This document shows positions 1 through 64,000 of a stretch of 64,000 bases of DNA, one piece after another. Positions within the stretch are counted from its first letter, which is position 1. Every line of letters begins with the position of its first letter. This stretch comes from Dehalococcoidia bacterium. Its GTDB lineage: Bacteria > Chloroflexota > Dehalococcoidia > Lucifugimonadales > Lucifugimonadaceae. The DNA lies in the NCBI GenBank assembly GCA_014239735.1, contig JAAZYI010000010.1:122223-186222 (forward strand). The letters are read 5' to 3'. The position numbers were made by a program, and so were the translations under genes. A model generated the notes under the pieces. It made no database searches and was not told where the DNA came from. It saw nothing but the letters and a program-made list of their open reading frames with translations.

Positions 1-884
1 ACCTTCTCAAGTATTGTTTCAAGGTTTTTCCTGTTGATTTGCCTCATGTCTGAAGTAGTGAATCTACTATCTTCTTTTAATTTGCTCATTCCAATTACAT
101 CTACGAATCTTTCCCAGTTTGATTGATTTGCGGCACCCAAATTGATATATCCATCCTTAGTTTTGAATGCTTGGTAGGGAGCTGTGAGTCTATGAGCTGA
201 GCCCTCAGGCTCGGATATTGATCCCGTAGTGAAATATATACTACTTTCATACAGAGTATATGCTAATGCTGACTCAAGTAATGATACTTCTAAAAACTGA
301 CCTTCTCCGCTTTTAAGTAGATGTATATATGCAGAAAGTATTCCTTGCATTGCAAACATTCCTGTATTCAAATCAGCAATGGGAACTCCTACCTTAACAG
401 GCGCTGTATCTTTGTGGCCGGTTATACTCATTAAGCCGCTCATTCCTTGTGCAATTAAATCAAATCCGCCTCTTTTAGAATAAGGCCCAGTTGTTCCAAA
501 TCCTGATATAGAACAAAAAATTATCTTTGGGTTTATTTTCTTTACATCTTCGTATCCAAACCCTAATTTTTTCATCGCCCCAACTCTAGAATTTTCAATT
601 AAGACATCAGCATCATTAAGTAATTTATTTAGGATAATTTTCCCTTCTTCTGATTTTATATCTAAAGAAAGACTTCTTTTATTTCTATTTAGTTGAACGA
701 AGGCAGAGGAGTCTTTTCCAATAAAAGGTGGCCCCCAAGTTCTTACGTCATCTCCACCATTAGGTTTTTCTATTTTTATTACATCTGCTCCATGGTCAGC
801 TAGTAGCATCGAGCAAAAAGGACCTGCTAGAATTTGACTACAATCAATAACTTTTATTCCATCTAAGGATTGATTAGATTTCAT
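1..884 (-). CDS. CaiB/BaiF family CoA-transferase (partial, runs off left edge)
   Basis: Reverse-strand translation starts MKSNQSLDGIKVIDCSQILAGPFCSMLLADHGADVIKIEKPNGGDDVRTWGPPF..., typical of the family N-terminus; no stop before window edge. Confidence 0.9.
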   Translation of the reverse strand, partial: MKSNQSLDGIKVIDCSQILAGPFCSMLLADHGADVIKIEKPNGGDDVRTWGPPFIGKDSSAFVQLNRNKRSLSLDIKSEEGKIILNKLLNDADVLIENSRVGAMKKLGFGYEDVKKINPKIIFCSISGFGTTGPYSKRGGFDLIAQGMSGLMSITGHKDTAPVKVGVPIADLNTGMFAMQGILSAYIHLLKSGEGQFLEVSLLESALAYTLYESSIYFTTGSISEPEGSAHRLTAPYQAFKTKDGYINLGAANQSNWERFVDVIGMSKLKEDSRFTTSDMRQINRKNLETILEK

Positions 885-932
885 TGTTTAAATATCCTTT
901 AGGTAAGTTTAAAAAGCAAGTAGGAGAATAAT

Positions 933-1688
933 TTGTTTGATCTAAAAGATAAAGTTTCATTGATTACAGGCGGAAATGGCGGAATAGGAGAAGGCATTGC
1001 AAATGGATTTGCTGATTTTGGCTCAAGGGTAGCAATTGTTGGGAGAGATGAAGCAAAATGCAAAAAAGCTCAAGAAAAAATAATCAACAATGGAGGAGAC
1101 GCGCAATATTTTTTGTGTGATGTCTCAAGCTATGAATCTGTAGAAAAGTGCATTAATGAGGTGAATAATGAATTTGGCTCTATAGATATATTGGTAAATA
1201 ATGCCGGGACTAGTATAAGAAAGCCTCCTCATGATCTGTCCCCAAATGATTGGAAAACTGTTATGGATACAAATTTAACGAGCGTTCATTATTTTTCTTC
1301 TATTGTTTTCAACCAAATGAAGAAAAAAAAGTTCGGAAAAATAATTAATATAGGATCTATGATGTCAATTTTTGGTGCTGCTCATGCATCAGTGTATGCA
1401 GCAAGCAAAGGTGGGGTTGTGCAATATACAAAAAGTTGTGCAATTGCTTGGGCAGAATTCAATATTCAAGTCAACTCTATATTGCCTGGCTATATTACTA
1501 CCAATTTAACGGATGGATTTAGAAAAAATTTTCCTGAAGACGCTGAGTTAGTAACTTCAAGAATTCCGGCGGGAAGATGGGGAATTCCGAGTGATCTTGC
1601 AGGCACAGCAATATTTTTAGCCTCTTCAGCATCAGACTATGTGACAGGTACTTTTATACCTGTAGATGGAGCATATTCAATTAGATAG
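933..1688 (+). CDS. SDR family oxidoreductase
   Basis: ITGGNGGIGEGIA cofactor motif, NNAG, YAASKGG active site; TTG start. Confidence 0.92.
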   Translation: MFDLKDKVSLITGGNGGIGEGIANGFADFGSRVAIVGRDEAKCKKAQEKIINNGGDAQYFLCDVSSYESVEKCINEVNNEFGSIDILVNNAGTSIRKPPHDLSPNDWKTVMDTNLTSVHYFSSIVFNQMKKKKFGKIINIGSMMSIFGAAHASVYAASKGGVVQYTKSCAIAWAEFNIQVNSILPGYITTNLTDGFRKNFPEDAELVTSRIPAGRWGIPSDLAGTAIFLASSASDYVTGTFIPVDGAYSIR

Positions 1689-1689
1689 A

Positions 1690-3039
1690 CTAATTACCCC
1701 AAGGAATTTTTTCTTCCGGTATAACTGCATTTAAATCGTTAGGCACATCTTCCCAAGGAATTTGTTCCCATGGTTTTAATGATGTTGCTTTTCCTGCTAA
1801 ATCAGATAGTCGATTCTTAAGATTTAGCATCTTCCCAACAGGAATTTTATCTATTGGTAGCTTATCTGCAGGAAAATTAACTTTATCCAAAGGAATCTTT
1901 TCCCAGAACTGTTCTTGAGATTCTCTTTCAGATTTAGCTAACTTACTCGTGTAGTCTTTGTCATTGCATTTTTGATAATCTTTATTTTGACAATAAGTAT
2001 ATAAACCTACTAATCCAAAGTAGTAAGATGATTTATGGTGATCTGTAAAATCTCTTGTGCTAAACAACAGTGCTGTATTTACATCGTTAAGGCCATATAA
2101 ATCACCAGATTGATCAATTTGAATTAATTCTCCCACATGTTCATATGGTATTAGCATTCCAGGAACTCTCGGAATAGGATCATTTGCTACTACAAATCTA
2201 TACATTTTTATTGGAAGACTATCAAAAGCATTTCTGAATTCTTCCATTCCCACTCGAGGAGCCCCAAAAGTAATGGCATTTACTTCTCTGTCTAATGTTG
2301 AGGCAATGTCAAAGCTAGCAAGAGTTGTTAATGCTCCTCCAAGACTGTGACCAACAACATAAATTTCTTTGTCGGGGTGCTTACTGACATATTCAATAAC
2401 TTTTTCTCTAAATAACATATACTCACTTACGAATCCTTCATGAGCACTTATCTGAGAAAGTTTAGGGTCATCTAAGAAAGAAAGCTTCTTTAAAGTTGCT
2501 CTAGCATCAGTCAGCATATTAAGCATTCTCTCCCACCTTTTGTCACTCCCAGTATCTCTGAAAGCCACGATGATCTTATCCATTTCAGTAACTACATAAG
2601 CTTGTCCGCCACTCATTATTACTCCATAATCTAAAAATTCAGCCTTTTTCTCATTTCCAGGAACTATTACATCTCCTATTAATTCAACGCCAGCAGTGTC
2701 TAGATAATCTTTCATTTCATTTGCTTCAGCCATTACCCAATAAGTATGCTGAAGCGAACGCATGCCTGTTCTTAAAATTTTATCTGAAAAAGATCCCAAC
2801 TTTTTTAATTCAGGTTCACTTAATAATTCCTTTTCATTTGCTTTCAATGATTCTGTATCTACTTCGGTTTCAAGTCTTTTTGCTTCTTCAGTAGCAGATG
2901 TTGCATTTAATTCTTCTTTAGAAAGTTCTTCGCCTTCTTCATTTGTTTTTGTTACGTTGCAAGATAAAAGAACCAGGCAAGCCAAGATGGCAAGAATAGA
3001 ACCAGTTAGCTTAATCTTTTTAATGTCATATATTTTCAT
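1690..3039 (-). CDS. Lipase class 3 family lipoprotein
   Basis: Lipobox-like LVLLSCN signal; VVGHSLGGALTTLASFD nucleophile elbow; degenerate Pro/Trp repeats at C-terminus. Confidence 0.85.
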   Translation of the reverse strand: MKIYDIKKIKLTGSILAILACLVLLSCNVTKTNEEGEELSKEELNATSATEEAKRLETEVDTESLKANEKELLSEPELKKLGSFSDKILRTGMRSLQHTYWVMAEANEMKDYLDTAGVELIGDVIVPGNEKKAEFLDYGVIMSGGQAYVVTEMDKIIVAFRDTGSDKRWERMLNMLTDARATLKKLSFLDDPKLSQISAHEGFVSEYMLFREKVIEYVSKHPDKEIYVVGHSLGGALTTLASFDIASTLDREVNAITFGAPRVGMEEFRNAFDSLPIKMYRFVVANDPIPRVPGMLIPYEHVGELIQIDQSGDLYGLNDVNTALLFSTRDFTDHHKSSYYFGLVGLYTYCQNKDYQKCNDKDYTSKLAKSERESQEQFWEKIPLDKVNFPADKLPIDKIPVGKMLNLKNRLSDLAGKATSLKPWEQIPWEDVPNDLNAVIPEEKIPWGN

Positions 3040-3041
3040 CT

Positions 3042-4133
3042 TTACCTCTTTAAAAATTTAATACATACAGGATACGGTATGTTTATCTTATCACCTGTAT
3101 ATTGCAAGGTTCCATTATTTTTATTAATTGAGAAAGTAAATATATCTCCAGAATCTTGGTTTGCTGCTAGAATATAATTACCTAAAGGGTCAATAGAAAA
3201 ATTTCTCGGAGTTTTTCCTAAAGTAGATTCATGCCCCGCCTTTTCTAATTTTCTTCCATCATCTGAAACAGTAAATATTGCTAAGCTATCATGGCCTCTA
3301 TTTGATCCATAAAGAAAATTTCCATCTGATGTCATATGTATATCAGCACAACTTTTATGATCGAATCCATCTGGGAGAGTTGAAATAGTTTCAATGGTAT
3401 TTAAAATCCCCTTATCACCATCAAAATCAAATGATGTTATAGTAGCTCCGATTTCATTTATCACATAAACTACTTTTCCATTAGGATGAAATTCAAGGTG
3501 CCTTGGTCCCATTCCAGAATCGATTTTCACAAAACCTGGCGTATTAATTTCTAGCCTGCCAGTATTGTGACTAATTTTATAAATCATTACCTTGTCTGTT
3601 CCCAGATCCGGCACAAGTGCGAATTTATTATTAGGACTAACATTAATTGAATGAGCATGCGGTTCCATTTGTCTGTCAGGATTAACACTAGAGCCTTCAT
3701 GTTGAATTACTTGGATGTTTTCATTTAGACTACCATCTTCATTAATAGAAGTTATAGTTGAGGCGCCGCCAGCATAATTTGCAGCAAGAAGTAATTTCCC
3801 ACTCTTGTCAGTAGTTAAGTGACAAGGGCCGTTTGATCCTGACGAAATTGTATTTATTATTGAGAGGCTACCGTCATCTTTATTAATTGAATACGCAGAA
3901 AGTGCCCCTCCTCTCTTGTCATCAATTTCGCCCACAGAATATAGGTTTTTACCATTTGGAGATATGGTGAGAAAAGAAGGGTTATCTTTTTCAAAGCAGG
4001 TTCCTAATTGAGAAAAAGTTCCGCTAGATGAATCATATCCTAAAATATAAATCCCTTTGCTTTGCAATTTGGGAGTAATTACTCCTCCCGATGTGTATGT
4101 TCCAATATATGCATAATAATCAAAGTCACTCAT
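3042..4133 (-). CDS. Lactonase family protein (6-phosphogluconolactonase-like 7-bladed propeller)
   Basis: YIGTYT...GIY...PSFLTISPNGKNLYSVGE, GPRHLEFHPNGKVVYVINE repeats. Confidence 0.9.
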   Translation of the reverse strand: MSDFDYYAYIGTYTSGGVITPKLQSKGIYILGYDSSSGTFSQLGTCFEKDNPSFLTISPNGKNLYSVGEIDDKRGGALSAYSINKDDGSLSIINTISSGSNGPCHLTTDKSGKLLLAANYAGGASTITSINEDGSLNENIQVIQHEGSSVNPDRQMEPHAHSINVSPNNKFALVPDLGTDKVMIYKISHNTGRLEINTPGFVKIDSGMGPRHLEFHPNGKVVYVINEIGATITSFDFDGDKGILNTIETISTLPDGFDHKSCADIHMTSDGNFLYGSNRGHDSLAIFTVSDDGRKLEKAGHESTLGKTPRNFSIDPLGNYILAANQDSGDIFTFSINKNNGTLQYTGDKINIPYPVCIKFLKR

Positions 4134-4202
4134 TTAATCTCCCTTAATGTATATATGAATGATAAGTTCTTTTTTAAAAAATATAAATAAAGGATAAAAA
4201 AG

Positions 4203-4230
4203 GCAAAAAAAAATCCGGTTTTTCAACCGA
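4203..4230 (-). terminator. Rho-independent terminator downstream of the 4299-5171 SDR gene
   Basis: Minus strand TTCGGTT-GAAA-AACCGGA hairpin followed by TTTTTTTTT. Confidence 0.75.
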
Positions 4231-4298
4231 ACGATGTATATATTATAGCATAATTTTTTTACTCATGTCAATGCTTTAGGTTTAGAGATTAAATTTTT

Positions 4299-5171
4299 TT
4301 ATAAATCTATCCCATATTTTTCTACAGTCATTTGCCATAATTTATTTCTTTGGGTTTCAATTTCAACTATAGGATTGGGAGCTACAATTATTGGATCACC
4401 CTTGTGTTGTTTTTTTGTATTTAAGCCTACAAATTCGCCTCCGTTTAGACTTGAATTAACACAAGAAAAAATAATTGATTTGGCTCCTTCTTTTGATGAT
4501 GACATTACTGGTAGAGCATAAATAAGTTTTGCAAGAAAAAAATATCTACCAAGCTTACTTTTCGCAACTCCTGGGTGACAAGCAATTGATTTTATAGGAA
4601 TATTTCTCTCCGATAACCTTTTTTGCAATTCTATAGAGAACATTAATCTGAACAGATTAGTGTGTTCATAAATTTCTCTCTTTTCTTTAAATGAAGAAAT
4701 TTTTTCACTTGGGTCGAAATAATCCCAATTTATTTTTCCTACTCGATAACTTGATATGCTAGAAACACTTACTATTTTAGGATTTACTGAACCAATTAAT
4801 TTAGGTATTAATTTTAATGAAAGATAGAAATAGCCTAAATAATTTATTGCAAATGTAATTTCAGTCCCATCTTTTGTTTTTTGGGGAGGGTGAAGCATCA
4901 CTCCTGCATTATTTACTAATATGTCCAAATTGGAGAATTTCTGACCAAATTTCATCACAAAGTTGTCCATACTTTCTCTGCTGCTTACATCCAGAGGAAT
5001 AAAAAGACTATTTTTTCCAATTTTTCTTTCAGCATTTCTTCCAGATTCAGCATTTCTACAAGCCAAAACTACTGTGTTTCCAAGATCTGCAAATTTTTTT
5101 GCTGCCTCAAGTCCTAATCCGCTGTTAGAGCCGGTTATAATTATAGTTTTATTGGTTAGGTTTTTTTGCAT
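4299..5171 (-). CDS. SDR family oxidoreductase (retinol dehydrogenase-like)
   Basis: IITGSNSGLGLEAAKKFADLG, NNAGVM motifs. Confidence 0.88.
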   Translation of the reverse strand: MQKNLTNKTIIITGSNSGLGLEAAKKFADLGNTVVLACRNAESGRNAERKIGKNSLFIPLDVSSRESMDNFVMKFGQKFSNLDILVNNAGVMLHPPQKTKDGTEITFAINYLGYFYLSLKLIPKLIGSVNPKIVSVSSISSYRVGKINWDYFDPSEKISSFKEKREIYEHTNLFRLMFSIELQKRLSERNIPIKSIACHPGVAKSKLGRYFFLAKLIYALPVMSSSKEGAKSIIFSCVNSSLNGGEFVGLNTKKQHKGDPIIVAPNPIVEIETQRNKLWQMTVEKYGIDL

Positions 5172-5281
5172 TTATTACTATTATAATTACTTAATACTAA
5201 ATAATTTATAATTATAGTATTAATATATATAACTTAAATTACTTTACTTAAATTATCTTATCACGTTAAAATCCTGATCTT

Positions 5282-5374
5282 ATGAAAAGAAATAAATTGC
5301 CAAAATCATTATTTGTAATAGCAGCAATAATTGATGGAATTATTGTGATTTATTTAATTAAATATTTTTTTTAA
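5282..5374 (+). CDS. Putative 30-aa single-TM peptide
   Basis: MKRNKLPKSLFVIAAIIDGIIVIYLIKYFF*; its TAA overlaps the ATG of the GNAT gene (TAATG). Confidence 0.4.
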   Translation: MKRNKLPKSLFVIAAIIDGIIVIYLIKYFF

Positions 5375-5895
5375 TGAGTGAAGATAATTTTTATATTAGA
5401 ATTTTTAATAATCTGGATCAGCTTCATGTCCAAGATATGGTTATTGCCGGCCTTCTTGCCACCGCAGAGGATAGAAGTGAATCAGTCAGAGATGGCATAT
5501 CTGCTTATTTAGAAAGATCTCTTAGTGAAGATTTAGGTAATATTTATGATCATTATTTTACTGATGGAATTTTTTTTGTAGCTGTATCTGATGAGCATAT
5601 TGTTGGATGCTTGGGTGTTGAAAAAGATAATGATTTTATTTATAGGCTTAAACGCTTAAGTGTTAAGAAGGGATATAGGAATCAAGGTATCGCCAAAGGA
5701 TTGTTAGATAATATAGAAATATGGACTCAAGAAAGAGGGGCAAGTAAATTAATTCTAGGTACATCAGAGGTACAAAAGGATGCTTTAATATTTTGGAAAA
5801 AATCAGGATTTCAGGTTGTTGAAAGCGAAGTTGTTGAAAGCGGCATAGAAGTTTTTTCTCTAGAAAAAGATTTAGATCTTAACTTTGAGAATTGA
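5374..5895 (+). CDS. GNAT family N-acetyltransferase
   Basis: RLSVKKGYRNQGIAKGLLDNIEIW acetyl-CoA loop. Confidence 0.85.
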   Translation: MSEDNFYIRIFNNLDQLHVQDMVIAGLLATAEDRSESVRDGISAYLERSLSEDLGNIYDHYFTDGIFFVAVSDEHIVGCLGVEKDNDFIYRLKRLSVKKGYRNQGIAKGLLDNIEIWTQERGASKLILGTSEVQKDALIFWKKSGFQVVESEVVESGIEVFSLEKDLDLNFEN

Positions 5896-6387
5896 TAAAT
5901 AAATTCCTATTACTAAACTCAACAGCCAAGTAATTATATCTGGCGAAAATCCGTACCAAATTGTTAGATGTCCTATTGCAACGCTCAAGCCCGCAATTAT
6001 CATGAGGGTTAAACTTTTCTTATATCCTGAGGTTCTCTCAATTACATTTCCAATAATCCATCCAAGTATCGGAACTGGCAGTATTATCAGGTAATAAATA
6101 ATTATAGATGGAATTAAATTCGATAAAATTTCTACCAATACCCTAAAAATAATAGCAAAAGATACTGAAATAAACATGCAGACAATGAAGCTTAATATTA
6201 AATCCTTCAGAGTTGGGTTGAATGCTGGGTTTAATTTTAATTTAGCGCATTTTTTACATTTTGGTACTGTTTTTGTTTGAATCATGCAGTTAGGGCAAAT
6301 GAAATCTTCACAATTTTTATCTCCACATTTTAAAAGGGTGGATATTTCTTTACCACAACTACATTTATTTTTATCGGAAGTTTTCAT
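5872..6387 (-). CDS. Zinc-finger-like N-terminal domain plus multi-TM membrane protein
   Basis: CSCGKEISTLLKCGDKNCEDFICPNCMIQTKTVPKCKKC followed by hydrophobic segments. Confidence 0.6.
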   Translation of the reverse strand: MKTSDKNKCSCGKEISTLLKCGDKNCEDFICPNCMIQTKTVPKCKKCAKLKLNPAFNPTLKDLILSFIVCMFISVSFAIIFRVLVEILSNLIPSIIIYYLIILPVPILGWIIGNVIERTSGYKKSLTLMIIAGLSVAIGHLTIWYGFSPDIITWLLSLVIGIYLSILKVKI

Positions 6388-7005
6388 TTATATATCTCTA
6401 TCAAAGACTATTCTATTTATAATTATTTTATAATTATTTGAAAGTAAATTGCCTGTAATTCTTTTTAAAATGACTAAGAAAAGGCATATTAAGTAGCAGA
6501 AAAAAAGGGGAGTTGAAAAAAATAATGAGAAAATACACGAAATTCCAATGGATATTATCCATGCTGGACCACCATCTTTAATTTTTAGATAAATTATTAG
6601 ATACAAAGAATATAAAATTATAGCCATGGTTACATTAATTCCTAGTAAGCTTCCAATGATAATGGCCATCCCTCTTCCTCCCTTAAATCTCATAAAAATA
6701 GACCAATTATTTCCAATTATTTGAGTGAATAATATAAGCATTAAATAATATTCATTTATTGGATCTAATTGACTGAAATCAAGCATAAATTTTGCAATAA
6801 AAATAGGTAATAGGCCTTTTAAAACACTATCACCAAAGAAAATTACTATTCCAGCAATTTTTGAATGATATTTCCAAATATATGAGGATCCTATATGTGT
6901 TGTCCATGATTGGGATGGATCTTTATTAATTTTATTAAGATAGATATTAGAAAAATTTAGAGAACTCAAGAAAAAAACAATAATTAGAAAAATTACATAT
7001 TCCAA
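6388..7005 (-). CDS. Divergent PlsY-like glycerol-3-phosphate acyltransferase
   Basis: Multi-TM; GNNWSIFMRFKGGRGMAIIIGSLLGI resembles the PlsY GH..PVF..FKGGKG motif. Confidence 0.65.
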   Translation of the reverse strand: MEYVIFLIIVFFLSSLNFSNIYLNKINKDPSQSWTTHIGSSYIWKYHSKIAGIVIFFGDSVLKGLLPIFIAKFMLDFSQLDPINEYYLMLILFTQIIGNNWSIFMRFKGGRGMAIIIGSLLGINVTMAIILYSLYLIIYLKIKDGGPAWIISIGISCIFSLFFSTPLFFCYLICLFLVILKRITGNLLSNNYKIIINRIVFDRDI

Positions 7006-7835
7006 CTTATTTCACCATTTAATTTATTTTTGGAAATATTATAGAAATTTAATAATTCTTGCTCATTTAGAAAGTTTTTTCCTAAATAAGATTTTTTTCT
7101 GCTTCTATGAAAATCACTGCCAGCAGTTTTAGTTAACTCAAATTTTGACATTATTTCATCAGAATCTTTAATTTTTTTATCTTCAATAATTTCGAGCCCC
7201 ACTAATCCATTTTTATAAAGATCATTAATTGATTTATCTACATCATTAACAGTATGAGGATGAGCAAGTGAGCATACCCCACCTGCTTTTCTTATTACTT
7301 CAATTAATTCCTTTGCATTTATTTCAAAAGGATTTTCATAAAGGGACTTAATTTTGTGGAGATATGTTTCAAATGCATCATTGGTATTTTTAGCATATCC
7401 AAGACTAATTAATGCATATGCTATATGAAGCCTACCTACAGAGCCTTTAGAATTCTTTACTATATCTCCCCAGCTTATATTTACACCTTCTTCGTTAAGT
7501 TTTTTTAAGGCAAATTTAGCAAATTCATTTCTCCTTAATTGTAAAATCTTTAGGACAGAATTTAAGTCTTTATTATTAGGGTCAAAAAAATATGCGAGAA
7601 GATGAATATTAGAATTATTTACTGAGCCAGATAATTCTATTCCAGGTATTAATTTCAAACTGTTATTTTCAGATTTTTTGATTATTGAATTTGCTTTTTT
7701 ATATCCGGTTAGATTGTCATGATCAGTAATAGAAATATATGAAATATTCCTGGAAATACTTTCTTTAATTATTTCTTCAGGACTTAAATCACCATCAGAG
7801 AAAAAAGTATGAATATGTAGATCTGCAATATTCAA
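6993..7835 (-). CDS. PHP domain phosphoesterase
   Basis: ADLHIHTFFSDGDLSPEEI, SITDHDNLTG, SLAHPH, GSDFH motifs. Confidence 0.92.
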   Translation of the reverse strand: MNIADLHIHTFFSDGDLSPEEIIKESISRNISYISITDHDNLTGYKKANSIIKKSENNSLKLIPGIELSGSVNNSNIHLLAYFFDPNNKDLNSVLKILQLRRNEFAKFALKKLNEEGVNISWGDIVKNSKGSVGRLHIAYALISLGYAKNTNDAFETYLHKIKSLYENPFEINAKELIEVIRKAGGVCSLAHPHTVNDVDKSINDLYKNGLVGLEIIEDKKIKDSDEIMSKFELTKTAGSDFHRSRKKSYLGKNFLNEQELLNFYNISKNKLNGEISWNM

Positions 7836-7837
7836 TA

Positions 7838-9367
7838 TTATTGAGCTGTCTCGACTGATCTAGACTCCCTAATAACAATAACCTTGATTTGGCCAGGATA
7901 GGCAAGAGAAGACTCTATCTTTTCAACAATGTTTTTTGCTAATAATGCAGCTTCATCGTCATTAACTTTAATAGGATCCACCATAATCCTTAACTCTCTT
8001 CCAGCTTCAATTGCAAAACATTTTTCCACTCCTGCAAAACTTAATCCAATTTCTTCAATATCTTTTAATCTTTTAACGTAGGCTTCTGCTGAATCTCTTC
8101 GAGCCCCTGGTCTTGATGCGCTTAATGCATCAGCAGCAGCTACAATAAATGATTCTGTTGCTGAAAAATCAGAATCATGATGCTCTCTGATTACAGTCAC
8201 AATCTTAGGATCCATTTCATATTTTTTCACAAAATCTGCCCCAATTTCAGCGTGAGGTCCATCAATTTCATGAGTAAAAGCTTTTCCGATATCGTGTAAA
8301 AATCCGCCAACCCTACACACTTTTTCATCTGCCCCAATTTCGCTTGCCATTAGTGATCCTAAATGAGCAACTTCAATAGAATGTTGCAATACATTTTCTC
8401 CATAGCTATATCTGTACTTTAGTCTGCCCATCATATTAATTATTTCTGGGTGCAAGCCCTTTACAGAAGATTCAAATGTGGCATCTTCTCCAGCCTTCCT
8501 AATAGTCTTGTCTATATCTTTTCTTGATTTCTCAGATATAGCTTCAATTCTGGCTGGGTGAATTCTCCCATCTTTTATTAATTCACTTAAAGCATTTATT
8601 GCTACTTGCCTTCTAATAGGATCAAAGCACGAAACTGTTACAGATTCAGGCGCTTCATCAACAATTAAATCTACTCCTGTAGCTTTTTCAATAGCTCTAA
8701 TATTCCTTCCATCTCTACCTATGAGTCTCCCTTTCATATCCTCACTAGGAATAGATACAGCTTGTATAGTTTCTTCAGCTACTACATCAGAAGCAAATCT
8801 TTGTACAGCACCAGCAATGATATTTTTTGCATGATACTCTACTTTAATCTCTAGTTCTTCCTCAGCAGCTCTAAATCTTTTCGCCACGTTATGTTCTATG
8901 TCTTCTTGCGCTTCTTTTAAAAGAATATCTTTTGCATCCTGATAAGAAATTTCTGAAGCATCTTCAATTTTCTTCGCATATATTTCACGAGAATTTGTAA
9001 GATCCTTTTTCTGTTGTTCTACAAATTCTACTTGTTCAGAAATATTTAATTTTTCTTTATCAAGATCAGAAATTTGTTTTTCAACTTTATCTCTTAAAGA
9101 GTCAATCTTAGATTGATCTTGTCGTATTTTACTTTTCTCTTCATTTATTTCTTTTTCAGATTCTAGCCTGAATTGTAGGGATTTTTCTTTAGCCTCGAGC
9201 AAAATTTCTTGGCTTCTTTTTTGAGCCATATTTATTTGCTGGTTTGCTGCATTCTTTGCTGCAATTTGAGACCTTTGGTATAAAAATAATTTTATTCCAA
9301 AACCCACAGAGCCAGATATTATTCCAGTTATAAGCACAAGAAGTATAATGAGTAATGAGTTACTCAT
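7838..9367 (-). CDS. rny: Ribonuclease Y
   Basis: N-terminal TM, long coiled coil, KH (GRDGRNIRAIEKATGVDLIVDEAPE), HD domain (GFLHDIGKA). Confidence 0.97.
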   Translation of the reverse strand: MSNSLLIILLVLITGIISGSVGFGIKLFLYQRSQIAAKNAANQQINMAQKRSQEILLEAKEKSLQFRLESEKEINEEKSKIRQDQSKIDSLRDKVEKQISDLDKEKLNISEQVEFVEQQKKDLTNSREIYAKKIEDASEISYQDAKDILLKEAQEDIEHNVAKRFRAAEEELEIKVEYHAKNIIAGAVQRFASDVVAEETIQAVSIPSEDMKGRLIGRDGRNIRAIEKATGVDLIVDEAPESVTVSCFDPIRRQVAINALSELIKDGRIHPARIEAISEKSRKDIDKTIRKAGEDATFESSVKGLHPEIINMMGRLKYRYSYGENVLQHSIEVAHLGSLMASEIGADEKVCRVGGFLHDIGKAFTHEIDGPHAEIGADFVKKYEMDPKIVTVIREHHDSDFSATESFIVAAADALSASRPGARRDSAEAYVKRLKDIEEIGLSFAGVEKCFAIEAGRELRIMVDPIKVNDDEAALLAKNIVEKIESSLAYPGQIKVIVIRESRSVETAQ

Positions 9368-9476
9368 AGTACCTCCTGTTTGTTAATTTATTCTATTTTT
9401 AATAAAAATTTAATTTTCTAATTCGAATTTTCAAGCAATATTAGTGTGTAGTCAAGAATTTTGATGGTTGCAGTTG

Positions 9477-10106
9477 CTATTTAGCACCTTCAGCACCTTC
9501 TTCACCTTCAGCACCTTCTTCACCTTCAGCAACAGTAGGTTCTTCAACAACTCTCGGAGGCTGGATCCATGCCACTGAAGTTTCAGGATCACCTACGAGC
9601 TCCACTCCATCTGGCAATTTTAAATCACCTCTTTTAATGGATGCCTCTAGGTCAACTAATACGGACACATCTGCTTGAATTTCATTCGGAACTGAAAATG
9701 GTTTTGATAAAACAGATAGAGAGTATATAGATTGAGTTACTGTGCCTGCTCCACCTCTAATTCCTGGCGCTTCTCCAATTAGTACAACTGGAACCTCAAC
9801 CTCTATAGCCTTATTTTCATCAACTCTCATAAAATCAACATGTTGGAGCTCTCCTGTGGCAGGATGCTGATCAACGTTTCTAACAAGTGTTGTATGTTCT
9901 TTACCAGACTCTTCTATAATTTTAACAGGACTAGTTCTCCCAGCTTCTTGCAAAACTTTTACTACCTTATTAGTCTCTGATTGGAGTGAAATAGACTCCA
10001 TGCCCGGACCATAAACATGCAAAGGTAAAGTCCCATTTTTTCTAAGAGATCTTAGCTTTTTTCCAAATTTGGTTCTTATTTTAGTTTCTAATGATATTGA
10101 ATCCAT
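9477..10106 (-). CDS. 50S ribosomal protein L25/general stress protein Ctc
   Basis: VRNVDQHPATGELQHVDFMRVD, C-terminal Glu-rich EEGAEG repeats. Confidence 0.93.
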   Translation of the reverse strand: MDSISLETKIRTKFGKKLRSLRKNGTLPLHVYGPGMESISLQSETNKVVKVLQEAGRTSPVKIIEESGKEHTTLVRNVDQHPATGELQHVDFMRVDENKAIEVEVPVVLIGEAPGIRGGAGTVTQSIYSLSVLSKPFSVPNEIQADVSVLVDLEASIKRGDLKLPDGVELVGDPETSVAWIQPPRVVEEPTVAEGEEGAEGEEGAEGAK

Positions 10107-10214
10107 TTTATCCTGTTTTGTTTATAGCCTGACGTATATTAGCACATATTTGGATGATTAATCTATATGATTGTCCTAAATACGTGTTAATATGCATTCA
10201 AGAAAAGGAAAATA

Positions 10215-10655
10215 ATGTTAGTACCAATGAAAATAGACTATGGGGTTAGGATTTTAGTTCATCTTGCCACGCTCCCTAAAAACTCTATAGTTAAAGGATC
10301 TGAAATATCTAAAGCAAGGCATGTTCCCGAAAATTTTTTATTTCAGATATCTAATGATTTAATTGAAAAAAATTTTATAAGAAGTGTTAGAGGCCCTAAT
10401 GGAGGCTATGTTTTAGAGAAAAATCCATCTGAAATTTCTATTGCTTCGATTATTCGAGGATTAGACAAAACAATGGCTCCTGTGTCTTGCATTGAATTTC
10501 CAGATTTATGCCAAGTGTCGGGCCAATGTTCTCAGCAAGATATGTGGACAGATGTTGAGAAGGTCTTAATTTCTAAACTTGAAACAGTAACTGTTAAGGA
10601 TCTTGCAGATAAAGATAAAGTATTTGTGAGTACTAAGGCAATTAATAGAAATTAA
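10215..10655 (+). CDS. Rrf2 family transcriptional regulator
   Basis: DYGVRILVHLA, IPENFLFQI-like, VRGPNGGYVL, Cys-containing C-terminal part. Confidence 0.92.
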   Translation: MLVPMKIDYGVRILVHLATLPKNSIVKGSEISKARHVPENFLFQISNDLIEKNFIRSVRGPNGGYVLEKNPSEISIASIIRGLDKTMAPVSCIEFPDLCQVSGQCSQQDMWTDVEKVLISKLETVTVKDLADKDKVFVSTKAINRN

Positions 10656-10692
10656 TTATGTCTATTGAAATGAAAAATAGAAAATTTTGTTT

Positions 10693-10775
10693 GTGTTGTC
10701 ACCTATGATGGGCATTTGATGTAGATGATAAAGATAAAGTAATCTTCAATGCCCCGACAACACGGGGCTTTTTTT
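10693..10775 (+). promoter_or_regulatory. Attenuator/riboswitch-like leader of moeB-cysM operon (orphan)
   Basis: GTGTTGTC (10693-10700) pairs with GACAACAC (10756-10763), GGGCATT (10710-10716) with AATGCCC (10749-10755); both 3' arms overlap the terminator GCCCCG-ACAACA-CGGGGC-TTTTTTT (10751-10775). Confidence 0.7.
10751..10775 (+). terminator. Intrinsic terminator in leader of moeB-cysM
   Basis: Perfect 6-bp GC stem gccccg/cggggc followed by 7 T. Confidence 0.85.
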
Positions 10776-10789
10776 ATGAAAGGATAAAA

Positions 10790-11605
10790 ATGATAAATAA
10801 ATTGAATCCAGAACAAGTCGACAGATATAGCAGGCATATAATAATGCCTCAAATTGGGTCTGAAGGACAAAGAAAATTACTAAATTCAAGTGTATTAATA
10901 ATTGGCGCAGGTGGTTTAGGCTCACCTGCAGCTTTATATTTAGCGCTAGCAGGAGTTGGCAGAATAGGAATAGCTGATTTTGATGTTGTTGATAGAAGTA
11001 ACCTTCAAAGACAAGTTCTTCATAGAGATGAAGATATAGGAAAGAGTAAGGTTGTATCAGCTATGGAAACTCTTAAAGCATATAATCCCGATGTTAATGT
11101 TGTTATGCATGATGAGCCAATCAATTCAAAAAATGCTTTAGATATAATCAATGAATATGATGTTGTTATAAATGGAGCAGATAATTTTCCGACAAGATAT
11201 TTGATTTGCGATTCTACATTTTTTGCTAAAAAACCTTTAATAGATGGAAGTGTACTAACTTTTGATGGACAAATAACTACTTACGTTCCTGGAGGAAATT
11301 GTTATAGGTGTATATTTCCTGATCCACCACCACCGGGGTCTGTTCCAAGTTGTTCAGAAGCTGGAGTAATTGGTGCTCTGCCAGGACTTATAGGAAGCAT
11401 ACAAGCAATAGAAACAATAAAATACATCCTTGGTGCTGGAGATTTATTGAAAGGTAGAATGGTCCTTATTGATGCTTTAAGCATGGAGTTTAGGACAGTA
11501 AAAATAAGAAGAAATGAAAATTGTGTTCTTTGTGGAGATAATCCTTCAGTCAAAGAGCTTATTGATTACGAATTATTTTGTGGAATGCCTTCAGTTGAGG
11601 AATAA
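10790..11605 (+). CDS. HesA/MoeB/ThiF family adenylyltransferase
   Basis: IGAGGLGSPAALYLALAGVGRIGIADFDVVDRSNLQRQ; CYRC and CVLC zinc ligands. Confidence 0.93.
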   Translation: MINKLNPEQVDRYSRHIIMPQIGSEGQRKLLNSSVLIIGAGGLGSPAALYLALAGVGRIGIADFDVVDRSNLQRQVLHRDEDIGKSKVVSAMETLKAYNPDVNVVMHDEPINSKNALDIINEYDVVINGADNFPTRYLICDSTFFAKKPLIDGSVLTFDGQITTYVPGGNCYRCIFPDPPPPGSVPSCSEAGVIGALPGLIGSIQAIETIKYILGAGDLLKGRMVLIDALSMEFRTVKIRRNENCVLCGDNPSVKELIDYELFCGMPSVEE

Positions 11606-11611
11606 GAAGAA

Positions 11612-12547
11612 ATGAAAATTAACGAGAATATCACTGAAATAATTGGAAATACTCCGATGATTAATGTAAGTAATATTAGCCCTAATGAAGTAAAAATTTT
11701 TGCAAAACTAGAAAGCTTTAACCCTGCTGGCAGCATAAAAGATAGAGTTGCAAAATACTTGATTGAAAGTGCAGAAGCAAAAGGAAAGCTAGTTAATGGA
11801 TCTACAATTATTGAGCCAACAAGTGGAAATACTGGAATAGCTTTGGCTATGTTATCAAGAGTGAAGGGCTATAAGTTAAAAGTTGTTATGCCTGACAATG
11901 TAAGTGACGAGAGAAAATCTATGTTGCTATCTCTTGGTGCAGAAATTATTTTTTCAGATGGAGAACAAGGAACTAACGGCGCAATAAGACTTGCTGAAAA
12001 GATTTCAGAAGAGAACCCTGATTACTTTATGCCATATCAATATGGTAACGAAGCTAATCCACGAGCTCATTATGAAACAACAGGCCCAGAAATAATTAAA
12101 CAGCTCCCTGATATTGATGTATTTGTAGCTGGCTTGGGCACAGGAGGAACTCTGATGGGTGCCGGTAAAGCTTTAAAAGAACATAATGAAAATATTAAGA
12201 TAGTTGCCGCCGCCCCTCACCCTGAAGAGGTTGTCCCAGGACTAAGAAGCATTGAACATGGATTTATTCCTCCAATTCTTGATCTTGAGAAGCTTGACTC
12301 AAGAATTTTAGTTGGAGAAGAAGAATCTTTCTATTGGACAAAGATGTTAATGGAAAAGTGCGGAGTTTTTGCAGGTGTTTCATGCGGAGCCGTTACTGCT
12401 GCTGCAGTGAAAGTTGCAAAAAAAATTAAAAAAGGAAATATCGTTATAATAATAGCTGATTCAGGGGAAAGATACTTGTCTAGTAAGCTATGGGAGATGG
12501 ATTACGAAGATATCAAAGAAATTGGCGAACAAAAAATTTGGTGGTAA
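11612..12547 (+). CDS. Cysteine synthase family PLP enzyme (CysM/CysK-like)
   Basis: ITEIIGNTPMI, NPAGSIKDR, EPTSGNTGIALA, GTGGTLMGAG. Confidence 0.93.
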   Translation: MKINENITEIIGNTPMINVSNISPNEVKIFAKLESFNPAGSIKDRVAKYLIESAEAKGKLVNGSTIIEPTSGNTGIALAMLSRVKGYKLKVVMPDNVSDERKSMLLSLGAEIIFSDGEQGTNGAIRLAEKISEENPDYFMPYQYGNEANPRAHYETTGPEIIKQLPDIDVFVAGLGTGGTLMGAGKALKEHNENIKIVAAAPHPEEVVPGLRSIEHGFIPPILDLEKLDSRILVGEEESFYWTKMLMEKCGVFAGVSCGAVTAAAVKVAKKIKKGNIVIIIADSGERYLSSKLWEMDYEDIKEIGEQKIWW

Positions 12548-12601
12548 TTTAGGCTATTGTTAAGATAATTAAATCAAGAATTAACTTAAAGAGGTGAATA
12601 A

Positions 12602-13381
12602 ATGGTAAATTTAGCTGCAAATCTATCAATGATGTTTAATGAGGTGAACTTTATGGATAGATTTAAAGAGGCATCAAATCAAAAATTTAAATCGGTTGAA
12701 TATTTATTCCCATATGATTTTTCAAAAGATGATATTTTGAATGAACTAAAAGAAAATAATCTTAACCAAATTCTCTTCGATTTACCTGCAGGTGATTGGG
12801 GCTCAGGTGATAGGGGGGTAGCTGCTGACCCTAACAGGATCAATGAATTCGAAGATGGTGTTGGCTTGGCGTTAGAGTTTGCAAATATAATTAAACCGAT
12901 AAATTTAACTTGTTTAGTTGGAAAAGTTCCAAGTGGTGTTTCAGAAACAGATGCACAAGATACTTTGATTAAGAATCTAGCATTTGCAGCTGATAAATTA
13001 CATGATTCTGGATTTCAGTTACTAGTGGAGCCAATAAATACTGTTGATATACCTGGTTATTGGTTGTCTACAACAAGCAAAGCCTTAGAAATCATAGATT
13101 CTGTAGATCATCCAAATATAAAGTTGCAATATGATATTTATCATATGCAAATTATGGAAGGGAATATAATTAGCACTATTAAAGAGAATCTAGGAATAAT
13201 TGGGCATATGCAACTTGCAGACAACCCTGGACGGCATGAGCCAGGAACAGGAGAATTAAATTATCCTAAAATATTTAATGAGATAGATTCGATGGGATAT
13301 AAAGGATGGATTGGTTGTGAATACATTCCTAATGAAGATACTATTTCTGGATTGAAATGGGCATCTCCTTATCTGCAATAA
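12602..13381 (+). CDS. Hydroxypyruvate isomerase-like TIM barrel protein
   Basis: ANLSMMFNEVNFMDRF..., LVEPINTVDIPGYWL, LQYDIYHMQIMEG, HMQLADNPGRHEPGTGELNY. Confidence 0.9.
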   Translation: MVNLAANLSMMFNEVNFMDRFKEASNQKFKSVEYLFPYDFSKDDILNELKENNLNQILFDLPAGDWGSGDRGVAADPNRINEFEDGVGLALEFANIIKPINLTCLVGKVPSGVSETDAQDTLIKNLAFAADKLHDSGFQLLVEPINTVDIPGYWLSTTSKALEIIDSVDHPNIKLQYDIYHMQIMEGNIISTIKENLGIIGHMQLADNPGRHEPGTGELNYPKIFNEIDSMGYKGWIGCEYIPNEDTISGLKWASPYLQ

Positions 13382-13385
13382 TTTT

Positions 13386-13847
13386 ATGACGTTAAATTTT
13401 TTTCTTAAACCTATTTATTCAGTTTTTGGCATAGGTTATATCAAAATCGGATCAGGAACCTTTTGTAGTTTAGTGCCATGCTTAATAATTCTTTTTTTTG
13501 GAGAAAATTTAGGATTATTTGCCCGTCTATCTGTATTAATTATTATTTTGATTTTTGGGGTTTTATCAACAAGCTTTAAGTTTGAAGATAATGGGATTGA
13601 ATTAAAGGACCCTCACTTTGTTGTTATTGATGAGTTTATTGGTATGTGGATAGTACTATTAATTGCTGAAAATTCAATTTTATTAATTTTATTATCTTTT
13701 TTATTATTTAGATTTTTTGACATTACAAAATTACTGGGTATACATAAAATAGAAAAATTGAATGGAAGCCTTGGCATTATTTTAGATGATGTATTTGCAG
13801 GGCTATATTCTTTAGTAATTATTTATATAATTAAATTTATCTTTTAA
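13386..13847 (+). CDS. Phosphatidylglycerophosphatase A family protein
   Basis: YIKIGSGTFCSLVP, DPHFVVIDEFIGMW, FRFFDITKLLGIHKIEKLNGSLGIILDDVFAGL. Confidence 0.88.
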   Translation: MTLNFFLKPIYSVFGIGYIKIGSGTFCSLVPCLIILFFGENLGLFARLSVLIIILIFGVLSTSFKFEDNGIELKDPHFVVIDEFIGMWIVLLIAENSILLILLSFLLFRFFDITKLLGIHKIEKLNGSLGIILDDVFAGLYSLVIIYIIKFIF

Positions 13848-13872
13848 AAAGGAAGGCGAAAGAGAAATCTCT

Positions 13873-15036
13873 GTGCAACTACACGAATACCAAGCAAAGA
13901 ATATTTTAAGTGAACATGATGTTCCAATACCTTTTGGACAAGTTGCTTCATCAGATTTAGAGTGCAAAAAAATATCTACTTCAATAAATGGGAAGGTTGT
14001 TATAAAAGCACAGGTTCATGCAGGCGGGAGAGGAAAAGCTGGAGGAATAAAAGTTGCTGATAATCCTGAAGAAGCAAAAAAAGCTGCCCAAGAGATGCTA
14101 GGAACATCATTAAAAACTTTTCAGTCAGGAGGAACCGAATTTCCTATAAATAAAGTTTATGTCGAAGAAGCTTCTGATATTTCTAAAGAGCTTTATCTTG
14201 CAGTGACAATGGATTTTGATGAAAAATGTCCTGTTATAATTTTGTCTACCGAGGGTGGAATGAATATAGAAGAAGTTGCAGAAAAAACTCCAGATAAAAT
14301 AATGAAAATTCATGTGAACCCTCTTATAGGGCCATCTCCTTATAAGGTAAGAAATTTATTATCATTATTAAACTTAGAACAAAAAATTTCTCAACAAATT
14401 TCTTCTATAATTCAAAAACTATATAGAATATTTGATTCTCTAGATTGTACTTTAATTGAAATCAATCCTCTTGCTATTACCAATGACGAAAAAGTAATAG
14501 CTCTAGATGCGAAAATAACTATTGACGATGATTCAATTTTTAGGCATCCAGATATTGAAGATTTATTTGATGAAACTCAAATGAATCAATCTGAATTAAA
14601 AGCACTAAGCAATGATCTAGCTTATATAAAACTCCATGAAGGAAAAGTTGGGTGCATGGTTAATGGGGCAGGTTTAGCTATGGCAACTATGGATATAACT
14701 ATGAAGGCTGGCACTGCTCCAGCAAATTTTCTAGATGTTGGAGGTAGTGCTTCTGAAGAAAGGATTGAAGAAGCCTACAAAATAATTGCTTCAGATAATG
14801 ATGTAGAGATAATTTTAGTTAATTTATTTGGAGGCATATTAAGATGTGATGTGGCTGCGAAAGGTATAATTAATGGATTTAAAAATCATAATAAACCCAT
14901 TCCTATGGTAGTGGTATTAAGAGGTACAAATTCTAGTGAGGCAAAATTGTTACTTGAAAATTCTGAACTAGATATAAGCTTTGTAGAAGATTTGCCAACA
15001 GCTGCTATCGAAATAAGAAATAAGCTAGGGAAATGA
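13873..15036 (+). CDS. sucC: Succinate-CoA ligase (ADP/GDP-forming) beta subunit
   Basis: LHEYQAKNILSEHDVPIPFG, KAQVHAGGRGKAGG, NLFGGILRCD; GTG start. Confidence 0.96.
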   Translation: MQLHEYQAKNILSEHDVPIPFGQVASSDLECKKISTSINGKVVIKAQVHAGGRGKAGGIKVADNPEEAKKAAQEMLGTSLKTFQSGGTEFPINKVYVEEASDISKELYLAVTMDFDEKCPVIILSTEGGMNIEEVAEKTPDKIMKIHVNPLIGPSPYKVRNLLSLLNLEQKISQQISSIIQKLYRIFDSLDCTLIEINPLAITNDEKVIALDAKITIDDDSIFRHPDIEDLFDETQMNQSELKALSNDLAYIKLHEGKVGCMVNGAGLAMATMDITMKAGTAPANFLDVGGSASEERIEEAYKIIASDNDVEIILVNLFGGILRCDVAAKGIINGFKNHNKPIPMVVVLRGTNSSEAKLLLENSELDISFVEDLPTAAIEIRNKLGK

Positions 15037-15914
15037 TGAATATTATTAATCAAGATTTAAATAAAGTGTTAATTCAAGGATTAGGTCGTGATGGTAGTTT
15101 TCAAGCGGAGAGATGTATTGAATTTGGAACAAATATTGTTTCTGCTGTCCACCCTACCAAAGCTGGTGAAAAATTCAACCAGAATATTCCTATATTTGGA
15201 AGTGTGTTTGAGGCTATAAAAAAAACTTCTCCAGAAATAGGACTAATTTTTGTCCCTGCACCCTTCGCTGCTGATGCAATAATAGAACAGATAGATGCAA
15301 ATATATCTATAGTTGTATGTGTTACCGAAGGAATACCTGTTTCAGATATGGTAAAAATTAATGAATACCTTAAAGGCAAGAAAACTAGACTTATTGGCCC
15401 AAATTGCCCTGGATATTTAATTCCTGAAAAAAAACTAAAGGTAGGAATAATACCAGGGAGTATAGTTAAGTCCGGTAATGTAGGTGTTGTCTCTAGAAGT
15501 GGAACACTTACATACGAAGCTATAGTTCAATTAACTAAACTAGGCATAGGACAGAGCGCTTGTGTTGGCATTGGAGGAGACCCAATCAATGGAACTTCAT
15601 TTGTTGATGTACTTAATATGTTTGAAGAAGATAAAAACACTGAGGCTATTGTGATGATTGGTGAAATAGGAGGCACAAAAGAACAAGAGGCTGCTGAAAG
15701 AATAAAAAATTATATATCTAAGCCAGTTGTAGCAAGTATTGTTGGTCAGACGGCACCAGAAGGCAGGAGAATGGGACACGCGGGAGCTGTTATAACTGGA
15801 AAATCTGCATTAGCATCTGAAAAGATTAATGCACTAAGAGATGCTGGAGTTTTAATAGCAGACTCTCCAACAGAAATTGGGCGTAAGGTTCAAGAACTAT
15901 TGAAAATTAAATAA
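15033..15914 (+). CDS. sucD: Succinate-CoA ligase alpha subunit
   Basis: [41 protein letters not shown]; overlaps sucC stop. Confidence 0.96.
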
Positions 15915-16922
15915 ATTTATACCTATAATTCCAATTATTATCATAAGTAGGGTTGCAAAAATAACCGCCAAAGAAACTTTAAGTGCTGAACCTTTGAGAT
16001 CTTTGATGTTTACAGTAAGCCCAATTCCTGCCATAGAAATTGCAAACAATATTTTGCTAAGCGAACTAATATAATCAATTAATGCATTAGGTAATAAATT
16101 TAATGATCCAATTATTGAGGCTATTATGAACCCAACAACAAACCAAGGAACATAGGTACTTAAATTTTGAAATTTTGAAATACTTTTGTCATTTGATTTT
16201 GTAAGAAAATTTACAGCAATAATTACAGGACCTAGCATTAAAACTCTTAATAATTTAACTTGAGTGGCGATTAGGCCAGCTTCTGTACTCACTACAAATG
16301 ATGCTGCCACAACCTGAGGAACTGCATAGACTGATAGCCCAGCAATAACTCCATATTGAAAATCTGTAATATTGGTGAAAACTGGTATTAATGGCAAAAG
16401 TAGAACTTGAATAAGGCCAATAACAGCACTGAAGCTTATTGCAATTGCAACATGATTGGGGGCTGATTTGATTACAGAAGCCATCGCTGCAACAGCAGAG
16501 TTACCACATATTGAATTGCCTGTGGCAACTAATATAGAGATGCTTTTATCAAGATTAAATATGTATTTGCACAAAATAAAAACTAATATCATACAAGTAA
16601 TTACAGATATAATAGCCAGAAGTATTAAAGATGACCCACTTTCTTTTATTAATGAGAAATTAACTTTAAATCCAAGTAATATGACTGCGAATTCCAGTAA
16701 TTGTTTGGATACAAATTTTGGAGCCTTATCATTTTTAGAAAAAATTTGAGGTATGTTGAAAGGCGTATTTTTTACAATAATTCCAATTATGAGGGAAATT
16801 ATTAATACATCAAATATTTTTTCATTGAATATATTTATCTCAATAAATTGAATGATGTAACTTATAGCACAAATTGAGATGCATAATAACAGACCTTTGA
16901 AGTTTTCGCGTAAGAAAAGCAT
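15897..16922 (-). CDS. YeiH family putative sulfate exporter
   Basis: Multi-TM; LLEFAVILLGFKVN, GNSICGNSAVAA, AISMAGIGLTVN. Confidence 0.88.
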   Translation of the reverse strand: MLFLRENFKGLLLCISICAISYIIQFIEINIFNEKIFDVLIISLIIGIIVKNTPFNIPQIFSKNDKAPKFVSKQLLEFAVILLGFKVNFSLIKESGSSLILLAIISVITCMILVFILCKYIFNLDKSISILVATGNSICGNSAVAAMASVIKSAPNHVAIAISFSAVIGLIQVLLLPLIPVFTNITDFQYGVIAGLSVYAVPQVVAASFVVSTEAGLIATQVKLLRVLMLGPVIIAVNFLTKSNDKSISKFQNLSTYVPWFVVGFIIASIIGSLNLLPNALIDYISSLSKILFAISMAGIGLTVNIKDLKGSALKVSLAVIFATLLMIIIGIIGINLFNFQ

Positions 16923-16984
16923 AAGTATATTTTACACATTTTTTATTTTGAGTTTGGGAAAACAGCACAATATTAATAAAGATT

Positions 16985-18106
16985 ATGCAAGATTCTTTCA
17001 ACATATGGTTTATAGATAAGGGAATTTGGTTAATTCTTATTGGAATTGCCGGGATTGTTGGAGTTTGGCTAATTTCTTATTTTATATTTAAAGGCTTGAA
17101 GTTACTTGGTGCTGATCCAGAACGAATCTCAGATCCGAATTCTCAAAAACTAGTAAACACCATAAAAAATATATTTGTAATATTAGTTGCTTTTGCTGTA
17201 GCAGGCATTCCTAGCTTTTTTGGAATATTATCTGTTTTAAATATTGGTGAAAGTGATGCTGGACTAGATTGGGCAATTGGGGCGTCATATAGATTAATAG
17301 TTTCAAATGGGATCCCTATGCTTATAGTTATTATACTTGCATATATTTCTTTGAGAATCGCAGGAACTATAATGCCAAACTTGATTAAACTTTATTTAAA
17401 TTCATCCACTAGATCTGGAGAGCATAGTTCTGAAAATGAAAAAAGAGTAGAGACATTCGCCATTGTTATTAGGAGTGTTTTAAGAATATTTGTTGTCTTG
17501 ATTGCCGTGTTAACAATATTGTCTATATTAGGAGTGCCTGTAACATCATTGGTGGCAGGCATATCTATACTAGGAATAGCAGTTGGTTTGGGTTCTCAAA
17601 GTTTAGTAAAAGATGTGATACAAGGTATGCTAATTATTGCAGAAAACCAATTGAGGAAGGGCGATATTGTAAGGATTAAAGGCAGGGCAGGCCTTGTAGA
17701 AGATTTAAATCTGAGGAGAATTTTAATGAGAGATTTGGATGGAGCGCTTCATATTATCCCTAATGGATCAACTGATATTATTACAAATCTTACAAGTCAG
17801 TGGTCTAGGGTTAATATAGAGATACATGTAAGTTACGAAGAAGATCTTGAGAAAGCTATTAAGACTCTAAATGATATTGGAAATAAAATTGAAAGTGATC
17901 CAGATATAGGAAGATTTATAAAAGAGAAACCTAGAGTTTGGACTATAACTTCGTTCTCTGATTCTGGAGTTAGACTTAAATTCGTTGGTGTTACTCAACC
18001 TGGAAAGCAGTGGGAAGTTAGAACGAAGGTAATAAGAGAGATAAAAATAGCTTTTGACGATGAAGGAATCAAAATTCCTTATAATCAAATCAGAGTTATC
18101 AACTAA
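16985..18106 (+). CDS. Mechanosensitive ion channel (MscS family)
   Basis: GISILGIAVGLGSQSLVKDVIQGMLIIAENQLRKGDIVRI...VEDLNLRRILMRDLDGALHIIPNG. Confidence 0.94.
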   Translation: MQDSFNIWFIDKGIWLILIGIAGIVGVWLISYFIFKGLKLLGADPERISDPNSQKLVNTIKNIFVILVAFAVAGIPSFFGILSVLNIGESDAGLDWAIGASYRLIVSNGIPMLIVIILAYISLRIAGTIMPNLIKLYLNSSTRSGEHSSENEKRVETFAIVIRSVLRIFVVLIAVLTILSILGVPVTSLVAGISILGIAVGLGSQSLVKDVIQGMLIIAENQLRKGDIVRIKGRAGLVEDLNLRRILMRDLDGALHIIPNGSTDIITNLTSQWSRVNIEIHVSYEEDLEKAIKTLNDIGNKIESDPDIGRFIKEKPRVWTITSFSDSGVRLKFVGVTQPGKQWEVRTKVIREIKIAFDDEGIKIPYNQIRVIN

Positions 18107-19304
18107 AGAAATCTGGAAACCATTCTTTTTTAATTTCTAATCCGAAGCCTGGAGCATCAGAAGGTATAATGGTCCCATTTATTGGTACAGGCGTTCCAGG
18201 GAATCTATCTTTTTCTTCTAAAGGAACCCCGATTGGTGTAATAACTGGCCCAGAACATTCAATCATTGAAATTCCAGTTAATCCATAAGAGGCGTGTTGT
18301 CCAAAAACAGATCCACCTCCTCCGTGTAAAATAACGTCAATTCCGGCTGACTCTGCTATATGGACTATCTTGATTATTGCTGACAAACCTCCGACCCAAG
18401 TTATGTCTGGCTGTAATATATCTATAATTCCTTTTGATGCTGCATGAAAAAAAGGATGAACCCCATACCAATGCTCTCCAGTAGCTAACGTTTGTTGAGG
18501 AATTCTATTTCTTAATATCTCATACTGGTTAATACTTTCAGAAATCAGTGCATCCTCTATCCATTTTAATTTATAGGGCTTTAATTGTTCTGATACTCTT
18601 ACAGTGGTTTCTATATCCATACTTAACCAACAGTCCAACATTAATTCTGATTCATACCCAATTAAATCTCTGGCATCTGCAATTTCTTGCTCAACTTTGT
18701 TTATGCCTGATAATTGATCTCTAGGTCCCCATGATATGAATCTTTTAAAATTTTTAAATCCCAATTCTTTTAGCCATTCTGTATTATTTGAACTAGCATA
18801 TATAGGGAGCTTCTCTGTTACAGATCCACCTAATAATTCATATACAGGCTTATTGAGAAGTTTACCTTTTAGATCCCAAAGAGCTAAATCTACAGCGCTA
18901 ATGGCTCTTGTAGAAAAAGAATTTGACCCAACTGGAGAGAGAATTCTGGTCATCATGTCATAAACCTTTTCTGTTTCGAAGACATTTCTTCCAATTAAAT
19001 TAGGCGCAATGTAGTCGTTAATTATTGATGCAGTTATCCTTCCTCTGTCAGAAAATCCGAACCCCCAACTTCCATCTTCGCATTCGACTATGCAGCCAAC
19101 ATCTCTTTCAATTCCTGCCCCAATTCCTTTCATTAAAGCGTTGTCCCACCAGCCTTCTGTGTGAAAATATCTACCCCCTAATGATGTTGACATTGGGCTT
19201 CCCGTGGCTATTTTACCTGCATACTTGTCTGCTTTTCTAGGTTTAGTTTTTTGAGGTATTCTAGGATATTCAATCCTCACAGCTCTAACGCTAGTAATTT
19301 TCAT
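18099..19304 (-). CDS. Enolase superfamily (mandelate racemase/muconate lactonizing) dehydratase
   Basis: AISAVDLALWDLKGKLLNKPVYELLGG; LMLDCW...IEDAL...TGEHWYG metal/catalytic regions. Confidence 0.9.
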   Translation of the reverse strand: MKITSVRAVRIEYPRIPQKTKPRKADKYAGKIATGSPMSTSLGGRYFHTEGWWDNALMKGIGAGIERDVGCIVECEDGSWGFGFSDRGRITASIINDYIAPNLIGRNVFETEKVYDMMTRILSPVGSNSFSTRAISAVDLALWDLKGKLLNKPVYELLGGSVTEKLPIYASSNNTEWLKELGFKNFKRFISWGPRDQLSGINKVEQEIADARDLIGYESELMLDCWLSMDIETTVRVSEQLKPYKLKWIEDALISESINQYEILRNRIPQQTLATGEHWYGVHPFFHAASKGIIDILQPDITWVGGLSAIIKIVHIAESAGIDVILHGGGGSVFGQHASYGLTGISMIECSGPVITPIGVPLEEKDRFPGTPVPINGTIIPSDAPGFGLEIKKEWFPDFFS

Positions 19305-19459
19305 TTATGCTTTTTCTTACACAAACCAACTTCATGCTTCGTTCCATTTTCGTGGTAACAATACCCATCATTGCCATTCTTGCCAGTACATTTGCCATTA
19401 CATTCATGATTCTGAGTTGGGTTTTCAATAATTTTTACATTTAATGGTTTAGTGTTCAT
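19301..19459 (-). CDS. Unlisted 52-aa Cys/His-rich small protein
   Basis: MNTKPLNVKIIENPTQNHECNGKCTGKNGNDGYCYHENGTKHEVGLCKKKHK*; ATGA overlaps with both upstream SDR stop and downstream enolase start. Confidence 0.75.
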   Translation of the reverse strand: MNTKPLNVKIIENPTQNHECNGKCTGKNGNDGYCYHENGTKHEVGLCKKKHK

Positions 19460-20205
19460 CTTGTAACAATACTTCCTCTTAAATAGTCAGCATTATCACT
19501 GACAATAAATGCTACGATTTTCCCAACACCTTCTGGGTTGCCTAATTCTTGTGAGCTTTTGTCGAAAAGTTTAGTGTCACCTGTATTTTTTAGAGCTTCG
19601 CTGAGCTGACCTTCTTTTAGAGGCGATCTTATACTTCCCGGAAGAATATCATGAATTCTTACCCCATTTTTAGATAAGTATTCTTGAAGGTGAAGTGTTA
19701 ATCCATGAGTCCCTCCTTTGCTTGAGCTATAAGGAGCGGAAGATCCCGCCCCCAAAACACCTGCACCAGAAGAAGTTAAAAGAATGACTCCATTTTTTCT
19801 TTTTTTCATAAATTTAGCAACGGCCCTTGTTACATTATATGTACCATTAAGATTAATATTTATTATTCTGTGCCATGTTTCAGGTGAAAGTTCATCTATG
19901 TCAACAACAGATCCTTCTAGGGCACCCGCAAAATGTACTAAACAATTTATGCCTCCCTCAAACCATTTTTCAATTTCACCTACTTTTTTTTCGGTTTCAT
20001 CAATGGATGTGACATCAATTAAATATGATTTGAAGTTTGCATCTAATTTTTTCAATTCCGAAGAAACTTCATCTAGTCCATCTGAGTTAATATCTACGAT
20101 TGCTATGCTTGCTCCATGTTTAGCCGCCTCAATTGCTGATGCTCTTCCCATGCCTGTAGCAGCACCTGTTATTAATATATTTTTATTTGATAAATCTAAT
20201 TGCAT
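19456..20205 (-). CDS. SDR family oxidoreductase
   Basis: ILITGAATGMGRASAIEAAKHG, YSSSKGG; more likely start MQLDL at 20205 with GGAGG upstream. Confidence 0.9.
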   Translation of the reverse strand: MQLDLSNKNILITGAATGMGRASAIEAAKHGASIAIVDINSDGLDEVSSELKKLDANFKSYLIDVTSIDETEKKVGEIEKWFEGGINCLVHFAGALEGSVVDIDELSPETWHRIININLNGTYNVTRAVAKFMKKRKNGVILLTSSGAGVLGAGSSAPYSSSKGGTHGLTLHLQEYLSKNGVRIHDILPGSIRSPLKEGQLSEALKNTGDTKLFDKSSQELGNPEGVGKIVAFIVSDNADYLRGSIVTR

Positions 20206-20207
20206 TT

Positions 20208-21113
20208 TTAATAATCCTCCCATTTTATGCTTGCTTTTTTAGAAAATTCTAATGTGTGAGAATAAGATGGCTTAAATTTATCTCTTGGAATATGCTCGAT
20301 TAATACATGACCTTCTGGGCATATATCTTGCATTCTTTCTAAGAAATAAACTTGATCCATCATTCCATAACCTAAATATTCTTCCTCAAATCTTAATAGA
20401 AGAGTGTCAATAACCTTGAAATCTTTTAAGTGAGCTCCAAGAGTATGGTCTCCTAATAAAGTAAAGAAATCCTCCAGAAATTCTTTTGTATTATAAGCTT
20501 CTTCTAAACTTGATATAAAATTCACTGGGTCCTGATTAAAGCCTAAATTTTTAGATCCAACCGCATCAATAAAGTCCTTAGTCCTTCTTGCAGAATATAT
20601 TGGCGAAACATATCCGCCTTCTAGAGAAAGCATTACCCCCTCGCCTTCAGCAACCGCACATATTTTTTTTGTAGAATCAACTAGTCTGTCAAAAACTTTA
20701 TTAGAATGATTCTCCGGGTGTGGCAACCATGGTCCGTCTGGATTTACACTGCCAGGCCTCAAATATGTATTTGGCGCACCTAACTTTGAGGTAAGTAGGC
20801 ACATATTTTTCACAAAAGATATAGCTTCCTCTCTAATTTTTTCATCTGGACTAACTAATCCACCTCCGTATCTCCCATTCGTCTGTCCTATTATTAAAGA
20901 GTTATTGTGAAAATCTTCTTTAATCTTATTTATATTATCCTGAGTGAATGACTTTGGATTATTAATTACTAAATTATGAACTGTGAATCCTATTGAAGAA
21001 ACTTCTTTAAGATCTGCAGGAGTGAAGGTCAATACATCGAAGTCTTTAGGAATGCCATTATCCGAACCATTAGATCCAGTTGCTCCTAACATAGAAGCAG
21101 CTCCAAGACGCAT
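20208..21113 (-). CDS. Sugar phosphate isomerase/epimerase-like TIM barrel protein
   Basis: LSLEGGYVSPIYSARRTKDFIDAVGSKNLGFNQDPVNFIS, LGAHLKDF, HVLIEHI. Confidence 0.8.
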   Translation of the reverse strand: MRLGAASMLGATGSNGSDNGIPKDFDVLTFTPADLKEVSSIGFTVHNLVINNPKSFTQDNINKIKEDFHNNSLIIGQTNGRYGGGLVSPDEKIREEAISFVKNMCLLTSKLGAPNTYLRPGSVNPDGPWLPHPENHSNKVFDRLVDSTKKICAVAEGEGVMLSLEGGYVSPIYSARRTKDFIDAVGSKNLGFNQDPVNFISSLEEAYNTKEFLEDFFTLLGDHTLGAHLKDFKVIDTLLLRFEEEYLGYGMMDQVYFLERMQDICPEGHVLIEHIPRDKFKPSYSHTLEFSKKASIKWEDY

Positions 21114-21121
21114 AAATCCTC

Positions 21122-23389
21122 CTATTTATTTGATAGGGCTTTAAGTATAACAGATGGTTTCATTGGTAAGCTATTAAGACAAACTCCAATTGCATCTTCA
21201 ATTGCATTTGTTATAGCTCCAAGCGGTGGACATATTGGCACCTCTCCAACGCCTCTAACCCCAAATGGCTGTTCTGGATTTTCGTTTTCAACCAGTATTG
21301 TATCGATCATTGGTAAATCTAAAGAAGTTGGCATTCTGTAGTCAAGATAACTAGAATTTAGCATCTTGCCTTTATTATTAATGAAGTACTCTTCATTTAA
21401 TGCCCACCCTATACCTTGAGCAACTCCCCCTTGTATTTGACCCTCAACATAAGAAGGGTGAATAGCCTTGCCAACATCTTGGGCAGCTGTATATTTTATT
21501 ACATCAGTTTTGCCTGTCTCTGGATCTATTTCTAAATCTACAATGTGGGTAGCAAAACCATGACTACTTGAATCAAGATCAACCGAGCCAACCGCACTAA
21601 CAGGTCCGCCTGTCCCGTCTAACTTTTTTACAAGATCTTTAAATTTTATTTTTAGTTCAGAATCTGATTTAGAAGAAAAGATGCCTTTATTGAATTCAAT
21701 TTCATTTTTATCTATCTCCCAAATTATGCATAGTCTATTTTTCAGCTCATCAACTAAGTTATTTGCAGCATTTACTGCAGCCCAGCCAGTTGCAAAAGTT
21801 GTTCTGCTTCCCCCAGTCATTCCAGTGTATCCAACTCCGTCAGTATCTGGAATTCTAGGAAACATATCCTCAGCAGATAGGCCTAATATTTCTGCTGCCT
21901 GCATAGCTATGCTAGGTCTTGTTCCGCCTATATCAGCACTACCTTCCAATAAAGTTACAGTCCCGTCGTCATTTATTGATAGAGTCACTGATGATTTACC
22001 ACCGCCATTCATCCAGTATCCACTAGCTATTCCTCTGCCAATTAATTTTCCGGGTTTTGGTTTTGGCTTGCTGCTAATCCAGTGGTCAGATTTTTTTACT
22101 GCTTCAAGAACATCTAGGTTTCCTATTTTTGGAAATTTAGGGCCATCTCCCCTTCTTGTGCCTTCTTTTGAAGCGTTTAAGATTCTAAATTCCAAAGGAT
22201 CCCAGCCTTGGCCTTTGCACACCTCATCAATAGCAACTTCAATTGCATAAGATACTTGAGGTGACCCAGGCGCGCGGTATGCTGCAGATTTTGGCTTATT
22301 AACAACTAAATCATATCCATCGATTCTAGTATTCTCAATGTCATAACATGCAAAAACACATTTTGCAGAAGCACCAACTGCTGACCCTCCAAATGCTCCT
22401 CCTTCTAATTTTATATCTGCATGTGCTGATGTTAATTTTTTATTTGAATTAACTCCTAATTTTATGTTTATTTTTCCTCCTGGAGCGGGACCTGAAGCAT
22501 CAAATACTGAAATTCTATCCATTACCATTTTGACTGGTCTATTTGATTTTTTTGATAATACCGCTGCTAATGGAGTTAGATAAACTCTAGTTTTTCCTCC
22601 AAAACCTCCTCCAATTTCTGCAGGCATTACCCTGACTCTTGATTCAGGCATTCCAAGAATACCGGCTGTCTGAGTTCTAACTGGAAAAGCACCTTGAGTA
22701 GAAGTCCACAATGTTAATCTTCCATCTTCTCCCCATTGAGCTACAGCCACGTGAGGTTCAATGTATCCCTGATGAACCATTGGCATGGTAAATTCTTTTT
22801 CTACAATTATGTCTGAAGATTCAAAACCTTTTTCAATATTTCCAAAATTAAATTGGAAATAATCAGCAACATTTTTTGAGGATCTTCCTCCGTTAATATC
22901 TACTCCCTCAAAGTCTTCTTGGATAACAGGGGAGTCTTTTTCAAGTGCTCTGTCTACCGTTAACACAGGCTCTAATACCTCATAATTGACTACAATTTTC
23001 TTTAAAGCTTCAAGGGCAGTATTTTTATCTTTCGCATTTACAGCTGCAACAGCATGCCCAACATACCCAACTTTATCTCTAGCCATAATATTCATACTGT
23101 CATATTTGAAATTAGATATACCTTCCCCAATTTCAATATCCTTATCAATTCCTGTTTCAAAATCATCTCCGGTTATAACTGCAAAAACACCTGATAATTT
23201 TTTAGCTTCTGAAGTATCTATAGAAATTATCTTCGCATGAGCATGAGGACTTCTAAGAATTGCACCGTGAGTCATGTTAGGCAATTGGACATCTGCTCCG
23301 TAAACAGCTCTTCCGGTTACTTTTTCCATCCCATCATGCCTTATTGGTCTTGTTCCTATTACATTGTATTTACTATCTTTGATTGTCAT
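21122..23389 (-). CDS. Xanthine dehydrogenase family molybdopterin-binding (large) subunit
   Basis: VTGRAVYGADVQLPNMTHGAILRSPHAHAKI, GGGFGGKT, YRAPGSPQ, GVGEVPICPPLGAITNAI. Confidence 0.95.
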   Translation of the reverse strand: MTIKDSKYNVIGTRPIRHDGMEKVTGRAVYGADVQLPNMTHGAILRSPHAHAKIISIDTSEAKKLSGVFAVITGDDFETGIDKDIEIGEGISNFKYDSMNIMARDKVGYVGHAVAAVNAKDKNTALEALKKIVVNYEVLEPVLTVDRALEKDSPVIQEDFEGVDINGGRSSKNVADYFQFNFGNIEKGFESSDIIVEKEFTMPMVHQGYIEPHVAVAQWGEDGRLTLWTSTQGAFPVRTQTAGILGMPESRVRVMPAEIGGGFGGKTRVYLTPLAAVLSKKSNRPVKMVMDRISVFDASGPAPGGKINIKLGVNSNKKLTSAHADIKLEGGAFGGSAVGASAKCVFACYDIENTRIDGYDLVVNKPKSAAYRAPGSPQVSYAIEVAIDEVCKGQGWDPLEFRILNASKEGTRRGDGPKFPKIGNLDVLEAVKKSDHWISSKPKPKPGKLIGRGIASGYWMNGGGKSSVTLSINDDGTVTLLEGSADIGGTRPSIAMQAAEILGLSAEDMFPRIPDTDGVGYTGMTGGSRTTFATGWAAVNAANNLVDELKNRLCIIWEIDKNEIEFNKGIFSSKSDSELKIKFKDLVKKLDGTGGPVSAVGSVDLDSSSHGFATHIVDLEIDPETGKTDVIKYTAAQDVGKAIHPSYVEGQIQGGVAQGIGWALNEEYFINNKGKMLNSSYLDYRMPTSLDLPMIDTILVENENPEQPFGVRGVGEVPICPPLGAITNAIEDAIGVCLNSLPMKPSVILKALSNK

Positions 23390-23459
23390 AGATTTCTCCA
23401 ACAATTAATAATTTATATTCTTTTATTTTATATTAAAAATTTAATTTAGGCATTAAGAA

Positions 23460-24752
23460 TTAGTTAAAAAAAGGTATAGTAATAGGGCCTTCGGGCAACA
23501 CGCACCCTCTTATATTTTGGTTTGATAATATTTTTTCATTCAGGTAATTTTGAGGATTTTGAACTGAAATCATAAATGCATTTTTTATCTCATCTTCTGA
23601 TAATCCTTCAGTATACAAATTAATATTTGTTTTTTTTGCAATTTGAGAAAGGATTTGAACTTGCCACTGATCTTGGCAATGGAAATTTGGGTCAGCAAGT
23701 ACATCCTCTACTTGGTCAGGCTTATTAAATTCTGACAATAATGAATAGAATTTTCCATGATTTGGAATCCCATCTGAGCATTCCGATAGGCATAAAATTT
23801 CGCCACCTTTTTTTACAATTTGTGATGCAGCAGATAGCCCTTTGACAGTTTGATATAAATTTTGATCAAGTGGGTATCCAGAATTTGAAGTAATTACTAT
23901 ATCGTACGGCTTTTCAACTTCTACCATTGCAGTTTTTCTTGCAAAATCACAAGCAATATTGTGAGAATCAATTAGGTTTCCTGAAAAAATATTGGTAATT
24001 TTTTGGTCTCTATTAAGTGTAACATCAACAGTAAAATCAACTCCTGTTTCTTTAGCAATTTTTCTAACATCTTGTTGTATTGGATTATTATTTATTTCTC
24101 CCCATATTGAATTTGGATTGTTTAATCTTTCAAAATTATGTAGCTTCATAATTGTTTTTAGTCCTGCTAAGCCTGGAGCAACAAGCTTCGAGCCTCCAGA
24201 GAAACCTGCAAAAAAATGTGGCTCAACGAACCCGGTTGTTATTCTAATATCAGCTTCAACCCAATGCTTGTTGAGAAGCACATCAACATCTTTCAAAGAA
24301 GTATCCATTTTTATTAGAGATTCTTTATCATCACAAACATGATTAATTACTGTGAGATTATTAACAATTTCTTTTCCAAGCATAGATATAAGTTCTTCTT
24401 GGGTGTTTATTCTGTGAGTTCCTGTAGCTATAAGTATTTTTATATTTGATTTAGGAACTATGTCTTCAATATGCTCAATAATTGCTTTAAGTACTATTTC
24501 TCTTGGCTGGGCTCTGGTTATATCACATACAGATATTGCTATTACTGAATCGCTGTTAATTATATCCCTTAATGGCTTTGAATTGATGGGATTCTTTAAA
24601 CTATTTTCGATAGCTAATTTAGGAGCATTAATCTCTTCTAGAAATTTTGGCTCTATCACATCAAAATTTGAAGGCACATTTAGTTTGAGTCTAGATTTGC
24701 CGTAAGCAATTTCTACAATTTTATTGTCATTTTTTTGAAAATTAGTTGTCAT
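23460..24752 (-). CDS. larA: Nickel-dependent lactate racemase family protein
   Basis: LIATGTHR, ITTGFVEPHFFAGFSGGSKLVAPGLAGLKTIMKLHN. Confidence 0.9.
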   Translation of the reverse strand: MTTNFQKNDNKIVEIAYGKSRLKLNVPSNFDVIEPKFLEEINAPKLAIENSLKNPINSKPLRDIINSDSVIAISVCDITRAQPREIVLKAIIEHIEDIVPKSNIKILIATGTHRINTQEELISMLGKEIVNNLTVINHVCDDKESLIKMDTSLKDVDVLLNKHWVEADIRITTGFVEPHFFAGFSGGSKLVAPGLAGLKTIMKLHNFERLNNPNSIWGEINNNPIQQDVRKIAKETGVDFTVDVTLNRDQKITNIFSGNLIDSHNIACDFARKTAMVEVEKPYDIVITSNSGYPLDQNLYQTVKGLSAASQIVKKGGEILCLSECSDGIPNHGKFYSLLSEFNKPDQVEDVLADPNFHCQDQWQVQILSQIAKKTNINLYTEGLSEDEIKNAFMISVQNPQNYLNEKILSNQNIRGCVLPEGPITIPFFN

Positions 24753-24841
24753 AGCTTTTCATAATTGATTTTAATTGATATCCTCTTTTGGTTACATAAA
24801 TGACTGTAAACAATTATTATATATTTTAAAAGAAATAAATT

Positions 24842-25048
24842 ATGAACGTAAGAGAAAAATTAGGTTTAACTCCGAAAGCTATGCCTCAATTTGGGCAAAG
24901 CAGAAGTCACGCTATGAACTCGTCTAAAAAAACATTTAAGCCTAATGTTCAAAATAAAACAGTAATTTTAGATGGAAAAAAATATAAAGTTAAATTAACT
25001 ACAAGAGAAATTAGGACTCTTGATAAAAAAGGTATTAACTTACTCTAG
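24842..25048 (+). CDS. bL28-like ribosomal protein lacking Cys zinc ligands
   Basis: QFGQSRSHAMNSSKKTFKPNVQNKTVILDGKKYKVKLTTREIRTLDKKGI resembles L28 GN..SHANRKTKR.F.PNLQ.V.V..dG..k..rv..rclr...K.G. Confidence 0.72.
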   Translation: MNVREKLGLTPKAMPQFGQSRSHAMNSSKKTFKPNVQNKTVILDGKKYKVKLTTREIRTLDKKGINLL

Positions 25049-26844
25049 CTTCTACTTAGCACAAATATTGCTGTATCAGCATTAAGATTGGGATTTTCTT
25101 TAATCAACTCATCTTTTTCAGAATCTATATAGAAAGACTCTTTAATTTTAATATTCTTAGAGGCACAATATTCTTGAAAATCAAGAATTGTAGGAAATCT
25201 TCTATTAGGTGTATTGTACCAATTATACCCATAAAGACCTTCTAATTTTGGGGCCTTTCCTTGATTATAGAGCATCTCTCTCAATGGTTTAAAGGCAAAG
25301 TTTGGAAAGGATATTATAGCCTTTTCAGAAATTCTAAGTATTTCTTCTATAGTTTTTTCTACGTTCTTAATGGACTGTAGCGTTTGAGAAAGAATTGTTA
25401 TATCAAATTGATTATCATTAAACCTATCTAGACCAGTATTAATATCAGAATTAATTACCTCTAAACCTTTGTTTGAACTTATAATTACTTTTTTAGCATC
25501 TATCTCAATTCCTAATAATTTGGAACATTTCTTCTTTTTTAATTCATTTAATAACTTTCCATCTTCACAGCCCAGATCTAATACACGATCATTTTCTCCT
25601 ATTAAGCTACAGATAAAATCTAGATCAAGCCTATTGTTAAAAAATATGTTTGTTGAAGTTGGATTAGAATTTTTTATTTGATGATCTTTTTCTTTTCCAG
25701 AAAGTTTTTTCAATAAAGAAGAAGTTAATAATCCATAATCTTCCACCTCATTTTCTAACAAAAATGCATCATGACCAGCTTCGCTATTTATTGAACAATA
25801 TGACACAGACTTATCTAAGCTTACTAATGCATTAACTATTTCTTCTGATTGGAAGGGAGGGTACAGCCAGTCACTGGAAAAACTAACTAATAACCATTCG
25901 CATGTTGTTGCTTTTAAGTTATTTTTTATTTCATCGATAGTTCCACCTAAATCAAAATAGTCTACTGCGGTAGATAATGTTATGTAGCTATTGGCGTCAA
26001 ATCTATCTACGAATTTAGTTCCTTGATATGCAAGGTAAGTTCCAACTGAGAACCTTTTCTCAAATTCAGTAGTAATTTCTTTTGGTTCATATCTAGTGTT
26101 ATCAAATTTATTTTTCATTGAATCTTTCGAAACGTACGTAATATGAGCCAACATTCTTGCTATAGCCAAACCATCTTCAGGCTTTTCTTCAGAATTATAA
26201 TAATTACCTTCCTTAAACCTTGGATCTTTTTTTATTGCATTTCTACCCACAATATCAAAAGCCAAGGCTTGATTAGTAAGCCTTGCTGAAGTAGCTAACC
26301 CAATAACACTTTTAATTTTATCTGGAAATTGTCGTGCCCATTGAATTGATTGAAATCCACCCATTGATCCCCCAGTAACACAAAGAATGGACTCTATTTC
26401 TAGATATTCTATAAGAAGATTTTGTGCATTTACCATATCTTCCATTGTTATATTAGGAAAATTAGAACCGTAGGGAGCTCCGGTGCTTGGGTTAATTGAG
26501 TTAGGTCCTGTAGACCCTTTGCATCCACCTATTACGTTACTACATATTACAAAGTAATTATTAGTATCAATAGGTTTGCCCGGACCCACCATTATATCCC
26601 ACCACCCTGAAATATCTTCATCATCATGTTTTGCAACATGAGAGTCTCCGCTTATTGCATGACATATTAGAACAACATTTGATTTATCTTTATTTAAATC
26701 TCCATAAGTTTCATAAGATATATTTAATTCATCAAGAACATCTCCAGATTTGAGATGAAATTTATCTCCATAAAAAAATTTTTTGAGATACTTGGATGTA
26801 TCTCCTGTTCTGTAAAGATCTGAATTGTAATTTTCTTTTGTCAT
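25045..26844 (-). CDS. metX: Homoserine O-acetyltransferase fused to MetW-like methyltransferase domain
   Basis: N-terminal MetX (NVIGGCKGSTGPNSINPSTGAPYG, GGSMGGFQSIQWARQFP); C-terminal MetW (RVLDLGCEDGKLL...ISFPNFAF...YNWYNTPNRRFPTILDFQEYC). Confidence 0.93.
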   Translation of the reverse strand: MTKENYNSDLYRTGDTSKYLKKFFYGDKFHLKSGDVLDELNISYETYGDLNKDKSNVVLICHAISGDSHVAKHDDEDISGWWDIMVGPGKPIDTNNYFVICSNVIGGCKGSTGPNSINPSTGAPYGSNFPNITMEDMVNAQNLLIEYLEIESILCVTGGSMGGFQSIQWARQFPDKIKSVIGLATSARLTNQALAFDIVGRNAIKKDPRFKEGNYYNSEEKPEDGLAIARMLAHITYVSKDSMKNKFDNTRYEPKEITTEFEKRFSVGTYLAYQGTKFVDRFDANSYITLSTAVDYFDLGGTIDEIKNNLKATTCEWLLVSFSSDWLYPPFQSEEIVNALVSLDKSVSYCSINSEAGHDAFLLENEVEDYGLLTSSLLKKLSGKEKDHQIKNSNPTSTNIFFNNRLDLDFICSLIGENDRVLDLGCEDGKLLNELKKKKCSKLLGIEIDAKKVIISSNKGLEVINSDINTGLDRFNDNQFDITILSQTLQSIKNVEKTIEEILRISEKAIISFPNFAFKPLREMLYNQGKAPKLEGLYGYNWYNTPNRRFPTILDFQEYCASKNIKIKESFYIDSEKDELIKENPNLNADTAIFVLSRS

Positions 26845-26854
26845 ATGTAAATCC

Positions 26855-26886
26855 TTAGGGCCAGATGGTTATTCACCTGGCCCTAA
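26855..26886 (-). promoter_or_regulatory. Intercistronic hairpin between metY and metXW
   Basis: Perfect 10-bp inverted repeat TTAGGGCCAG / CTGGCCCTAA with 12-nt loop, ending close to the metX RBS; no T run. Confidence 0.7.
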
Positions 26887-26891
26887 TTATA

Positions 26892-28187
26892 TTAACTTTT
26901 ACTCAATGCTTGGTCCAAATCATTAATTATGTCCTCTGCATCTTCAATGCCAACCGATACCCTAACATATTCAGGGTTTACTCCAGCGGATTTCTGTTCT
27001 TCCTCTGTAAGCTGACTATGAGTAGTTGAGGCAGGATGAATTACTAATGTTTTTGCATCTCCAACATTTGCCAAGTGACTTGCCAATTCAACATTATTTA
27101 TGAATTTAACTGCTGAATCTTTCCCACCTTTTATTCCGAAACCTAAAATGGCACCAGCACCATTTAGATATTTATTTGAATTCTTAAAATCTTTATGACT
27201 TTTTAGTCCAGGGTAATTAACCCATTCTACTTTTTTATGAGATTCAAGAAATTCAGCTACTTTAAGAGCATTATCACAATGCCTCTCCATTCTTAGCTGC
27301 AAAGTTTCTACCCCAAGCAATGTTGACCATGCTGCAAAAGGGCTCATTGCTGCTCCAGTATCCCTAAGCCAGTGAACTCTTATATGGATGTTGTATGCAA
27401 TATTTCCTAAAGGCCTTAAATGCTCTTCAAGAACAGCACCATGATAGGATTCTGACGGGCCACAGAATTCTGGCCATTTTTCTGGGTTATCTGCCCATTT
27501 AAAGTTGGCACTATCTACAATTACTCCTCCAATATGCACTCCATGCCCACCAATAAATTTTGTTGTTGAGTGCACAACTATATCTACACCATGTTCTATT
27601 GGCCTAAATACAGCTGGAGTTAGCACAGTATTGTCACATATTGTAGGCAAACCGTGATTATGACTGATATCCGTGATTTTCTTAAAATCAGGAACATCAT
27701 TTTTTGGGTTACCAACACTTTCAAAATAAACACACCTAGTATTTTCATCTACTAAATCATTTATCTCTTCAGGATGGTCTGGATCAAAAAATCGTACTTC
27801 TATTCCAAGCTTTTTAAAAGTTTGAGTAAAAAGTGTCCATGTCCCACCATAAAGACTGGTTGAAGAAATGAAATTTTGCCCACTATGTGTAATAGTAAGA
27901 ACTGCAGCATTTATAGCTGCTTGACCAGAAGCAAATGCTAGTCCAGTCGCACCTCCATCTAATGCAGCAATCCTTTTTTCCAAAACATCAGTCGTTGGGT
28001 TTTGAAGCCTAGTGTAAATATTACCAAACTCTTGTAATCCAAATAAGCTAGCTGCGTGATCAGCATCGTTAAATACATACGACGTAGTAGCATAAATTGG
28101 AACTGCACGAGAGTTAGTAGCTGAATCAGGCTCCTGTCCAGCATGTAGTGCAAGGGTACTTATCCCCGGTTGTTTATTATTAGTCAT
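26892..28187 (-). CDS. metY: O-acetylhomoserine aminocarboxypropyltransferase/cysteine synthase
   Basis: LHAGQEPD, YTRLQNPTTDVLEKRIAALDGG, VVHSTTKFIGGHG PLP lysine, HPASTTHSQL. Confidence 0.95.
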   Translation of the reverse strand: MTNNKQPGISTLALHAGQEPDSATNSRAVPIYATTSYVFNDADHAASLFGLQEFGNIYTRLQNPTTDVLEKRIAALDGGATGLAFASGQAAINAAVLTITHSGQNFISSTSLYGGTWTLFTQTFKKLGIEVRFFDPDHPEEINDLVDENTRCVYFESVGNPKNDVPDFKKITDISHNHGLPTICDNTVLTPAVFRPIEHGVDIVVHSTTKFIGGHGVHIGGVIVDSANFKWADNPEKWPEFCGPSESYHGAVLEEHLRPLGNIAYNIHIRVHWLRDTGAAMSPFAAWSTLLGVETLQLRMERHCDNALKVAEFLESHKKVEWVNYPGLKSHKDFKNSNKYLNGAGAILGFGIKGGKDSAVKFINNVELASHLANVGDAKTLVIHPASTTHSQLTEEEQKSAGVNPEYVRVSVGIEDAEDIINDLDQALSKS

Positions 28188-28239
28188 TTAAGTGACCTCC
28201 TTATTTTTAATAATTTTTATAAAACTAAGAAGTGCCAAC

Positions 28240-28270
28240 AAAAAAATCCGCATACTTTGCAGTACACGGA
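28240..28270 (-). terminator. Tandem terminator 2 (promoter-distal) of metY leader
   Basis: Minus strand TCCGTGTACT-GCAA-AGTATGCGGA (10-bp stem, two GU) followed by 7 T. Confidence 0.85.
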
Positions 28271-28342
28271 CAATCTTAAAAACTTTAAGTTTTTTTTAAA
28301 AAAAATCCGCATACTTTGCAGTACACGGACAATCTTAAAAAC
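28247..28342 (-). repeat. Exact 37-bp direct repeat, 59-bp period, containing both terminators
   Basis: tccgcatactttgcagtacacggacaatcttaaaaac at 28247-28283 and 28306-28342. Confidence 0.98.
28298..28329 (-). terminator. Tandem terminator 1 (promoter-proximal) of metY leader
   Basis: Identical hairpin to terminator 2, followed by 8 T on minus strand. Confidence 0.85.
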
Positions 28343-28399
28343 CTTTGCCTTTTAGCAGTTTTTTGAGTGTCCGCAAGCTGACTTTCAAATCAACACTTA
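28343..28399 (-). promoter_or_regulatory. Probable SAM-II riboswitch aptamer upstream of metY-metXW
   Basis: Minus strand AAGTGTTGATTTGAAAGTCAGCTTGCGGACACTCAAAAAACTGCTAAAAGG has the remembered SAM-II hallmarks: P1 hairpin, UGAUUU loop, CUUGC(A/G)G, downstream GCUAAAA-GG. Confidence 0.72.
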
Positions 28400-28458
28400 A
28401 TTTCATTATAACATATTAATTTTTTATATTTCAATACCTAAACTAGAAAAATTAAAAT

Positions 28459-29778
28459 TTAGTTTATATATTCTTCTTCATTAGTTAAGCTTCTTAGGAG
28501 ATTTAGGTATTCCTTTTTCTTAAATTTAGGAGAGAAATTTTCTATAATTTGCTTAGATTTTTCTGCATTATTTTCTAATAAATCTATTATAGTATGAGCC
28601 ATCATTCTTCCCGACTCTAATATTGCCAAATTATAATCATATACAACCATATCTGCCGAATGATTAGAATTTCCAGAACATCCTCCTACATATGGGTGAA
28701 TGGATGGAATAAGGTTAGATATATCTCCCATATCTGTACTTCCTCCTGAATGCCCATCTAAAATTAATTCCTTTTCATCAAAATTATCGCTCAGATTTTT
28801 TTTATATATTTCTAAAAAATCATGATTATTATTAAGTGGCAAATATCCAGCGATAGTTGTTATTTTTACTTTTGCGCCTGTAGCCAATGCTCCAGCTTTA
28901 AGGCAATTATCGACTTTTTTATTTGCATCTAAAATCGAATCAATTGATGAACCTCTTATGAATGTCTCAATATTTACTTGATCTGGCACAGCACTAACCA
29001 CATTGCCTCCTTTAGTTATTATTGGATGGACTCTTATATGGTCTTCGTCTCTAAAAGTTTCTCTTTGAGAATTAATAGCTGATATAGCTATATTTGCAGC
29101 ATTTAGAGCATTAATTCCACTCTCAGGACTTGCACCTGCATGAGAAGCTATACCTTTGAATTCGATAAATTTTGCAACAAGTCCATTATCAGTGCCACCA
29201 TAAGAAAATTTAATTTTCCTAGGAGTTGTATGTGTCATCATTGCCATATCTATATCATCAAAAGCACCCAGTTTTATCATTTCTTGTTTACCTCCAAGAA
29301 ATTCAATATCCCCATTTTTCCTTAGTTCGTTTCTCCATTGGATTTCCACAAATTCTTCCGCTGGAACTGCAAAAAAAGTTATTTTTCCAGATAGATTATT
29401 AAGTATTTTTTCATCAGATAACCCAGTTAATACTGTTAACATATTACCTATTTGTACATGATGACCACAAGCATGAGCCATTCCGTTTTCTAAGTTTTCA
29501 TGAGGATGACCGGGAACAGGAAGTCCGTCTAATTCTCCTATAACAGCTATGTTTGGACCTGGGCTACCTGTATCTAAGGTAGTCCTCATTCCAGTAATTG
29601 CTATTCCTGATTGAATATCTTTCTGACCTAACTTTTCAAAGGCTTTAATTACTTTTTTTGCAGTATGAATCTCCTTGTATCCAGATTCTGCAAATTCTAA
29701 TATTTCCAAGGAGACTTCTCTAGGAATACCTTTTTTAGAATTAATATTCTTATTGCATAAATCCTTTAAATTCATCAC
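28459..29778 (-). CDS. M20 family amidohydrolase/peptidase
   Basis: GELDGLPVPGHP, HACGHHVQIG, ASHAGASPESGINALNA. Confidence 0.9.
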   Translation of the reverse strand: MMNLKDLCNKNINSKKGIPREVSLEILEFAESGYKEIHTAKKVIKAFEKLGQKDIQSGIAITGMRTTLDTGSPGPNIAVIGELDGLPVPGHPHENLENGMAHACGHHVQIGNMLTVLTGLSDEKILNNLSGKITFFAVPAEEFVEIQWRNELRKNGDIEFLGGKQEMIKLGAFDDIDMAMMTHTTPRKIKFSYGGTDNGLVAKFIEFKGIASHAGASPESGINALNAANIAISAINSQRETFRDEDHIRVHPIITKGGNVVSAVPDQVNIETFIRGSSIDSILDANKKVDNCLKAGALATGAKVKITTIAGYLPLNNNHDFLEIYKKNLSDNFDEKELILDGHSGGSTDMGDISNLIPSIHPYVGGCSGNSNHSADMVVYDYNLAILESGRMMAHTIIDLLENNAEKSKQIIENFSPKFKKKEYLNLLRSLTNEEEYIN

Positions 29779-29936
29779 TTATATTTTTAACAGATATTCA
29801 TAATTTACGAAATATTATGAAATCTAATTCAAGATTGATATAATCTAGAGGTTAATTAAATATATTTGGTATTATTTTCATTTCGATTTTCGAAAATAAA
29901 TCCAAAAATCCCAACGAATTTTATAAGGAGGGGATT

Positions 29937-31019
29937 ATGAGAAAAATTAAATATACATTATTGATCAGTGCTCTTTTTGCAATGACTGCTTTTTCATACG
30001 CTTGTGCAACTGAAGATTCTTCAGAAGCATCTAGTAGTGGTGGATCTAACACATTACAAGAAGTTCTTGATCGAGGAATGCTAAAGTGTGGTGTTAACGA
30101 CAACTTAGCTGGATTTGGAGTTGTAGCTGCAGATGGTTCTTTCAGTGGTTTTGATATAGATTTCTGTAAAGCAGTAGCCGCAGCAATACTAGGTGACTCA
30201 AGTAAAGTTGAGTACACACCTACTACCGCTTCAAATAGATTCGAAGCTTTAGGTTCTGGTGAGATTGATCTTTTGATCAGGAACACAACATGGACTGCAA
30301 GCAGAGACAGAGAATTGAAGCAGGATTTTACTGCTCCTACATTCTATGATGGTCAAGGTATGATGGTTTATGTAGACAGTGGATATAGTTCTATTGATGA
30401 CATGGAAGGCGCTACAATATGTGTTCTTCAAGGTACTACTACAGAATTGAATCTAGATGATAGGTTCACAGGTACTGGAATGTCTTACACTCCATTAACT
30501 TTTGAGACTAATGACCCATTGCAAGCAGCTTTCGAAGAAAAGCGATGTGATGGTTGGACAACAGATAAATCTGGTCTAGCTTCTAAGAGAGCTAGCTTCC
30601 CAGCATCAGCTGGTGGACCTGAAGCTCTTAAAGTGCTACCAGAGACACTATCTAAAGAACCTCTAGGTCCTTTGACCAGAGACAACGATAGTGAAATGTA
30701 TGATGTTGTTCAATGGGTTGTATTTGGAATGATGCAAGCTGAAGAAAGTGGAATTAATAGTTCTAATGTTTCTTCAATAGCTTCTAATCCTCCAAACCCA
30801 GGAGTTGCAAGATTGCTTGGAGCTTCTTTTGAAGGTGGAGAAGTTCAGGATTTCAGTTTTGGAATCCCTAAGGACTTCATGCAGAAAGTTATATCTCAAG
30901 TAGGTAACTATGGTGAAGTATATGATCGACACCTAGTTCCACTTGGATTAGAACGTGCCGGATCTCTTAACGCTATGTGGACTGAAGGCGGATTAATCTA
31001 CGCACCACCATTTAGATAG
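29937..31019 (+). CDS. aapJ: Amino acid ABC transporter substrate-binding protein (AapJ-like)
   Basis: Lipoprotein-type signal; LDRGMLKCGVNDNLAGFGVVAADGSFSGFDIDFCKAVAAAILGD; strong RBS ggagggg. Confidence 0.92.
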   Translation: MRKIKYTLLISALFAMTAFSYACATEDSSEASSSGGSNTLQEVLDRGMLKCGVNDNLAGFGVVAADGSFSGFDIDFCKAVAAAILGDSSKVEYTPTTASNRFEALGSGEIDLLIRNTTWTASRDRELKQDFTAPTFYDGQGMMVYVDSGYSSIDDMEGATICVLQGTTTELNLDDRFTGTGMSYTPLTFETNDPLQAAFEEKRCDGWTTDKSGLASKRASFPASAGGPEALKVLPETLSKEPLGPLTRDNDSEMYDVVQWVVFGMMQAEESGINSSNVSSIASNPPNPGVARLLGASFEGGEVQDFSFGIPKDFMQKVISQVGNYGEVYDRHLVPLGLERAGSLNAMWTEGGLIYAPPFR

Positions 31020-31036
31020 AATAGCTTTAAATTTAT

Positions 31037-31076
31037 ATAGTATGCCGGAGTGCAATTAGGCTCTCTGGCATACTAT
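31037..31076 (+). promoter_or_regulatory. Intercistronic hairpin between aapJ and aapQ
   Basis: ATAGTATGCC (31037-31046) / GGCATACTAT (31067-31076) perfect 10-bp stem. Confidence 0.75.
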
Positions 31077-31098
31077 TGTTTTATTCAGAAAGTAAATA

Positions 31099-32289
31099 GT
31101 GAGAAGCTTTGTAGAAAGTATTGCTCAATGGAGCAGATTTCAGAAAAACCGAAATTTAATTATTCAGTTTTTTTTCTTGATATTTACTGTTTTATTTGCA
31201 ATTTATTTTTTATCAGTAGCTTTTCAACTTGAATTGAGCCTATCTCATTTTAAGAGTAGGGCTGGATTTGGACTTAGTCATTTATTCTTAATTGATTACA
31301 CAAGTAATGATAGTAGGTGGGTAGCTTATTATGCTGGAGTAATTAACACCATAAGGGTATGTCTTGTAGCGATTTTACTAACAACTGTACTAGGAACAGT
31401 CATGGGGGTTGCAAGACTATCTAAAAACTTTCTTACTTCTAGGATTGCATGGGCTTATGTTGAAGTCTTAAGAAATACACCTCTCTTAATACAAATAATA
31501 TTTTGGCAGATAGTTTTTCTTCAATTACCACATATTTCTGAAGCAATAACTTTTGGTAATACATCTGCTATATCCAATAGAGGAATTTCACTTCCTGGGG
31601 TTTCTGATAACGGAAGCGCTCAAATGTGGTTTATTTTTTTGGGCATAATGGCAGCCGGATCTTTATTTTTAAGTTATTTTCTTAATAAAAGAGAAGATAA
31701 ATCTGGGGAATATCTATCTATAGCCGGATATAAATTAAGCGGTAATATTGTTGGAATTATTTTCTTCGCATTAATTGCAGTTGTTACCTATTTTGCGTTT
31801 GGAAAGCCTGTTAGCTTGGATATACCTTCAATTTCTCAAAATACCAAAGGGACTTGGATGCAATCAGGAGGGTTTGAATTAAGTCCTGAATTTGCAGCGA
31901 TACTTTTTGCTCTTGTTATTTACACTGGAACATTTATTACGGAGATAGTAAGAGGCAGTATTCAGTCTCTATCTAAAGGCCAAACTGAAGCTGCTCAAGC
32001 AATTGGATTAAGTAGATATCAATCTATGACTCTTGTTGTGCTTCCTCAGGCTTTAAGATCTATAATTCCTCCACTAACAAATCAGTTTTTAAACCTTACT
32101 AAGAATTCGAGTCTTGCAGTCGTTATTGCTTATCCAGACCTATTTATGGTTTCAAGAACGATTATGAACAACTCAGGGCATGCCTTGCCGGTGTTTTTCT
32201 TAATATTATTTACTTACTTATTTCTCAGCCTCTGTATTTCTTTAGTCATGAACCTGATTAATCGAAGAGTTACTAGGATAGGTACATGA
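31099..32289 (+). CDS. aapQ: Amino acid ABC transporter permease (AapQ-like)
   Basis: VEVLRNTPLLIQIIFWQ, EIVRGSIQSLSKGQTEAAQAIGLSRYQSMTLVVLPQALRSIIPPLTNQ; GTG start. Confidence 0.92.
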   Translation: MRSFVESIAQWSRFQKNRNLIIQFFFLIFTVLFAIYFLSVAFQLELSLSHFKSRAGFGLSHLFLIDYTSNDSRWVAYYAGVINTIRVCLVAILLTTVLGTVMGVARLSKNFLTSRIAWAYVEVLRNTPLLIQIIFWQIVFLQLPHISEAITFGNTSAISNRGISLPGVSDNGSAQMWFIFLGIMAAGSLFLSYFLNKREDKSGEYLSIAGYKLSGNIVGIIFFALIAVVTYFAFGKPVSLDIPSISQNTKGTWMQSGGFELSPEFAAILFALVIYTGTFITEIVRGSIQSLSKGQTEAAQAIGLSRYQSMTLVVLPQALRSIIPPLTNQFLNLTKNSSLAVVIAYPDLFMVSRTIMNNSGHALPVFFLILFTYLFLSLCISLVMNLINRRVTRIGT

Positions 32290-33488
32290 TGACTATGCCA
32301 AAAATTAACATTAATGAAATTAAAAATTGGACAATCAATAATTTTTTTGGCTCTAAACTTAATCTTTTATTAACTATATTCTCAACTTTATTTATTGTTT
32401 ATATAATATCGAGTTTTATATCTTTTCTCTCCAGTGCAGAATGGGAAGTGGTTGCATTAAATAAAAGATTACTTCTTTTAGGCAGATTGCCTGCAGAAGA
32501 TACATGGAGAGCTTGGCCTATTCTATGGTTATTTTCTTCTATTTTATGCTCCTCTATAGGGGCATGGGGTAATCCTAAAAAAAGCGAGCTGCTCTTCATA
32601 CTGTTGGCATTCTTGATGCCAGCTGCCATATTTTTCAGTATGTCATATATTGTTCATATTTCTATAACAATAATTATTGGAGTTGGTTCCTATTTTAGCT
32701 CAAGAATTATAAAGAAAATATCAGCTATAAAAGTGGTTATGTACTTGGACACACTCAAGAAAATTTTAATTTCTCTCTGGATTCTACTTATTCCTTTAGT
32801 GTTTATCGTATTGCTTATTGGAGGTGGCCCCAAACCTAATCTTTGGGGAGGATTCCTCTTGAATATTTTATTAGCGTCAGTGGCTGTTGTAGCAGGCTTC
32901 CCTTTAGGCATACTAATGGCAATTGGTAGATCTACGAAATTACCTGTTATAAAGACAGCATGTACTTTATATATAGAAACAATTAGAGGGGCTCCTTTAG
33001 TTGCTTGGCTCCTTTTAGCTTGGTTTGTTTTGCCAAAATTTCTACCTAATTTTTATGGTTTAAGTGAAATTAGCGTTGTAATTAGAGCAATGATTGTATT
33101 GTCATTTTTTGCAAGTGCTTATATTGCAGAAGTTATAAGGGGCGGTTTGCAGTCAATTCCAAAAGGACAATTGGAGGCCGCTGATGCTCTAAATTTGAGT
33201 TATTTCAACAAGATGAGAATTATAATTCTACCTCAAGCTATAAAAGTGGTTATTCCTGCAATTGTGAGTACTTTTATTGGAATATTTAAAGATACTTCTT
33301 TGGTATTTATATTAGCTCTAACTGATTTATTGCAAGTAGGAAGAATCATCCCAGAGCAAGATCCCAAATTTTTTGGAAAACAGATAGAAGCATTATTGGT
33401 TGTAGCATCTTTATTTTGGATTGTTTCGGTGGCCTTATCTAACTTAAGTTCAAAAATTGAAAAAAATCTTGGTATAGGAACAAGATAA
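32286..33488 (+). CDS. aapM: Amino acid ABC transporter permease (AapM-like)
   Basis: IETIRGAPLVAWLLLAWF, EVIRGGLQSIPKGQLEAADALNLSYFNKMRIIILPQAI. Confidence 0.92.
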   Translation: MMTMPKININEIKNWTINNFFGSKLNLLLTIFSTLFIVYIISSFISFLSSAEWEVVALNKRLLLLGRLPAEDTWRAWPILWLFSSILCSSIGAWGNPKKSELLFILLAFLMPAAIFFSMSYIVHISITIIIGVGSYFSSRIIKKISAIKVVMYLDTLKKILISLWILLIPLVFIVLLIGGGPKPNLWGGFLLNILLASVAVVAGFPLGILMAIGRSTKLPVIKTACTLYIETIRGAPLVAWLLLAWFVLPKFLPNFYGLSEISVVIRAMIVLSFFASAYIAEVIRGGLQSIPKGQLEAADALNLSYFNKMRIIILPQAIKVVIPAIVSTFIGIFKDTSLVFILALTDLLQVGRIIPEQDPKFFGKQIEALLVVASLFWIVSVALSNLSSKIEKNLGIGTR

Positions 33489-33512
33489 GTTATAAAGTAT
33501 TAGGAGATAGTT

Positions 33513-34259
33513 ATGAAGAAGAAAATAGGAAAAGAAATAATTTCTGCTGAGAATGTTGTAAAGAAATTTGGAGAGTTCGAAGCATTAAAAGGAATTACAG
33601 CAAAAATTTTTGAGAAAGAAGTGGTAGTTGTTCTTGGGCCTTCTGGATCTGGAAAATCAACTTTTATAAGAACAATAAACAGGCTTGAGCCACATAATTC
33701 AGGAAAAATAGTTGTTGATGGTGTTGAGATTAATGACGATGTTAAGAATTTGCAAAAAGTAAGATCCAATGTAGGAATGGTATTCCAGCAGTTTAATTTA
33801 TTTCCTCATCTATCTGTATTACGAAATATCACTTTAGCTCCTCAGAAAGTTAAGGGTTTAAGCAGGGTAGAAGCAAACGATGTTGCAATGTCTCTTCTTG
33901 AGAGAGTAGGTATTCCTGAGCAAGCTGAAAAATTTCCATCCCAATTATCTGGAGGGCAACAGCAGAGAGTAGCAATTGCTAGGGCATTGGCTATGCAGCC
34001 AAAAATTATGTTGTTTGATGAGCCCACTTCAGCATTAGATACTGAAATGATAAAAGAGGTTTTGGAGGTAATGACAGAACTTGCTGAATCAGGGATGACA
34101 ATGATTTGTGTAACTCATGAGATGGGGTTTGCAAGAAGTGTTGCTGATAGATTTTTATTTTTTGATGAAGGCTTGATTGTTGAAGAAGGAACTCCAGAGC
34201 ATTTCTTTAAGAATCCAAAAGAAGAGAGAACTAAGTTATTCCTAAGTCAAATTTTGTAG
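33513..34259 (+). CDS. aapP: Amino acid ABC transporter ATP-binding protein
   Basis: [46 protein letters not shown]. Confidence 0.96.
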
Positions 34260-34311
34260 TCTAATTTACTATCGAGATTTATAATCTCAAATCTTATGAA
34301 GAGGTGAATTT

Positions 34312-35544
34312 ATTTTTAATCGTTTTGCAGACTTTATAGATCTAAATAGAAAATGGGCAGTATTTTTTGTTGTCTTCTTTTCAGGAGCTTTTACAATTGG
34401 AATGAATGTTTATTCTTTTGGGCTTTTTATTGAACCTTTGGAAGATCAATTTGGTTGGAACCGTGAGCAGATAAGCTTGGGTTATGCGATCAGTTTTGTG
34501 ACAAGTCTTATTGCCCCAATAATTGGGAGATTAGTAGACCTAAAAGGAAGTAAATTATTCTTGATTATCTCTCTTATATTTGTTGGCTTGGGTTTTATTT
34601 TAAGGCCTTTTATGACCAACCTAACCCATTGGATTTTATTAAATGCATTAGTTTTTGCAGGTTATCCAGGAACATTAATGATTACAGCAGGGGTTTTAAT
34701 TCAAGTTTGGTTTCCTGAATCAAGGGGAAGAATGATCGGAATAACTACAGCAGGTAATAATTTTGGAGGATTAATTTTCCCACCTATAACATTATTATTA
34801 ATAGCTAGCTTTGGATGGCAAAGTGCATATTTTGTGTATGGAGTAATAACTCTTTCTATGGCTTTTGTTGCAATTTTTTTATTAAAAAACAGCCCTGATA
34901 AGAAGAACGAGAATCAAGAATTAAAAAAAGAAACGACAGAAGGATTTAATTTTCAAGATGCTTTAAGATCTAAACAATTTTATACTCTTACTCTAGGTAT
35001 TACTTTTGCTTGTTTTACCTACAATGGGATTATGCCCCAGATGATTCCGCACCTTAATACAGAAGGCTTAACCATAGCAATGGCAACCTTTGCTATGACG
35101 TACATAGCAATTATGGGTATGGCTAGTAAATTTGTATTTGGAAGGTTAAGCGAAAAGGTCTCTTCTCTTTTATTGATGGGGATGTCAGTTGCAATTCAAG
35201 GATTAGCACTAGGAATAATATTTATCTCAAATGGTAATTTATTTGGCATTTGGATTGGAATAATTATTTTTGGAATGGGTTTTGGAGGCTTAGGGGCGTT
35301 AATTGTTTTAACTATTACTGAATGTTTTGGTCTGAAATCATTTAGTACTATTTATGGATTACTATCCTTTCTCGGAATATGGGCTACTTTTCTTGCTCCT
35401 TGGATGATGGGAAGGATTTTTGATGCAACTTCAACTTACAGAATAGGTCATGTAATTACTATAGGAATATTTGTCTTAGCTATAATATTTTTAGTAATTA
35501 CTAAATTATTAAACCGGGGTAAAAATTATTTATTAGATGAATGA
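34312..35544 (+). CDS. MFS transporter (start likely upstream of listed ORF)
   Basis: 12-TM pattern; frame is open upstream of 34402 to a possible ATT start at 34312 behind gaggtg, giving IFNRFADFIDLNRKWAVFFVVFFSGAFTIG before MNVYSFG. Confidence 0.85.
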   Translation: MFNRFADFIDLNRKWAVFFVVFFSGAFTIGMNVYSFGLFIEPLEDQFGWNREQISLGYAISFVTSLIAPIIGRLVDLKGSKLFLIISLIFVGLGFILRPFMTNLTHWILLNALVFAGYPGTLMITAGVLIQVWFPESRGRMIGITTAGNNFGGLIFPPITLLLIASFGWQSAYFVYGVITLSMAFVAIFLLKNSPDKKNENQELKKETTEGFNFQDALRSKQFYTLTLGITFACFTYNGIMPQMIPHLNTEGLTIAMATFAMTYIAIMGMASKFVFGRLSEKVSSLLLMGMSVAIQGLALGIIFISNGNLFGIWIGIIIFGMGFGGLGALIVLTITECFGLKSFSTIYGLLSFLGIWATFLAPWMMGRIFDATSTYRIGHVITIGIFVLAIIFLVITKLLNRGKNYLLDE

Positions 35545-35566
35545 AAAATTATTTTACTTTCCTAAT

Positions 35567-36127
35567 TTAAGGTAATTTTGAAAGCAAATTTCTACAATTT
35601 TCAATAGGATCCCAAGCCCCAATTACTTTTTCAGATACTTCGCTTGGACATAGAACTATCACATTTCCAAAAATTACGTAGCTAAGATATTTAGGGCGGT
35701 TTCTGCTTGTTCCAAATGGCCCAACGAATCTCCTATCCTTTATGCCTTCCTTCCATGTTGCATCAGCCTTTTTTATTATTGCATCTTCTCCTGTTGCTTC
35801 TTCAGCGAAAAAAACTCCAGAAGATTTTGCTATCTCATTAGAAGGATAAAATCTAAGTTCGTAAGAAAGCCTTTCAAAACTATCTTCCGCCCAAAATCCA
35901 TAGTAGGCACTTTCAGCATTATTTAATTCTGTTACGTTGTACTCTTTACTAAATTTAAATCCTATATTTTCAAAAGAATCCTTCGAAAAAATACTTGAAT
36001 TATAGCTTCCATCAAAAATATCTATATCAGAATTCTTATCGCTATCTCCTGAGCAAGAAATTAGCAATATAATAGAAAAAATTACTATAAAGAAATTATA
36101 TTTTCCTGAGTCTAACTTCATCATCAT
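35567..36127 (-). CDS. Small lipoprotein, family A paralog 1
   Basis: LLISCSG lipobox; YELRFYPSNEIAKSSGVFFAEEATG ... YLSYVIFGNVIVLCP. Confidence 0.75.
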   Translation of the reverse strand: MMMKLDSGKYNFFIVIFSIILLISCSGDSDKNSDIDIFDGSYNSSIFSKDSFENIGFKFSKEYNVTELNNAESAYYGFWAEDSFERLSYELRFYPSNEIAKSSGVFFAEEATGEDAIIKKADATWKEGIKDRRFVGPFGTSRNRPKYLSYVIFGNVIVLCPSEVSEKVIGAWDPIENCRNLLSKLP

Positions 36128-36575
36128 TTTTTATAATTCCTGTCACATTGACCGTGGCTAATAAACCTCTTTTTCCTACAATAAGTTTTAGAATTCTATC
36201 GTCTATTGAATTCAGCGTTGCACATGGTTGATTTTGTCCATTTATTTTAAGTTTTACGTCAGAACCAATTTCCATAATATATTCATCATTAATATCACTT
36301 AAGTCTCCAAATCCATGGATTAGAATATTTTCACCAAGACTTCCGGGGTGCACTTTATTTCCTATATTTTTATTAAGAAAATCAATAGTTTCTTGCGCAA
36401 CTATAGTTATTTGCCTATCAAGATTATTTTTTTTAGCATGAAAGTTTGTTTTTCCTGAATGATAATCATCTCTAACTCCATATTCATAAATTTCTACTGA
36501 ATCTTGAGATATTTTGGGTATACCCCCTTTTTTGCTAGAGTTAACAGAGATCACTTTTCCAATAATATTATTCAT
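36096..36575 (-). CDS. MOSC domain-containing protein
   Basis: VISVNSSKKGGIPK, VHPGSLGENILIHG, NQPCATLN pattern. Confidence 0.85.
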   Translation of the reverse strand: MNNIIGKVISVNSSKKGGIPKISQDSVEIYEYGVRDDYHSGKTNFHAKKNNLDRQITIVAQETIDFLNKNIGNKVHPGSLGENILIHGFGDLSDINDEYIMEIGSDVKLKINGQNQPCATLNSIDDRILKLIVGKRGLLATVNVTGIIKNDDEVRLRKI

Positions 36576-36739
36576 CCTATTTAAAATTTAACAAATAACT
36601 AATGATTAGTGAATTTAGAGCAGGCATGAGTATTAATTATTATTTATATATTAAGTGAAGATAGATTTAACAAATACTTAATATAATAAACAAATTTTGA
36701 AACACTGGTACATATAAATCATGTAAAGATTAACATTAA

Positions 36740-36794
36740 CCTGAGAGTTCTAATTGACCCAATCTCTCGATAACCTCTAATTAGTCCTCTCAGG
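36740..36794. promoter_or_regulatory. Large structured intergenic hairpin element
   Basis: CCTGAGAG (36740-36747)/CTCTCAGG (36787-36794) plus nested CTAATT (36750-36755)/AATTAG (36779-36784); internal CTCTC offers alternative pairing. Confidence 0.6.
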
Positions 36795-36851
36795 GTTTCA
36801 AAGTAAATTTATTTTTACGATATTGTTACACTTTTATAGGATAATAAAAAT

Positions 36852-37898
36852 ATGAAAAACAAATTATTTGCCTATATTTTAATTACTTTGTTCATTTTTG
36901 GATGCAATAATCAAGTTGATGGCAATGAATCTATGCTAGATGATTCTGATTTAATTTCAGTAGATATTGTAGAGCCAACTCCTATGTCCATTCAGAAAAA
37001 AAATTCTGGCGAAATGAAATATAATCATCCTAAAATTATTGAAGAAGTTGATAAAGTTGAGAATATAATTGATGGGATAAAAGACATTTCCTTGAATTCT
37101 AAAATTGAATTTTCAATTTTTCTAGAAGCTTTAGAGATTACAGGAATGGATCAAGAAATTATTTCTTTAGAAGAGATGACTCTTCTAGTTCCCTCAGATG
37201 AAGCCTTTAATACAAAATTTAAAAATGAAGATTTAAATAATTTAATTTCAGATAAAATTTTATTAACCAATATAATTAACTCACATCTCTTGCCTTATAA
37301 ATTCAAAGAAAAGAGCATGAAGAAATTCTCTCACCTAGACACGTTTTCAAAAAGTCTGGACATAGAGACTATTAATAAGAAAATCATAATAAATGAGAAC
37401 ATTAATATATTATCTTCAGATCATGAAGTAAGTAATGGTTTTTTTCATGTAATTAATTCGGTGATTATTCCTAAAGGAATTGAATCTGATGATCAGTCTT
37501 ATAATTCTTTAGAGGATAATGCAGAAAAAATTCCTATTTCTGAACTTATTGAAAAAGATTTATTAGTTGAAAGCTTAATTAAGGGGAGTAGTATATATAA
37601 TTTTAGCGCTGATTTTACGTTGAATATCCAATTTAATGAAGATGGAAATTATTCAGGAAAATTCCTCTGCAATCGAATCTTTGGTACCTACAATTTATCT
37701 GAAGAAGGATATTTAGTAATTAATCAAGGAGCTTCGACAAAGATGTTCTGTTTCCCTCCCAGTGATAATGTCGAATTAGATACTCAAGAAATTTGGGAAT
37801 TTATATTAAATGAAGATATTGAAATATTAGCATCTACTGAATACAGTAAGATTTATTTCAAATCTATAGATGGTTATTTATTATTGAAAGAAAATTAA
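36852..37898 (+). CDS. Lipoprotein with fasciclin domain and C-terminal META-like domain
   Basis: LFIFGCNN lipobox; TLLVPSDEAFNTKF ... NSHLLPYKF ... GFFHVINSVIIP; C-terminal beta-rich NFSADFTLNIQFNEDGNYSGKFLCNRIFGTYNLSEEG. Confidence 0.75.
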   Translation: MKNKLFAYILITLFIFGCNNQVDGNESMLDDSDLISVDIVEPTPMSIQKKNSGEMKYNHPKIIEEVDKVENIIDGIKDISLNSKIEFSIFLEALEITGMDQEIISLEEMTLLVPSDEAFNTKFKNEDLNNLISDKILLTNIINSHLLPYKFKEKSMKKFSHLDTFSKSLDIETINKKIIINENINILSSDHEVSNGFFHVINSVIIPKGIESDDQSYNSLEDNAEKIPISELIEKDLLVESLIKGSSIYNFSADFTLNIQFNEDGNYSGKFLCNRIFGTYNLSEEGYLVINQGASTKMFCFPPSDNVELDTQEIWEFILNEDIEILASTEYSKIYFKSIDGYLLLKEN

Positions 37899-38665
37899 TA
37901 CCACAAGAATCCAGTGAAATTAGTATCAAATGTTATATCTGAACCAAGAGCAATTCCTAATAAAATACTTAAAACTCCAAAAACTCCAATAATATAATTG
38001 CTTAATTTGTCAGAATTAGTAAATCGAAAAGGTAAAGCCAGAACCAAAGTCATTATTGACATCGATAGCATTGTTCCAATTGAAAAGAGAAGTAAAAAAA
38101 TAAAGCCCGTAAGTACACTTGGGGTAGTTGGTAGAATTACAAGCATAACCGCTGCACTTCCTGCCATTCCATGAATCAAGCCTATAAAAAAAGATTTTGG
38201 TCTGAAGAATGGAAATAATGATAGGAACGGATGATTTTCATCATGATGATCATTATTGCTGTTTTTATTATGTGAATGAGATCCATGCAGGTGTGTATGT
38301 TTTCCATCATGATCATGGGAATGCGTGTGAACTGAACCATTAAATAATTTCCAGAAAACTTGTATCCCTAGAAGGACTAGCATTATAGATACTCCAAACT
38401 CAAAATAAATTGATATGGATTCATATATATTCATTAAGCCTTCTTTAAGAATTAAAATTAAGGTGCCTAAAATTATTAAAGGAGTTGAATGCCCAAGCCC
38501 CCAAGAAACTCCAATCCATAATGATTTGAAGATATTTTTATAATCTTTTGCCATAGTGGAAACAGCAATTACATGATCTCCATCTGTGGAGTGAGAGAAC
38601 CCAAGGATTATTCCTAGTAATAATGCGGATATAATCCCAGAGAGTTGTATAATTTCGTGTTCCAT
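37895..38665 (-). CDS. Nickel/cobalt (UreH/HupE-like) transporter with His-rich loop
   Basis: GFSHSTDGDHVIAVSTM, WGLGHSTPLIILG, HTHSHDHDGKHTHLHGSHSHNK, GLIHGMAGSAAV. Confidence 0.85.
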   Translation of the reverse strand: MEHEIIQLSGIISALLLGIILGFSHSTDGDHVIAVSTMAKDYKNIFKSLWIGVSWGLGHSTPLIILGTLILILKEGLMNIYESISIYFEFGVSIMLVLLGIQVFWKLFNGSVHTHSHDHDGKHTHLHGSHSHNKNSNNDHHDENHPFLSLFPFFRPKSFFIGLIHGMAGSAAVMLVILPTTPSVLTGFIFLLLFSIGTMLSMSIMTLVLALPFRFTNSDKLSNYIIGVFGVLSILLGIALGSDITFDTNFTGFLWY

Positions 38666-38714
38666 AATACTTAAAAATTTTCTAATTTAATTATACAACG
38701 GATTAAAATTAATA

Positions 38715-39752
38715 ATGTATTATATTACTATGAAAAGTGCATGGGCAATTAGAGAAATAACTGAAGAAGTTATCAAAACTTCAAAACAATTAGGGGTTGA
38801 AAATATTATTCATTATGGTGGTCCAGGAATGAAAAAACATTACAATCCACCCGTAGAAACTTTCGAAGCTTATAAGAACATTGTCACTAAATTAAAATCA
38901 GAGGGCTTAAATCTTGTTGGAGTAGAAAGTGGATTTTTTATAGATCCTTATTATTGGGATGTAGTTACAGGGGGGCCAAAGAGAGATGAATTAATTGAAG
39001 ATTTAATTTCACAGATAAGAGATATGGCAAGAGCAGGTGTGCCAATATTAGGTTATACATGGATGCCTTTAGGCCCCATAAGGACTGAGCCAAAAGAAAT
39101 TAGAGGAGACGCATCAGGGACTGCATTCGACATTCAAAACGAAAATTTAGAATTAGCTGGAAAAAATAGTATAAAAATTGAGCATACTGATTCATTTCCA
39201 ATTAATGATGTATCTCATCTTACTAAAGAAATGCTGTGGCAAAACTTAGAGTATTGGATCAAGGCAGTTACTCCTGTAGCTGAAGAGGAAGGTATAAGAC
39301 TAGGAATACACCCTGATGATCCTCCAGTAGATGACCTAGGTGGAGTTCCTAGAATAATGACTAACTTCGCTGCGTTTAAGAGACTTATAGAAATATATCC
39401 TTCTGATCATAATGCAATAGAATTTTGCCAAGGAACATTTTCAGAAATGGATGAGGACATATATGAGATGATCGAGTATTTCGCATCCAGAAATAAAGTT
39501 CTATATGTTCATTTCAGAAACGTATCAGGACCTACTCCTGATAAGTTTCATGAAGAGTTTATAAATACCGGATATGTAGATATGGTAAAAGCGATGAAAA
39601 CTTATAAAGATGCAGGATATACAGGATGCTTTATGGATGATCATTGTCCAGATATATATAATGACGAAGAGTTTCCAGGTAACTTAGGAGGATACAGATC
39701 TAGAATATTTGCCCAAGGATATATACAAGCACTATTGGATTCTATGAAATGA
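38715..39752 (+). CDS. uxuA: Mannonate dehydratase
   Basis: LGYTWMPLGPIRTEP, LGIHPDDPPVDDLGGVPRIM, FCQGTFSEM, VHFRNVSGP. Confidence 0.88.
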   Translation: MYYITMKSAWAIREITEEVIKTSKQLGVENIIHYGGPGMKKHYNPPVETFEAYKNIVTKLKSEGLNLVGVESGFFIDPYYWDVVTGGPKRDELIEDLISQIRDMARAGVPILGYTWMPLGPIRTEPKEIRGDASGTAFDIQNENLELAGKNSIKIEHTDSFPINDVSHLTKEMLWQNLEYWIKAVTPVAEEEGIRLGIHPDDPPVDDLGGVPRIMTNFAAFKRLIEIYPSDHNAIEFCQGTFSEMDEDIYEMIEYFASRNKVLYVHFRNVSGPTPDKFHEEFINTGYVDMVKAMKTYKDAGYTGCFMDDHCPDIYNDEEFPGNLGGYRSRIFAQGYIQALLDSMK

Positions 39753-39865
39753 GATACACACCATCAACAACAAGAATAGCTACTGTTATTACATTGGTAA
39801 TTTTACTTATTTCTATCATTATGGTCTTTCTTACCTACATAGTAAATTCGCGTATAATAAGTTAA
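39749..39865 (+). CDS. Putative 38-aa single-TM peptide
   Basis: MRYTPSTTRIATVITLVILLISIIMVFLTYIVNSRIIS*; ATGA overlap with uxuA stop. Confidence 0.5.
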   Translation: MRYTPSTTRIATVITLVILLISIIMVFLTYIVNSRIIS

Positions 39866-39885
39866 AAGGGTTGAAAATTATATTT

Positions 39886-40629
39886 CTAGATAGTGAACAT
39901 ATACCCTACTGCATATGCTAGAGATGAAGCTACAGCACCAAGAATAACCGTCTCAAATATTGACATTGTAAGAGAACTTTTAGAGATTAGCGCACGAATA
40001 AAACCTAAAATTATTAATGCGAGACCAGTAGATAATATAGAAATAACAAAAAGTGCTGAGTATGAAACTTGATTATTGAAGAAGTAAGGAACTAGTGGAA
40101 TAAATCCAAAAATTAAAAAAGAAAAAAATGTAATGAATCCACTTTTTAAGGGAGATTCATATTCTGGATCATTCAAACCACCTTCATGCTGAACCATAAA
40201 TTTGACCCAGAAGATTTTATTTCTAGAAAATATTTTTGTAAGTGACCTTGCATCTTTTTTACTAAAACCTTGATCTGAAAGAATTAATTCTGTTTCTTCA
40301 ATTTCCTCATTTAAAGATACTTTAGTTTCATGTAATTCCTTATTGTAGAAATCATCGTATACTTTTTTTTCAGATCTTAAAGAAAGAAAATTACCAAGCC
40401 CCATGGAAGCCCCATCAGCAATCAAATTTGCTAGACCAAATATTAATACAGCTAACACAGAAAAATTTAATGCTTGAGGTCCTAAGCTTGCACCAGAGAA
40501 ACCAGACACTACCGCAAATGTAGTGATTATTCCATCAGTTCCGCCGTAAACAATTTCTTTCACATAAGTAGCTAAAGGACTAATATTATGCTCCTCTTTT
40601 AAATGTTCTTGGTACTTTTCTTTATCCAT
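39886..40629 (-). CDS. VIT1/CCC1 family membrane protein
   Basis: VYGGTDGIITTFAVVSGFSGA, LIADGASMGLGNFLSLRSEK. Confidence 0.92.
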   Translation of the reverse strand: MDKEKYQEHLKEEHNISPLATYVKEIVYGGTDGIITTFAVVSGFSGASLGPQALNFSVLAVLIFGLANLIADGASMGLGNFLSLRSEKKVYDDFYNKELHETKVSLNEEIEETELILSDQGFSKKDARSLTKIFSRNKIFWVKFMVQHEGGLNDPEYESPLKSGFITFFSFLIFGFIPLVPYFFNNQVSYSALFVISILSTGLALIILGFIRALISKSSLTMSIFETVILGAVASSLAYAVGYMFTI

Positions 40630-40756
40630 CTAATTATTTTACATAAATTTATAATATTAGAATGATTGAGCTAATTATTTATTAAAAGAAAAGTTTTAAC
40701 ATATTTAATCTTGTTATAGGCTATTATTTCTATTGCATTTGCTGTTAGTAGAAGAA

Positions 40757-41785
40757 TTAATTTTTAGAAACAAGTGAATTAGTAAATATTTTCAAACAAA
40801 TATCCCAGTTATATTTTTCTATGCTTTTTAATACATTTTCTCTTTTACACTTCAGTGCTTCAGTAATCGCTAAATTAAGATCATGGTCAAAAAAACCTGA
40901 CATTGTTTTTTTAATTATATCTACTGGTCCATTAACAGGGTATGCTGCAACTGGAGTTCCGCATGCCATAGATTCAATTATTGTATTCCCAAATGTATCG
41001 TTAAGGCTTGGGAATACACAACAATCTGCCGTTGAATAATATCTAGAAAGCTCTTCTCCAAATTTGTACCCAGCAAAAATTACTTTAGGAAATTTTTTTT
41101 CAAGTTTGGTTTTTAATGGACCGTCTCCAACAATTACGAATTTATAATTATTCGATTTATTACTAAGTTTGCAAAATGAACTTATATTTTTCTCTTTGCT
41201 AATTCTTCCCACGTAAAGAATAATTTTTTTATTATTTTCAGGATCAATTTCTTTTCTTAATGTTAGATCAAAAGATGGCTTGAATATATTTCTGTCTATT
41301 CCTCTTGTCCATTTAATTAGATTATTGAATCCTTTTGAATTGAGATCTTTTTTCATTGTCGGAGTATTCACTAAAATTTTAGATGAAGATGAATGAAATT
41401 TCTTTATTACTTTGTAGGTAATAAACTTTGGTATCTTATATAATGACCAAAGAAATTCTGGAAATTTTGTATGGTAACTTGTCGTAAATGGTATACCTTC
41501 TTTATTGCAATATTTTCTTGCATGCCATCCTAAAATTCCTTCAGTTGCAATATGAATATAATCAGGATTAATGTTATTTATTTTATTTTCTATTGTTTTA
41601 TATGAGACAAGCGGCAACCTAATTTCTTTATAGAATGGCCACGCAAAACTTTTAAATAGAAATGGATGTATTATTACAAAAGTTACACCTTGCCTTTTAG
41701 AATGACTTATAAGATTTTTCCAAGTAGTCACAACACCATTAACCTGAGGCGTCCATGTGTCTGAGACTAAAAGAACCTTTTTCAT
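40757..41785 (-). CDS. GT4-type glycosyltransferase
   Basis: SDTWTPQVNGVVTTWKNL, YVGRISKEKNI, VGDGPLKTKLEKKFP, PSLNDTFGNTIIESMACGTPVAAYPVNGP. Confidence 0.93.
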   Translation of the reverse strand: MKKVLLVSDTWTPQVNGVVTTWKNLISHSKRQGVTFVIIHPFLFKSFAWPFYKEIRLPLVSYKTIENKINNINPDYIHIATEGILGWHARKYCNKEGIPFTTSYHTKFPEFLWSLYKIPKFITYKVIKKFHSSSSKILVNTPTMKKDLNSKGFNNLIKWTRGIDRNIFKPSFDLTLRKEIDPENNKKIILYVGRISKEKNISSFCKLSNKSNNYKFVIVGDGPLKTKLEKKFPKVIFAGYKFGEELSRYYSTADCCVFPSLNDTFGNTIIESMACGTPVAAYPVNGPVDIIKKTMSGFFDHDLNLAITEALKCKRENVLKSIEKYNWDICLKIFTNSLVSKN

Positions 41786-42466
41786 TTACTCTAAATATTT
41801 AATTTCAGCATTGAAATCCAGTTCCAACCTAATGTTGTCATCAACGCTTAGCACGATTGCAACTCTTGGTAATTCCATATCAAATTTTTCAAATTTAAAA
41901 TTTGTTTTTGCTAGCCCTTTTACAGAATTGTTATTGAAATTAACTTTGGTATTCCAGGCTATTTGATCTGTAACACCATGAGCAGTCATGTCTCCAATAA
42001 TAGTTATGTCATTTTCTCCGTTATTAGGAAGAGGCCAAGGCAAGTTATCAATTTTTTTTATAGATATTTTTACTTCAGGGTAAGTGCTTGATTCGAGACT
42101 CTTTCTTGAAATGTACTTATCTCTTTTGCCACTATCACTTTTAAGGGATTTAACGTTCACAATAATAATTGATTTTTCATTAATGACATTCCCATTTTTA
42201 TCTAGCACAATTGAGCCATCAACCTCATTGGTTTCTCCAATCGCATCAATAGGGAAATCAAGATTGGCTAGTTGCTCTCTAACTAGATATCTAGCTGTAG
42301 AACTGGGTAAAAAATTTACCTCTAAGTAGGCAGCACTATTGTTTGAGATTACTGAAACATTTTCATTAATTATTTTCTGCTCGCTATTATTTTCAGTTTC
42401 TTGAGATGAGCAAGAAGCTAATATAAATAGTAAAATAATTCCTGAAATTATTAATTTAAGTTTCAT
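41786..42466 (-). CDS. YceI-like lipoprotein
   Basis: FILASCSS lipobox; SLKSDSGKRDKYISRKSLESSTYPEVKISI, GDMTAHGVTDQI. Confidence 0.88.
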   Translation of the reverse strand: MKLKLIISGIILLFILASCSSQETENNSEQKIINENVSVISNNSAAYLEVNFLPSSTARYLVREQLANLDFPIDAIGETNEVDGSIVLDKNGNVINEKSIIIVNVKSLKSDSGKRDKYISRKSLESSTYPEVKISIKKIDNLPWPLPNNGENDITIIGDMTAHGVTDQIAWNTKVNFNNNSVKGLAKTNFKFEKFDMELPRVAIVLSVDDNIRLELDFNAEIKYLE

Positions 42467-42498
42467 AAAAATATTCTACCAGATAAAATAGATTACTT

Positions 42499-43614
42499 AT
42501 GAGAAGGTACGAAGTAGATTCAGTAAGATCAATCGCCTTAATATTATTAATTTTTTATCATGTTATTATTTCATTTATTCCTGAGACCAAGGCATTAGCT
42601 TTCATAGTAAACAACGAAAAAGACATATTCGTAGACTTACTTGTTACATTATCTCAAGCATTAAATATATGGAGAATACCAATATTATTTTTTATTGGTG
42701 GTATGGCTTTAAGTTTTTCTTCAAAGAAAAGAAGCAATAAAGAATTGATTAAAGAAAGACTTAAAAGAATAATGTTGCCGCTGACTTTTTGTACTTTTTT
42801 CATATCGCCAATATTTTTTATTATTCATCAAAATTATTACAATTCTGATTTTTTTTATTTGCCAATACCAGGTTATTTATGGTTTTTAAATTCAATTTTT
42901 TATTATTCATTGATTATCCTGCCAATTATTTCTTTAAGAAAAAGAAATAATAATTTATTTAATTTTCTTAATAATTTATTAAGGAATAAATTTATTATGT
43001 TATTTTTATTTTCTGCTCCTATGATATTAATTGCTGGAATATTTAATCCAAAAGAATATCCAAACTTTGTAAATTTTGCTGCAACACCTTTTTTGCCTTT
43101 TGGGTTTGGTTTTAATATTCATGGATTCTTTGTTGGATTGCTATGCTTTTTAATTGGATTTCTTTTTGCATCATCTGGAGATTTATTCTGGAATTCAGTT
43201 AGAAATATAAAATTTATAACATTAATTTTAGCCAATACTTTATTCATGCAGAGATTAATGCTTTATTTATTACCTGTTTGGGAGGGTGGTTTAGGAGCAT
43301 ACCCATTAGTTGTGAGCAATATACTAATAGCTTTTGAGTCAGTGTGTTGGATGTTATCTATGGTTGGGTTTGCTTCTTCATTTTGGAATAAAAAAAATCG
43401 TGTCCTGACTTATATGACAGCAGCCATATTCCCTATGTATATCTTTCATATGCCTGTACAGAATTTTATTGCAAGATTTGTTTACCCATTATCAATTGCA
43501 CCAATTCTAAAATTTATTACAGTTTTTTCAGTAACAATATTAGTCTGTATATTTCTTTATGAAATTGTGAAAAGACTTAAAGGATTTAGAATTGTTTTTG
43601 GGATAAAACCTTAA
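42499..43614 (+). CDS. Acyltransferase family 3 membrane protein
   Basis: RRYEVDSVRSIALILLIFYHVI..., RIPILFFIGGMAL, multi-TM. Confidence 0.88.
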   Translation: MRRYEVDSVRSIALILLIFYHVIISFIPETKALAFIVNNEKDIFVDLLVTLSQALNIWRIPILFFIGGMALSFSSKKRSNKELIKERLKRIMLPLTFCTFFISPIFFIIHQNYYNSDFFYLPIPGYLWFLNSIFYYSLIILPIISLRKRNNNLFNFLNNLLRNKFIMLFLFSAPMILIAGIFNPKEYPNFVNFAATPFLPFGFGFNIHGFFVGLLCFLIGFLFASSGDLFWNSVRNIKFITLILANTLFMQRLMLYLLPVWEGGLGAYPLVVSNILIAFESVCWMLSMVGFASSFWNKKNRVLTYMTAAIFPMYIFHMPVQNFIARFVYPLSIAPILKFITVFSVTILVCIFLYEIVKRLKGFRIVFGIKP

Positions 43615-44238
43615 TTATTCAGGTAGAGCAGATGAAATATTCTCTACGAAATCGGCTGTATCATTTTCATCTTCAGTTGTAAGAGGTTCTGCCATAATAA
43701 CTAGATTTCCAAAAATTTTATAATGAGTATAAAGAGGCTCTCTTCTTACACAAGTTTTATCAGGTGTATTATTTATAGTTTCATTCTTTCCTATAAATAT
43801 ACTAGTTTTATTAGTTAACAATGTTCCATTTAATCCGAAATTAGATTCAAAAGGTGAATGCAGTTTTAATCCTCCTCTTCCAGAAACTCCAACTCCTGGC
43901 TTATGTCCTCTACAGACAAGCTTCTCTACATTCGGACCATGACCGATATTTTTTTCTACGATCTCTATTTTCTCTGTTTGTTCTTTTGCAGCATTAAGTC
44001 CACTCGATTTAGCAAGTTCAATAGAAGGATACATTATGAATGCTACTTCTCGTCCTTTAAAGAATCCCCAAATTGAATCGGTAGAATCTTGGAAGTTAGT
44101 TTCGAAGTTTCCTCTTACTTTTAAACCTGAAGATGTTACTTCTTCAAGAGTAAAAACTTTAGTTGATTCTCTTTCACTACCGACAGAAGAACAACTAATT
44201 AAAGTAAGCAAAGATATAATGAATATTAAATACTTCAT
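43615..44238 (-). CDS. Small lipoprotein, family A paralog 2
   Basis: Likely start MKYLIFIISLLTLISCSS; AFIMYPSIELAKSSGLNAAKEQTE ... YTHYKIFGNLVIMAEP. Confidence 0.75.
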   Translation of the reverse strand: MKYLIFIISLLTLISCSSVGSERESTKVFTLEEVTSSGLKVRGNFETNFQDSTDSIWGFFKGREVAFIMYPSIELAKSSGLNAAKEQTEKIEIVEKNIGHGPNVEKLVCRGHKPGVGVSGRGGLKLHSPFESNFGLNGTLLTNKTSIFIGKNETINNTPDKTCVRREPLYTHYKIFGNLVIMAEPLTTEDENDTADFVENISSALPE

Positions 44239-44395
44239 AATTAGGTTATTTATAACATCTAGCCTATCTTGTTTCAATGGATAAAGGGGAATTGTTGCCA
44301 CATTCTGTTCAAGATCCATAATATTGATATGGAATAAGTTTAAATAAGTTAAAATATAATTTAGAATTACATTAAAGAATTAGTAAAGGGTAAGT

Positions 44396-45238
44396 ATGAT
44401 TTCAGGTGGATTTGGCACTAAGATTTCAAACACATTTAAAATGATGAAATCTTGTTTAGATGTTTTAAAAAAAGATAAAGAATTAATTCTTTTTCCTGTT
44501 TTTGCAGCTATTTCAGTAATTGCACTTCTAGGAGTAATGATTTCTTCTGGTGCAATTAATATCAATGAACTGCAAGGTGAGCAAGAACCATCATCAGCTT
44601 TGCCTTATATAGTTTTAATATTCTTGGCTAATTTCTTTATAGTATTTTTTAATTCGGCTCTTGTTTCAGCAGCATTAGAAAGATTAAGAGGCGGGGACCC
44701 AAATGTTAGTTCAGGGCTCTCTCATGCTTTAAAACACATTCATCATATTTTTTTCTGGTCAATAATTGTAACTATTGTGGCTATTTTAATAGCAATAATT
44801 AGAGGAGATAGGAGAGAAAGAAGTATCATGAGAGAGCTTTTTGCTAGCTTTTTGCAGGCAGGCTGGGCAATGATGACTTTCTTTGTTGTACCGATAATTG
44901 TTTCAGAAAATCAAGGTCCAATTAGTGCTATGAAAAGATCAACAAGTTTATTCAAGCAAACTTGGGGAGATCAGGTAATAGCAAACTTTGGTTTTGGGAT
45001 TTTTCAATTATTTGGGATCATAATAAGCGTAGGCATTGGCTGGTTTTTTGGACTATTTAGTCAGACGCTAGGAATTGCGTTAGGCGGATTATTTGCAGCA
45101 GCGTCTGTTGCGATGGTTTATACATTGGAAGGAATCTATAAAGCTGCACTTTATGAATTTGCATTGGGAGAAAAGCCTTTAGAATTCCAGCAAGAAGATT
45201 TAAGGACAGCATACAGATCTAAAGCGCTAGCTTATTGA
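44396..45238 (+). CDS. DUF6159-like membrane protein
   Basis: SCLDVLKKDKELILFPVFAAI, multi-TM, FALGEKPLEFQQEDLRTAYRSK. Confidence 0.65.
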   Translation: MISGGFGTKISNTFKMMKSCLDVLKKDKELILFPVFAAISVIALLGVMISSGAININELQGEQEPSSALPYIVLIFLANFFIVFFNSALVSAALERLRGGDPNVSSGLSHALKHIHHIFFWSIIVTIVAILIAIIRGDRRERSIMRELFASFLQAGWAMMTFFVVPIIVSENQGPISAMKRSTSLFKQTWGDQVIANFGFGIFQLFGIIISVGIGWFFGLFSQTLGIALGGLFAAASVAMVYTLEGIYKAALYEFALGEKPLEFQQEDLRTAYRSKALAY

Positions 45239-45243
45239 TATAA

Positions 45244-46482
45244 ATGAGTAAATTTGATTGTGACAAATTATTATCTTTAGGTGAATTTATCTCCAAGGAA
45301 TATGTTCCAAAATATTTCCCTGGATTTTCCATATCAATTTATGAAGATAATAAAGAAAGTTACTATTTTCAGTCTGAATATTTAGATAAAGATCAGTCTA
45401 GATCTTTTTCAAAGGATACAATTTTTAGGATTTTTTCCATGACCAAACCTATTGTTTCTACAGCTGCAATGCAGTTGTACGAAAGAGGAAGATTTAATTT
45501 AAATGATCCTGTTAGTAAGTATATTCCTGAATGGAATGATATTAAGGTTTATAAGTCAGGGGCAAATGGTAATTTTCAAATTGAAGAACCTAAAAGAGAT
45601 ATGCAAATGACTGACCTGTTCACTCATACTTCAGGCCTAACTTATGGTCTTCAGAAACAAACCCCTGTGGACAAAGAATATGTAAGAATAGGAATTGAAA
45701 ATGTGGTAGATTCTAGAGGCCCTAATGGTGCCCTTAGCTCAAATGAGATAATTAATTTGTTATCTAATATTCCTTTAGAATTTTCTGCAGGTGATCATTA
45801 CAATTATTCACTTTCTATAGATATATTAGGGTTCATTATTGAAAGAATTTCAGATATTTCACTTGAAGAATACTTGAGCAATAATATTTTTGGTCCGCTT
45901 GGCATGATAGATACATCTTTTTATTTAAGTGCAGAAAAAAAGGATAGATTTGCTCCATGCTATAGATGGAATATCAAAAAAGACTCTTATGAAAAATTGG
46001 TTAATGATAAAAATTCAAAAATAAAGGATATAGATTTTTTTAATAAACCAGCCTGCTTTTCTGGTGGCGGAGGCTTACTATCAACAATTGAAGATTATCA
46101 AAAATTTGGATCTGAATTATTAAATTCTAAATTAGATAGAAATGATTTATTAGTTTCTAAAAAAACTGTAGATCTTATGATGAGCAATCACCTTCCAAAT
46201 AATCTTGACATGACTCAATTATCAAAATTTCCATTAGCAGGAGAGGAATATTATAGGGGAGTTGGTTATGGTTTGGGAGGCTCGATAGTTGTTGATCCAT
46301 CTGCAAATCCTAATAATAGTTTTAAAGGTGATTTTGGATGGGGTGGAGCAGCTAATACATTATTTTTTGTTAGCCCAACTAATGGATTCTCAGTTGTATT
46401 TATGACTCAAGTTTTAGAATCAGAAGAAACAAGAAGATTAAGTAAAGATATAAGAACTATAATTAGAGAATCTTTAATTTAA
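45244..46482 (+). CDS. Beta-lactamase family serine hydrolase
   Basis: FRIFSMTKPIVSTAAMQLYERG (SxxK), HYNYSLSIDILGFIIERIS (YxS). Confidence 0.93.
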   Translation: MSKFDCDKLLSLGEFISKEYVPKYFPGFSISIYEDNKESYYFQSEYLDKDQSRSFSKDTIFRIFSMTKPIVSTAAMQLYERGRFNLNDPVSKYIPEWNDIKVYKSGANGNFQIEEPKRDMQMTDLFTHTSGLTYGLQKQTPVDKEYVRIGIENVVDSRGPNGALSSNEIINLLSNIPLEFSAGDHYNYSLSIDILGFIIERISDISLEEYLSNNIFGPLGMIDTSFYLSAEKKDRFAPCYRWNIKKDSYEKLVNDKNSKIKDIDFFNKPACFSGGGGLLSTIEDYQKFGSELLNSKLDRNDLLVSKKTVDLMMSNHLPNNLDMTQLSKFPLAGEEYYRGVGYGLGGSIVVDPSANPNNSFKGDFGWGGAANTLFFVSPTNGFSVVFMTQVLESEETRRLSKDIRTIIRESLI

Positions 46483-46491
46483 GATCTAGTC

Positions 46492-46572
46492 ATGAATATA
46501 TTCAACAAGAATAATCTAATTATTTTTATAATAGGAATTGCAACATTTTTAATCCTTATTTATGTATTTTAA
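46492..46572 (+). CDS. Putative 26-aa single-TM peptide
   Basis: MNIFNKNNLIIFIIGIATFLILIYVF*; ten bases after serine hydrolase stop. Confidence 0.3.
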   Translation: MNIFNKNNLIIFIIGIATFLILIYVF

Positions 46573-46633
46573 TTCGAATAAATGGATCTTTATAAAATAT
46601 TAATTTAGTATTTATGTGTAGGTTTTATTAATT

Positions 46634-47155
46634 ATGTATCTAAAAACTTTAATTTTAATAATAGCTTTAAGTTGTATCACTACTTTAAGTTGTGCGGATA
46701 GCGCTGATTCAAGTCTTTCTTCAGGAGATGAAGGAATTGTTACATCAAGAGTAGTCAATGAAAGCAAGATTTACTCAATTTCTGCATTTGAAGAAGCAGG
46801 TCTAAAGAAACCTAAATCTTTAAAAGCAGATGCTGTGGATAAAAAAACAGGAGAGAAAATTACACCTGAAGCAACAGAAGTTCACCTTGGATTTTTTAAA
46901 AGCTCTTTAGGGCCAAAAGATGTAGAAGTAAGATTTTACAAATCTCATTCTGATGCGCTAACTTATGGGGTTACTACTGCAGAAAAAACAATCAATACAG
47001 TCATAGCTTTTACTAATGCTTTAATAGAAGTAAAAAGCTCTGAATCTGCAACTTCTTCTGCTGGATATGGAGCTTACGTAGTTACTGGCAATGCTATTGT
47101 GATTTGCCAAGGACAGATTGAAGTATGTGACGAATTAATCGCGAATATTAAATAA
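46634..47155 (+). CDS. Small lipoprotein, family A paralog 3
   Basis: TLSCADSADSS lipobox; KDVEVRFYKSHSDALTYGVTTAEKT ... GAYVVTGNAIVICQ. Confidence 0.75.
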   Translation: MYLKTLILIIALSCITTLSCADSADSSLSSGDEGIVTSRVVNESKIYSISAFEEAGLKKPKSLKADAVDKKTGEKITPEATEVHLGFFKSSLGPKDVEVRFYKSHSDALTYGVTTAEKTINTVIAFTNALIEVKSSESATSSAGYGAYVVTGNAIVICQGQIEVCDELIANIK

Positions 47156-47188
47156 ATTAATGCGTTGCAAGCTTAATTAATTTATTTA
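47149..47188. terminator. Bidirectional AT-rich hairpin between convergent genes
   Basis: AAATAAATTAAT (47150-47161) / ATTAATTTATTT (47176-47187), perfect 12-bp arms. Confidence 0.55.
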
Positions 47189-48336
47189 GAATTTAATTTC
47201 CATAAGCTTGAATTTTTCTCATCTGATATTAAAAATATCTCACCTTTAGAATTTGCATCCACATCCCTGATTCTTCCAATTCTATCTTTAAGAATGATCA
47301 CTTTGTTGTTAACTTTTCCATCTTCGAATTCTAATTTTATTAGCATTTTGAATTTTAAAGATGTGACAATTAGGTCTCCATTCCAGTCTGAGAATTCCTT
47401 GCCTTTATAAAAAATAATATCGCTTGGCGCTATAGATGGAACCCAAGATAAAATAGGCTTATAGAATTGATCATTAAAAGAATCCCCTTCTCCAATTTTA
47501 GATCCCAAATAGTTTGTTCCTCCCCATCCAATTTCATTCCATCCATAATTTTTTTTAGCATCAACTAAGCCAATAAAATCACCACCTTTGGCGCCATGAT
47601 TACTTATATAGACTTTATTATCATTTGATAATGCCATACCTTGAGGGTTCCTTACTCCTACCATAAATATTTCTGGTAGTGCACCTTTATTTTTAGAATA
47701 AGGATTTTCAGGAATTGTGCCATCTAAGTTAATTCTTATTATGCTCCCGGCATGTGAATCTAATTCTTGAGCTACATCTCCTTGCCCTCTCTCTCCAATT
47801 GAAGCATAAATATGATCATCTTTTATTATTATCCTGGAGCCAAAATGCTTTCCGTCCGAATAGAAAGGTTTGGCGACAAATAATATTTCAAAATCATCCA
47901 AATCATTAAATGGACTTATAAATTTACCCCTTCCAATTGCGGTAGTATATTTCTTTTGATCATTTTTAATTGTGAACGAAACATAGAGATAGTCATTGTG
48001 CTTTATTACGTCTAGCAGGCCCCCCTGGCCATGCTGCACTGAAGGAATTTGGTGATCTATTTCAGAGACGGTTTCACTTGAAAGATTAACTAGTGATAAT
48101 TTGCCATTTTTTTCTGTAATTACTATTTCATTATCATTAATAAAATCAAATCCCCATGGGCTATCGAAAGATTTATTTAGATTTATTTTGTTTAGCAGAG
48201 TATGAGATTCATCTAACTCATAATCCTTATAATTATCAATTATATTTTCATTAATAATTACTTGATTTTCTACTATTTCTGGGGAACACCCAATCAGAAA
48301 AATAATATAAATTGGTATAAATATTTTCATATTCAT
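47182..48336 (-). CDS. PQQ-dependent sugar dehydrogenase (Glucose/Sorbosone family) lipoprotein
   Basis: SPWGFDFINDNEIVITEKNGKLSLV, QGGLLDV, GVRNPQGMALS, NYGWNEIGWGGTNY. Confidence 0.9.
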   Translation of the reverse strand: MNMKIFIPIYIIFLIGCSPEIVENQVIINENIIDNYKDYELDESHTLLNKINLNKSFDSPWGFDFINDNEIVITEKNGKLSLVNLSSETVSEIDHQIPSVQHGQGGLLDVIKHNDYLYVSFTIKNDQKKYTTAIGRGKFISPFNDLDDFEILFVAKPFYSDGKHFGSRIIIKDDHIYASIGERGQGDVAQELDSHAGSIIRINLDGTIPENPYSKNKGALPEIFMVGVRNPQGMALSNDNKVYISNHGAKGGDFIGLVDAKKNYGWNEIGWGGTNYLGSKIGEGDSFNDQFYKPILSWVPSIAPSDIIFYKGKEFSDWNGDLIVTSLKFKMLIKLEFEDGKVNNKVIILKDRIGRIRDVDANSKGEIFLISDEKNSSLWKLNSK

Positions 48337-48407
48337 AGTTATTTGTTTGTTTAAATTTAATTATATAAGATTAATTTACTTATAAAAAATTATATTTGGA
48401 GGTAATT

Positions 48408-49055
48408 ATGGGTACATTGGATGCAAAAAAAATGGCCGGGTATTGTTTAATGCTTGGTCCTATTATTGCGCTTATTGCTTATTTTATTCAACCTGGAGGA
48501 GTTCTTGGTATTGGAGGCACACCTGATCCAACAAATTCAGCAGAAGTTATGAAGGTTATAAGTGACAATTCCGCTCTGGGAATTATCACTAGCTTGTTGG
48601 TTCCTATAGGTTTAATCACATTAATTTCAGGATTGATGTATTTTGTTCAATCAATGGAAGGCGGTAATGGCTATGCCATGGCTAGGACAGGATTGCCATT
48701 TGCATTTGTTGCAGTTATTGGATGGACTATTGCTAGCGGATTTACAGCTGGAGTTGCATCTGGAGTTGCTACAAGCGAAGCTATGGCGCAGGCATTTTTT
48801 GGAATTAACATTCCAGCCACAGCACTTTTTGGTGTGGGAGGAGTATTTATTGCTTTGGGAGCATCAACTAGAGAAGAATTGAATTCTACTTTATCTCTAG
48901 GAGCAGCTCTTGCTGCAACTGTGGTATTTATAACTGCATTTATAGTTCCTTTTGCTCCAGATCAAGCAAATACAATTAATATTGCAACTGGATTGTGTTT
49001 TATTATTTACACAATATGGTCAATAATTATTGGCAGAGGCATGATCAGAGGGTAA
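48408..49055 (+). CDS. Multi-TM membrane protein of unknown function
   Basis: ggaggt RBS before ATG 48408; hydrophobic segments throughout. Confidence 0.75.
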   Translation: MGTLDAKKMAGYCLMLGPIIALIAYFIQPGGVLGIGGTPDPTNSAEVMKVISDNSALGIITSLLVPIGLITLISGLMYFVQSMEGGNGYAMARTGLPFAFVAVIGWTIASGFTAGVASGVATSEAMAQAFFGINIPATALFGVGGVFIALGASTREELNSTLSLGAALAATVVFITAFIVPFAPDQANTINIATGLCFIIYTIWSIIIGRGMIRG

Positions 49056-49092
49056 TTTTACATAACTATATTTTTAGATATGTGATTAATAG

Positions 49093-49123
49093 AGAGGAAA
49101 TTGAAATTATTTCAATTTCCTCT
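49093..49123. terminator. Bidirectional hairpin between convergent genes
   Basis: AGAGGAAATTGAAA (49093-49106) / TTTCAATTTCCTCT (49110-49123), perfect 14-bp arms. Confidence 0.65.
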
Positions 49124-50785
49124 AAACATTTGAAGCATTGTGGCGCCAACCGTTACAACAAGACCAATCATAGCTAGTGTAGTTGGATCCTTAAGCCTCT
49201 CTTGCATCCCTCCTTGGGTTTCATTGCAATTAATCTCAGACCCTATTTCTATATTTCCAAAAAGGCCTCTAGATTCCTCTTCATTTTCAATAAAACATTT
49301 TTCGTCGGGTTGAAAAAAATCGTCACGACCTCCTGAACCATCCATGCTTTTCATCATTTCTCTTTGTTGTTCCATTCTCTCCATATCCATCTCCATCTCC
49401 ATCTCCATCCTTTCTCTCTCCATCTCCATCCTTTCTCTCTCCATCTCCATATCCATCTCTTGTCTTAGCCTATTTTCTTCCTCTCGAGATAAATCTTGTC
49501 TGTTTCGAAATTCCATCTCCATCTTATCTCTTTCACGTCTTTGTTCTTCCTCTAACCTTCTCATTTCATTTTCAAGTTCATTTTGCTTAATGCGCCTCTC
49601 CTCATCAACATCACTCATTTCATTATTAAATTCATTTTGCTTAATGCGTCTCTCCTCATCAAAATCACTCATTTCATTTTTTGTGCCTCCCGAATTCGCC
49701 TTAGTACCTTGCGAGCCTGATCTAGAACCCTTTTTAGGAAAAGGCCCCCAATCGAAAGAGCTTATAGACGCATCCATAGAGGAAGGAGTAACATTAAAAG
49801 GAGGATTGTCTTGTCCTCTGTGAATATCCATTGCTGCAATTTTCCAAGTGTCATTTGTAGTCATTCTAAGAAAAGCCAGTACTTCTTGTGATCTTTCGGG
49901 GCCAAATTTAGGGTTCTTTGCTGCAATATTGCCAGGCAGTTTATCGGTAAGTCTTCCGCCTCCGGACCCATCTAAGTTTGTCCATCTTATAGTTGGTCTT
50001 CCATCCTTTATTTGCACAAACGCAATTACAGGAAGACCATTTGCATTTGGATACCAATTTCTTCCTTTATAAAATTCAGGATCATCGCCCTGCTTCGCCA
50101 TCATTTCATTTGACTTACCAGTTTGTCTGTCCTTGACCCATATTCGGTTTATTTTATTGTTGGCCCCATTTGGGCCAGCTCTATTTGTAGCAAAAACTAA
50201 ATATCTACCGTCTTTACTATAGGAGGGTCGTTTTACATCATTCTCCACTTCCACTCCATCCCACACTGCAAGACTAGACTGCTCATTAAGATCTGCCCCG
50301 TAAAGATCACCTTTCATAAATGGATCTTTCGACCATATGCTCCACTTTCCTTCTTGGTTTGACTGAAAGGCAATCAATCCATTGTCTCCCCAGTCTGGAT
50401 GTCTTTGGTCATTGTAAAAGGTAATTGGCCATGGATCATTTACATCGGGATTATCTATATTCATTATCCCTATTCTCCACTCTCCTTCTCTATCATGTGC
50501 AAAAGCAACATATTGTCAATCTGGCGATATGGCAGGATCAATTTCGTTATAATCTGTATCAGTGAGGTGGCGTATATTACCTCCGTTTGCATCCATTACC
50601 CAAAGATCATGGTTAGATCTGTCTTTTAATTTGACCGAAAATACCATTCTTCCATCTAGGGCAGGCTTATCAAAGAATTGAACTCGATCATCTTTGATTT
50701 CAAATTGGTGGGCTTGGGCAGAAAATGAGGGAGTAAATAATAACCCTAGAAAAATTATAAATATATATTTAAATATGCTCCCCAT
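49112..50785 (-). pseudogene. TolB/PD40-like beta-propeller protein with charged helix and C-terminal TM, interrupted by one in-frame TGA
   Basis: ORFs 50516-50785 and 49112-50464 share one frame; translation reads ...NEIDPAISPD[TGA]QYVAFAHDREGEWRIGIMNIDNPDV...; propeller repeat continues across the stop. Confidence 0.85.
49380..49680 (-). repeat. Coding low-complexity Met/Glu/Arg and duplicated DEERRIKQNE segments
   Basis: Repeated ccatctccatc and two copies of (E)MSD(F/V)DEERRIKQNE(F/L)(N/E)NEM. Confidence 0.9.
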
Positions 50786-50912
50786 ATTCTTAGTTTATAC
50801 AAAATTGACTCTTACTTCATGTTTAGTTGAGATTAGATAAGGAAATTTATTTAAGTTTTTGATAATATTTTTATCTCATCGTTTTATATATAATGTATAA
50901 TAAATATTTAAA

Positions 50913-51836
50913 ATGGCAGATATTAAACCTAAAATTAGCTTAGGCCTCCCCGTTTATAACGAATCAGAATTCCTTGATGAAACAATACTTTCATTAGAAA
51001 AACAGACTTATGAAAATATTGAAATCATTGCAATTGATAATGGATCTGATGATGACAGTTATGAAAAATTAGAAAAATATTCTCAAGGTGATAAAAGAAT
51101 AAAAATATTTAAAAATGATGAAAATATCGGACTCTCAAATAATTTTAATCTGATATTTAAAAAATCTACAGGAAAGTATTTTGTGTGGATAGGCGCACAT
51201 GATAGATACAATAGGAACTTCGTTGAAGAATTACTGAAAACAATTACAAGTTCAAAAAATATTTCGCTAGTTTTTTCAAACGTATCTAATATTGATAAAA
51301 ATAGTCAAACTATAAACCATAAAAAAAATACTGGATTTCAATTGTTGAACAATAATTCATTATTAAGATTATTGAAATTGCCTTGGATGATAAGAGGTAG
51401 CGGAGATATCGTAATGGGAATGTTTGATAGTGAGATATTAAAAAAGACAACACTTTTTTCTGATTCAGTACTTTGGGCTGATGTTTTCCTTATTTATCAG
51501 ATTTCAAAGTTAGGAAAAATTATTAGAGTTGATGAAGTTTTGCGTGACAGAAGATATTTTAGAGATGAAGAAGAACATTTTGAAACATGGGAATCAAAAT
51601 ATAAAAAACTAACTTCAAGATTTCGAAGTCCAAGAGAAATTGGAAATAGAAAGCCAGGCTTAAGTCTTTATTTCCCTGTTCTATTTATGTGCTGGAATAT
51701 ATTTTATGAACTTGGTATAAAAAAATTTTACAATCCAATAAACATCATAGTATCTATTTATTTAATAACAATTTTTTTATTGAAAAGAAGAGCAGCTCTT
51801 TGGATTGATATAAAAACTTATTTTTCGAAAAGCTAG
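50913..51836 (+). CDS. Glycosyltransferase family 2
   Basis: SLGLPVYNESEFLDETILSLEKQTYENIEIIAIDNGSDD. Confidence 0.93.
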   Translation: MADIKPKISLGLPVYNESEFLDETILSLEKQTYENIEIIAIDNGSDDDSYEKLEKYSQGDKRIKIFKNDENIGLSNNFNLIFKKSTGKYFVWIGAHDRYNRNFVEELLKTITSSKNISLVFSNVSNIDKNSQTINHKKNTGFQLLNNNSLLRLLKLPWMIRGSGDIVMGMFDSEILKKTTLFSDSVLWADVFLIYQISKLGKIIRVDEVLRDRRYFRDEEEHFETWESKYKKLTSRFRSPREIGNRKPGLSLYFPVLFMCWNIFYELGIKKFYNPINIIVSIYLITIFLLKRRAALWIDIKTYFSKS

Positions 51837-52987
51837 TTATTAATTCCTAAGGCTTTTTTGAAATAATGACAAATATATTCAACATCATCATCATCTAGAT
51901 TATTTCCATTGGGTAAACATACCCCATATTTTGATAATTCATAAGTGACAGGATTTACTTTATCCATATTTTTTTGTACATAATTTTTAAATGGTGGCAT
52001 TGCACTAAGTGGATAGAAAATTGGCCTAATGTCTATATTATTTTTATCTAATATTTCTTTGAACTCTTCTTTCAAAATTCCATAATCATTAATTAATGCG
52101 GTTGTGATCCAATAAGTATGATTTACATTCTCTTCTGAAGGGCTTAATACTAAACTAGGAATTGATTTCAAGCCGTCATCATATTTATTAAAAAGCCATT
52201 TTTTATAACTCAATAATTCATCTATTCTTCTTAATTGAGCTAATGCCAATGCTGCTTGAATATTTGTCCAGCCATAATTATATCCAAGAACATCTGACCA
52301 ATAATACTTACCTACCCCATCTAAAGGCTTATCCATCCCATGGTGTGACATAAGCTTAGCTGATTTGTAAGTGTCCTCGTTATTTGTGCAAAGCATTCCA
52401 CCTTGCCCAGATTGAATAAGCTTAGTTGCATTAAAACTAAAGAGAGAAATATCTCCAAATGTACCAGCAAGTTTTCCTTTGTATGTTGCTCCTATTCCTT
52501 CTGATGCATCTTCAATAATAACGATATTATTTTTTTTACATACTTTTATAATTTCATCCCATTCAGGCATGTTTCCTAAAAGATCAACCACTACAACTGC
52601 TTTTGTATTTGGCGTAATTGATTTCTCAATTTGATCAGCTGTAATGCACCAGGATTTTGGATCAACATCAACTAATACAGGCTTTGCACCAACATAGATC
52701 ACTGGAGCAGCTGAAGCAACCCATGTCATATCTGGCACTATAACTTCATCTGTTGACTTCAAATTCAAAGTTAGCATTGCTAAATGTATTGCATCGGTGC
52801 AGTGAGAAGTTGGTAGGCAATAATTCATCCCTATATATTTTGAAAATTCCTCTGTGAATTCATCAATATAATAAGACATTTTAGGACCCCAGCCGTCCTT
52901 TATTGCCTTTGAAACTAACTCTATTTCAGTTTCAGTAATTGATGGTCCTGCAGATGGTATTCTTCTTGATTCTTTAAACTTATCCAT
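51833..52987 (-). CDS. DegT/DnrJ/EryC1/StrS aminotransferase
   Basis: IEDASEGIGATYKGKLAGTFGDISLFSFNATKLIQSGQGGMLCTN, YNYGWTNIQAALALAQL. Confidence 0.95.
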   Translation of the reverse strand: MDKFKESRRIPSAGPSITETEIELVSKAIKDGWGPKMSYYIDEFTEEFSKYIGMNYCLPTSHCTDAIHLAMLTLNLKSTDEVIVPDMTWVASAAPVIYVGAKPVLVDVDPKSWCITADQIEKSITPNTKAVVVVDLLGNMPEWDEIIKVCKKNNIVIIEDASEGIGATYKGKLAGTFGDISLFSFNATKLIQSGQGGMLCTNNEDTYKSAKLMSHHGMDKPLDGVGKYYWSDVLGYNYGWTNIQAALALAQLRRIDELLSYKKWLFNKYDDGLKSIPSLVLSPSEENVNHTYWITTALINDYGILKEEFKEILDKNNIDIRPIFYPLSAMPPFKNYVQKNMDKVNPVTYELSKYGVCLPNGNNLDDDDVEYICHYFKKALGINN

Positions 52988-53063
52988 AAATTTATATTAT
53001 ATTTTGGAATTTATTTTTTCAATGAATAAAAGTTTTTAGTATAAGGTTTTGAACTAGCTTATA

Positions 53064-53717
53064 CTATAATTCAGACCAATATTCACCAATAACAAACTTC
53101 TTTTTTTGAGTAAGAGTTTCCGTTTGTTCTTGATCTTGTTGATTATAATATTTCATAGGAAAGATTCTAAAATCAATACTCATCCTAGATTTTCCTGTCA
53201 AATTATCTTTGTTTCCGTGAAGTGAATTTACACCATCAAAATAAGACACTTGTCCATAATTAACTTCCATACATTCATGTTCATTGCTATCTGGATCACC
53301 GATCCAAACTGTATTTGTGTCCCATGCATTTGTAAAAGGTAACCAGAAATTAATTTCATGAGTATTATGCCCAAAATCAGAATCTCTGTGATATTGGCCT
53401 ACAGCTATATTATTTGGCTGATGAATTCTGAAAGATGGAAAAGTTTGATAAAGAATTTCTTCTCCGCCAAGCATATCTAGTTTACTTATGAATTCTCTAA
53501 CAAATCCTTGATAAAGTTCAGTAAATTCTTCCTTTTTCATTTCTTTATAGAATTTGTCATGCAGTATAGTATTCTGATCTTTAATAATCTCTAATTTTTC
53601 TGGAAAATTAAAAACTTCATGAATCATATCAAGTTGATTAACTTCCATCATTTTTTCAACGGTTTCTTTGAAAGGGTACTTTGTTGTGTCAAAGTCAAAT
53701 AATTTATATTTACTCAT
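53064..53717 (-). CDS. StrG-like, putative 2OG-Fe(II) oxygenase-fold protein
   Basis: GQYHRDSDFGHNTHEINFWLPFT ... SYFDGVNSLHGNKDNLTGKSRMSIDFRI (HxD, distal H, R). Confidence 0.7.
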   Translation of the reverse strand: MSKYKLFDFDTTKYPFKETVEKMMEVNQLDMIHEVFNFPEKLEIIKDQNTILHDKFYKEMKKEEFTELYQGFVREFISKLDMLGGEEILYQTFPSFRIHQPNNIAVGQYHRDSDFGHNTHEINFWLPFTNAWDTNTVWIGDPDSNEHECMEVNYGQVSYFDGVNSLHGNKDNLTGKSRMSIDFRIFPMKYYNQQDQEQTETLTQKKKFVIGEYWSEL

Positions 53718-53896
53718 ATCAATATCCTAATTAATTTTTTATATCATTATATTTTATGATATTTATAAAAATATACCTTTTTCCCTAATTATTTTCAATA
53801 AATAATCGGTAATATTAAAAAAAATTAAGTCGTTCCTTTTATAAAATTGTATTAACCTAATAACATTAGATTTAATTTATAAATAATTTTTTTATT

Positions 53897-54886
53897 ATGA
53901 AAGCATTAATTTTGGCCGCAGGAAAAGGTTCTAGGTTATATCCTGCAACAAAAAAAACACCTAAACCTTTAATGCCTATAGCAGGAAAAGAAACTCTTTG
54001 TTATGTAATTGATGAAATTGTAGAAAATGGAATAACAGAGATTGGCATTGTAGTCTCAGATGAAAATATTGATGAAATCTCATTATTTACTAAAAAAAAT
54101 TATTCAAAATTTAAAATTTCAATGATCTTGCAAGAAGAGCAACTCGGAGTCGCTCATGCTGTAAAAATTTCTAAAAATTTTATTCAAGATGATAATTTTT
54201 TACTTTATTTAGGTGACAATCTATTTGAGAACGGCATAAGTAAAGTAGTTTCTAAGTTTAAATTAAATAAAAACAACATAATATCTATAAAATCTGTTGC
54301 TGACCCAAGAAAATTTGGAGTAGCTGAAATCAATAAAAATGGCAAGCTGATTAAGATAGTTGAAAAACCTGAAAATCCTCCAAGTTCGTTAGCCGTTACA
54401 GGAATTTATGGGTTCAATAATAAAATTTTTGATCATATTGAAAAAATTTCACTTTCAAAAAGAGGTGAGTATGAAATTACCGATGCTATTAAGCTCTCTT
54501 TAGAATCTGATGACATCGTTGATACACAAATTATAGATGGTTGGTGGGTGGATACGGGAAATATTATTGATTATCTTAAAGCAAATGAATATAAATTGAT
54601 CAGTAATAAAGACTCACAAGATATAAAAAAGATTAAGGCCCAGAGAACTACAATAGATTCTTTCAGTTATGCCTCAACCAATTCAGAACTATTGGAGTCG
54701 CAAATTATTAATTACACTTCTATTGGAGAAAATGTAAATATATTAAATTCAGTAGTTGAAAACTGTGTAATATTGGGTGGATCAAAAATTGAAAATTATC
54801 AATTGAAGAATTGTATATTGAGTAAAGGGACTTCGCTAATCAATATGGGCCCTGATAGGAAGATTATTGAAAACAAGATAATATAA
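53897..54886 (+). CDS. Sugar-phosphate nucleotidylyltransferase (RmlA-like)
   Basis: KALILAAGKGSRLYPATKKTPKPLMPIAGKE, C-terminal left-handed helix type repeats. Confidence 0.92.
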   Translation: MKALILAAGKGSRLYPATKKTPKPLMPIAGKETLCYVIDEIVENGITEIGIVVSDENIDEISLFTKKNYSKFKISMILQEEQLGVAHAVKISKNFIQDDNFLLYLGDNLFENGISKVVSKFKLNKNNIISIKSVADPRKFGVAEINKNGKLIKIVEKPENPPSSLAVTGIYGFNNKIFDHIEKISLSKRGEYEITDAIKLSLESDDIVDTQIIDGWWVDTGNIIDYLKANEYKLISNKDSQDIKKIKAQRTTIDSFSYASTNSELLESQIINYTSIGENVNILNSVVENCVILGGSKIENYQLKNCILSKGTSLINMGPDRKIIENKII

Positions 54887-54912
54887 AAAAATCTTTGGAG
54901 GTTAATTTTTAT

Positions 54913-55629
54913 ATGGATGTAATAATATTTTGTGGTGGGAGAGGCTCTAGAATGAGTGATGAAACTTATGACAAGCCGAAACCAATGATTGATATTGGTG
55001 ACAAGCCGATTCTTTGGCACATAATGAAAATGTACTCAAATCAAGGCCATAAAAGATTTCTTCTTACTTTAGGTTACAAAGGTTCTGTGATTCAAGATTG
55101 GTTTGAAGAAAATTCACAAGAAGAGGAGTGGGACATTGAATTCATTGACACTGGAATAAATTCTGAAAAAGGTGCAAGGCTAAAGAGAGCTGAAAAATAT
55201 ATTTCATCAGATAATTTTCATGTCACGTATGGGGATGGAGTAAGTGATATAAATATTAATAGTTTAGTTGAATTTCATAATAGTCATACCGGAGAAGCAT
55301 CTATGACTGTAGTAAGGCCACCATCAAGATTTGGATTTGTTGCTTTAGATGGCGATAGAGTTGATGAATTTGAAGAAAAGCCTCAAATGCAAACTGGGTT
55401 TATAAATGGAGGTTTTTTTATTTTTAATAAAAGTGTATTTAATTATCTTAATGATAGAGAAGATTGTGATTTAGAGTATGGAGTCTTAGATGTCATAGCT
55501 AAAGAGAAAAAATTATATGCTTTTAAACATGATGGTTTTTGGCAATGCATGGATAATATTAGAGAAAAAGAATACTTAGATGGAATAATTAAGTCCCAAA
55601 AAATACCTTGGTTGGAAAATAATGTTTAA
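54913..55629 (+). CDS. rfbF: Glucose-1-phosphate cytidylyltransferase
   Basis: FCGGRGSRMSDETYDKPKPMIDIGDKPILWHIMKMYSNQGHKRFLLTLGYKG. Confidence 0.92.
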   Translation: MDVIIFCGGRGSRMSDETYDKPKPMIDIGDKPILWHIMKMYSNQGHKRFLLTLGYKGSVIQDWFEENSQEEEWDIEFIDTGINSEKGARLKRAEKYISSDNFHVTYGDGVSDININSLVEFHNSHTGEASMTVVRPPSRFGFVALDGDRVDEFEEKPQMQTGFINGGFFIFNKSVFNYLNDREDCDLEYGVLDVIAKEKKLYAFKHDGFWQCMDNIREKEYLDGIIKSQKIPWLENNV

Positions 55630-56734
55630 TGATTTGTTTAAAGGGAAGAAAGTAATAATCACTGGTAATTCAGGATTTAAAGGCAGCTGGTTATCATTAT
55701 GGTTAAATAAACTTGGAGCGTCTGTTCATGGAATTTCATATATGTCTCCATCTGACCTGAATATGTTTGAGTCTTTAAATCTTGAAAATAAATTACAATC
55801 ATTTTCCAAAATTGATATTGCAAATAACCCTTCTGAAGTAAATGAAATAGTTACTAAGATACAGCCAGATTTCTTATTTCATTTAGCGGCACAACCTCTC
55901 GTATCTGTTTCATATCAAGATCCATTATTTACAATAAGAACAAATGTTTTAGGCACAGCAAACATTCTGAATTCAGTCAAAAATCAACCTTATAAAGTAG
56001 TTTCTGTAATTATTACTAGCGATAAATGCTACGATAATCTTGAACTTAAAAGAGGTTATGAAGAAAACGATATTCTGGGGGGCAAAGATATTTACAGCGG
56101 ATCAAAAGGTGCTGCAGAACTAATTATTAAATCCTTTTTTCATTCCTTTTTTAAGGATCATAAATTTAATTCTGTTATTGCTTCTGCAAGAGCAGGAAAT
56201 GTGATTGGAGGAGGAGATTGGGGGAAAGATAGAATTGTTCCTGATGCAGTAACTTCATGGAATAAGGATGAAAAATTACATATTAGAAACCCATTATCAA
56301 CACGTCCGTGGCAACATGTTTTAGAACCTTTGAGTGGATATCTAGCATTAGCCTATAAACTTTATTCTGATGATAATTTGAATGGTGAAAGTTTTAATTT
56401 TGGCCCAAACGATACAAGCAATAAAACGGTTGAGGAACTTATAAAAGATTTATCTGAAAGGTGGGGATTTGATAATCAAAATGATTCCTTTACCGTAAAA
56501 CATACTGAAGATTTTCATGAAGCGGGTCTTCTGCAATTAGACTGTAGAAAAGCAAATGAGATGTTAGAGTGGTTCCCAAACTTATCTTTTAATGAAATGA
56601 TTAATTTTTCATGTGACTGGTATAAAGAATTTTATTCTAATGATGAAATTGAAACCATGCTCTTAAGAACTGAAAATCAAATTGAAGATTATGTAAAAAT
56701 AGCCAGAAATAAAAATTATCTTTGGGCAAACTGA
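55622..56734 (+). CDS. rfbG: CDP-glucose 4,6-dehydratase
   Basis: VIITGNSGFKGSWLSLWLNKLGASVHGIS, ITSDKCYDN, DIYSGSKGAAELI, GNVIGGGDWGKDRIVPD. Confidence 0.93.
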   Translation: MFNDLFKGKKVIITGNSGFKGSWLSLWLNKLGASVHGISYMSPSDLNMFESLNLENKLQSFSKIDIANNPSEVNEIVTKIQPDFLFHLAAQPLVSVSYQDPLFTIRTNVLGTANILNSVKNQPYKVVSVIITSDKCYDNLELKRGYEENDILGGKDIYSGSKGAAELIIKSFFHSFFKDHKFNSVIASARAGNVIGGGDWGKDRIVPDAVTSWNKDEKLHIRNPLSTRPWQHVLEPLSGYLALAYKLYSDDNLNGESFNFGPNDTSNKTVEELIKDLSERWGFDNQNDSFTVKHTEDFHEAGLLQLDCRKANEMLEWFPNLSFNEMINFSCDWYKEFYSNDEIETMLLRTENQIEDYVKIARNKNYLWAN

Positions 56735-57144
56735 TGGGCGAAATAAATATTAGAAAGCTTTCAATAGTTGCTAATGAAAAAGGTGACTTATTAAAAGGTT
56801 TCTTAAAATCTGAGAACAACAACATCGACGTGAAAGAAGTTTATTTTTCAGAAATAAATCCAAATGAAATTAAAGCCTGGAAAAGACACAAAAGTATGAC
56901 CTCAAATTTAATAGTTGTTAAAGGTGAGATAAAAGTCGTTATACAAGAAAGGGAAGGGAAATTCATTTCAGAAGTAATTTCAAAAAATAACTACAAAATG
57001 GTTACTATTCCGCCAAATTATTGGTTTGGGTTTCAGTGTATAGGGAATGAGATAAGCTTGCTTGCTAACATTTCAGATGAAGAGCATAGAGATATAGAAT
57101 CAGAGGAATTAAACATTAATAATATTGAATTTGATTGGGGCTAA
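56722..57144 (+). CDS. RmlC-like cupin (dTDP-4-dehydrorhamnose 3,5-epimerase-like)
   Basis: GDLLKGF...VKEVYFSEINPNEIKAWKRHKSMTSNLIVVKGEIKVV. Confidence 0.8.
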   Translation: MGKLMGEINIRKLSIVANEKGDLLKGFLKSENNNIDVKEVYFSEINPNEIKAWKRHKSMTSNLIVVKGEIKVVIQEREGKFISEVISKNNYKMVTIPPNYWFGFQCIGNEISLLANISDEEHRDIESEELNINNIEFDWG

Positions 57145-58066
57145 TATGAGAATTCTTATAATTGGTGCTTCAAGTTTTATAGGCACTCATTTAATTCAAA
57201 AGTTAGAAGATTTAAATGAAATTGATCAAATAACATACACTTATTTTTCAAATAAATATTTCTCCAGTGATAAAAATAGCACTAAATTATTATCTATAAA
57301 ATGTGATGTCAGAAATATTAAAAATATAGAACTGGTATTAGATAAAGCAAATCCCGATGTAATTATTTTTATGGCATCAACAAGATACTTCCCTGCACCT
57401 TTAAACATTAATGATCATGAGGAAATAAATACTAACGGATTAAAAAACCTAATTGATTGCCTTAATAGATTCAAGGTAAAGTCCAGATTAATCTTTGTAA
57501 ATAGTGGCGCTGCAAAATTACCTAAAAAAAATATGAAAATAAATAATTCAGAGATTGATAAATATACATTATCAAAACTTAAGGCGTCTGAAATTTTTAA
57601 CTCAAATAAAAATATTAAAGGTACAGAAGCAAGATTATTTACACCCTATGGCCCTAAAGATCATGAATATAGGCTTGTGCAATCATCCGTAATAAAAATA
57701 ATAAAAGGTGAATATCCGACTTTAAGAAATCCTAATTCGATGAGAGATTATATTTATGTTGAAGATGTAATTGATGCACTAATAAAGATTATTTTTTCTA
57801 ATCAAAATCACGACAACATTATAGAAATTGGTAGTTCTAATCCAATATCCACAAAGACTATAATTGAGAAGATTTATGCAATTATGGATGTCAATAAAGA
57901 AATTAAAAGTAATGAATCTTCAGATGAAGAACAAATTTTATATATGAAGGCAGACTTAAGTGTTGCAAAAAAATATTTAGATTGGACTCCAAAAATAAAT
58001 TTAGATGAAGGTATATATAATACTGTCAAATGGATAAAAGAAAATTACAAAGCTTTTTATGAATAA
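57125..58066 (+). CDS. NAD-dependent epimerase/dehydratase
   Basis: RILIIGASSFIGTHLIQKL; YTLSKLKASEIF; SMRDYIYVEDVIDALIKI. Confidence 0.9.
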   Translation: MNLIGANMRILIIGASSFIGTHLIQKLEDLNEIDQITYTYFSNKYFSSDKNSTKLLSIKCDVRNIKNIELVLDKANPDVIIFMASTRYFPAPLNINDHEEINTNGLKNLIDCLNRFKVKSRLIFVNSGAAKLPKKNMKINNSEIDKYTLSKLKASEIFNSNKNIKGTEARLFTPYGPKDHEYRLVQSSVIKIIKGEYPTLRNPNSMRDYIYVEDVIDALIKIIFSNQNHDNIIEIGSSNPISTKTIIEKIYAIMDVNKEIKSNESSDEEQILYMKADLSVAKKYLDWTPKINLDEGIYNTVKWIKENYKAFYE

Positions 58067-59282
58067 GTGTTTTATATGCAAAAGTGAATCAATTAAAGTT
58101 ATTCTTGATCTTGGACAAAGTCCTGTGGCAAATAATTTAGAAATGAACTTAGAAGAGTCATTGGAAGCAAAGAAATATCCACTTGAACTTAGTAAATGTG
58201 TTGATGGGTGTAGCCATATACAAATAGGAAATATTGTTAATCAAGAAGAGATATTCAGTGATTATTTTTATATGCCATCTGTTTCTAAAACACTAACAAA
58301 TCATTTAGAAGAAATCTCAAGTGATATAAATGATAAGTTTAAAATTAACAATGATTCATTTATCGTAGATATTGGTTCGAATGATGGAACTTTTTTAAAC
58401 TCTGTTAAGGATTACACAAATAATATTTTAGGAATTGATCCAGCGAAAAATTTATCTGATTTAGCAAATAAAAAAGGTGTTAAAACAATAAATGATTTTT
58501 TTACAAATAGCCTTTCAAAAGAAATTAAAGATAATTATGGAGAGGCAGACTTCATTGTATCAACAAATACTTTTGCACATACTCCAGAAGTAAAAGACTT
58601 TGCAGAAGGATTAAAAACTTTAATATCTGACCAGGGAGTAATAATTATAGAGATTCATTATTTAGGATCTATGGTTAGTGACAATTCTTTTGATACTATT
58701 TATCACGAACATTTTTCATACTGGTCATTGGAAAATTTAGATGAATTATTTAAAAATTATGACTTAGAAATATTTGATGCAAAAATTCTCCCAGTTCATC
58801 ATGGCCAATTAAGAATTTACTTATCAAAAAGTGGCAACTACAAAGTAAATGATTCTTTCAAAAAACTTTTAAAAAATGAAATCGAAGAAGATCTGATTGG
58901 AAAAAAATTAACTAGTTTCTGCAATAAAGTGAAAGAAATAAAAAAAGACATCCTTAATCTTTTTAAGGAGATAGCTGATAGTAACAAGAAAATTTACGGA
59001 TATGGAGCACCTGCTAAAGCGTCAACACTAATAAATTTTATAGGCAGTAAAAATTTAATTAATATCTACGATAAATCAAAGCTAAAACAAGGTAAATATA
59101 TACCAGGAACCTCTTTGATCATAAAGGATCCAATTGAAATTATTAATGATAATCCAGATTATATATTTTTATTTGCATGGAATTTCACTGAAGAAATTAT
59201 TAAAGAATTAAAAGTAAATTATAATTACAAAGGTAAGATTATAATTCCTATACCAGAATTAAAAGTAATTGAAATCTTATAA
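58059..59282 (+). CDS. Sugar C-methyltransferase-type SAM methyltransferase (NovU/TylC3-like)
   Basis: CFICKSESIKVILDLGQSPVANNL zinc-binding N-terminus, VDIGSNDGTFL, YGAPAKASTLINF C-terminal domain. Confidence 0.9.
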   Translation: MNKCFICKSESIKVILDLGQSPVANNLEMNLEESLEAKKYPLELSKCVDGCSHIQIGNIVNQEEIFSDYFYMPSVSKTLTNHLEEISSDINDKFKINNDSFIVDIGSNDGTFLNSVKDYTNNILGIDPAKNLSDLANKKGVKTINDFFTNSLSKEIKDNYGEADFIVSTNTFAHTPEVKDFAEGLKTLISDQGVIIIEIHYLGSMVSDNSFDTIYHEHFSYWSLENLDELFKNYDLEIFDAKILPVHHGQLRIYLSKSGNYKVNDSFKKLLKNEIEEDLIGKKLTSFCNKVKEIKKDILNLFKEIADSNKKIYGYGAPAKASTLINFIGSKNLINIYDKSKLKQGKYIPGTSLIIKDPIEIINDNPDYIFLFAWNFTEEIIKELKVNYNYKGKIIIPIPELKVIEIL

Positions 59283-59336
59283 ATAATATTAAAAGCTCAG
59301 GTAAGAAAATTAAAATAATGTAGAATAGCCTCTTGT

Positions 59337-59374
59337 GCCCCTGTAGCTCAGAGGATAGAGCACCGGTTTCCTAA
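59337..59374 (+). pseudogene. Truncated tRNA-Arg(CCT), 5' half only (island attL candidate)
   Basis: GCCCCTGTAGCTCAGAGGATAGAGCACCGGTTTCCTAA = acceptor 5' strand, D-arm and anticodon 5' strand/loop; homology ends at the anticodon loop. Confidence 0.88.
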
Positions 59375-59412
59375 TTCGTTACACATTGTTTTTTAGTGTA
59401 TGACTTTGTCCT

Positions 59413-59542
59413 ATGTTGTCTGGACTTAAACCTATATTGTTCCATTGTTGTCTTTTGTTGTCTCATGTCATGTAACTGTAAAGTACTCCACAAAGTACTC
59501 CAATCCTGCGTTATTGGTAAAAGCGTCTAGTCTTGCGTTATT
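59413..59542. repeat. Three families of short direct repeats next to truncated tRNA
   Basis: TGTTGTCT at 59414, 59446, 59456; AAAGTACTCCA at 59480 and 59492; TGCGTTATT at 59507 and 59534. Confidence 0.9.
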
Positions 59543-59548
59543 TGATGA

Positions 59549-60172
59549 CTATTCTTCTATCTCATCTTCGTAAGTATCATAGAGCTCAAATTCATCTGGC
59601 TCTTCTGGTATAGGTTCATATTTCTGCTTCAAGTTTCGTAGTTCATCTTCTTTTTCGCGAAGCTTCTTAAAGTAGTATTCTTCTTGCTTCCTACTGCTAT
59701 CAATGTATCTAACCTTTTCAGTTTGCTCTGCATTGGCTTCCCACAGCTCTAACATCTTTGCTTCAGAGTTAGTTATAGACTTTCTAGCCCCAGAGTTAAT
59801 TGCAATATAAGTAGGTGGTGCAGTTTCATAAGTGAATACACTCATCAGCTCTTCTGTAGTTGTAGCCCTCTTCATTGGGTTACCATTTCGTCTAGTGCCT
59901 TTGCGATACTCTCCTGCTTTGTCATAGTCATTTAATGCTGACATAAGTCGGTCATCAAGTAGTCCTTGAAAGTACATTTCATTAAGGTCTAACTTTTTAG
60001 AATAAGAAATAATTGTAGGGTGCATTGGGTCTACTTCTCCCATATGATTAACTGAAATAGTCCCCATTGAGCTTCTCATTATTAGCACACTCTTTTGATA
60101 TATATTCCAATGTTTCCATTCAGGATAACTTGTTAAAACTCTTCGTTTAATTGAGTCTATTTTTCTAGCCAT
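59549..60172 (-). CDS. Orphan island protein of unknown function
   Basis: Likely start MARKIDSIKRRVLTSYPEWKHW behind GGAGGAAC; C-terminal coiled coil and acidic tail. Confidence 0.7.
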   Translation of the reverse strand: MARKIDSIKRRVLTSYPEWKHWNIYQKSVLIMRSSMGTISVNHMGEVDPMHPTIISYSKKLDLNEMYFQGLLDDRLMSALNDYDKAGEYRKGTRRNGNPMKRATTTEELMSVFTYETAPPTYIAINSGARKSITNSEAKMLELWEANAEQTEKVRYIDSSRKQEEYYFKKLREKEDELRNLKQKYEPIPEEPDEFELYDTYEDEIEE

Positions 60173-60472
60173 TGTTCCTCCATCTGTTTTCTTTAGAGCA
60201 GTAATCACAACACATAGGGGTATCACAGGTTATATTTAAAGATAAAAACAAATATGCGATTGGAATAGTATTAGGGTTTTTTATTTTCTTAATAATGACT
60301 TTTATGTTGTTCATTCCAGAAACACCAATGGGTCAAGCCTATTCTGAATGGGTTGTTGAAAGATTAAAATAATTCTCAGCACTTGCACAACCACATATAT
60401 ATATACAATAGTCCCCCAATGTGTATCGGTGCTCTACACATAAATATCTGAATTAGATAATATGTAAGTATT

Positions 60473-63400
60473 ATGAAAAGGATACTGCTGATACTAATGG
60501 CAATGATTGTATTGTCAGCCTGCACTGCTGAAGAAATTTCTCCCATTGTGCCAGAAGCTACAGTTGATATAGATGCTACTGTAGACGCAAAAGTATCAAA
60601 GGCTGTGAAAGAAGAGTTAGCGAAAGTTATGCCTACCCCTACTAACCTTAGAGAGGCAGTAGAGAGTGGCAAAATTACCCAGGAAGAAGCGAATGAGAAA
60701 TTAAAGTTTAACCTTAGAGATGCAGTAGAGAAGGAAAGTGTCATTATTGAATGTATGATTGCTGACCCCGATGCTACAACTGAAAAACTCATGAAAAAGG
60801 ATGTGGCTTGGCAGCAATTTCGAGGCAACCATGCACTGACTGGACGATCGGAACTTATCGGAACTAGCCCCTGTCCACGGACTCTATGGTCTTTAGACCT
60901 TGGTGCCAGTGTATCCTTCATTGAGGCAAAACTGGATAAACTCAATTCAAGTGTTATATCGATCCCCAATGCGGATAAATATGGAAAAGACTGGGAGGTG
61001 AGGAAGGCTTACGAGCTCAATGGCCGCATAATAGATTTAGATGGCAAAAATAATGTAAAAGTCCATTCAGATGGCAAGTATAAAGTAGGTGACCTTGTAC
61101 CAGGCATCCCTGGTTACGAGCGCGTTAGTTGTGACTCAGGGGGTTTTCAAAAAGGGGCTGGAGGGGATGATCCATTACCCTGCTATCTGCAAAATTGGGT
61201 TGATGGCACTTGGAATACTGTCTGGGTGAGTGAACCCTTTACAGGTTTTACAAATGATAGGAGCACTACTGGCCAGCCTATCATAGGGGACTTCGACGCT
61301 GATGGAGATATGGAAGTAGCCGTTGTACCCTGGTACGACGTACAGGTAATGAACCTTTCAACAGGTAAACTTGAATATACGGGAAACTACCAACCAAACA
61401 AGAATTATGGAGAAGTAGAGAGTGGCAAAATTACCGAGGAAGAAAAGGCTAGACTTAGAGAAGCAGCTAAGACGACAGGAAGACCTTACGGATTCTTTGG
61501 CGCTTATGATTTGGGAGGAGACAATCGGGATGAATTTGTTATTCTGGGAGATTTTGAAAAATTCATATCTGTCCTTGGTTGGAATGAAGGTGAACTCATA
61601 GAACTGTGGGATCATCAAATTGAAGCTGGAACTACAAGGAGTCTCACTTCGCATGATACTGGAGTCGCTCCAGTCGGTGATATCGATGGGGATGGATTCC
61701 CTGAAATTGTAACCTCAATATTCAATGAACAGAACGACCAGAAGTGGCATACTGTCGCTTTTGACGGAATGACAGGTGATAAAAAGTTAGATCTTGCTGA
61801 TCGTCATTTGGAAGCTATGGCAGACTTGAATTCCGATGGTGACATGGAGTTGTTCGTAACTGTAACTCAAGGAGCTGTTATACCAAAATATGGCCCAGTT
61901 GAGATCATAGAACTAAACAAGGGTGAAACCCAAACGATTTGGGCTTCATCAAATTCTGGTTTTCATCATGTAAATTTACATGAATTTCCCTTGAATGTGA
62001 ACAGTCGTTCTGCATGGGGAAATAGAACTATTTTCATTGTGCCACCTATTGGAACCTTTAATACCTTATTTGCAACAAGACTAAGGCCCAGCAGAAACGA
62101 ACCCGTATCCATCGAAATATACGAGGTATCAAGCGCGGACGATATACAGCTTATTGGTTCTGTAACAGGTCAGGATATAAAACTTGCTGGGTTTCAAGTT
62201 AATGATGATAAATTAAGGCTCCTGATACAGGCTATCTCGAAAAATAACGAAAGCCAAGTAACTTTTTCAGGGCTTGATGGAACAGTTTTAGTGAGTGGTC
62301 GTGTTACTAATAATGATGCGCACCCTGCGGCTAGAAGCTCCCTCTTGACCGGCATTGTGGCAGGGCCACTGTTAGGTGGAACTAATACATCCGTGCTGGT
62401 ACAGGGCTTTGGGGAAGTGATTCATGCATTGGAGATAGATCCTGATTCATTAGAGGTAAGGACCGAGTGGGTCAGAAGTGGGCGAGGAATGGTTACAGGG
62501 TCTGATACAATCACTGCGAACGCTGGATTTGGCTCCATAATTCTTGCTAATGTCTATGGGTCTGGAGAATACCTAGCGATAGCTGCTGATAAATCTCCAG
62601 ACGGGATGGGAGTAATAAAGGCTCTTGATGCCAAAGGTACGGCTATATGGGAAACCACTTTTCCAATCCAGGGTGATCCACCTATATGGAACCAAGGAGG
62701 AGTGACAAATTGGACATCAGGGAATTTTCGTTTCACCGATAAGGAAGATATATTAGTCAGTATTCGATCAACGATGATGCATTCTGATCACCTATACCTA
62801 CTGGACGGTCGTTCAGGAGAGGTAGTGTGGACCAGGGACTCCGGAGGATTTTATTCTCTTGGAAACGAATCTGGGGCCGGAGGGATACATTTGGCGATAT
62901 TTGACTGGGACGAAGATGGGTTAGATGAGATTCTAAATACATACTCATCATTGTTTGCAGTATATGATGGAGCAGATGGATCTATGTTGTTGAACAGGTG
63001 GATGACAGGATGGGCTGGTAAGTTTCCACCCCCACAGGAGATATTTAAGGAGGGATTCCTGGAGCATCCGATTCCCGTGGCAGATGATTTTATTGGTAAC
63101 GGATCCAAGCAAATACTGATCGCTGGGATAGACAGCACAATTGCGATTCTGGATAGGGATGGGGATGTTATTTGGAACACACCAATGTACAAGGGCGCAC
63201 CTGTTAGAACTATGCAAGGAGTGGCTGACCTGAATGGAGATAACGGCCTTGAACTTGTCAGTGTGGGTCACTGCGATGCAGATACAGGGGAAATAGTTGC
63301 CTACGAAGGTGTAACCGGTGAAATTAGATGGGAGATCAGTTTACCTCAAATTTGTGGTGGTAAGCGAAACCCCACCCACGTCGTTACTGTCGACTTGGAT

Positions 63401-63622
63401 GGAGATGGAAGAGAAGAGGCGATTTTTGCGTATGAAAACGTTATTTACTGCATTGGAGAAACAGTCGAAGGGATTGGACGTGTCGAATGGAAGGCTACCT
63501 TTGGCTCAAATTTCTGGGAATCAGAGATTGGTGAACTTGCGATTGCTAGTATTGATGGTTCTGGGAATCCACAGATTTTGTTGAACACCGCATCCAGTTA
63601 TATTTTCTCGTTAGGGCAATAG
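60473..63622 (+). CDS. Large FG-GAP/VCBS-repeat beta-propeller lipoprotein
   Basis: IVLSACTAEE lipobox; repeats IGDFDADGDMEVAVVPW, VGDIDGDGFPEIVTS, MADLNSDGDMELFV, VADLNGDNGLELVSVG, TVDLDGDGREEAIFAYE. Confidence 0.9.
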   Translation: MKRILLILMAMIVLSACTAEEISPIVPEATVDIDATVDAKVSKAVKEELAKVMPTPTNLREAVESGKITQEEANEKLKFNLRDAVEKESVIIECMIADPDATTEKLMKKDVAWQQFRGNHALTGRSELIGTSPCPRTLWSLDLGASVSFIEAKLDKLNSSVISIPNADKYGKDWEVRKAYELNGRIIDLDGKNNVKVHSDGKYKVGDLVPGIPGYERVSCDSGGFQKGAGGDDPLPCYLQNWVDGTWNTVWVSEPFTGFTNDRSTTGQPIIGDFDADGDMEVAVVPWYDVQVMNLSTGKLEYTGNYQPNKNYGEVESGKITEEEKARLREAAKTTGRPYGFFGAYDLGGDNRDEFVILGDFEKFISVLGWNEGELIELWDHQIEAGTTRSLTSHDTGVAPVGDIDGDGFPEIVTSIFNEQNDQKWHTVAFDGMTGDKKLDLADRHLEAMADLNSDGDMELFVTVTQGAVIPKYGPVEIIELNKGETQTIWASSNSGFHHVNLHEFPLNVNSRSAWGNRTIFIVPPIGTFNTLFATRLRPSRNEPVSIEIYEVSSADDIQLIGSVTGQDIKLAGFQVNDDKLRLLIQAISKNNESQVTFSGLDGTVLVSGRVTNNDAHPAARSSLLTGIVAGPLLGGTNTSVLVQGFGEVIHALEIDPDSLEVRTEWVRSGRGMVTGSDTITANAGFGSIILANVYGSGEYLAIAADKSPDGMGVIKALDAKGTAIWETTFPIQGDPPIWNQGGVTNWTSGNFRFTDKEDILVSIRSTMMHSDHLYLLDGRSGEVVWTRDSGGFYSLGNESGAGGIHLAIFDWDEDGLDEILNTYSSLFAVYDGADGSMLLNRWMTGWAGKFPPPQEIFKEGFLEHPIPVADDFIGNGSKQILIAGIDSTIAILDRDGDVIWNTPMYKGAPVRTMQGVADLNGDNGLELVSVGHCDADTGEIVAYEGVTGEIRWEISLPQICGGKRNPTHVVTVDLDGDGREEAIFAYENVIYCIGETVEGIGRVEWKATFGSNFWESEIGELAIASIDGSGNPQILLNTASSYIFSLGQ

Positions 63623-63824
63623 TTAATTAACGTATTTATTACTTGCATAAGGTAAGATATGGATATGGATAACTAATTTTTACGAGGATTTATCTTCATT
63701 ACAATTATCTCAATTATTTTTTGGAGAACCTTCTGTTTTGTTTATAATTTCTCTGGTAAGAAAGTTTTAGAGTGTAATAAATTAAAAAGTCCCATTGTAT
63801 AAATTTTGAACTACTATTATATAT

Positions 63825-64000
63825 ATGAAAAGATTTACTTTTATTTTTATTTCAATAATTATGTTTAGTTGCGCTAGCGAAAATGCACCTATGCTAGTTC
63901 CAACTAGCATACCTACGCCAGTTCCAACTAGCACACCTACGCCAGTTCCAACTAGCACACCTACGCCAGTTCCAACTAGCATACCTACGCCAGTTCCAAC
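63825..64000 (+). CDS. Lipoprotein with Pro/Thr tandem repeats (partial, runs off right edge)
   Basis: MKRFTFIFISIIMFSCASENAPMLVPTSIPTPVPTSTPTPVPTSTPTPVPTSIPTPVP... Confidence 0.75.
   Translation, partial: MKRFTFIFISIIMFSCASENAPMLVPTSIPTPVPTSTPTPVPTSTPTPVPTSIPTPVP
63895..64000 (+). repeat. 24-bp tandem repeat (coding)
   Basis: gttccaactagc(a/c)(t/c)acctacgcca repeated about 4.5 times, open at window edge. Confidence 0.97.

Follow-up and report, generated by a model that had tools for sequence, protein, structure and literature searches.

The element between an Rrf2-family regulator gene and the thiF-cysM operon in the window (the whole 64,000-nt stretch of Dehalococcoidia DNA that we analysed) is in all likelihood a ribosome-mediated transcription attenuator that senses the supply of charged tRNA-Cys. 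Judging from the sequence and its comparison with relatives, the choice of RNA polymerase between stopping ahead of thiF and continuing into it very probably depends on translation of a tiny cysteine-rich leader peptide. The nearest named records are SAR202-cluster, Chloroflexi and Dehalococcoidia metagenome-assembled genomes with ThiF identities of 76–96%, and the source of the window is a marine SAR202-cluster bacterium (Dehalococcoidia, Chloroflexota). An earlier note on this DNA had described the element as an orphan riboswitch-like leader. Its proposal of a terminator/antiterminator leader governing thiF-cysM and tied to cysteine metabolism is supported by the present comparison, and the orphan riboswitch is replaced by a different putative sensor, a Cys-codon open reading frame (ORF) read by the ribosome, which the note had missed.

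The leader upstream of thiF-cysM

The features of the leader and of its relatives are collected in Table 1. The leader ORF reads ATG TCT ATT GAA ATG AAA AAT AGA AAA TTT TGT TTG TGT TGT CAC CTA TGA, in which three of the 16 codons specify Cys (starting at 10688, 10694 and 10697) and one specifies Phe, with a second, internal ATG at 10670 and the stop codon at 10706–10708. Its ATG lies 2 nt downstream of the rrf2 stop codon, and no Shine-Dalgarno sequence is visible upstream of it. The outer arm GTGTTGTC is taken up for the most part by the Cys codons. The inner arm GGGCATT starts one base after the leader stop codon, at a distance of 13 nt from the start of the last Cys codon. Both complementary pairs, the terminator and the T7 tract described in the earlier note are present, and the antiterminator and terminator folds are, as it had held, mutually exclusive through the overlap of the antiterminator 3′ arm with the terminator 5′ arm. 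The terminator scan returned two sites in the region versus 0.4 expected in shuffles, the leader folded moderately better than shuffles (z −2.16, 6/200), and the inner pair GGGCATT/AATGCCC was better than the pairs obtained after shuffling the sequence in between (P 0.013). The T-tract is separated from the thiF start by 14 nt, and thiF carries its own AAAGGA ribosome site outside the hairpin.

Table 1. Positions and composition of the features in the window (first eight rows) and of the paralogous leaders with their downstream genes
Feature	Position	Strand	Basis or occurrence
rrf2, Rrf2-family regulator (IscR/CymR-like), upstream cistron	10215..10655	+	Pfam PF02082, E 2.3e-30
Leader ORF MSIEMKNRKFCLCCHL, 16 codons, unannotated	10658..10708	+	sequence; relatives; shuffle test
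Outer arm GTGTTGTC, part of the Cys codons	10693..10700	+	partner GACAACAC, 10756–10763
Antiterminator 5′ arm GGGCATT (region 2)	10710..10716	+
Antiterminator 3′ arm AATGCCC (region 3), overlapping the terminator 5′ arm	10748..10754	+
Intrinsic terminator GCCCCG-ACAACA-CGGGGC + T7 (regions 3:4)	10751..10775	+	terminator scan; GCCCCG 10751–10756, loop ACAACA 10757–10762, CGGGGC 10763–10768, T7 10769–10775
thiF/moeB-type sulfur-carrier adenylyltransferase gene, without rhodanese domain, predicted first regulated gene	10790..11605	+	PF00899, E 1.2e-81
cysM, cysteine synthase gene	11612..12547	+	TIGR01136 above cut-off
YeeE/TsuA-type transporter (PF04143), small protein, TusA (PF01206) and rhodanese (PF00581) behind a leader			three genera
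Peroxiredoxin (PF00578) + DUF4395 (PF14340), leader MKFYLTQTCCCCCCQNDNGVTSRV			L261, window's own genome; also G004
DUF4395 alone, leader MSNIYMRKCCCCCCCRNERFL			g6
NIR/SIR reductase (PF01077, NirA-like), leader VNTFDVKLRACACCGTG			L264, GC-rich genus
Conserved microprotein of about 36 residues, leader MSNALRTTTTNSSQQVCTCMCTCTPTGVPSLACCTC			g12

The genes downstream are consistent with the codons of the leader. ThiF scored above the cut-off of the MoeB subfamily NF004281, and the closest solved relative of CysM was the O-phosphoserine sulfhydrylase CysM of Mycobacterium tuberculosis (3dwg_A/3dki_A, E 9e-80). The genome also encodes a CysO-like carrier, whose best PDB match is M. tuberculosis CysO, and a JAB-domain protease. 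Among solved structures the protease was closest to an uncharacterised protein and to JAMM proteins, which makes it at most a candidate Mec+. In the mycobacterial pathway, CysO receives its sulfur from MoeZ and is joined to O-phosphoserine by CysM, and Mec+ releases cysteine (PMC3227635). The thiF-cysM pair thus fits a CysO-thiocarboxylate route to cysteine, as the leader codons predict. The neighbouring Rrf2 protein carries a three-Cys motif (SCIEFPDLCQVSGQC) like that of Fe-S binding Rrf2 proteins, and it scored below the IscR and CymR equivalog cut-offs; its gene adjoins thiF-cysM in many family members.

The footprint of a ribosome usually extends some 15 nt in the 3′ direction, counted from the start of the P-site codon. 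By this geometry, its edge would fall at 10709 when the A site holds the last Cys codon, leaving GGGCATT free, and at 10718 when the ribosome is at the stop codon, covering GGGCATT; this is the register of the trp, his and phe attenuators. We simulated folding in both ribosome states in the window's leader and seven relatives (L002–L008). The results showed that, with the ribosome stalled at the last Cys codon, the partial transcript folded into the antiterminator and about 48–68% of the terminator 5′ arm was paired, versus at most 21% with the ribosome at the stop codon. Once the terminator 3′ arm was present, the full terminator was favoured at equilibrium in both ribosome states in most leaders, so antitermination would have to be kinetic.

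In the proposed switch, the ribosome would translate the leader ORF close behind RNA polymerase. When Cys-tRNA is scarce, it would stall on the Cys codons (10688–10699), leaving GGGCATT free to pair with the emerging AATGCCC; this pairing would occupy the 5′ half of the terminator, and polymerase would continue into thiF-cysM. When cysteine is plentiful, the ribosome would get to the stop codon and mask GGGCATT, the GCCCCG/CGGGGC hairpin would form, and transcription would stop at the T7 tract. Low cysteine would in this way switch on cysteine synthesis itself. What can be read directly from the sequence and its comparison is the ORF with its Cys codons and their register, both alternative helices and the terminator, as well as the targets and the conserved plan; we infer from them that the leader ORF is translated, that stalling alters read-through, and that this effect is kinetic.

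Conservation of the leader and its spacing

Relatives of thiF-cysM were collected by ThiF/CysM protein similarity alone. A short Cys-rich ORF, whose control codons match the amino acid that the operon makes, and an intrinsic terminator precede thiF in all 16 leaders with this arrangement, which come from two genera (the nine genomes of the window's genus in which thiF was found, the window's own included, and seven of genus g6). The leader peptides are very different and largely unalignable in sequence, each with a Cys cluster, such as CLCC, CMCC, CCINCC, CHINCC, DCCCCQ, LCCW, TCCCRR, INCCN, MCCL or ICCRT. In dinucleotide-preserving shuffles of the 150 nt upstream of the terminator, the Cys ORFs were significantly enriched over eight divergent leaders (Fisher P 1.5e-10, with L009, which has no CC pair, entered as P = 1; P 0.0003–0.015 per leader). 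About 70 further ThiF homologues from other lineages showed no convincing leader, and the GC-rich family members are without a leader at thiF. A Cys-rich ORF at L123 was rejected, as it sits within a ThiS/MoaD-like gene. Upstream of thiF in genus g8 (L058/L064, G034) lies the short ORF MEDICCLNR with no evident terminator, and L062 (G025) has TGTGNTTGTACNTGT followed by a terminator; these are possibly degraded or differently working Cys leaders.

Seven leaders were close enough to be aligned. The inner pair GGGCATT/AATGCCC was kept in 6/7 aligned relatives. Of the inner helix 94% was paired, and column pair 61/99 varied in a compensatory way (C-G, U-G, U-A); pairing in the terminator reached 100%. 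Covariation in this small alignment was slight, amounting to that one compensatory pair and no better than in shuffles, and is too weak to prove the structure alone. The outer 8-bp pair is perfect in the window only; 80% of its cells are paired, and in the relatives it is either kept up in part by G-U pairs or broken, because its 5′ strand consists of Cys codons. The outer helix is a by-product of these codons, and it was rejected as a general functional antiterminator since it is not conserved past close relatives. Hence, of the long two-helix antiterminator that had been proposed, the inner helix stood and the outer did not: the arm at 10710–10716 is kept in most relatives and has counterparts in other complementary pairs elsewhere, and the arm at 10693–10700 is not maintained.

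Further leaders, found by the searches described below, brought the compilation to 45, in all of which an intrinsic terminator lies between the leader ORF and the first gene. The antiterminator arm, defined as the start of the best helix competing for the terminator 5′ arm, lies 10–18 nt (median 13) from the start of an upstream Cys codon in 44/45 leaders, and the distance from the last Cys codon to the terminator ranges from 38 to 79 nt. The best arm fell within the 10–18 nt range in 39/40 cases versus 24% in shuffles of the stretch, and helix strength was significant over 20 representatives (Fisher P 1.4e-11); the representatives are related within genera, and hence the P values for register and helix overstate independence. 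The arms vary by operon (GGGCATT/AATGCCC, TCGAAC/GTTCGA, GGTTTCTT/AAGAAACC, AGGGGTTC/GAACCCCT versus AGGGGCTT/AAGCCCCT), which indicates that pairing was kept while the sequence changed. The constant 13-nt register provides a simple rule for finding further leaders. An exclusive antiterminator that a stalled ribosome would free and a ribosome at the stop codon would cover is strong in g1 and partial in the g6 thiF leaders, where it overlaps only the foot of the terminator and 0–33% of the core arm is paired. This partial overlap is a weak point of the attenuator reading; in addition, the arm of L007 is weak and the plan of L009 is irregular.

Paralogous leaders at other sulfur operons

A covariance model (R1) built from the window's leader found more leaders in the same genus, and a family-wide pattern search gave nearly 60 matches versus 4 for the reversed control pattern. 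These searches selected Cys pairs and a C4/G4 terminator, so the Cys content of the paralogues does not count as independent support; neither the downstream genes nor the antiterminator register entered into the selection. A class-wide search for three Cys codons gave matches in 3 of 396 genomes, two of which are not clear leaders, and a pattern applied to the window's own genome (ATG..TGYTGY..CCCC) was uninformative and had a gap setting that left out even the window's leader. Several of the family-wide matches in GC-rich genomes (L192, L200, L202, L203, L205, L207, L209 and others) were rejected, since they look like a gene end plus terminator.

The best solved relatives of the YeeE/TsuA-type transporter listed in Table 1 are Spirochaeta TsuA/TsuB. 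At L248:513–3152, L263:321–2923 and their relatives, the operon consists of the TsuA-like transporter, a protein of 71–74 aa, TusA and a lipoprotein-like rhodanese, and in the g6 transporter operon the terminator 3′ arm seems also to provide the transporter gene with its ribosome site. DUF4395 is a recurrent target of Cys leaders, with or without peroxiredoxin upstream (L261:1074–1577, L258:517–1017), and this recurrence suggests a role for DUF4395 in sulfur or redox metabolism. The g12 microprotein (e.g., MINIFKIALSGIRKALDSAQGLGIEADSLAPARKHR) starts about 51–62 nt past the leader terminator at L194, L195, L197, L201, L206 and others, and matched no Pfam family above cut-off.

Most leaders are without an upstream Shine-Dalgarno sequence. 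In many paralogues a −10-like box ends 6–11 nt upstream of the ATG, and several of them also have a perfect TTGACA spaced 17 nt away; the messages of these paralogues would start at or just before the ATG and be leaderless. The g6 thiF leaders are not behind rrf2, and four of them have TATAAT 6 nt upstream of the ATG. The gap between the rrf2 stop and the leader ATG is 0–2 nt in the window and in the relatives nearest to it (7/7 close relatives), which suggests coupling. On balance, we favour the view that SAR202 bacteria possess a multi-operon sulfur regulon controlled through translated polycysteine leaders, many of them probably leaderless, with charged tRNA-Cys as the global sulfur signal.

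Alternative explanations and known systems

A metabolite riboswitch, in which the 32-nt purine-rich apical region would bind a ligand and control the terminator without translation, could draw on the two exclusive folds with their terminator and on the gene context, and is nonetheless extremely unlikely. The apical region, which the earlier note had offered as a ligand- or protein-binding site, is conserved in neither length nor sequence and shrinks to 12–20 nt in L005–L007, so no aptamer is needed and the conserved ligand-binding domain of a riboswitch is missing. No Rfam class was found: the best match to the window region, and the sole notable sub-threshold one, was itself an attenuator leader (Phe_leader RF01859, 34 bits, E 0.0073, below the gathering score of 55), and the paralogous leaders matched no Rfam family at gathering score. 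A riboswitch would also leave the Cys-run ORFs and the register unexplained. We give as little credence to a simple rrf2 terminator with thiF-cysM transcribed from its own promoter and the short ORF present by chance. The hairpin does lie directly 3′ of rrf2 and equilibrium folds do favour the terminator, but the 14 nt between T-tract and thiF are too short for the downstream promoter that the earlier note had considered, the spacing between matched terminator and gene start goes down to 4 nt in the yeeE-type paralogues, the Cys ORFs are enriched, and the g6 leaders are not behind rrf2, with a TATAAT box in four of them.

That the short ORF encodes a functional Cys-rich peptide, metal- or redox-binding, whose own message the terminator ends, is hardly more credible; the Cys runs of up to 7 and the conserved 35-aa form in g12 would suit it, yet the peptides diverge strongly outside the Cys run while the position of the Cys codon relative to the arm is fixed, and the terminator lies immediately upstream of sulfur genes. 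Attenuation acting mainly on translation or RNA stability, with the terminator 3′ arm holding or hiding the downstream ribosome site, is unlikely. The g6 yeeE leaders, whose terminator 3′ arm places AAAGGGG some 9 nt upstream of the gene, speak for it; against it stand the AAAGGA of the window's thiF, placed outside the hairpin, and the T-tract that follows every hairpin. Charged tRNA can also be sensed by T-box leaders (RF00230), which likewise switch a terminator, but none matched in window positions 8000–14000 at E up to 5. The single T-box of the genome is on another contig (G000:C50:37991–38201), and a PLP enzyme distantly paralogous to CysM is encoded about 2.6 kb from it.

The preferred reading, transcription attenuation at Cys codons, places the element among known systems. 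The enterobacterial Phe, Trp, His, Leu and Thr leaders (RF01859 and others) share its plan of a control-codon peptide, 2:3 antiterminator and 3:4 terminator, and differ in codon identity, sequence and host; an assignment to Phe_leader was rejected, given the score and the one Phe codon versus three Cys codons. A close parallel is the uORFC-8-2 motif, an upstream ORF with tandem Cys codons and an intrinsic terminator before cysS in Rhodobacterales, for which ribosome-mediated attenuation responding to tRNA-Cys charging was proposed (PMC8632094). The SAR202 leaders have the same elements and the same proposed mode of action, and are set apart by host and gene: uORFC-8-2 belongs to Alphaproteobacteria and has the single target cysS, whereas the leaders described here belong to Chloroflexota and precede cysteine synthesis and sulfur uptake operons. 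In actinobacterial cys leaders no intrinsic terminator was found (Seliverstov 2005, PMC1262725), and according to the citing account, mycobacterial cys operons have polycysteine leaderless short ORFs (Canestrari 2020, cited in PMC13236596); the mechanisms put forward for the actinobacterial leaders were Rho-dependent or translational attenuation. As far as that account describes them, the mycobacterial ORFs resemble the SAR202 ones in being short, lying upstream of cysteine genes and carrying their Cys runs close to the 3′ end, and several SAR202 paralogues look leaderless as well. Unlike the actinobacterial leaders, those of SAR202 each have an intrinsic terminator and an antiterminator. A literature search with limited reach into subscription papers found no paper linking SAR202 or Chloroflexi to cysteine leader peptides. 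Cysteine-codon attenuators are thus already known from Rhodobacterales cysS and from Actinobacteria; judged by the searched literature, it is the lineage, the targeted genes and the spread over several operons that are new.

With the leaders described here, the range of cysteine attenuators that use an intrinsic terminator grows to include Chloroflexota. Little is known of gene regulation in SAR202, a marine lineage that is abundant and for the most part uncultured, and a Cys attenuator at a CysO-type pathway, together with sister leaders at thiosulfate uptake and redox genes, offers a testable sulfur-control circuit that is readable from sequence. If the proposed regulon is real, charged tRNA-Cys would take the global role that CysB or CymR plays in other bacteria.

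Follow-up and report, generated by a model that had tools for sequence, protein, structure and literature searches.

Why does the metY leader of a marine SAR202 bacterium (Chloroflexota) carry two identical intrinsic terminators behind a single SAM aptamer, and can one strand of RNA govern both of them? We analysed this leader within a window of 64,000 nucleotides (the whole stretch of DNA studied here), which comes from an assembly of 1.29 Mb in 50 contigs, labelled G000 in the comparisons. A preliminary description, made from the letters alone, had proposed that one aptamer strand attenuates metY-metXW by acting on either member of a pair of identical terminators, and that a strand-exchange relay between the repeats could disarm both. 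The attenuator is supported by our analysis, and the relay survives only as a minor path. The reading that we favour, at a probability of roughly 55%, is a SAM-II riboswitch of the OFF type in which the terminator was duplicated in place, with one antiterminator strand governing both copies.

Organization of the metY leader

All elements lie on the minus strand between 28434 and 28188, in the order promoter, SAM-II aptamer, first terminator (T1), A-rich spacer, second terminator (T2), short leader with the ribosome-binding site, and metY (Table 1). The transcript is predicted to start near 28398, i.e. at the 5' strand of P1. The gene for a metX-metW fusion starts 47 nt after metY.

Table 1. 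Features of the metY leader and the genes behind it (window positions).
Feature	Position	Strand	Remarks
Promoter, sigma-70-type, TTGAAA-18-TATAAT	28405..28434	-	11/12 matches, TG before -10
SAM-II riboswitch aptamer (RF00521)	28332..28406	-	39.4 bits against a gathering threshold of 36; full length, model positions 1-79
P1 5' strand, AAGUGUUGAU	28389..28398	-	complementary to P1 3' strand and to element X (28230-28238)
P1 3' strand, UGCGGACA, antiterminator strand for T1 or T2	28368..28375	-	
Repeat copy 1 with terminator T1	28299..28345	-	stem 28329-28306, U-run 28305-28298
A-rich spacer, AAAAAAAACUUAAAG	28283..28297	-	pairs in predicted folds with GGUUUUUAAG (28343-28334, upstream of T1), lengthening the T1 stem
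Repeat copy 2 with terminator T2	28240..28286	-	stem 28270-28247, U-run 28246-28240
Element X, UUGGCACUUCUUA	28226..28238	-	5' arm of hairpin over ribosome-binding site; its UUGGCACUU complementary to P1 5' strand
Shine-Dalgarno sequence, UAAGGAGGUCA	28193..28203	-	3' arm of hairpin with X
metY, O-acetylhomoserine sulfhydrylase, 431 aa	26892..28187	-	TIGR01326, 668.6 bits
metX-metW fusion, one 599-aa protein	25045..26844	-	NF001209 over residues 23-378, TIGR02081 over residues 405-596

A single SAM-II aptamer and its distribution

The SAM aptamer that had been called from the letters alone was confirmed by the covariance model as SAM-II (RF00521, 39.4 bits). Score, pseudoknot and gene context all place it in this class, with SAM as the putative ligand: the strands of the H-type pseudoknot are present (P1 AGUGU/ACACU; P2 formed by the loop GUC-AGC with GCU...GGC, 28382-28377 with 28356-28347), and the aptamer precedes sulfur/methionine genes, namely metY and metX-metW here and thrC in the relative G006. 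It is the only SAM-II site between 28100 and 28500, where the search of Rfam families gave no other credible family, and downstream of T1 neither SAM-V nor a further SAM-II gave a match. A tandem riboswitch of two aptamers is thus ruled out, as no second aptamer lies between or after the two terminators.

Within the genus, 6/10 genomes carry the aptamer; among 60 relatives it was found in no other genus. A class-wide sample of 396 genomes gave an over-threshold match only in the window's own genome, and one further match, sub-threshold, in another family. The four congeners without the aptamer are 58-70% complete and lack a metY match too, so that its absence from them says little. No such aptamers were found in viral contigs. 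Horizontal acquisition of the aptamer is plausible. Putative SAM-II control of methionine genes is hereby documented for a SAR202 genus, in a class whose sample is nearly devoid of SAM-II.

Several other SAM-II loci were seen in these genomes. At the end of contig C1 of G000 (L037:3491-3520), the start of a second SAM-II aptamer, AGTGTTGATTTGAAAGTCAGCTTGCGGACA, adjoins tRNA-like sequence and is cut by the contig end. In G006, SAM-II with a single terminator lies upstream of threonine synthase (L035:4002-5912). The small ORFs that come next, of 81 aa and 92 aa, resemble by eye a NIL-domain protein and a sulfur carrier of the ThiS/MoaD kind, which suggests control of the threonine/methionine branch. 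Another locus of G006 (L036:5553-5891) has SAM-II and a degenerate terminator upstream of a 68-aa ORF with no NCBIfam match. Moreover, GUUGAUUUGAAAGUCAGC (28376-28393, minus strand) is common to all SAR202 aptamers found and can form a hairpin incompatible with the P2 pseudoknot, which may be an anti-aptamer fold built into the switch.

Twin terminators, probably under one antiterminator strand

The two identical hairpins described earlier, 59 bp apart in the metY leader, check out: a direct repeat of 47 nt (28240-28345, minus strand) is present in two copies that are 46/47 identical and 59 nt apart, each an intrinsic terminator. T1 consists of TCCGTGTACT (28329-28320), GCAA, AGTATGCGGA (28315-28306) and T8, and T2 has the same sequence with arms at 28270-28261 and 28256-28247 and T7. 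A 2.5-kb region holds 7 terminator-like sites against 1.0 +/- 0.9 in shuffles. The terminator 31-mer (<=3 mismatches) occurs nowhere outside metY leaders in 10 congeneric genomes, which rules out a dispersed genomic repeat, and the same tandem in the independent assembly G008 rules out an assembly artefact.

The P1 3' strand TGCGGACA (28375-28368) can pair with TGTCCGTG at either 28331-28324 or 28272-28265, over 8 bp including two G-U pairs. The preliminary description gave this pairing correctly and understated it, as it extends through UC/GA and A-run/U-run to 12/15 positions (inverted repeats I5 and I6).

This logic is common to the relatives. Six metY leaders were comparable (G000, G008, G004, G006, G002 and G001), plus the thrC leader of G006. 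In every leader the terminator 5' arm is a possible partner of the P1 3' strand, GCGG(A/G)CAC, and terminator and antiterminator exclude each other through this common strand, which ties them to the aptamer. In folding with and without constrained P1, the comparison proposed at the outset, the constraint shifted the balance to the terminator. Without SAM, antiterminator and terminator are near balance in the six metY leaders, the terminator probability at the first U-tract being 0.14 (G004), 0.25 (G008), 0.37 (G001), 0.39 (G000), 0.80 (G002) and 0.82 (G006). When the SAM-bound state was imitated by constraints (P1 enforced and pseudoknot bases blocked), it became 1.0 in 6/6. By these folding models the core is a standard SAM-II OFF switch with a duplicated terminator, and both terminators are probably gated by SAM.

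One or two terminators in orthologous leaders

Conservation of the two copies in relatives, which had been set beforehand as a test that could refute the proposal, gave a divided answer: G000 and G008 have two terminators (2/6), and G004, G006, G002 and G001 have one, as does the thrC leader of G006. Two copies are therefore not general in the genus. The terminator helix itself covaries, with 100% of cells paired and two pairs showing double changes in three sequences each, and the four single-terminator leaders carry compensatory stem changes. Compared with the single-copy leaders, those with the tandem show a joint difference in the P1 3' flank (CACUC) and in the GAUUG that flanks both terminators, so that pairing to both copies is kept.

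The hairpins of G000 and G008 do not differ at all (0/72), whereas 13/91 columns of the non-aptamer flanks do (p = 0.0006), and metY DNA is only 78% identical between them. Unchanged hairpins within diverged flanks indicate constraint or homogenisation, which two species cannot separate. By MetX, G000 groups with G008 and G004 (90-95.5% protein identity). G004 is the closest relative of G008 by both MetX and MetY (MetY 97.5% identical), yet it has a single, different hairpin; thus the tandem may have been lost or overwritten by recombination in G004, or may have moved between lineages.

How the second terminator may be disarmed

Folding energies cannot decide how T2 is disarmed because five states at the second U-tract, AT1+T2, AT1+relay, T1+AT2, T1+T2 and a long nested hairpin (AT1 and AT2 denoting the antiterminator strand paired with T1 or T2), lie within about 1.5 kcal/mol of each other (G000, 37 C), or within about 2.5 kcal/mol for G008 or at 20 C. 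Equilibrium folding alone was therefore dropped as an arbiter between the relay and a hand-over of the P1 3' strand from T1 to T2. A simplified DrTransformer-like co-transcriptional simulation was used, built on structure neighbours and findpath barriers. For the SAM-free state at 37 C and 25 nt/s, the simulation predicts AT1 at the first U-tract in 100% (G000) or 88% (G008). In this model T1 has mostly folded again when the T2 5' arm comes out of the polymerase, and the P1 3' strand takes T2, giving at the second U-tract 92% AT2 and 8% relay in G000, and 72-73% AT2, 18% relay and 10% T2 in G008. When SAM was imitated at 37 C, both terminators of G000 formed in 100%.

In silico controls bear on what each copy contributes. 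An unrelated T2 stem of equal stability always forms. An unrelated T1 always forms too, and in 73% the P1 3' strand nonetheless captures T2. Replacing the spacer abolishes the hand-over, and T2 forms in 98%. The outcome depends on the temperature and on the rate constant chosen: at 20 C and 10 nt/s, with kinetics ten times as fast, the hand-over again dominates (77-95% AT2), and with a slower rate constant at 20 or 28 C it fails, T2 forming without SAM.

These models suggest the following course of events. With SAM, P1 would be locked and its 3' strand unavailable, and T1 and then T2 would form, giving two chances to stop; this step is drawn from constrained folding only. In the absence of SAM, pairing of the P1 3' strand with the T1 5' arm is predicted to let the polymerase pass T1. 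Behind the polymerase T1 would then re-form harmlessly, with help from the A-rich spacer, and release the P1 3' strand, which would capture the 5' arm of T2 while the 3' arm of T2 is still untranscribed, and T2 would fail as well. Wherever disarming of T2 was predicted, it went mostly (about 73-95%) by way of a re-formed T1 and a transfer of the P1 3' strand to T2, with strand exchange as a minor parallel path. That the hand-over and not another route disarms T2 is our leading hypothesis, held tentatively given its dependence on kinetics. The identity of the copies would keep T2 under SAM control, an unrelated second terminator being expected always to stop transcription; whatever the kinetics, only a copy with the same 5' arm can stay controlled by a single antiterminator strand.

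The failure of the hand-over in slow runs bears on a different role for T2, that of an independent backstop which partly stops read-through of T1 irrespective of SAM, lowering both the expression ceiling and the leak. Tandem terminators commonly serve as backstops in general, and T2 does form without SAM in those runs. However, such a backstop would throttle the gene just when methionine is needed, and both copies in both species retain the GAUUG flank, which matches the P1 3' strand; we consider this role unlikely. Still less probable is a chance local duplication of little effect, retained since repeats expand and contract easily: it would suit a tandem found in 2/6 leaders and missing from the closest relative of G008, but not one common to two species whose metX DNA differs by about 15%, with unchanged hairpins and diverged flanks. 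The least probable main route is the relay, in which T1 is opened by the P1 3' strand and its 3' arm, once free, disarms T2 by pairing with the T2 5' arm. In its favour, the helix must be possible between identical arms, its state is isoenergetic with AT1+T2 (minimum free energy -45.5 for AT1+relay, -45.4 for AT1+T2) and it does appear in the 37 C model. Against it, the relay never exceeded about 20% nor became the main state in any native-sequence run, it can be invaded by the T2 3' arm from its weak outer end, and it did not take over when the spacer was replaced.

Element X and a possible translational layer

The TTGGCACT that immediately follows the last U-tract does not vary among seven leaders (six metY and one thrC), although the loop behind it does. 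As a general repeat, element X was rejected because exact occurrences of the 13-mer TTGGCACTTCTTA in the genus are only at five metY leaders. Nor was it kept as a sigma-54 promoter (-12 GC missing by eye) or as a second sigma-70 promoter (-10 candidate weak and not conserved). A hairpin of X over the ribosome-binding site, UGGC-a-CUUCUUA with UAAGGAGGUCA, is predicted in all six metY leaders, in both states at equilibrium, at -9 to -13 kcal/mol and with the probability of an unpaired site near 0. In metY of G006 it is kept by paired shortening (CUCUUA/UAGGAG). The hairpin of the thrC leader, UUUGGCA.CUUUUAU with AUAAAA.AUGUCAAA, covers the start codon.

X is also complementary to the P1 5' strand over 9-10 bp (-7 to -8.2 kcal/mol), and the bulged A of the metY hairpins and the mismatched C of the thrC hairpin are kept, as pairing of X with the P1 5' strand would need. 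These features hint at a second, translational layer through X. At equilibrium the hairpin wins in both states, with X paired to the P1 5' strand at a probability of 0 to 0.23; the P1 5' strand is invariant across leaders, and this pairing thus offers no covariation test. One aptamer helix might even serve three gates, its 3' strand being recycled on T1 and then T2 and its 5' strand pairing with the UUGGCACUU of X to uncover the ribosome-binding site. We regard this as doubtful; if true, one SAM-II aptamer would control two steps of transcription and one of translation, with no second aptamer.

Comparison with known systems

Steeper or tighter riboswitch control is usually explained by repetition of the aptamer. 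Here the stop signal alone is repeated, and its copies must stay complementary to the same aptamer strand for regulation. If our reading is true, evolution would have here a cheap way to tighten shut-off, and the leader would be a natural system in which to test the reuse of a nascent strand during transcription. Our literature search gave no account of twin identical terminators served by a single aptamer strand, which is weak evidence of novelty because most subscription papers lay outside its scope. The duplicated terminator is a moderately unusual arrangement, an uncommon refinement of a known switch type that rests on two species and folding models.

T-box leaders show partial duplications. 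Among the closest systems is the SAM-II (SAM-alpha) riboswitch with a terminator, which has the same aptamer, sulfur-gene context and downstream intrinsic terminator; the locus described here differs in belonging to SAR202 Chloroflexota and in having two identical terminators behind one aptamer. The rimP-leader has two tandem terminators in series with a potential antiterminator (PMC2965389), but the motifs of its two terminators differ (they are inverse), and an aptamer for a small molecule is not described there. Platforms of dual transcription/translation attenuation are a recognised category (PMC2258182) and stop transcription and hide the ribosome-binding site if the stop fails, as the metY leader may do; in those platforms the site lies inside the terminator hairpin, whereas here it lies in a separate predicted hairpin after the terminators. 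Finally, in the tandem SAM-II/SAM-II and SAM-II/SAM-V bi-mechanism riboswitches, the aptamer is repeated and SAM-II comes first, with a terminator (PMC9481103). Under our reading they resemble the metY leader in placing more than one SAM-controlled step before the same gene, but each of their steps has its own aptamer, whereas here one aptamer is followed by a duplicated expression platform.
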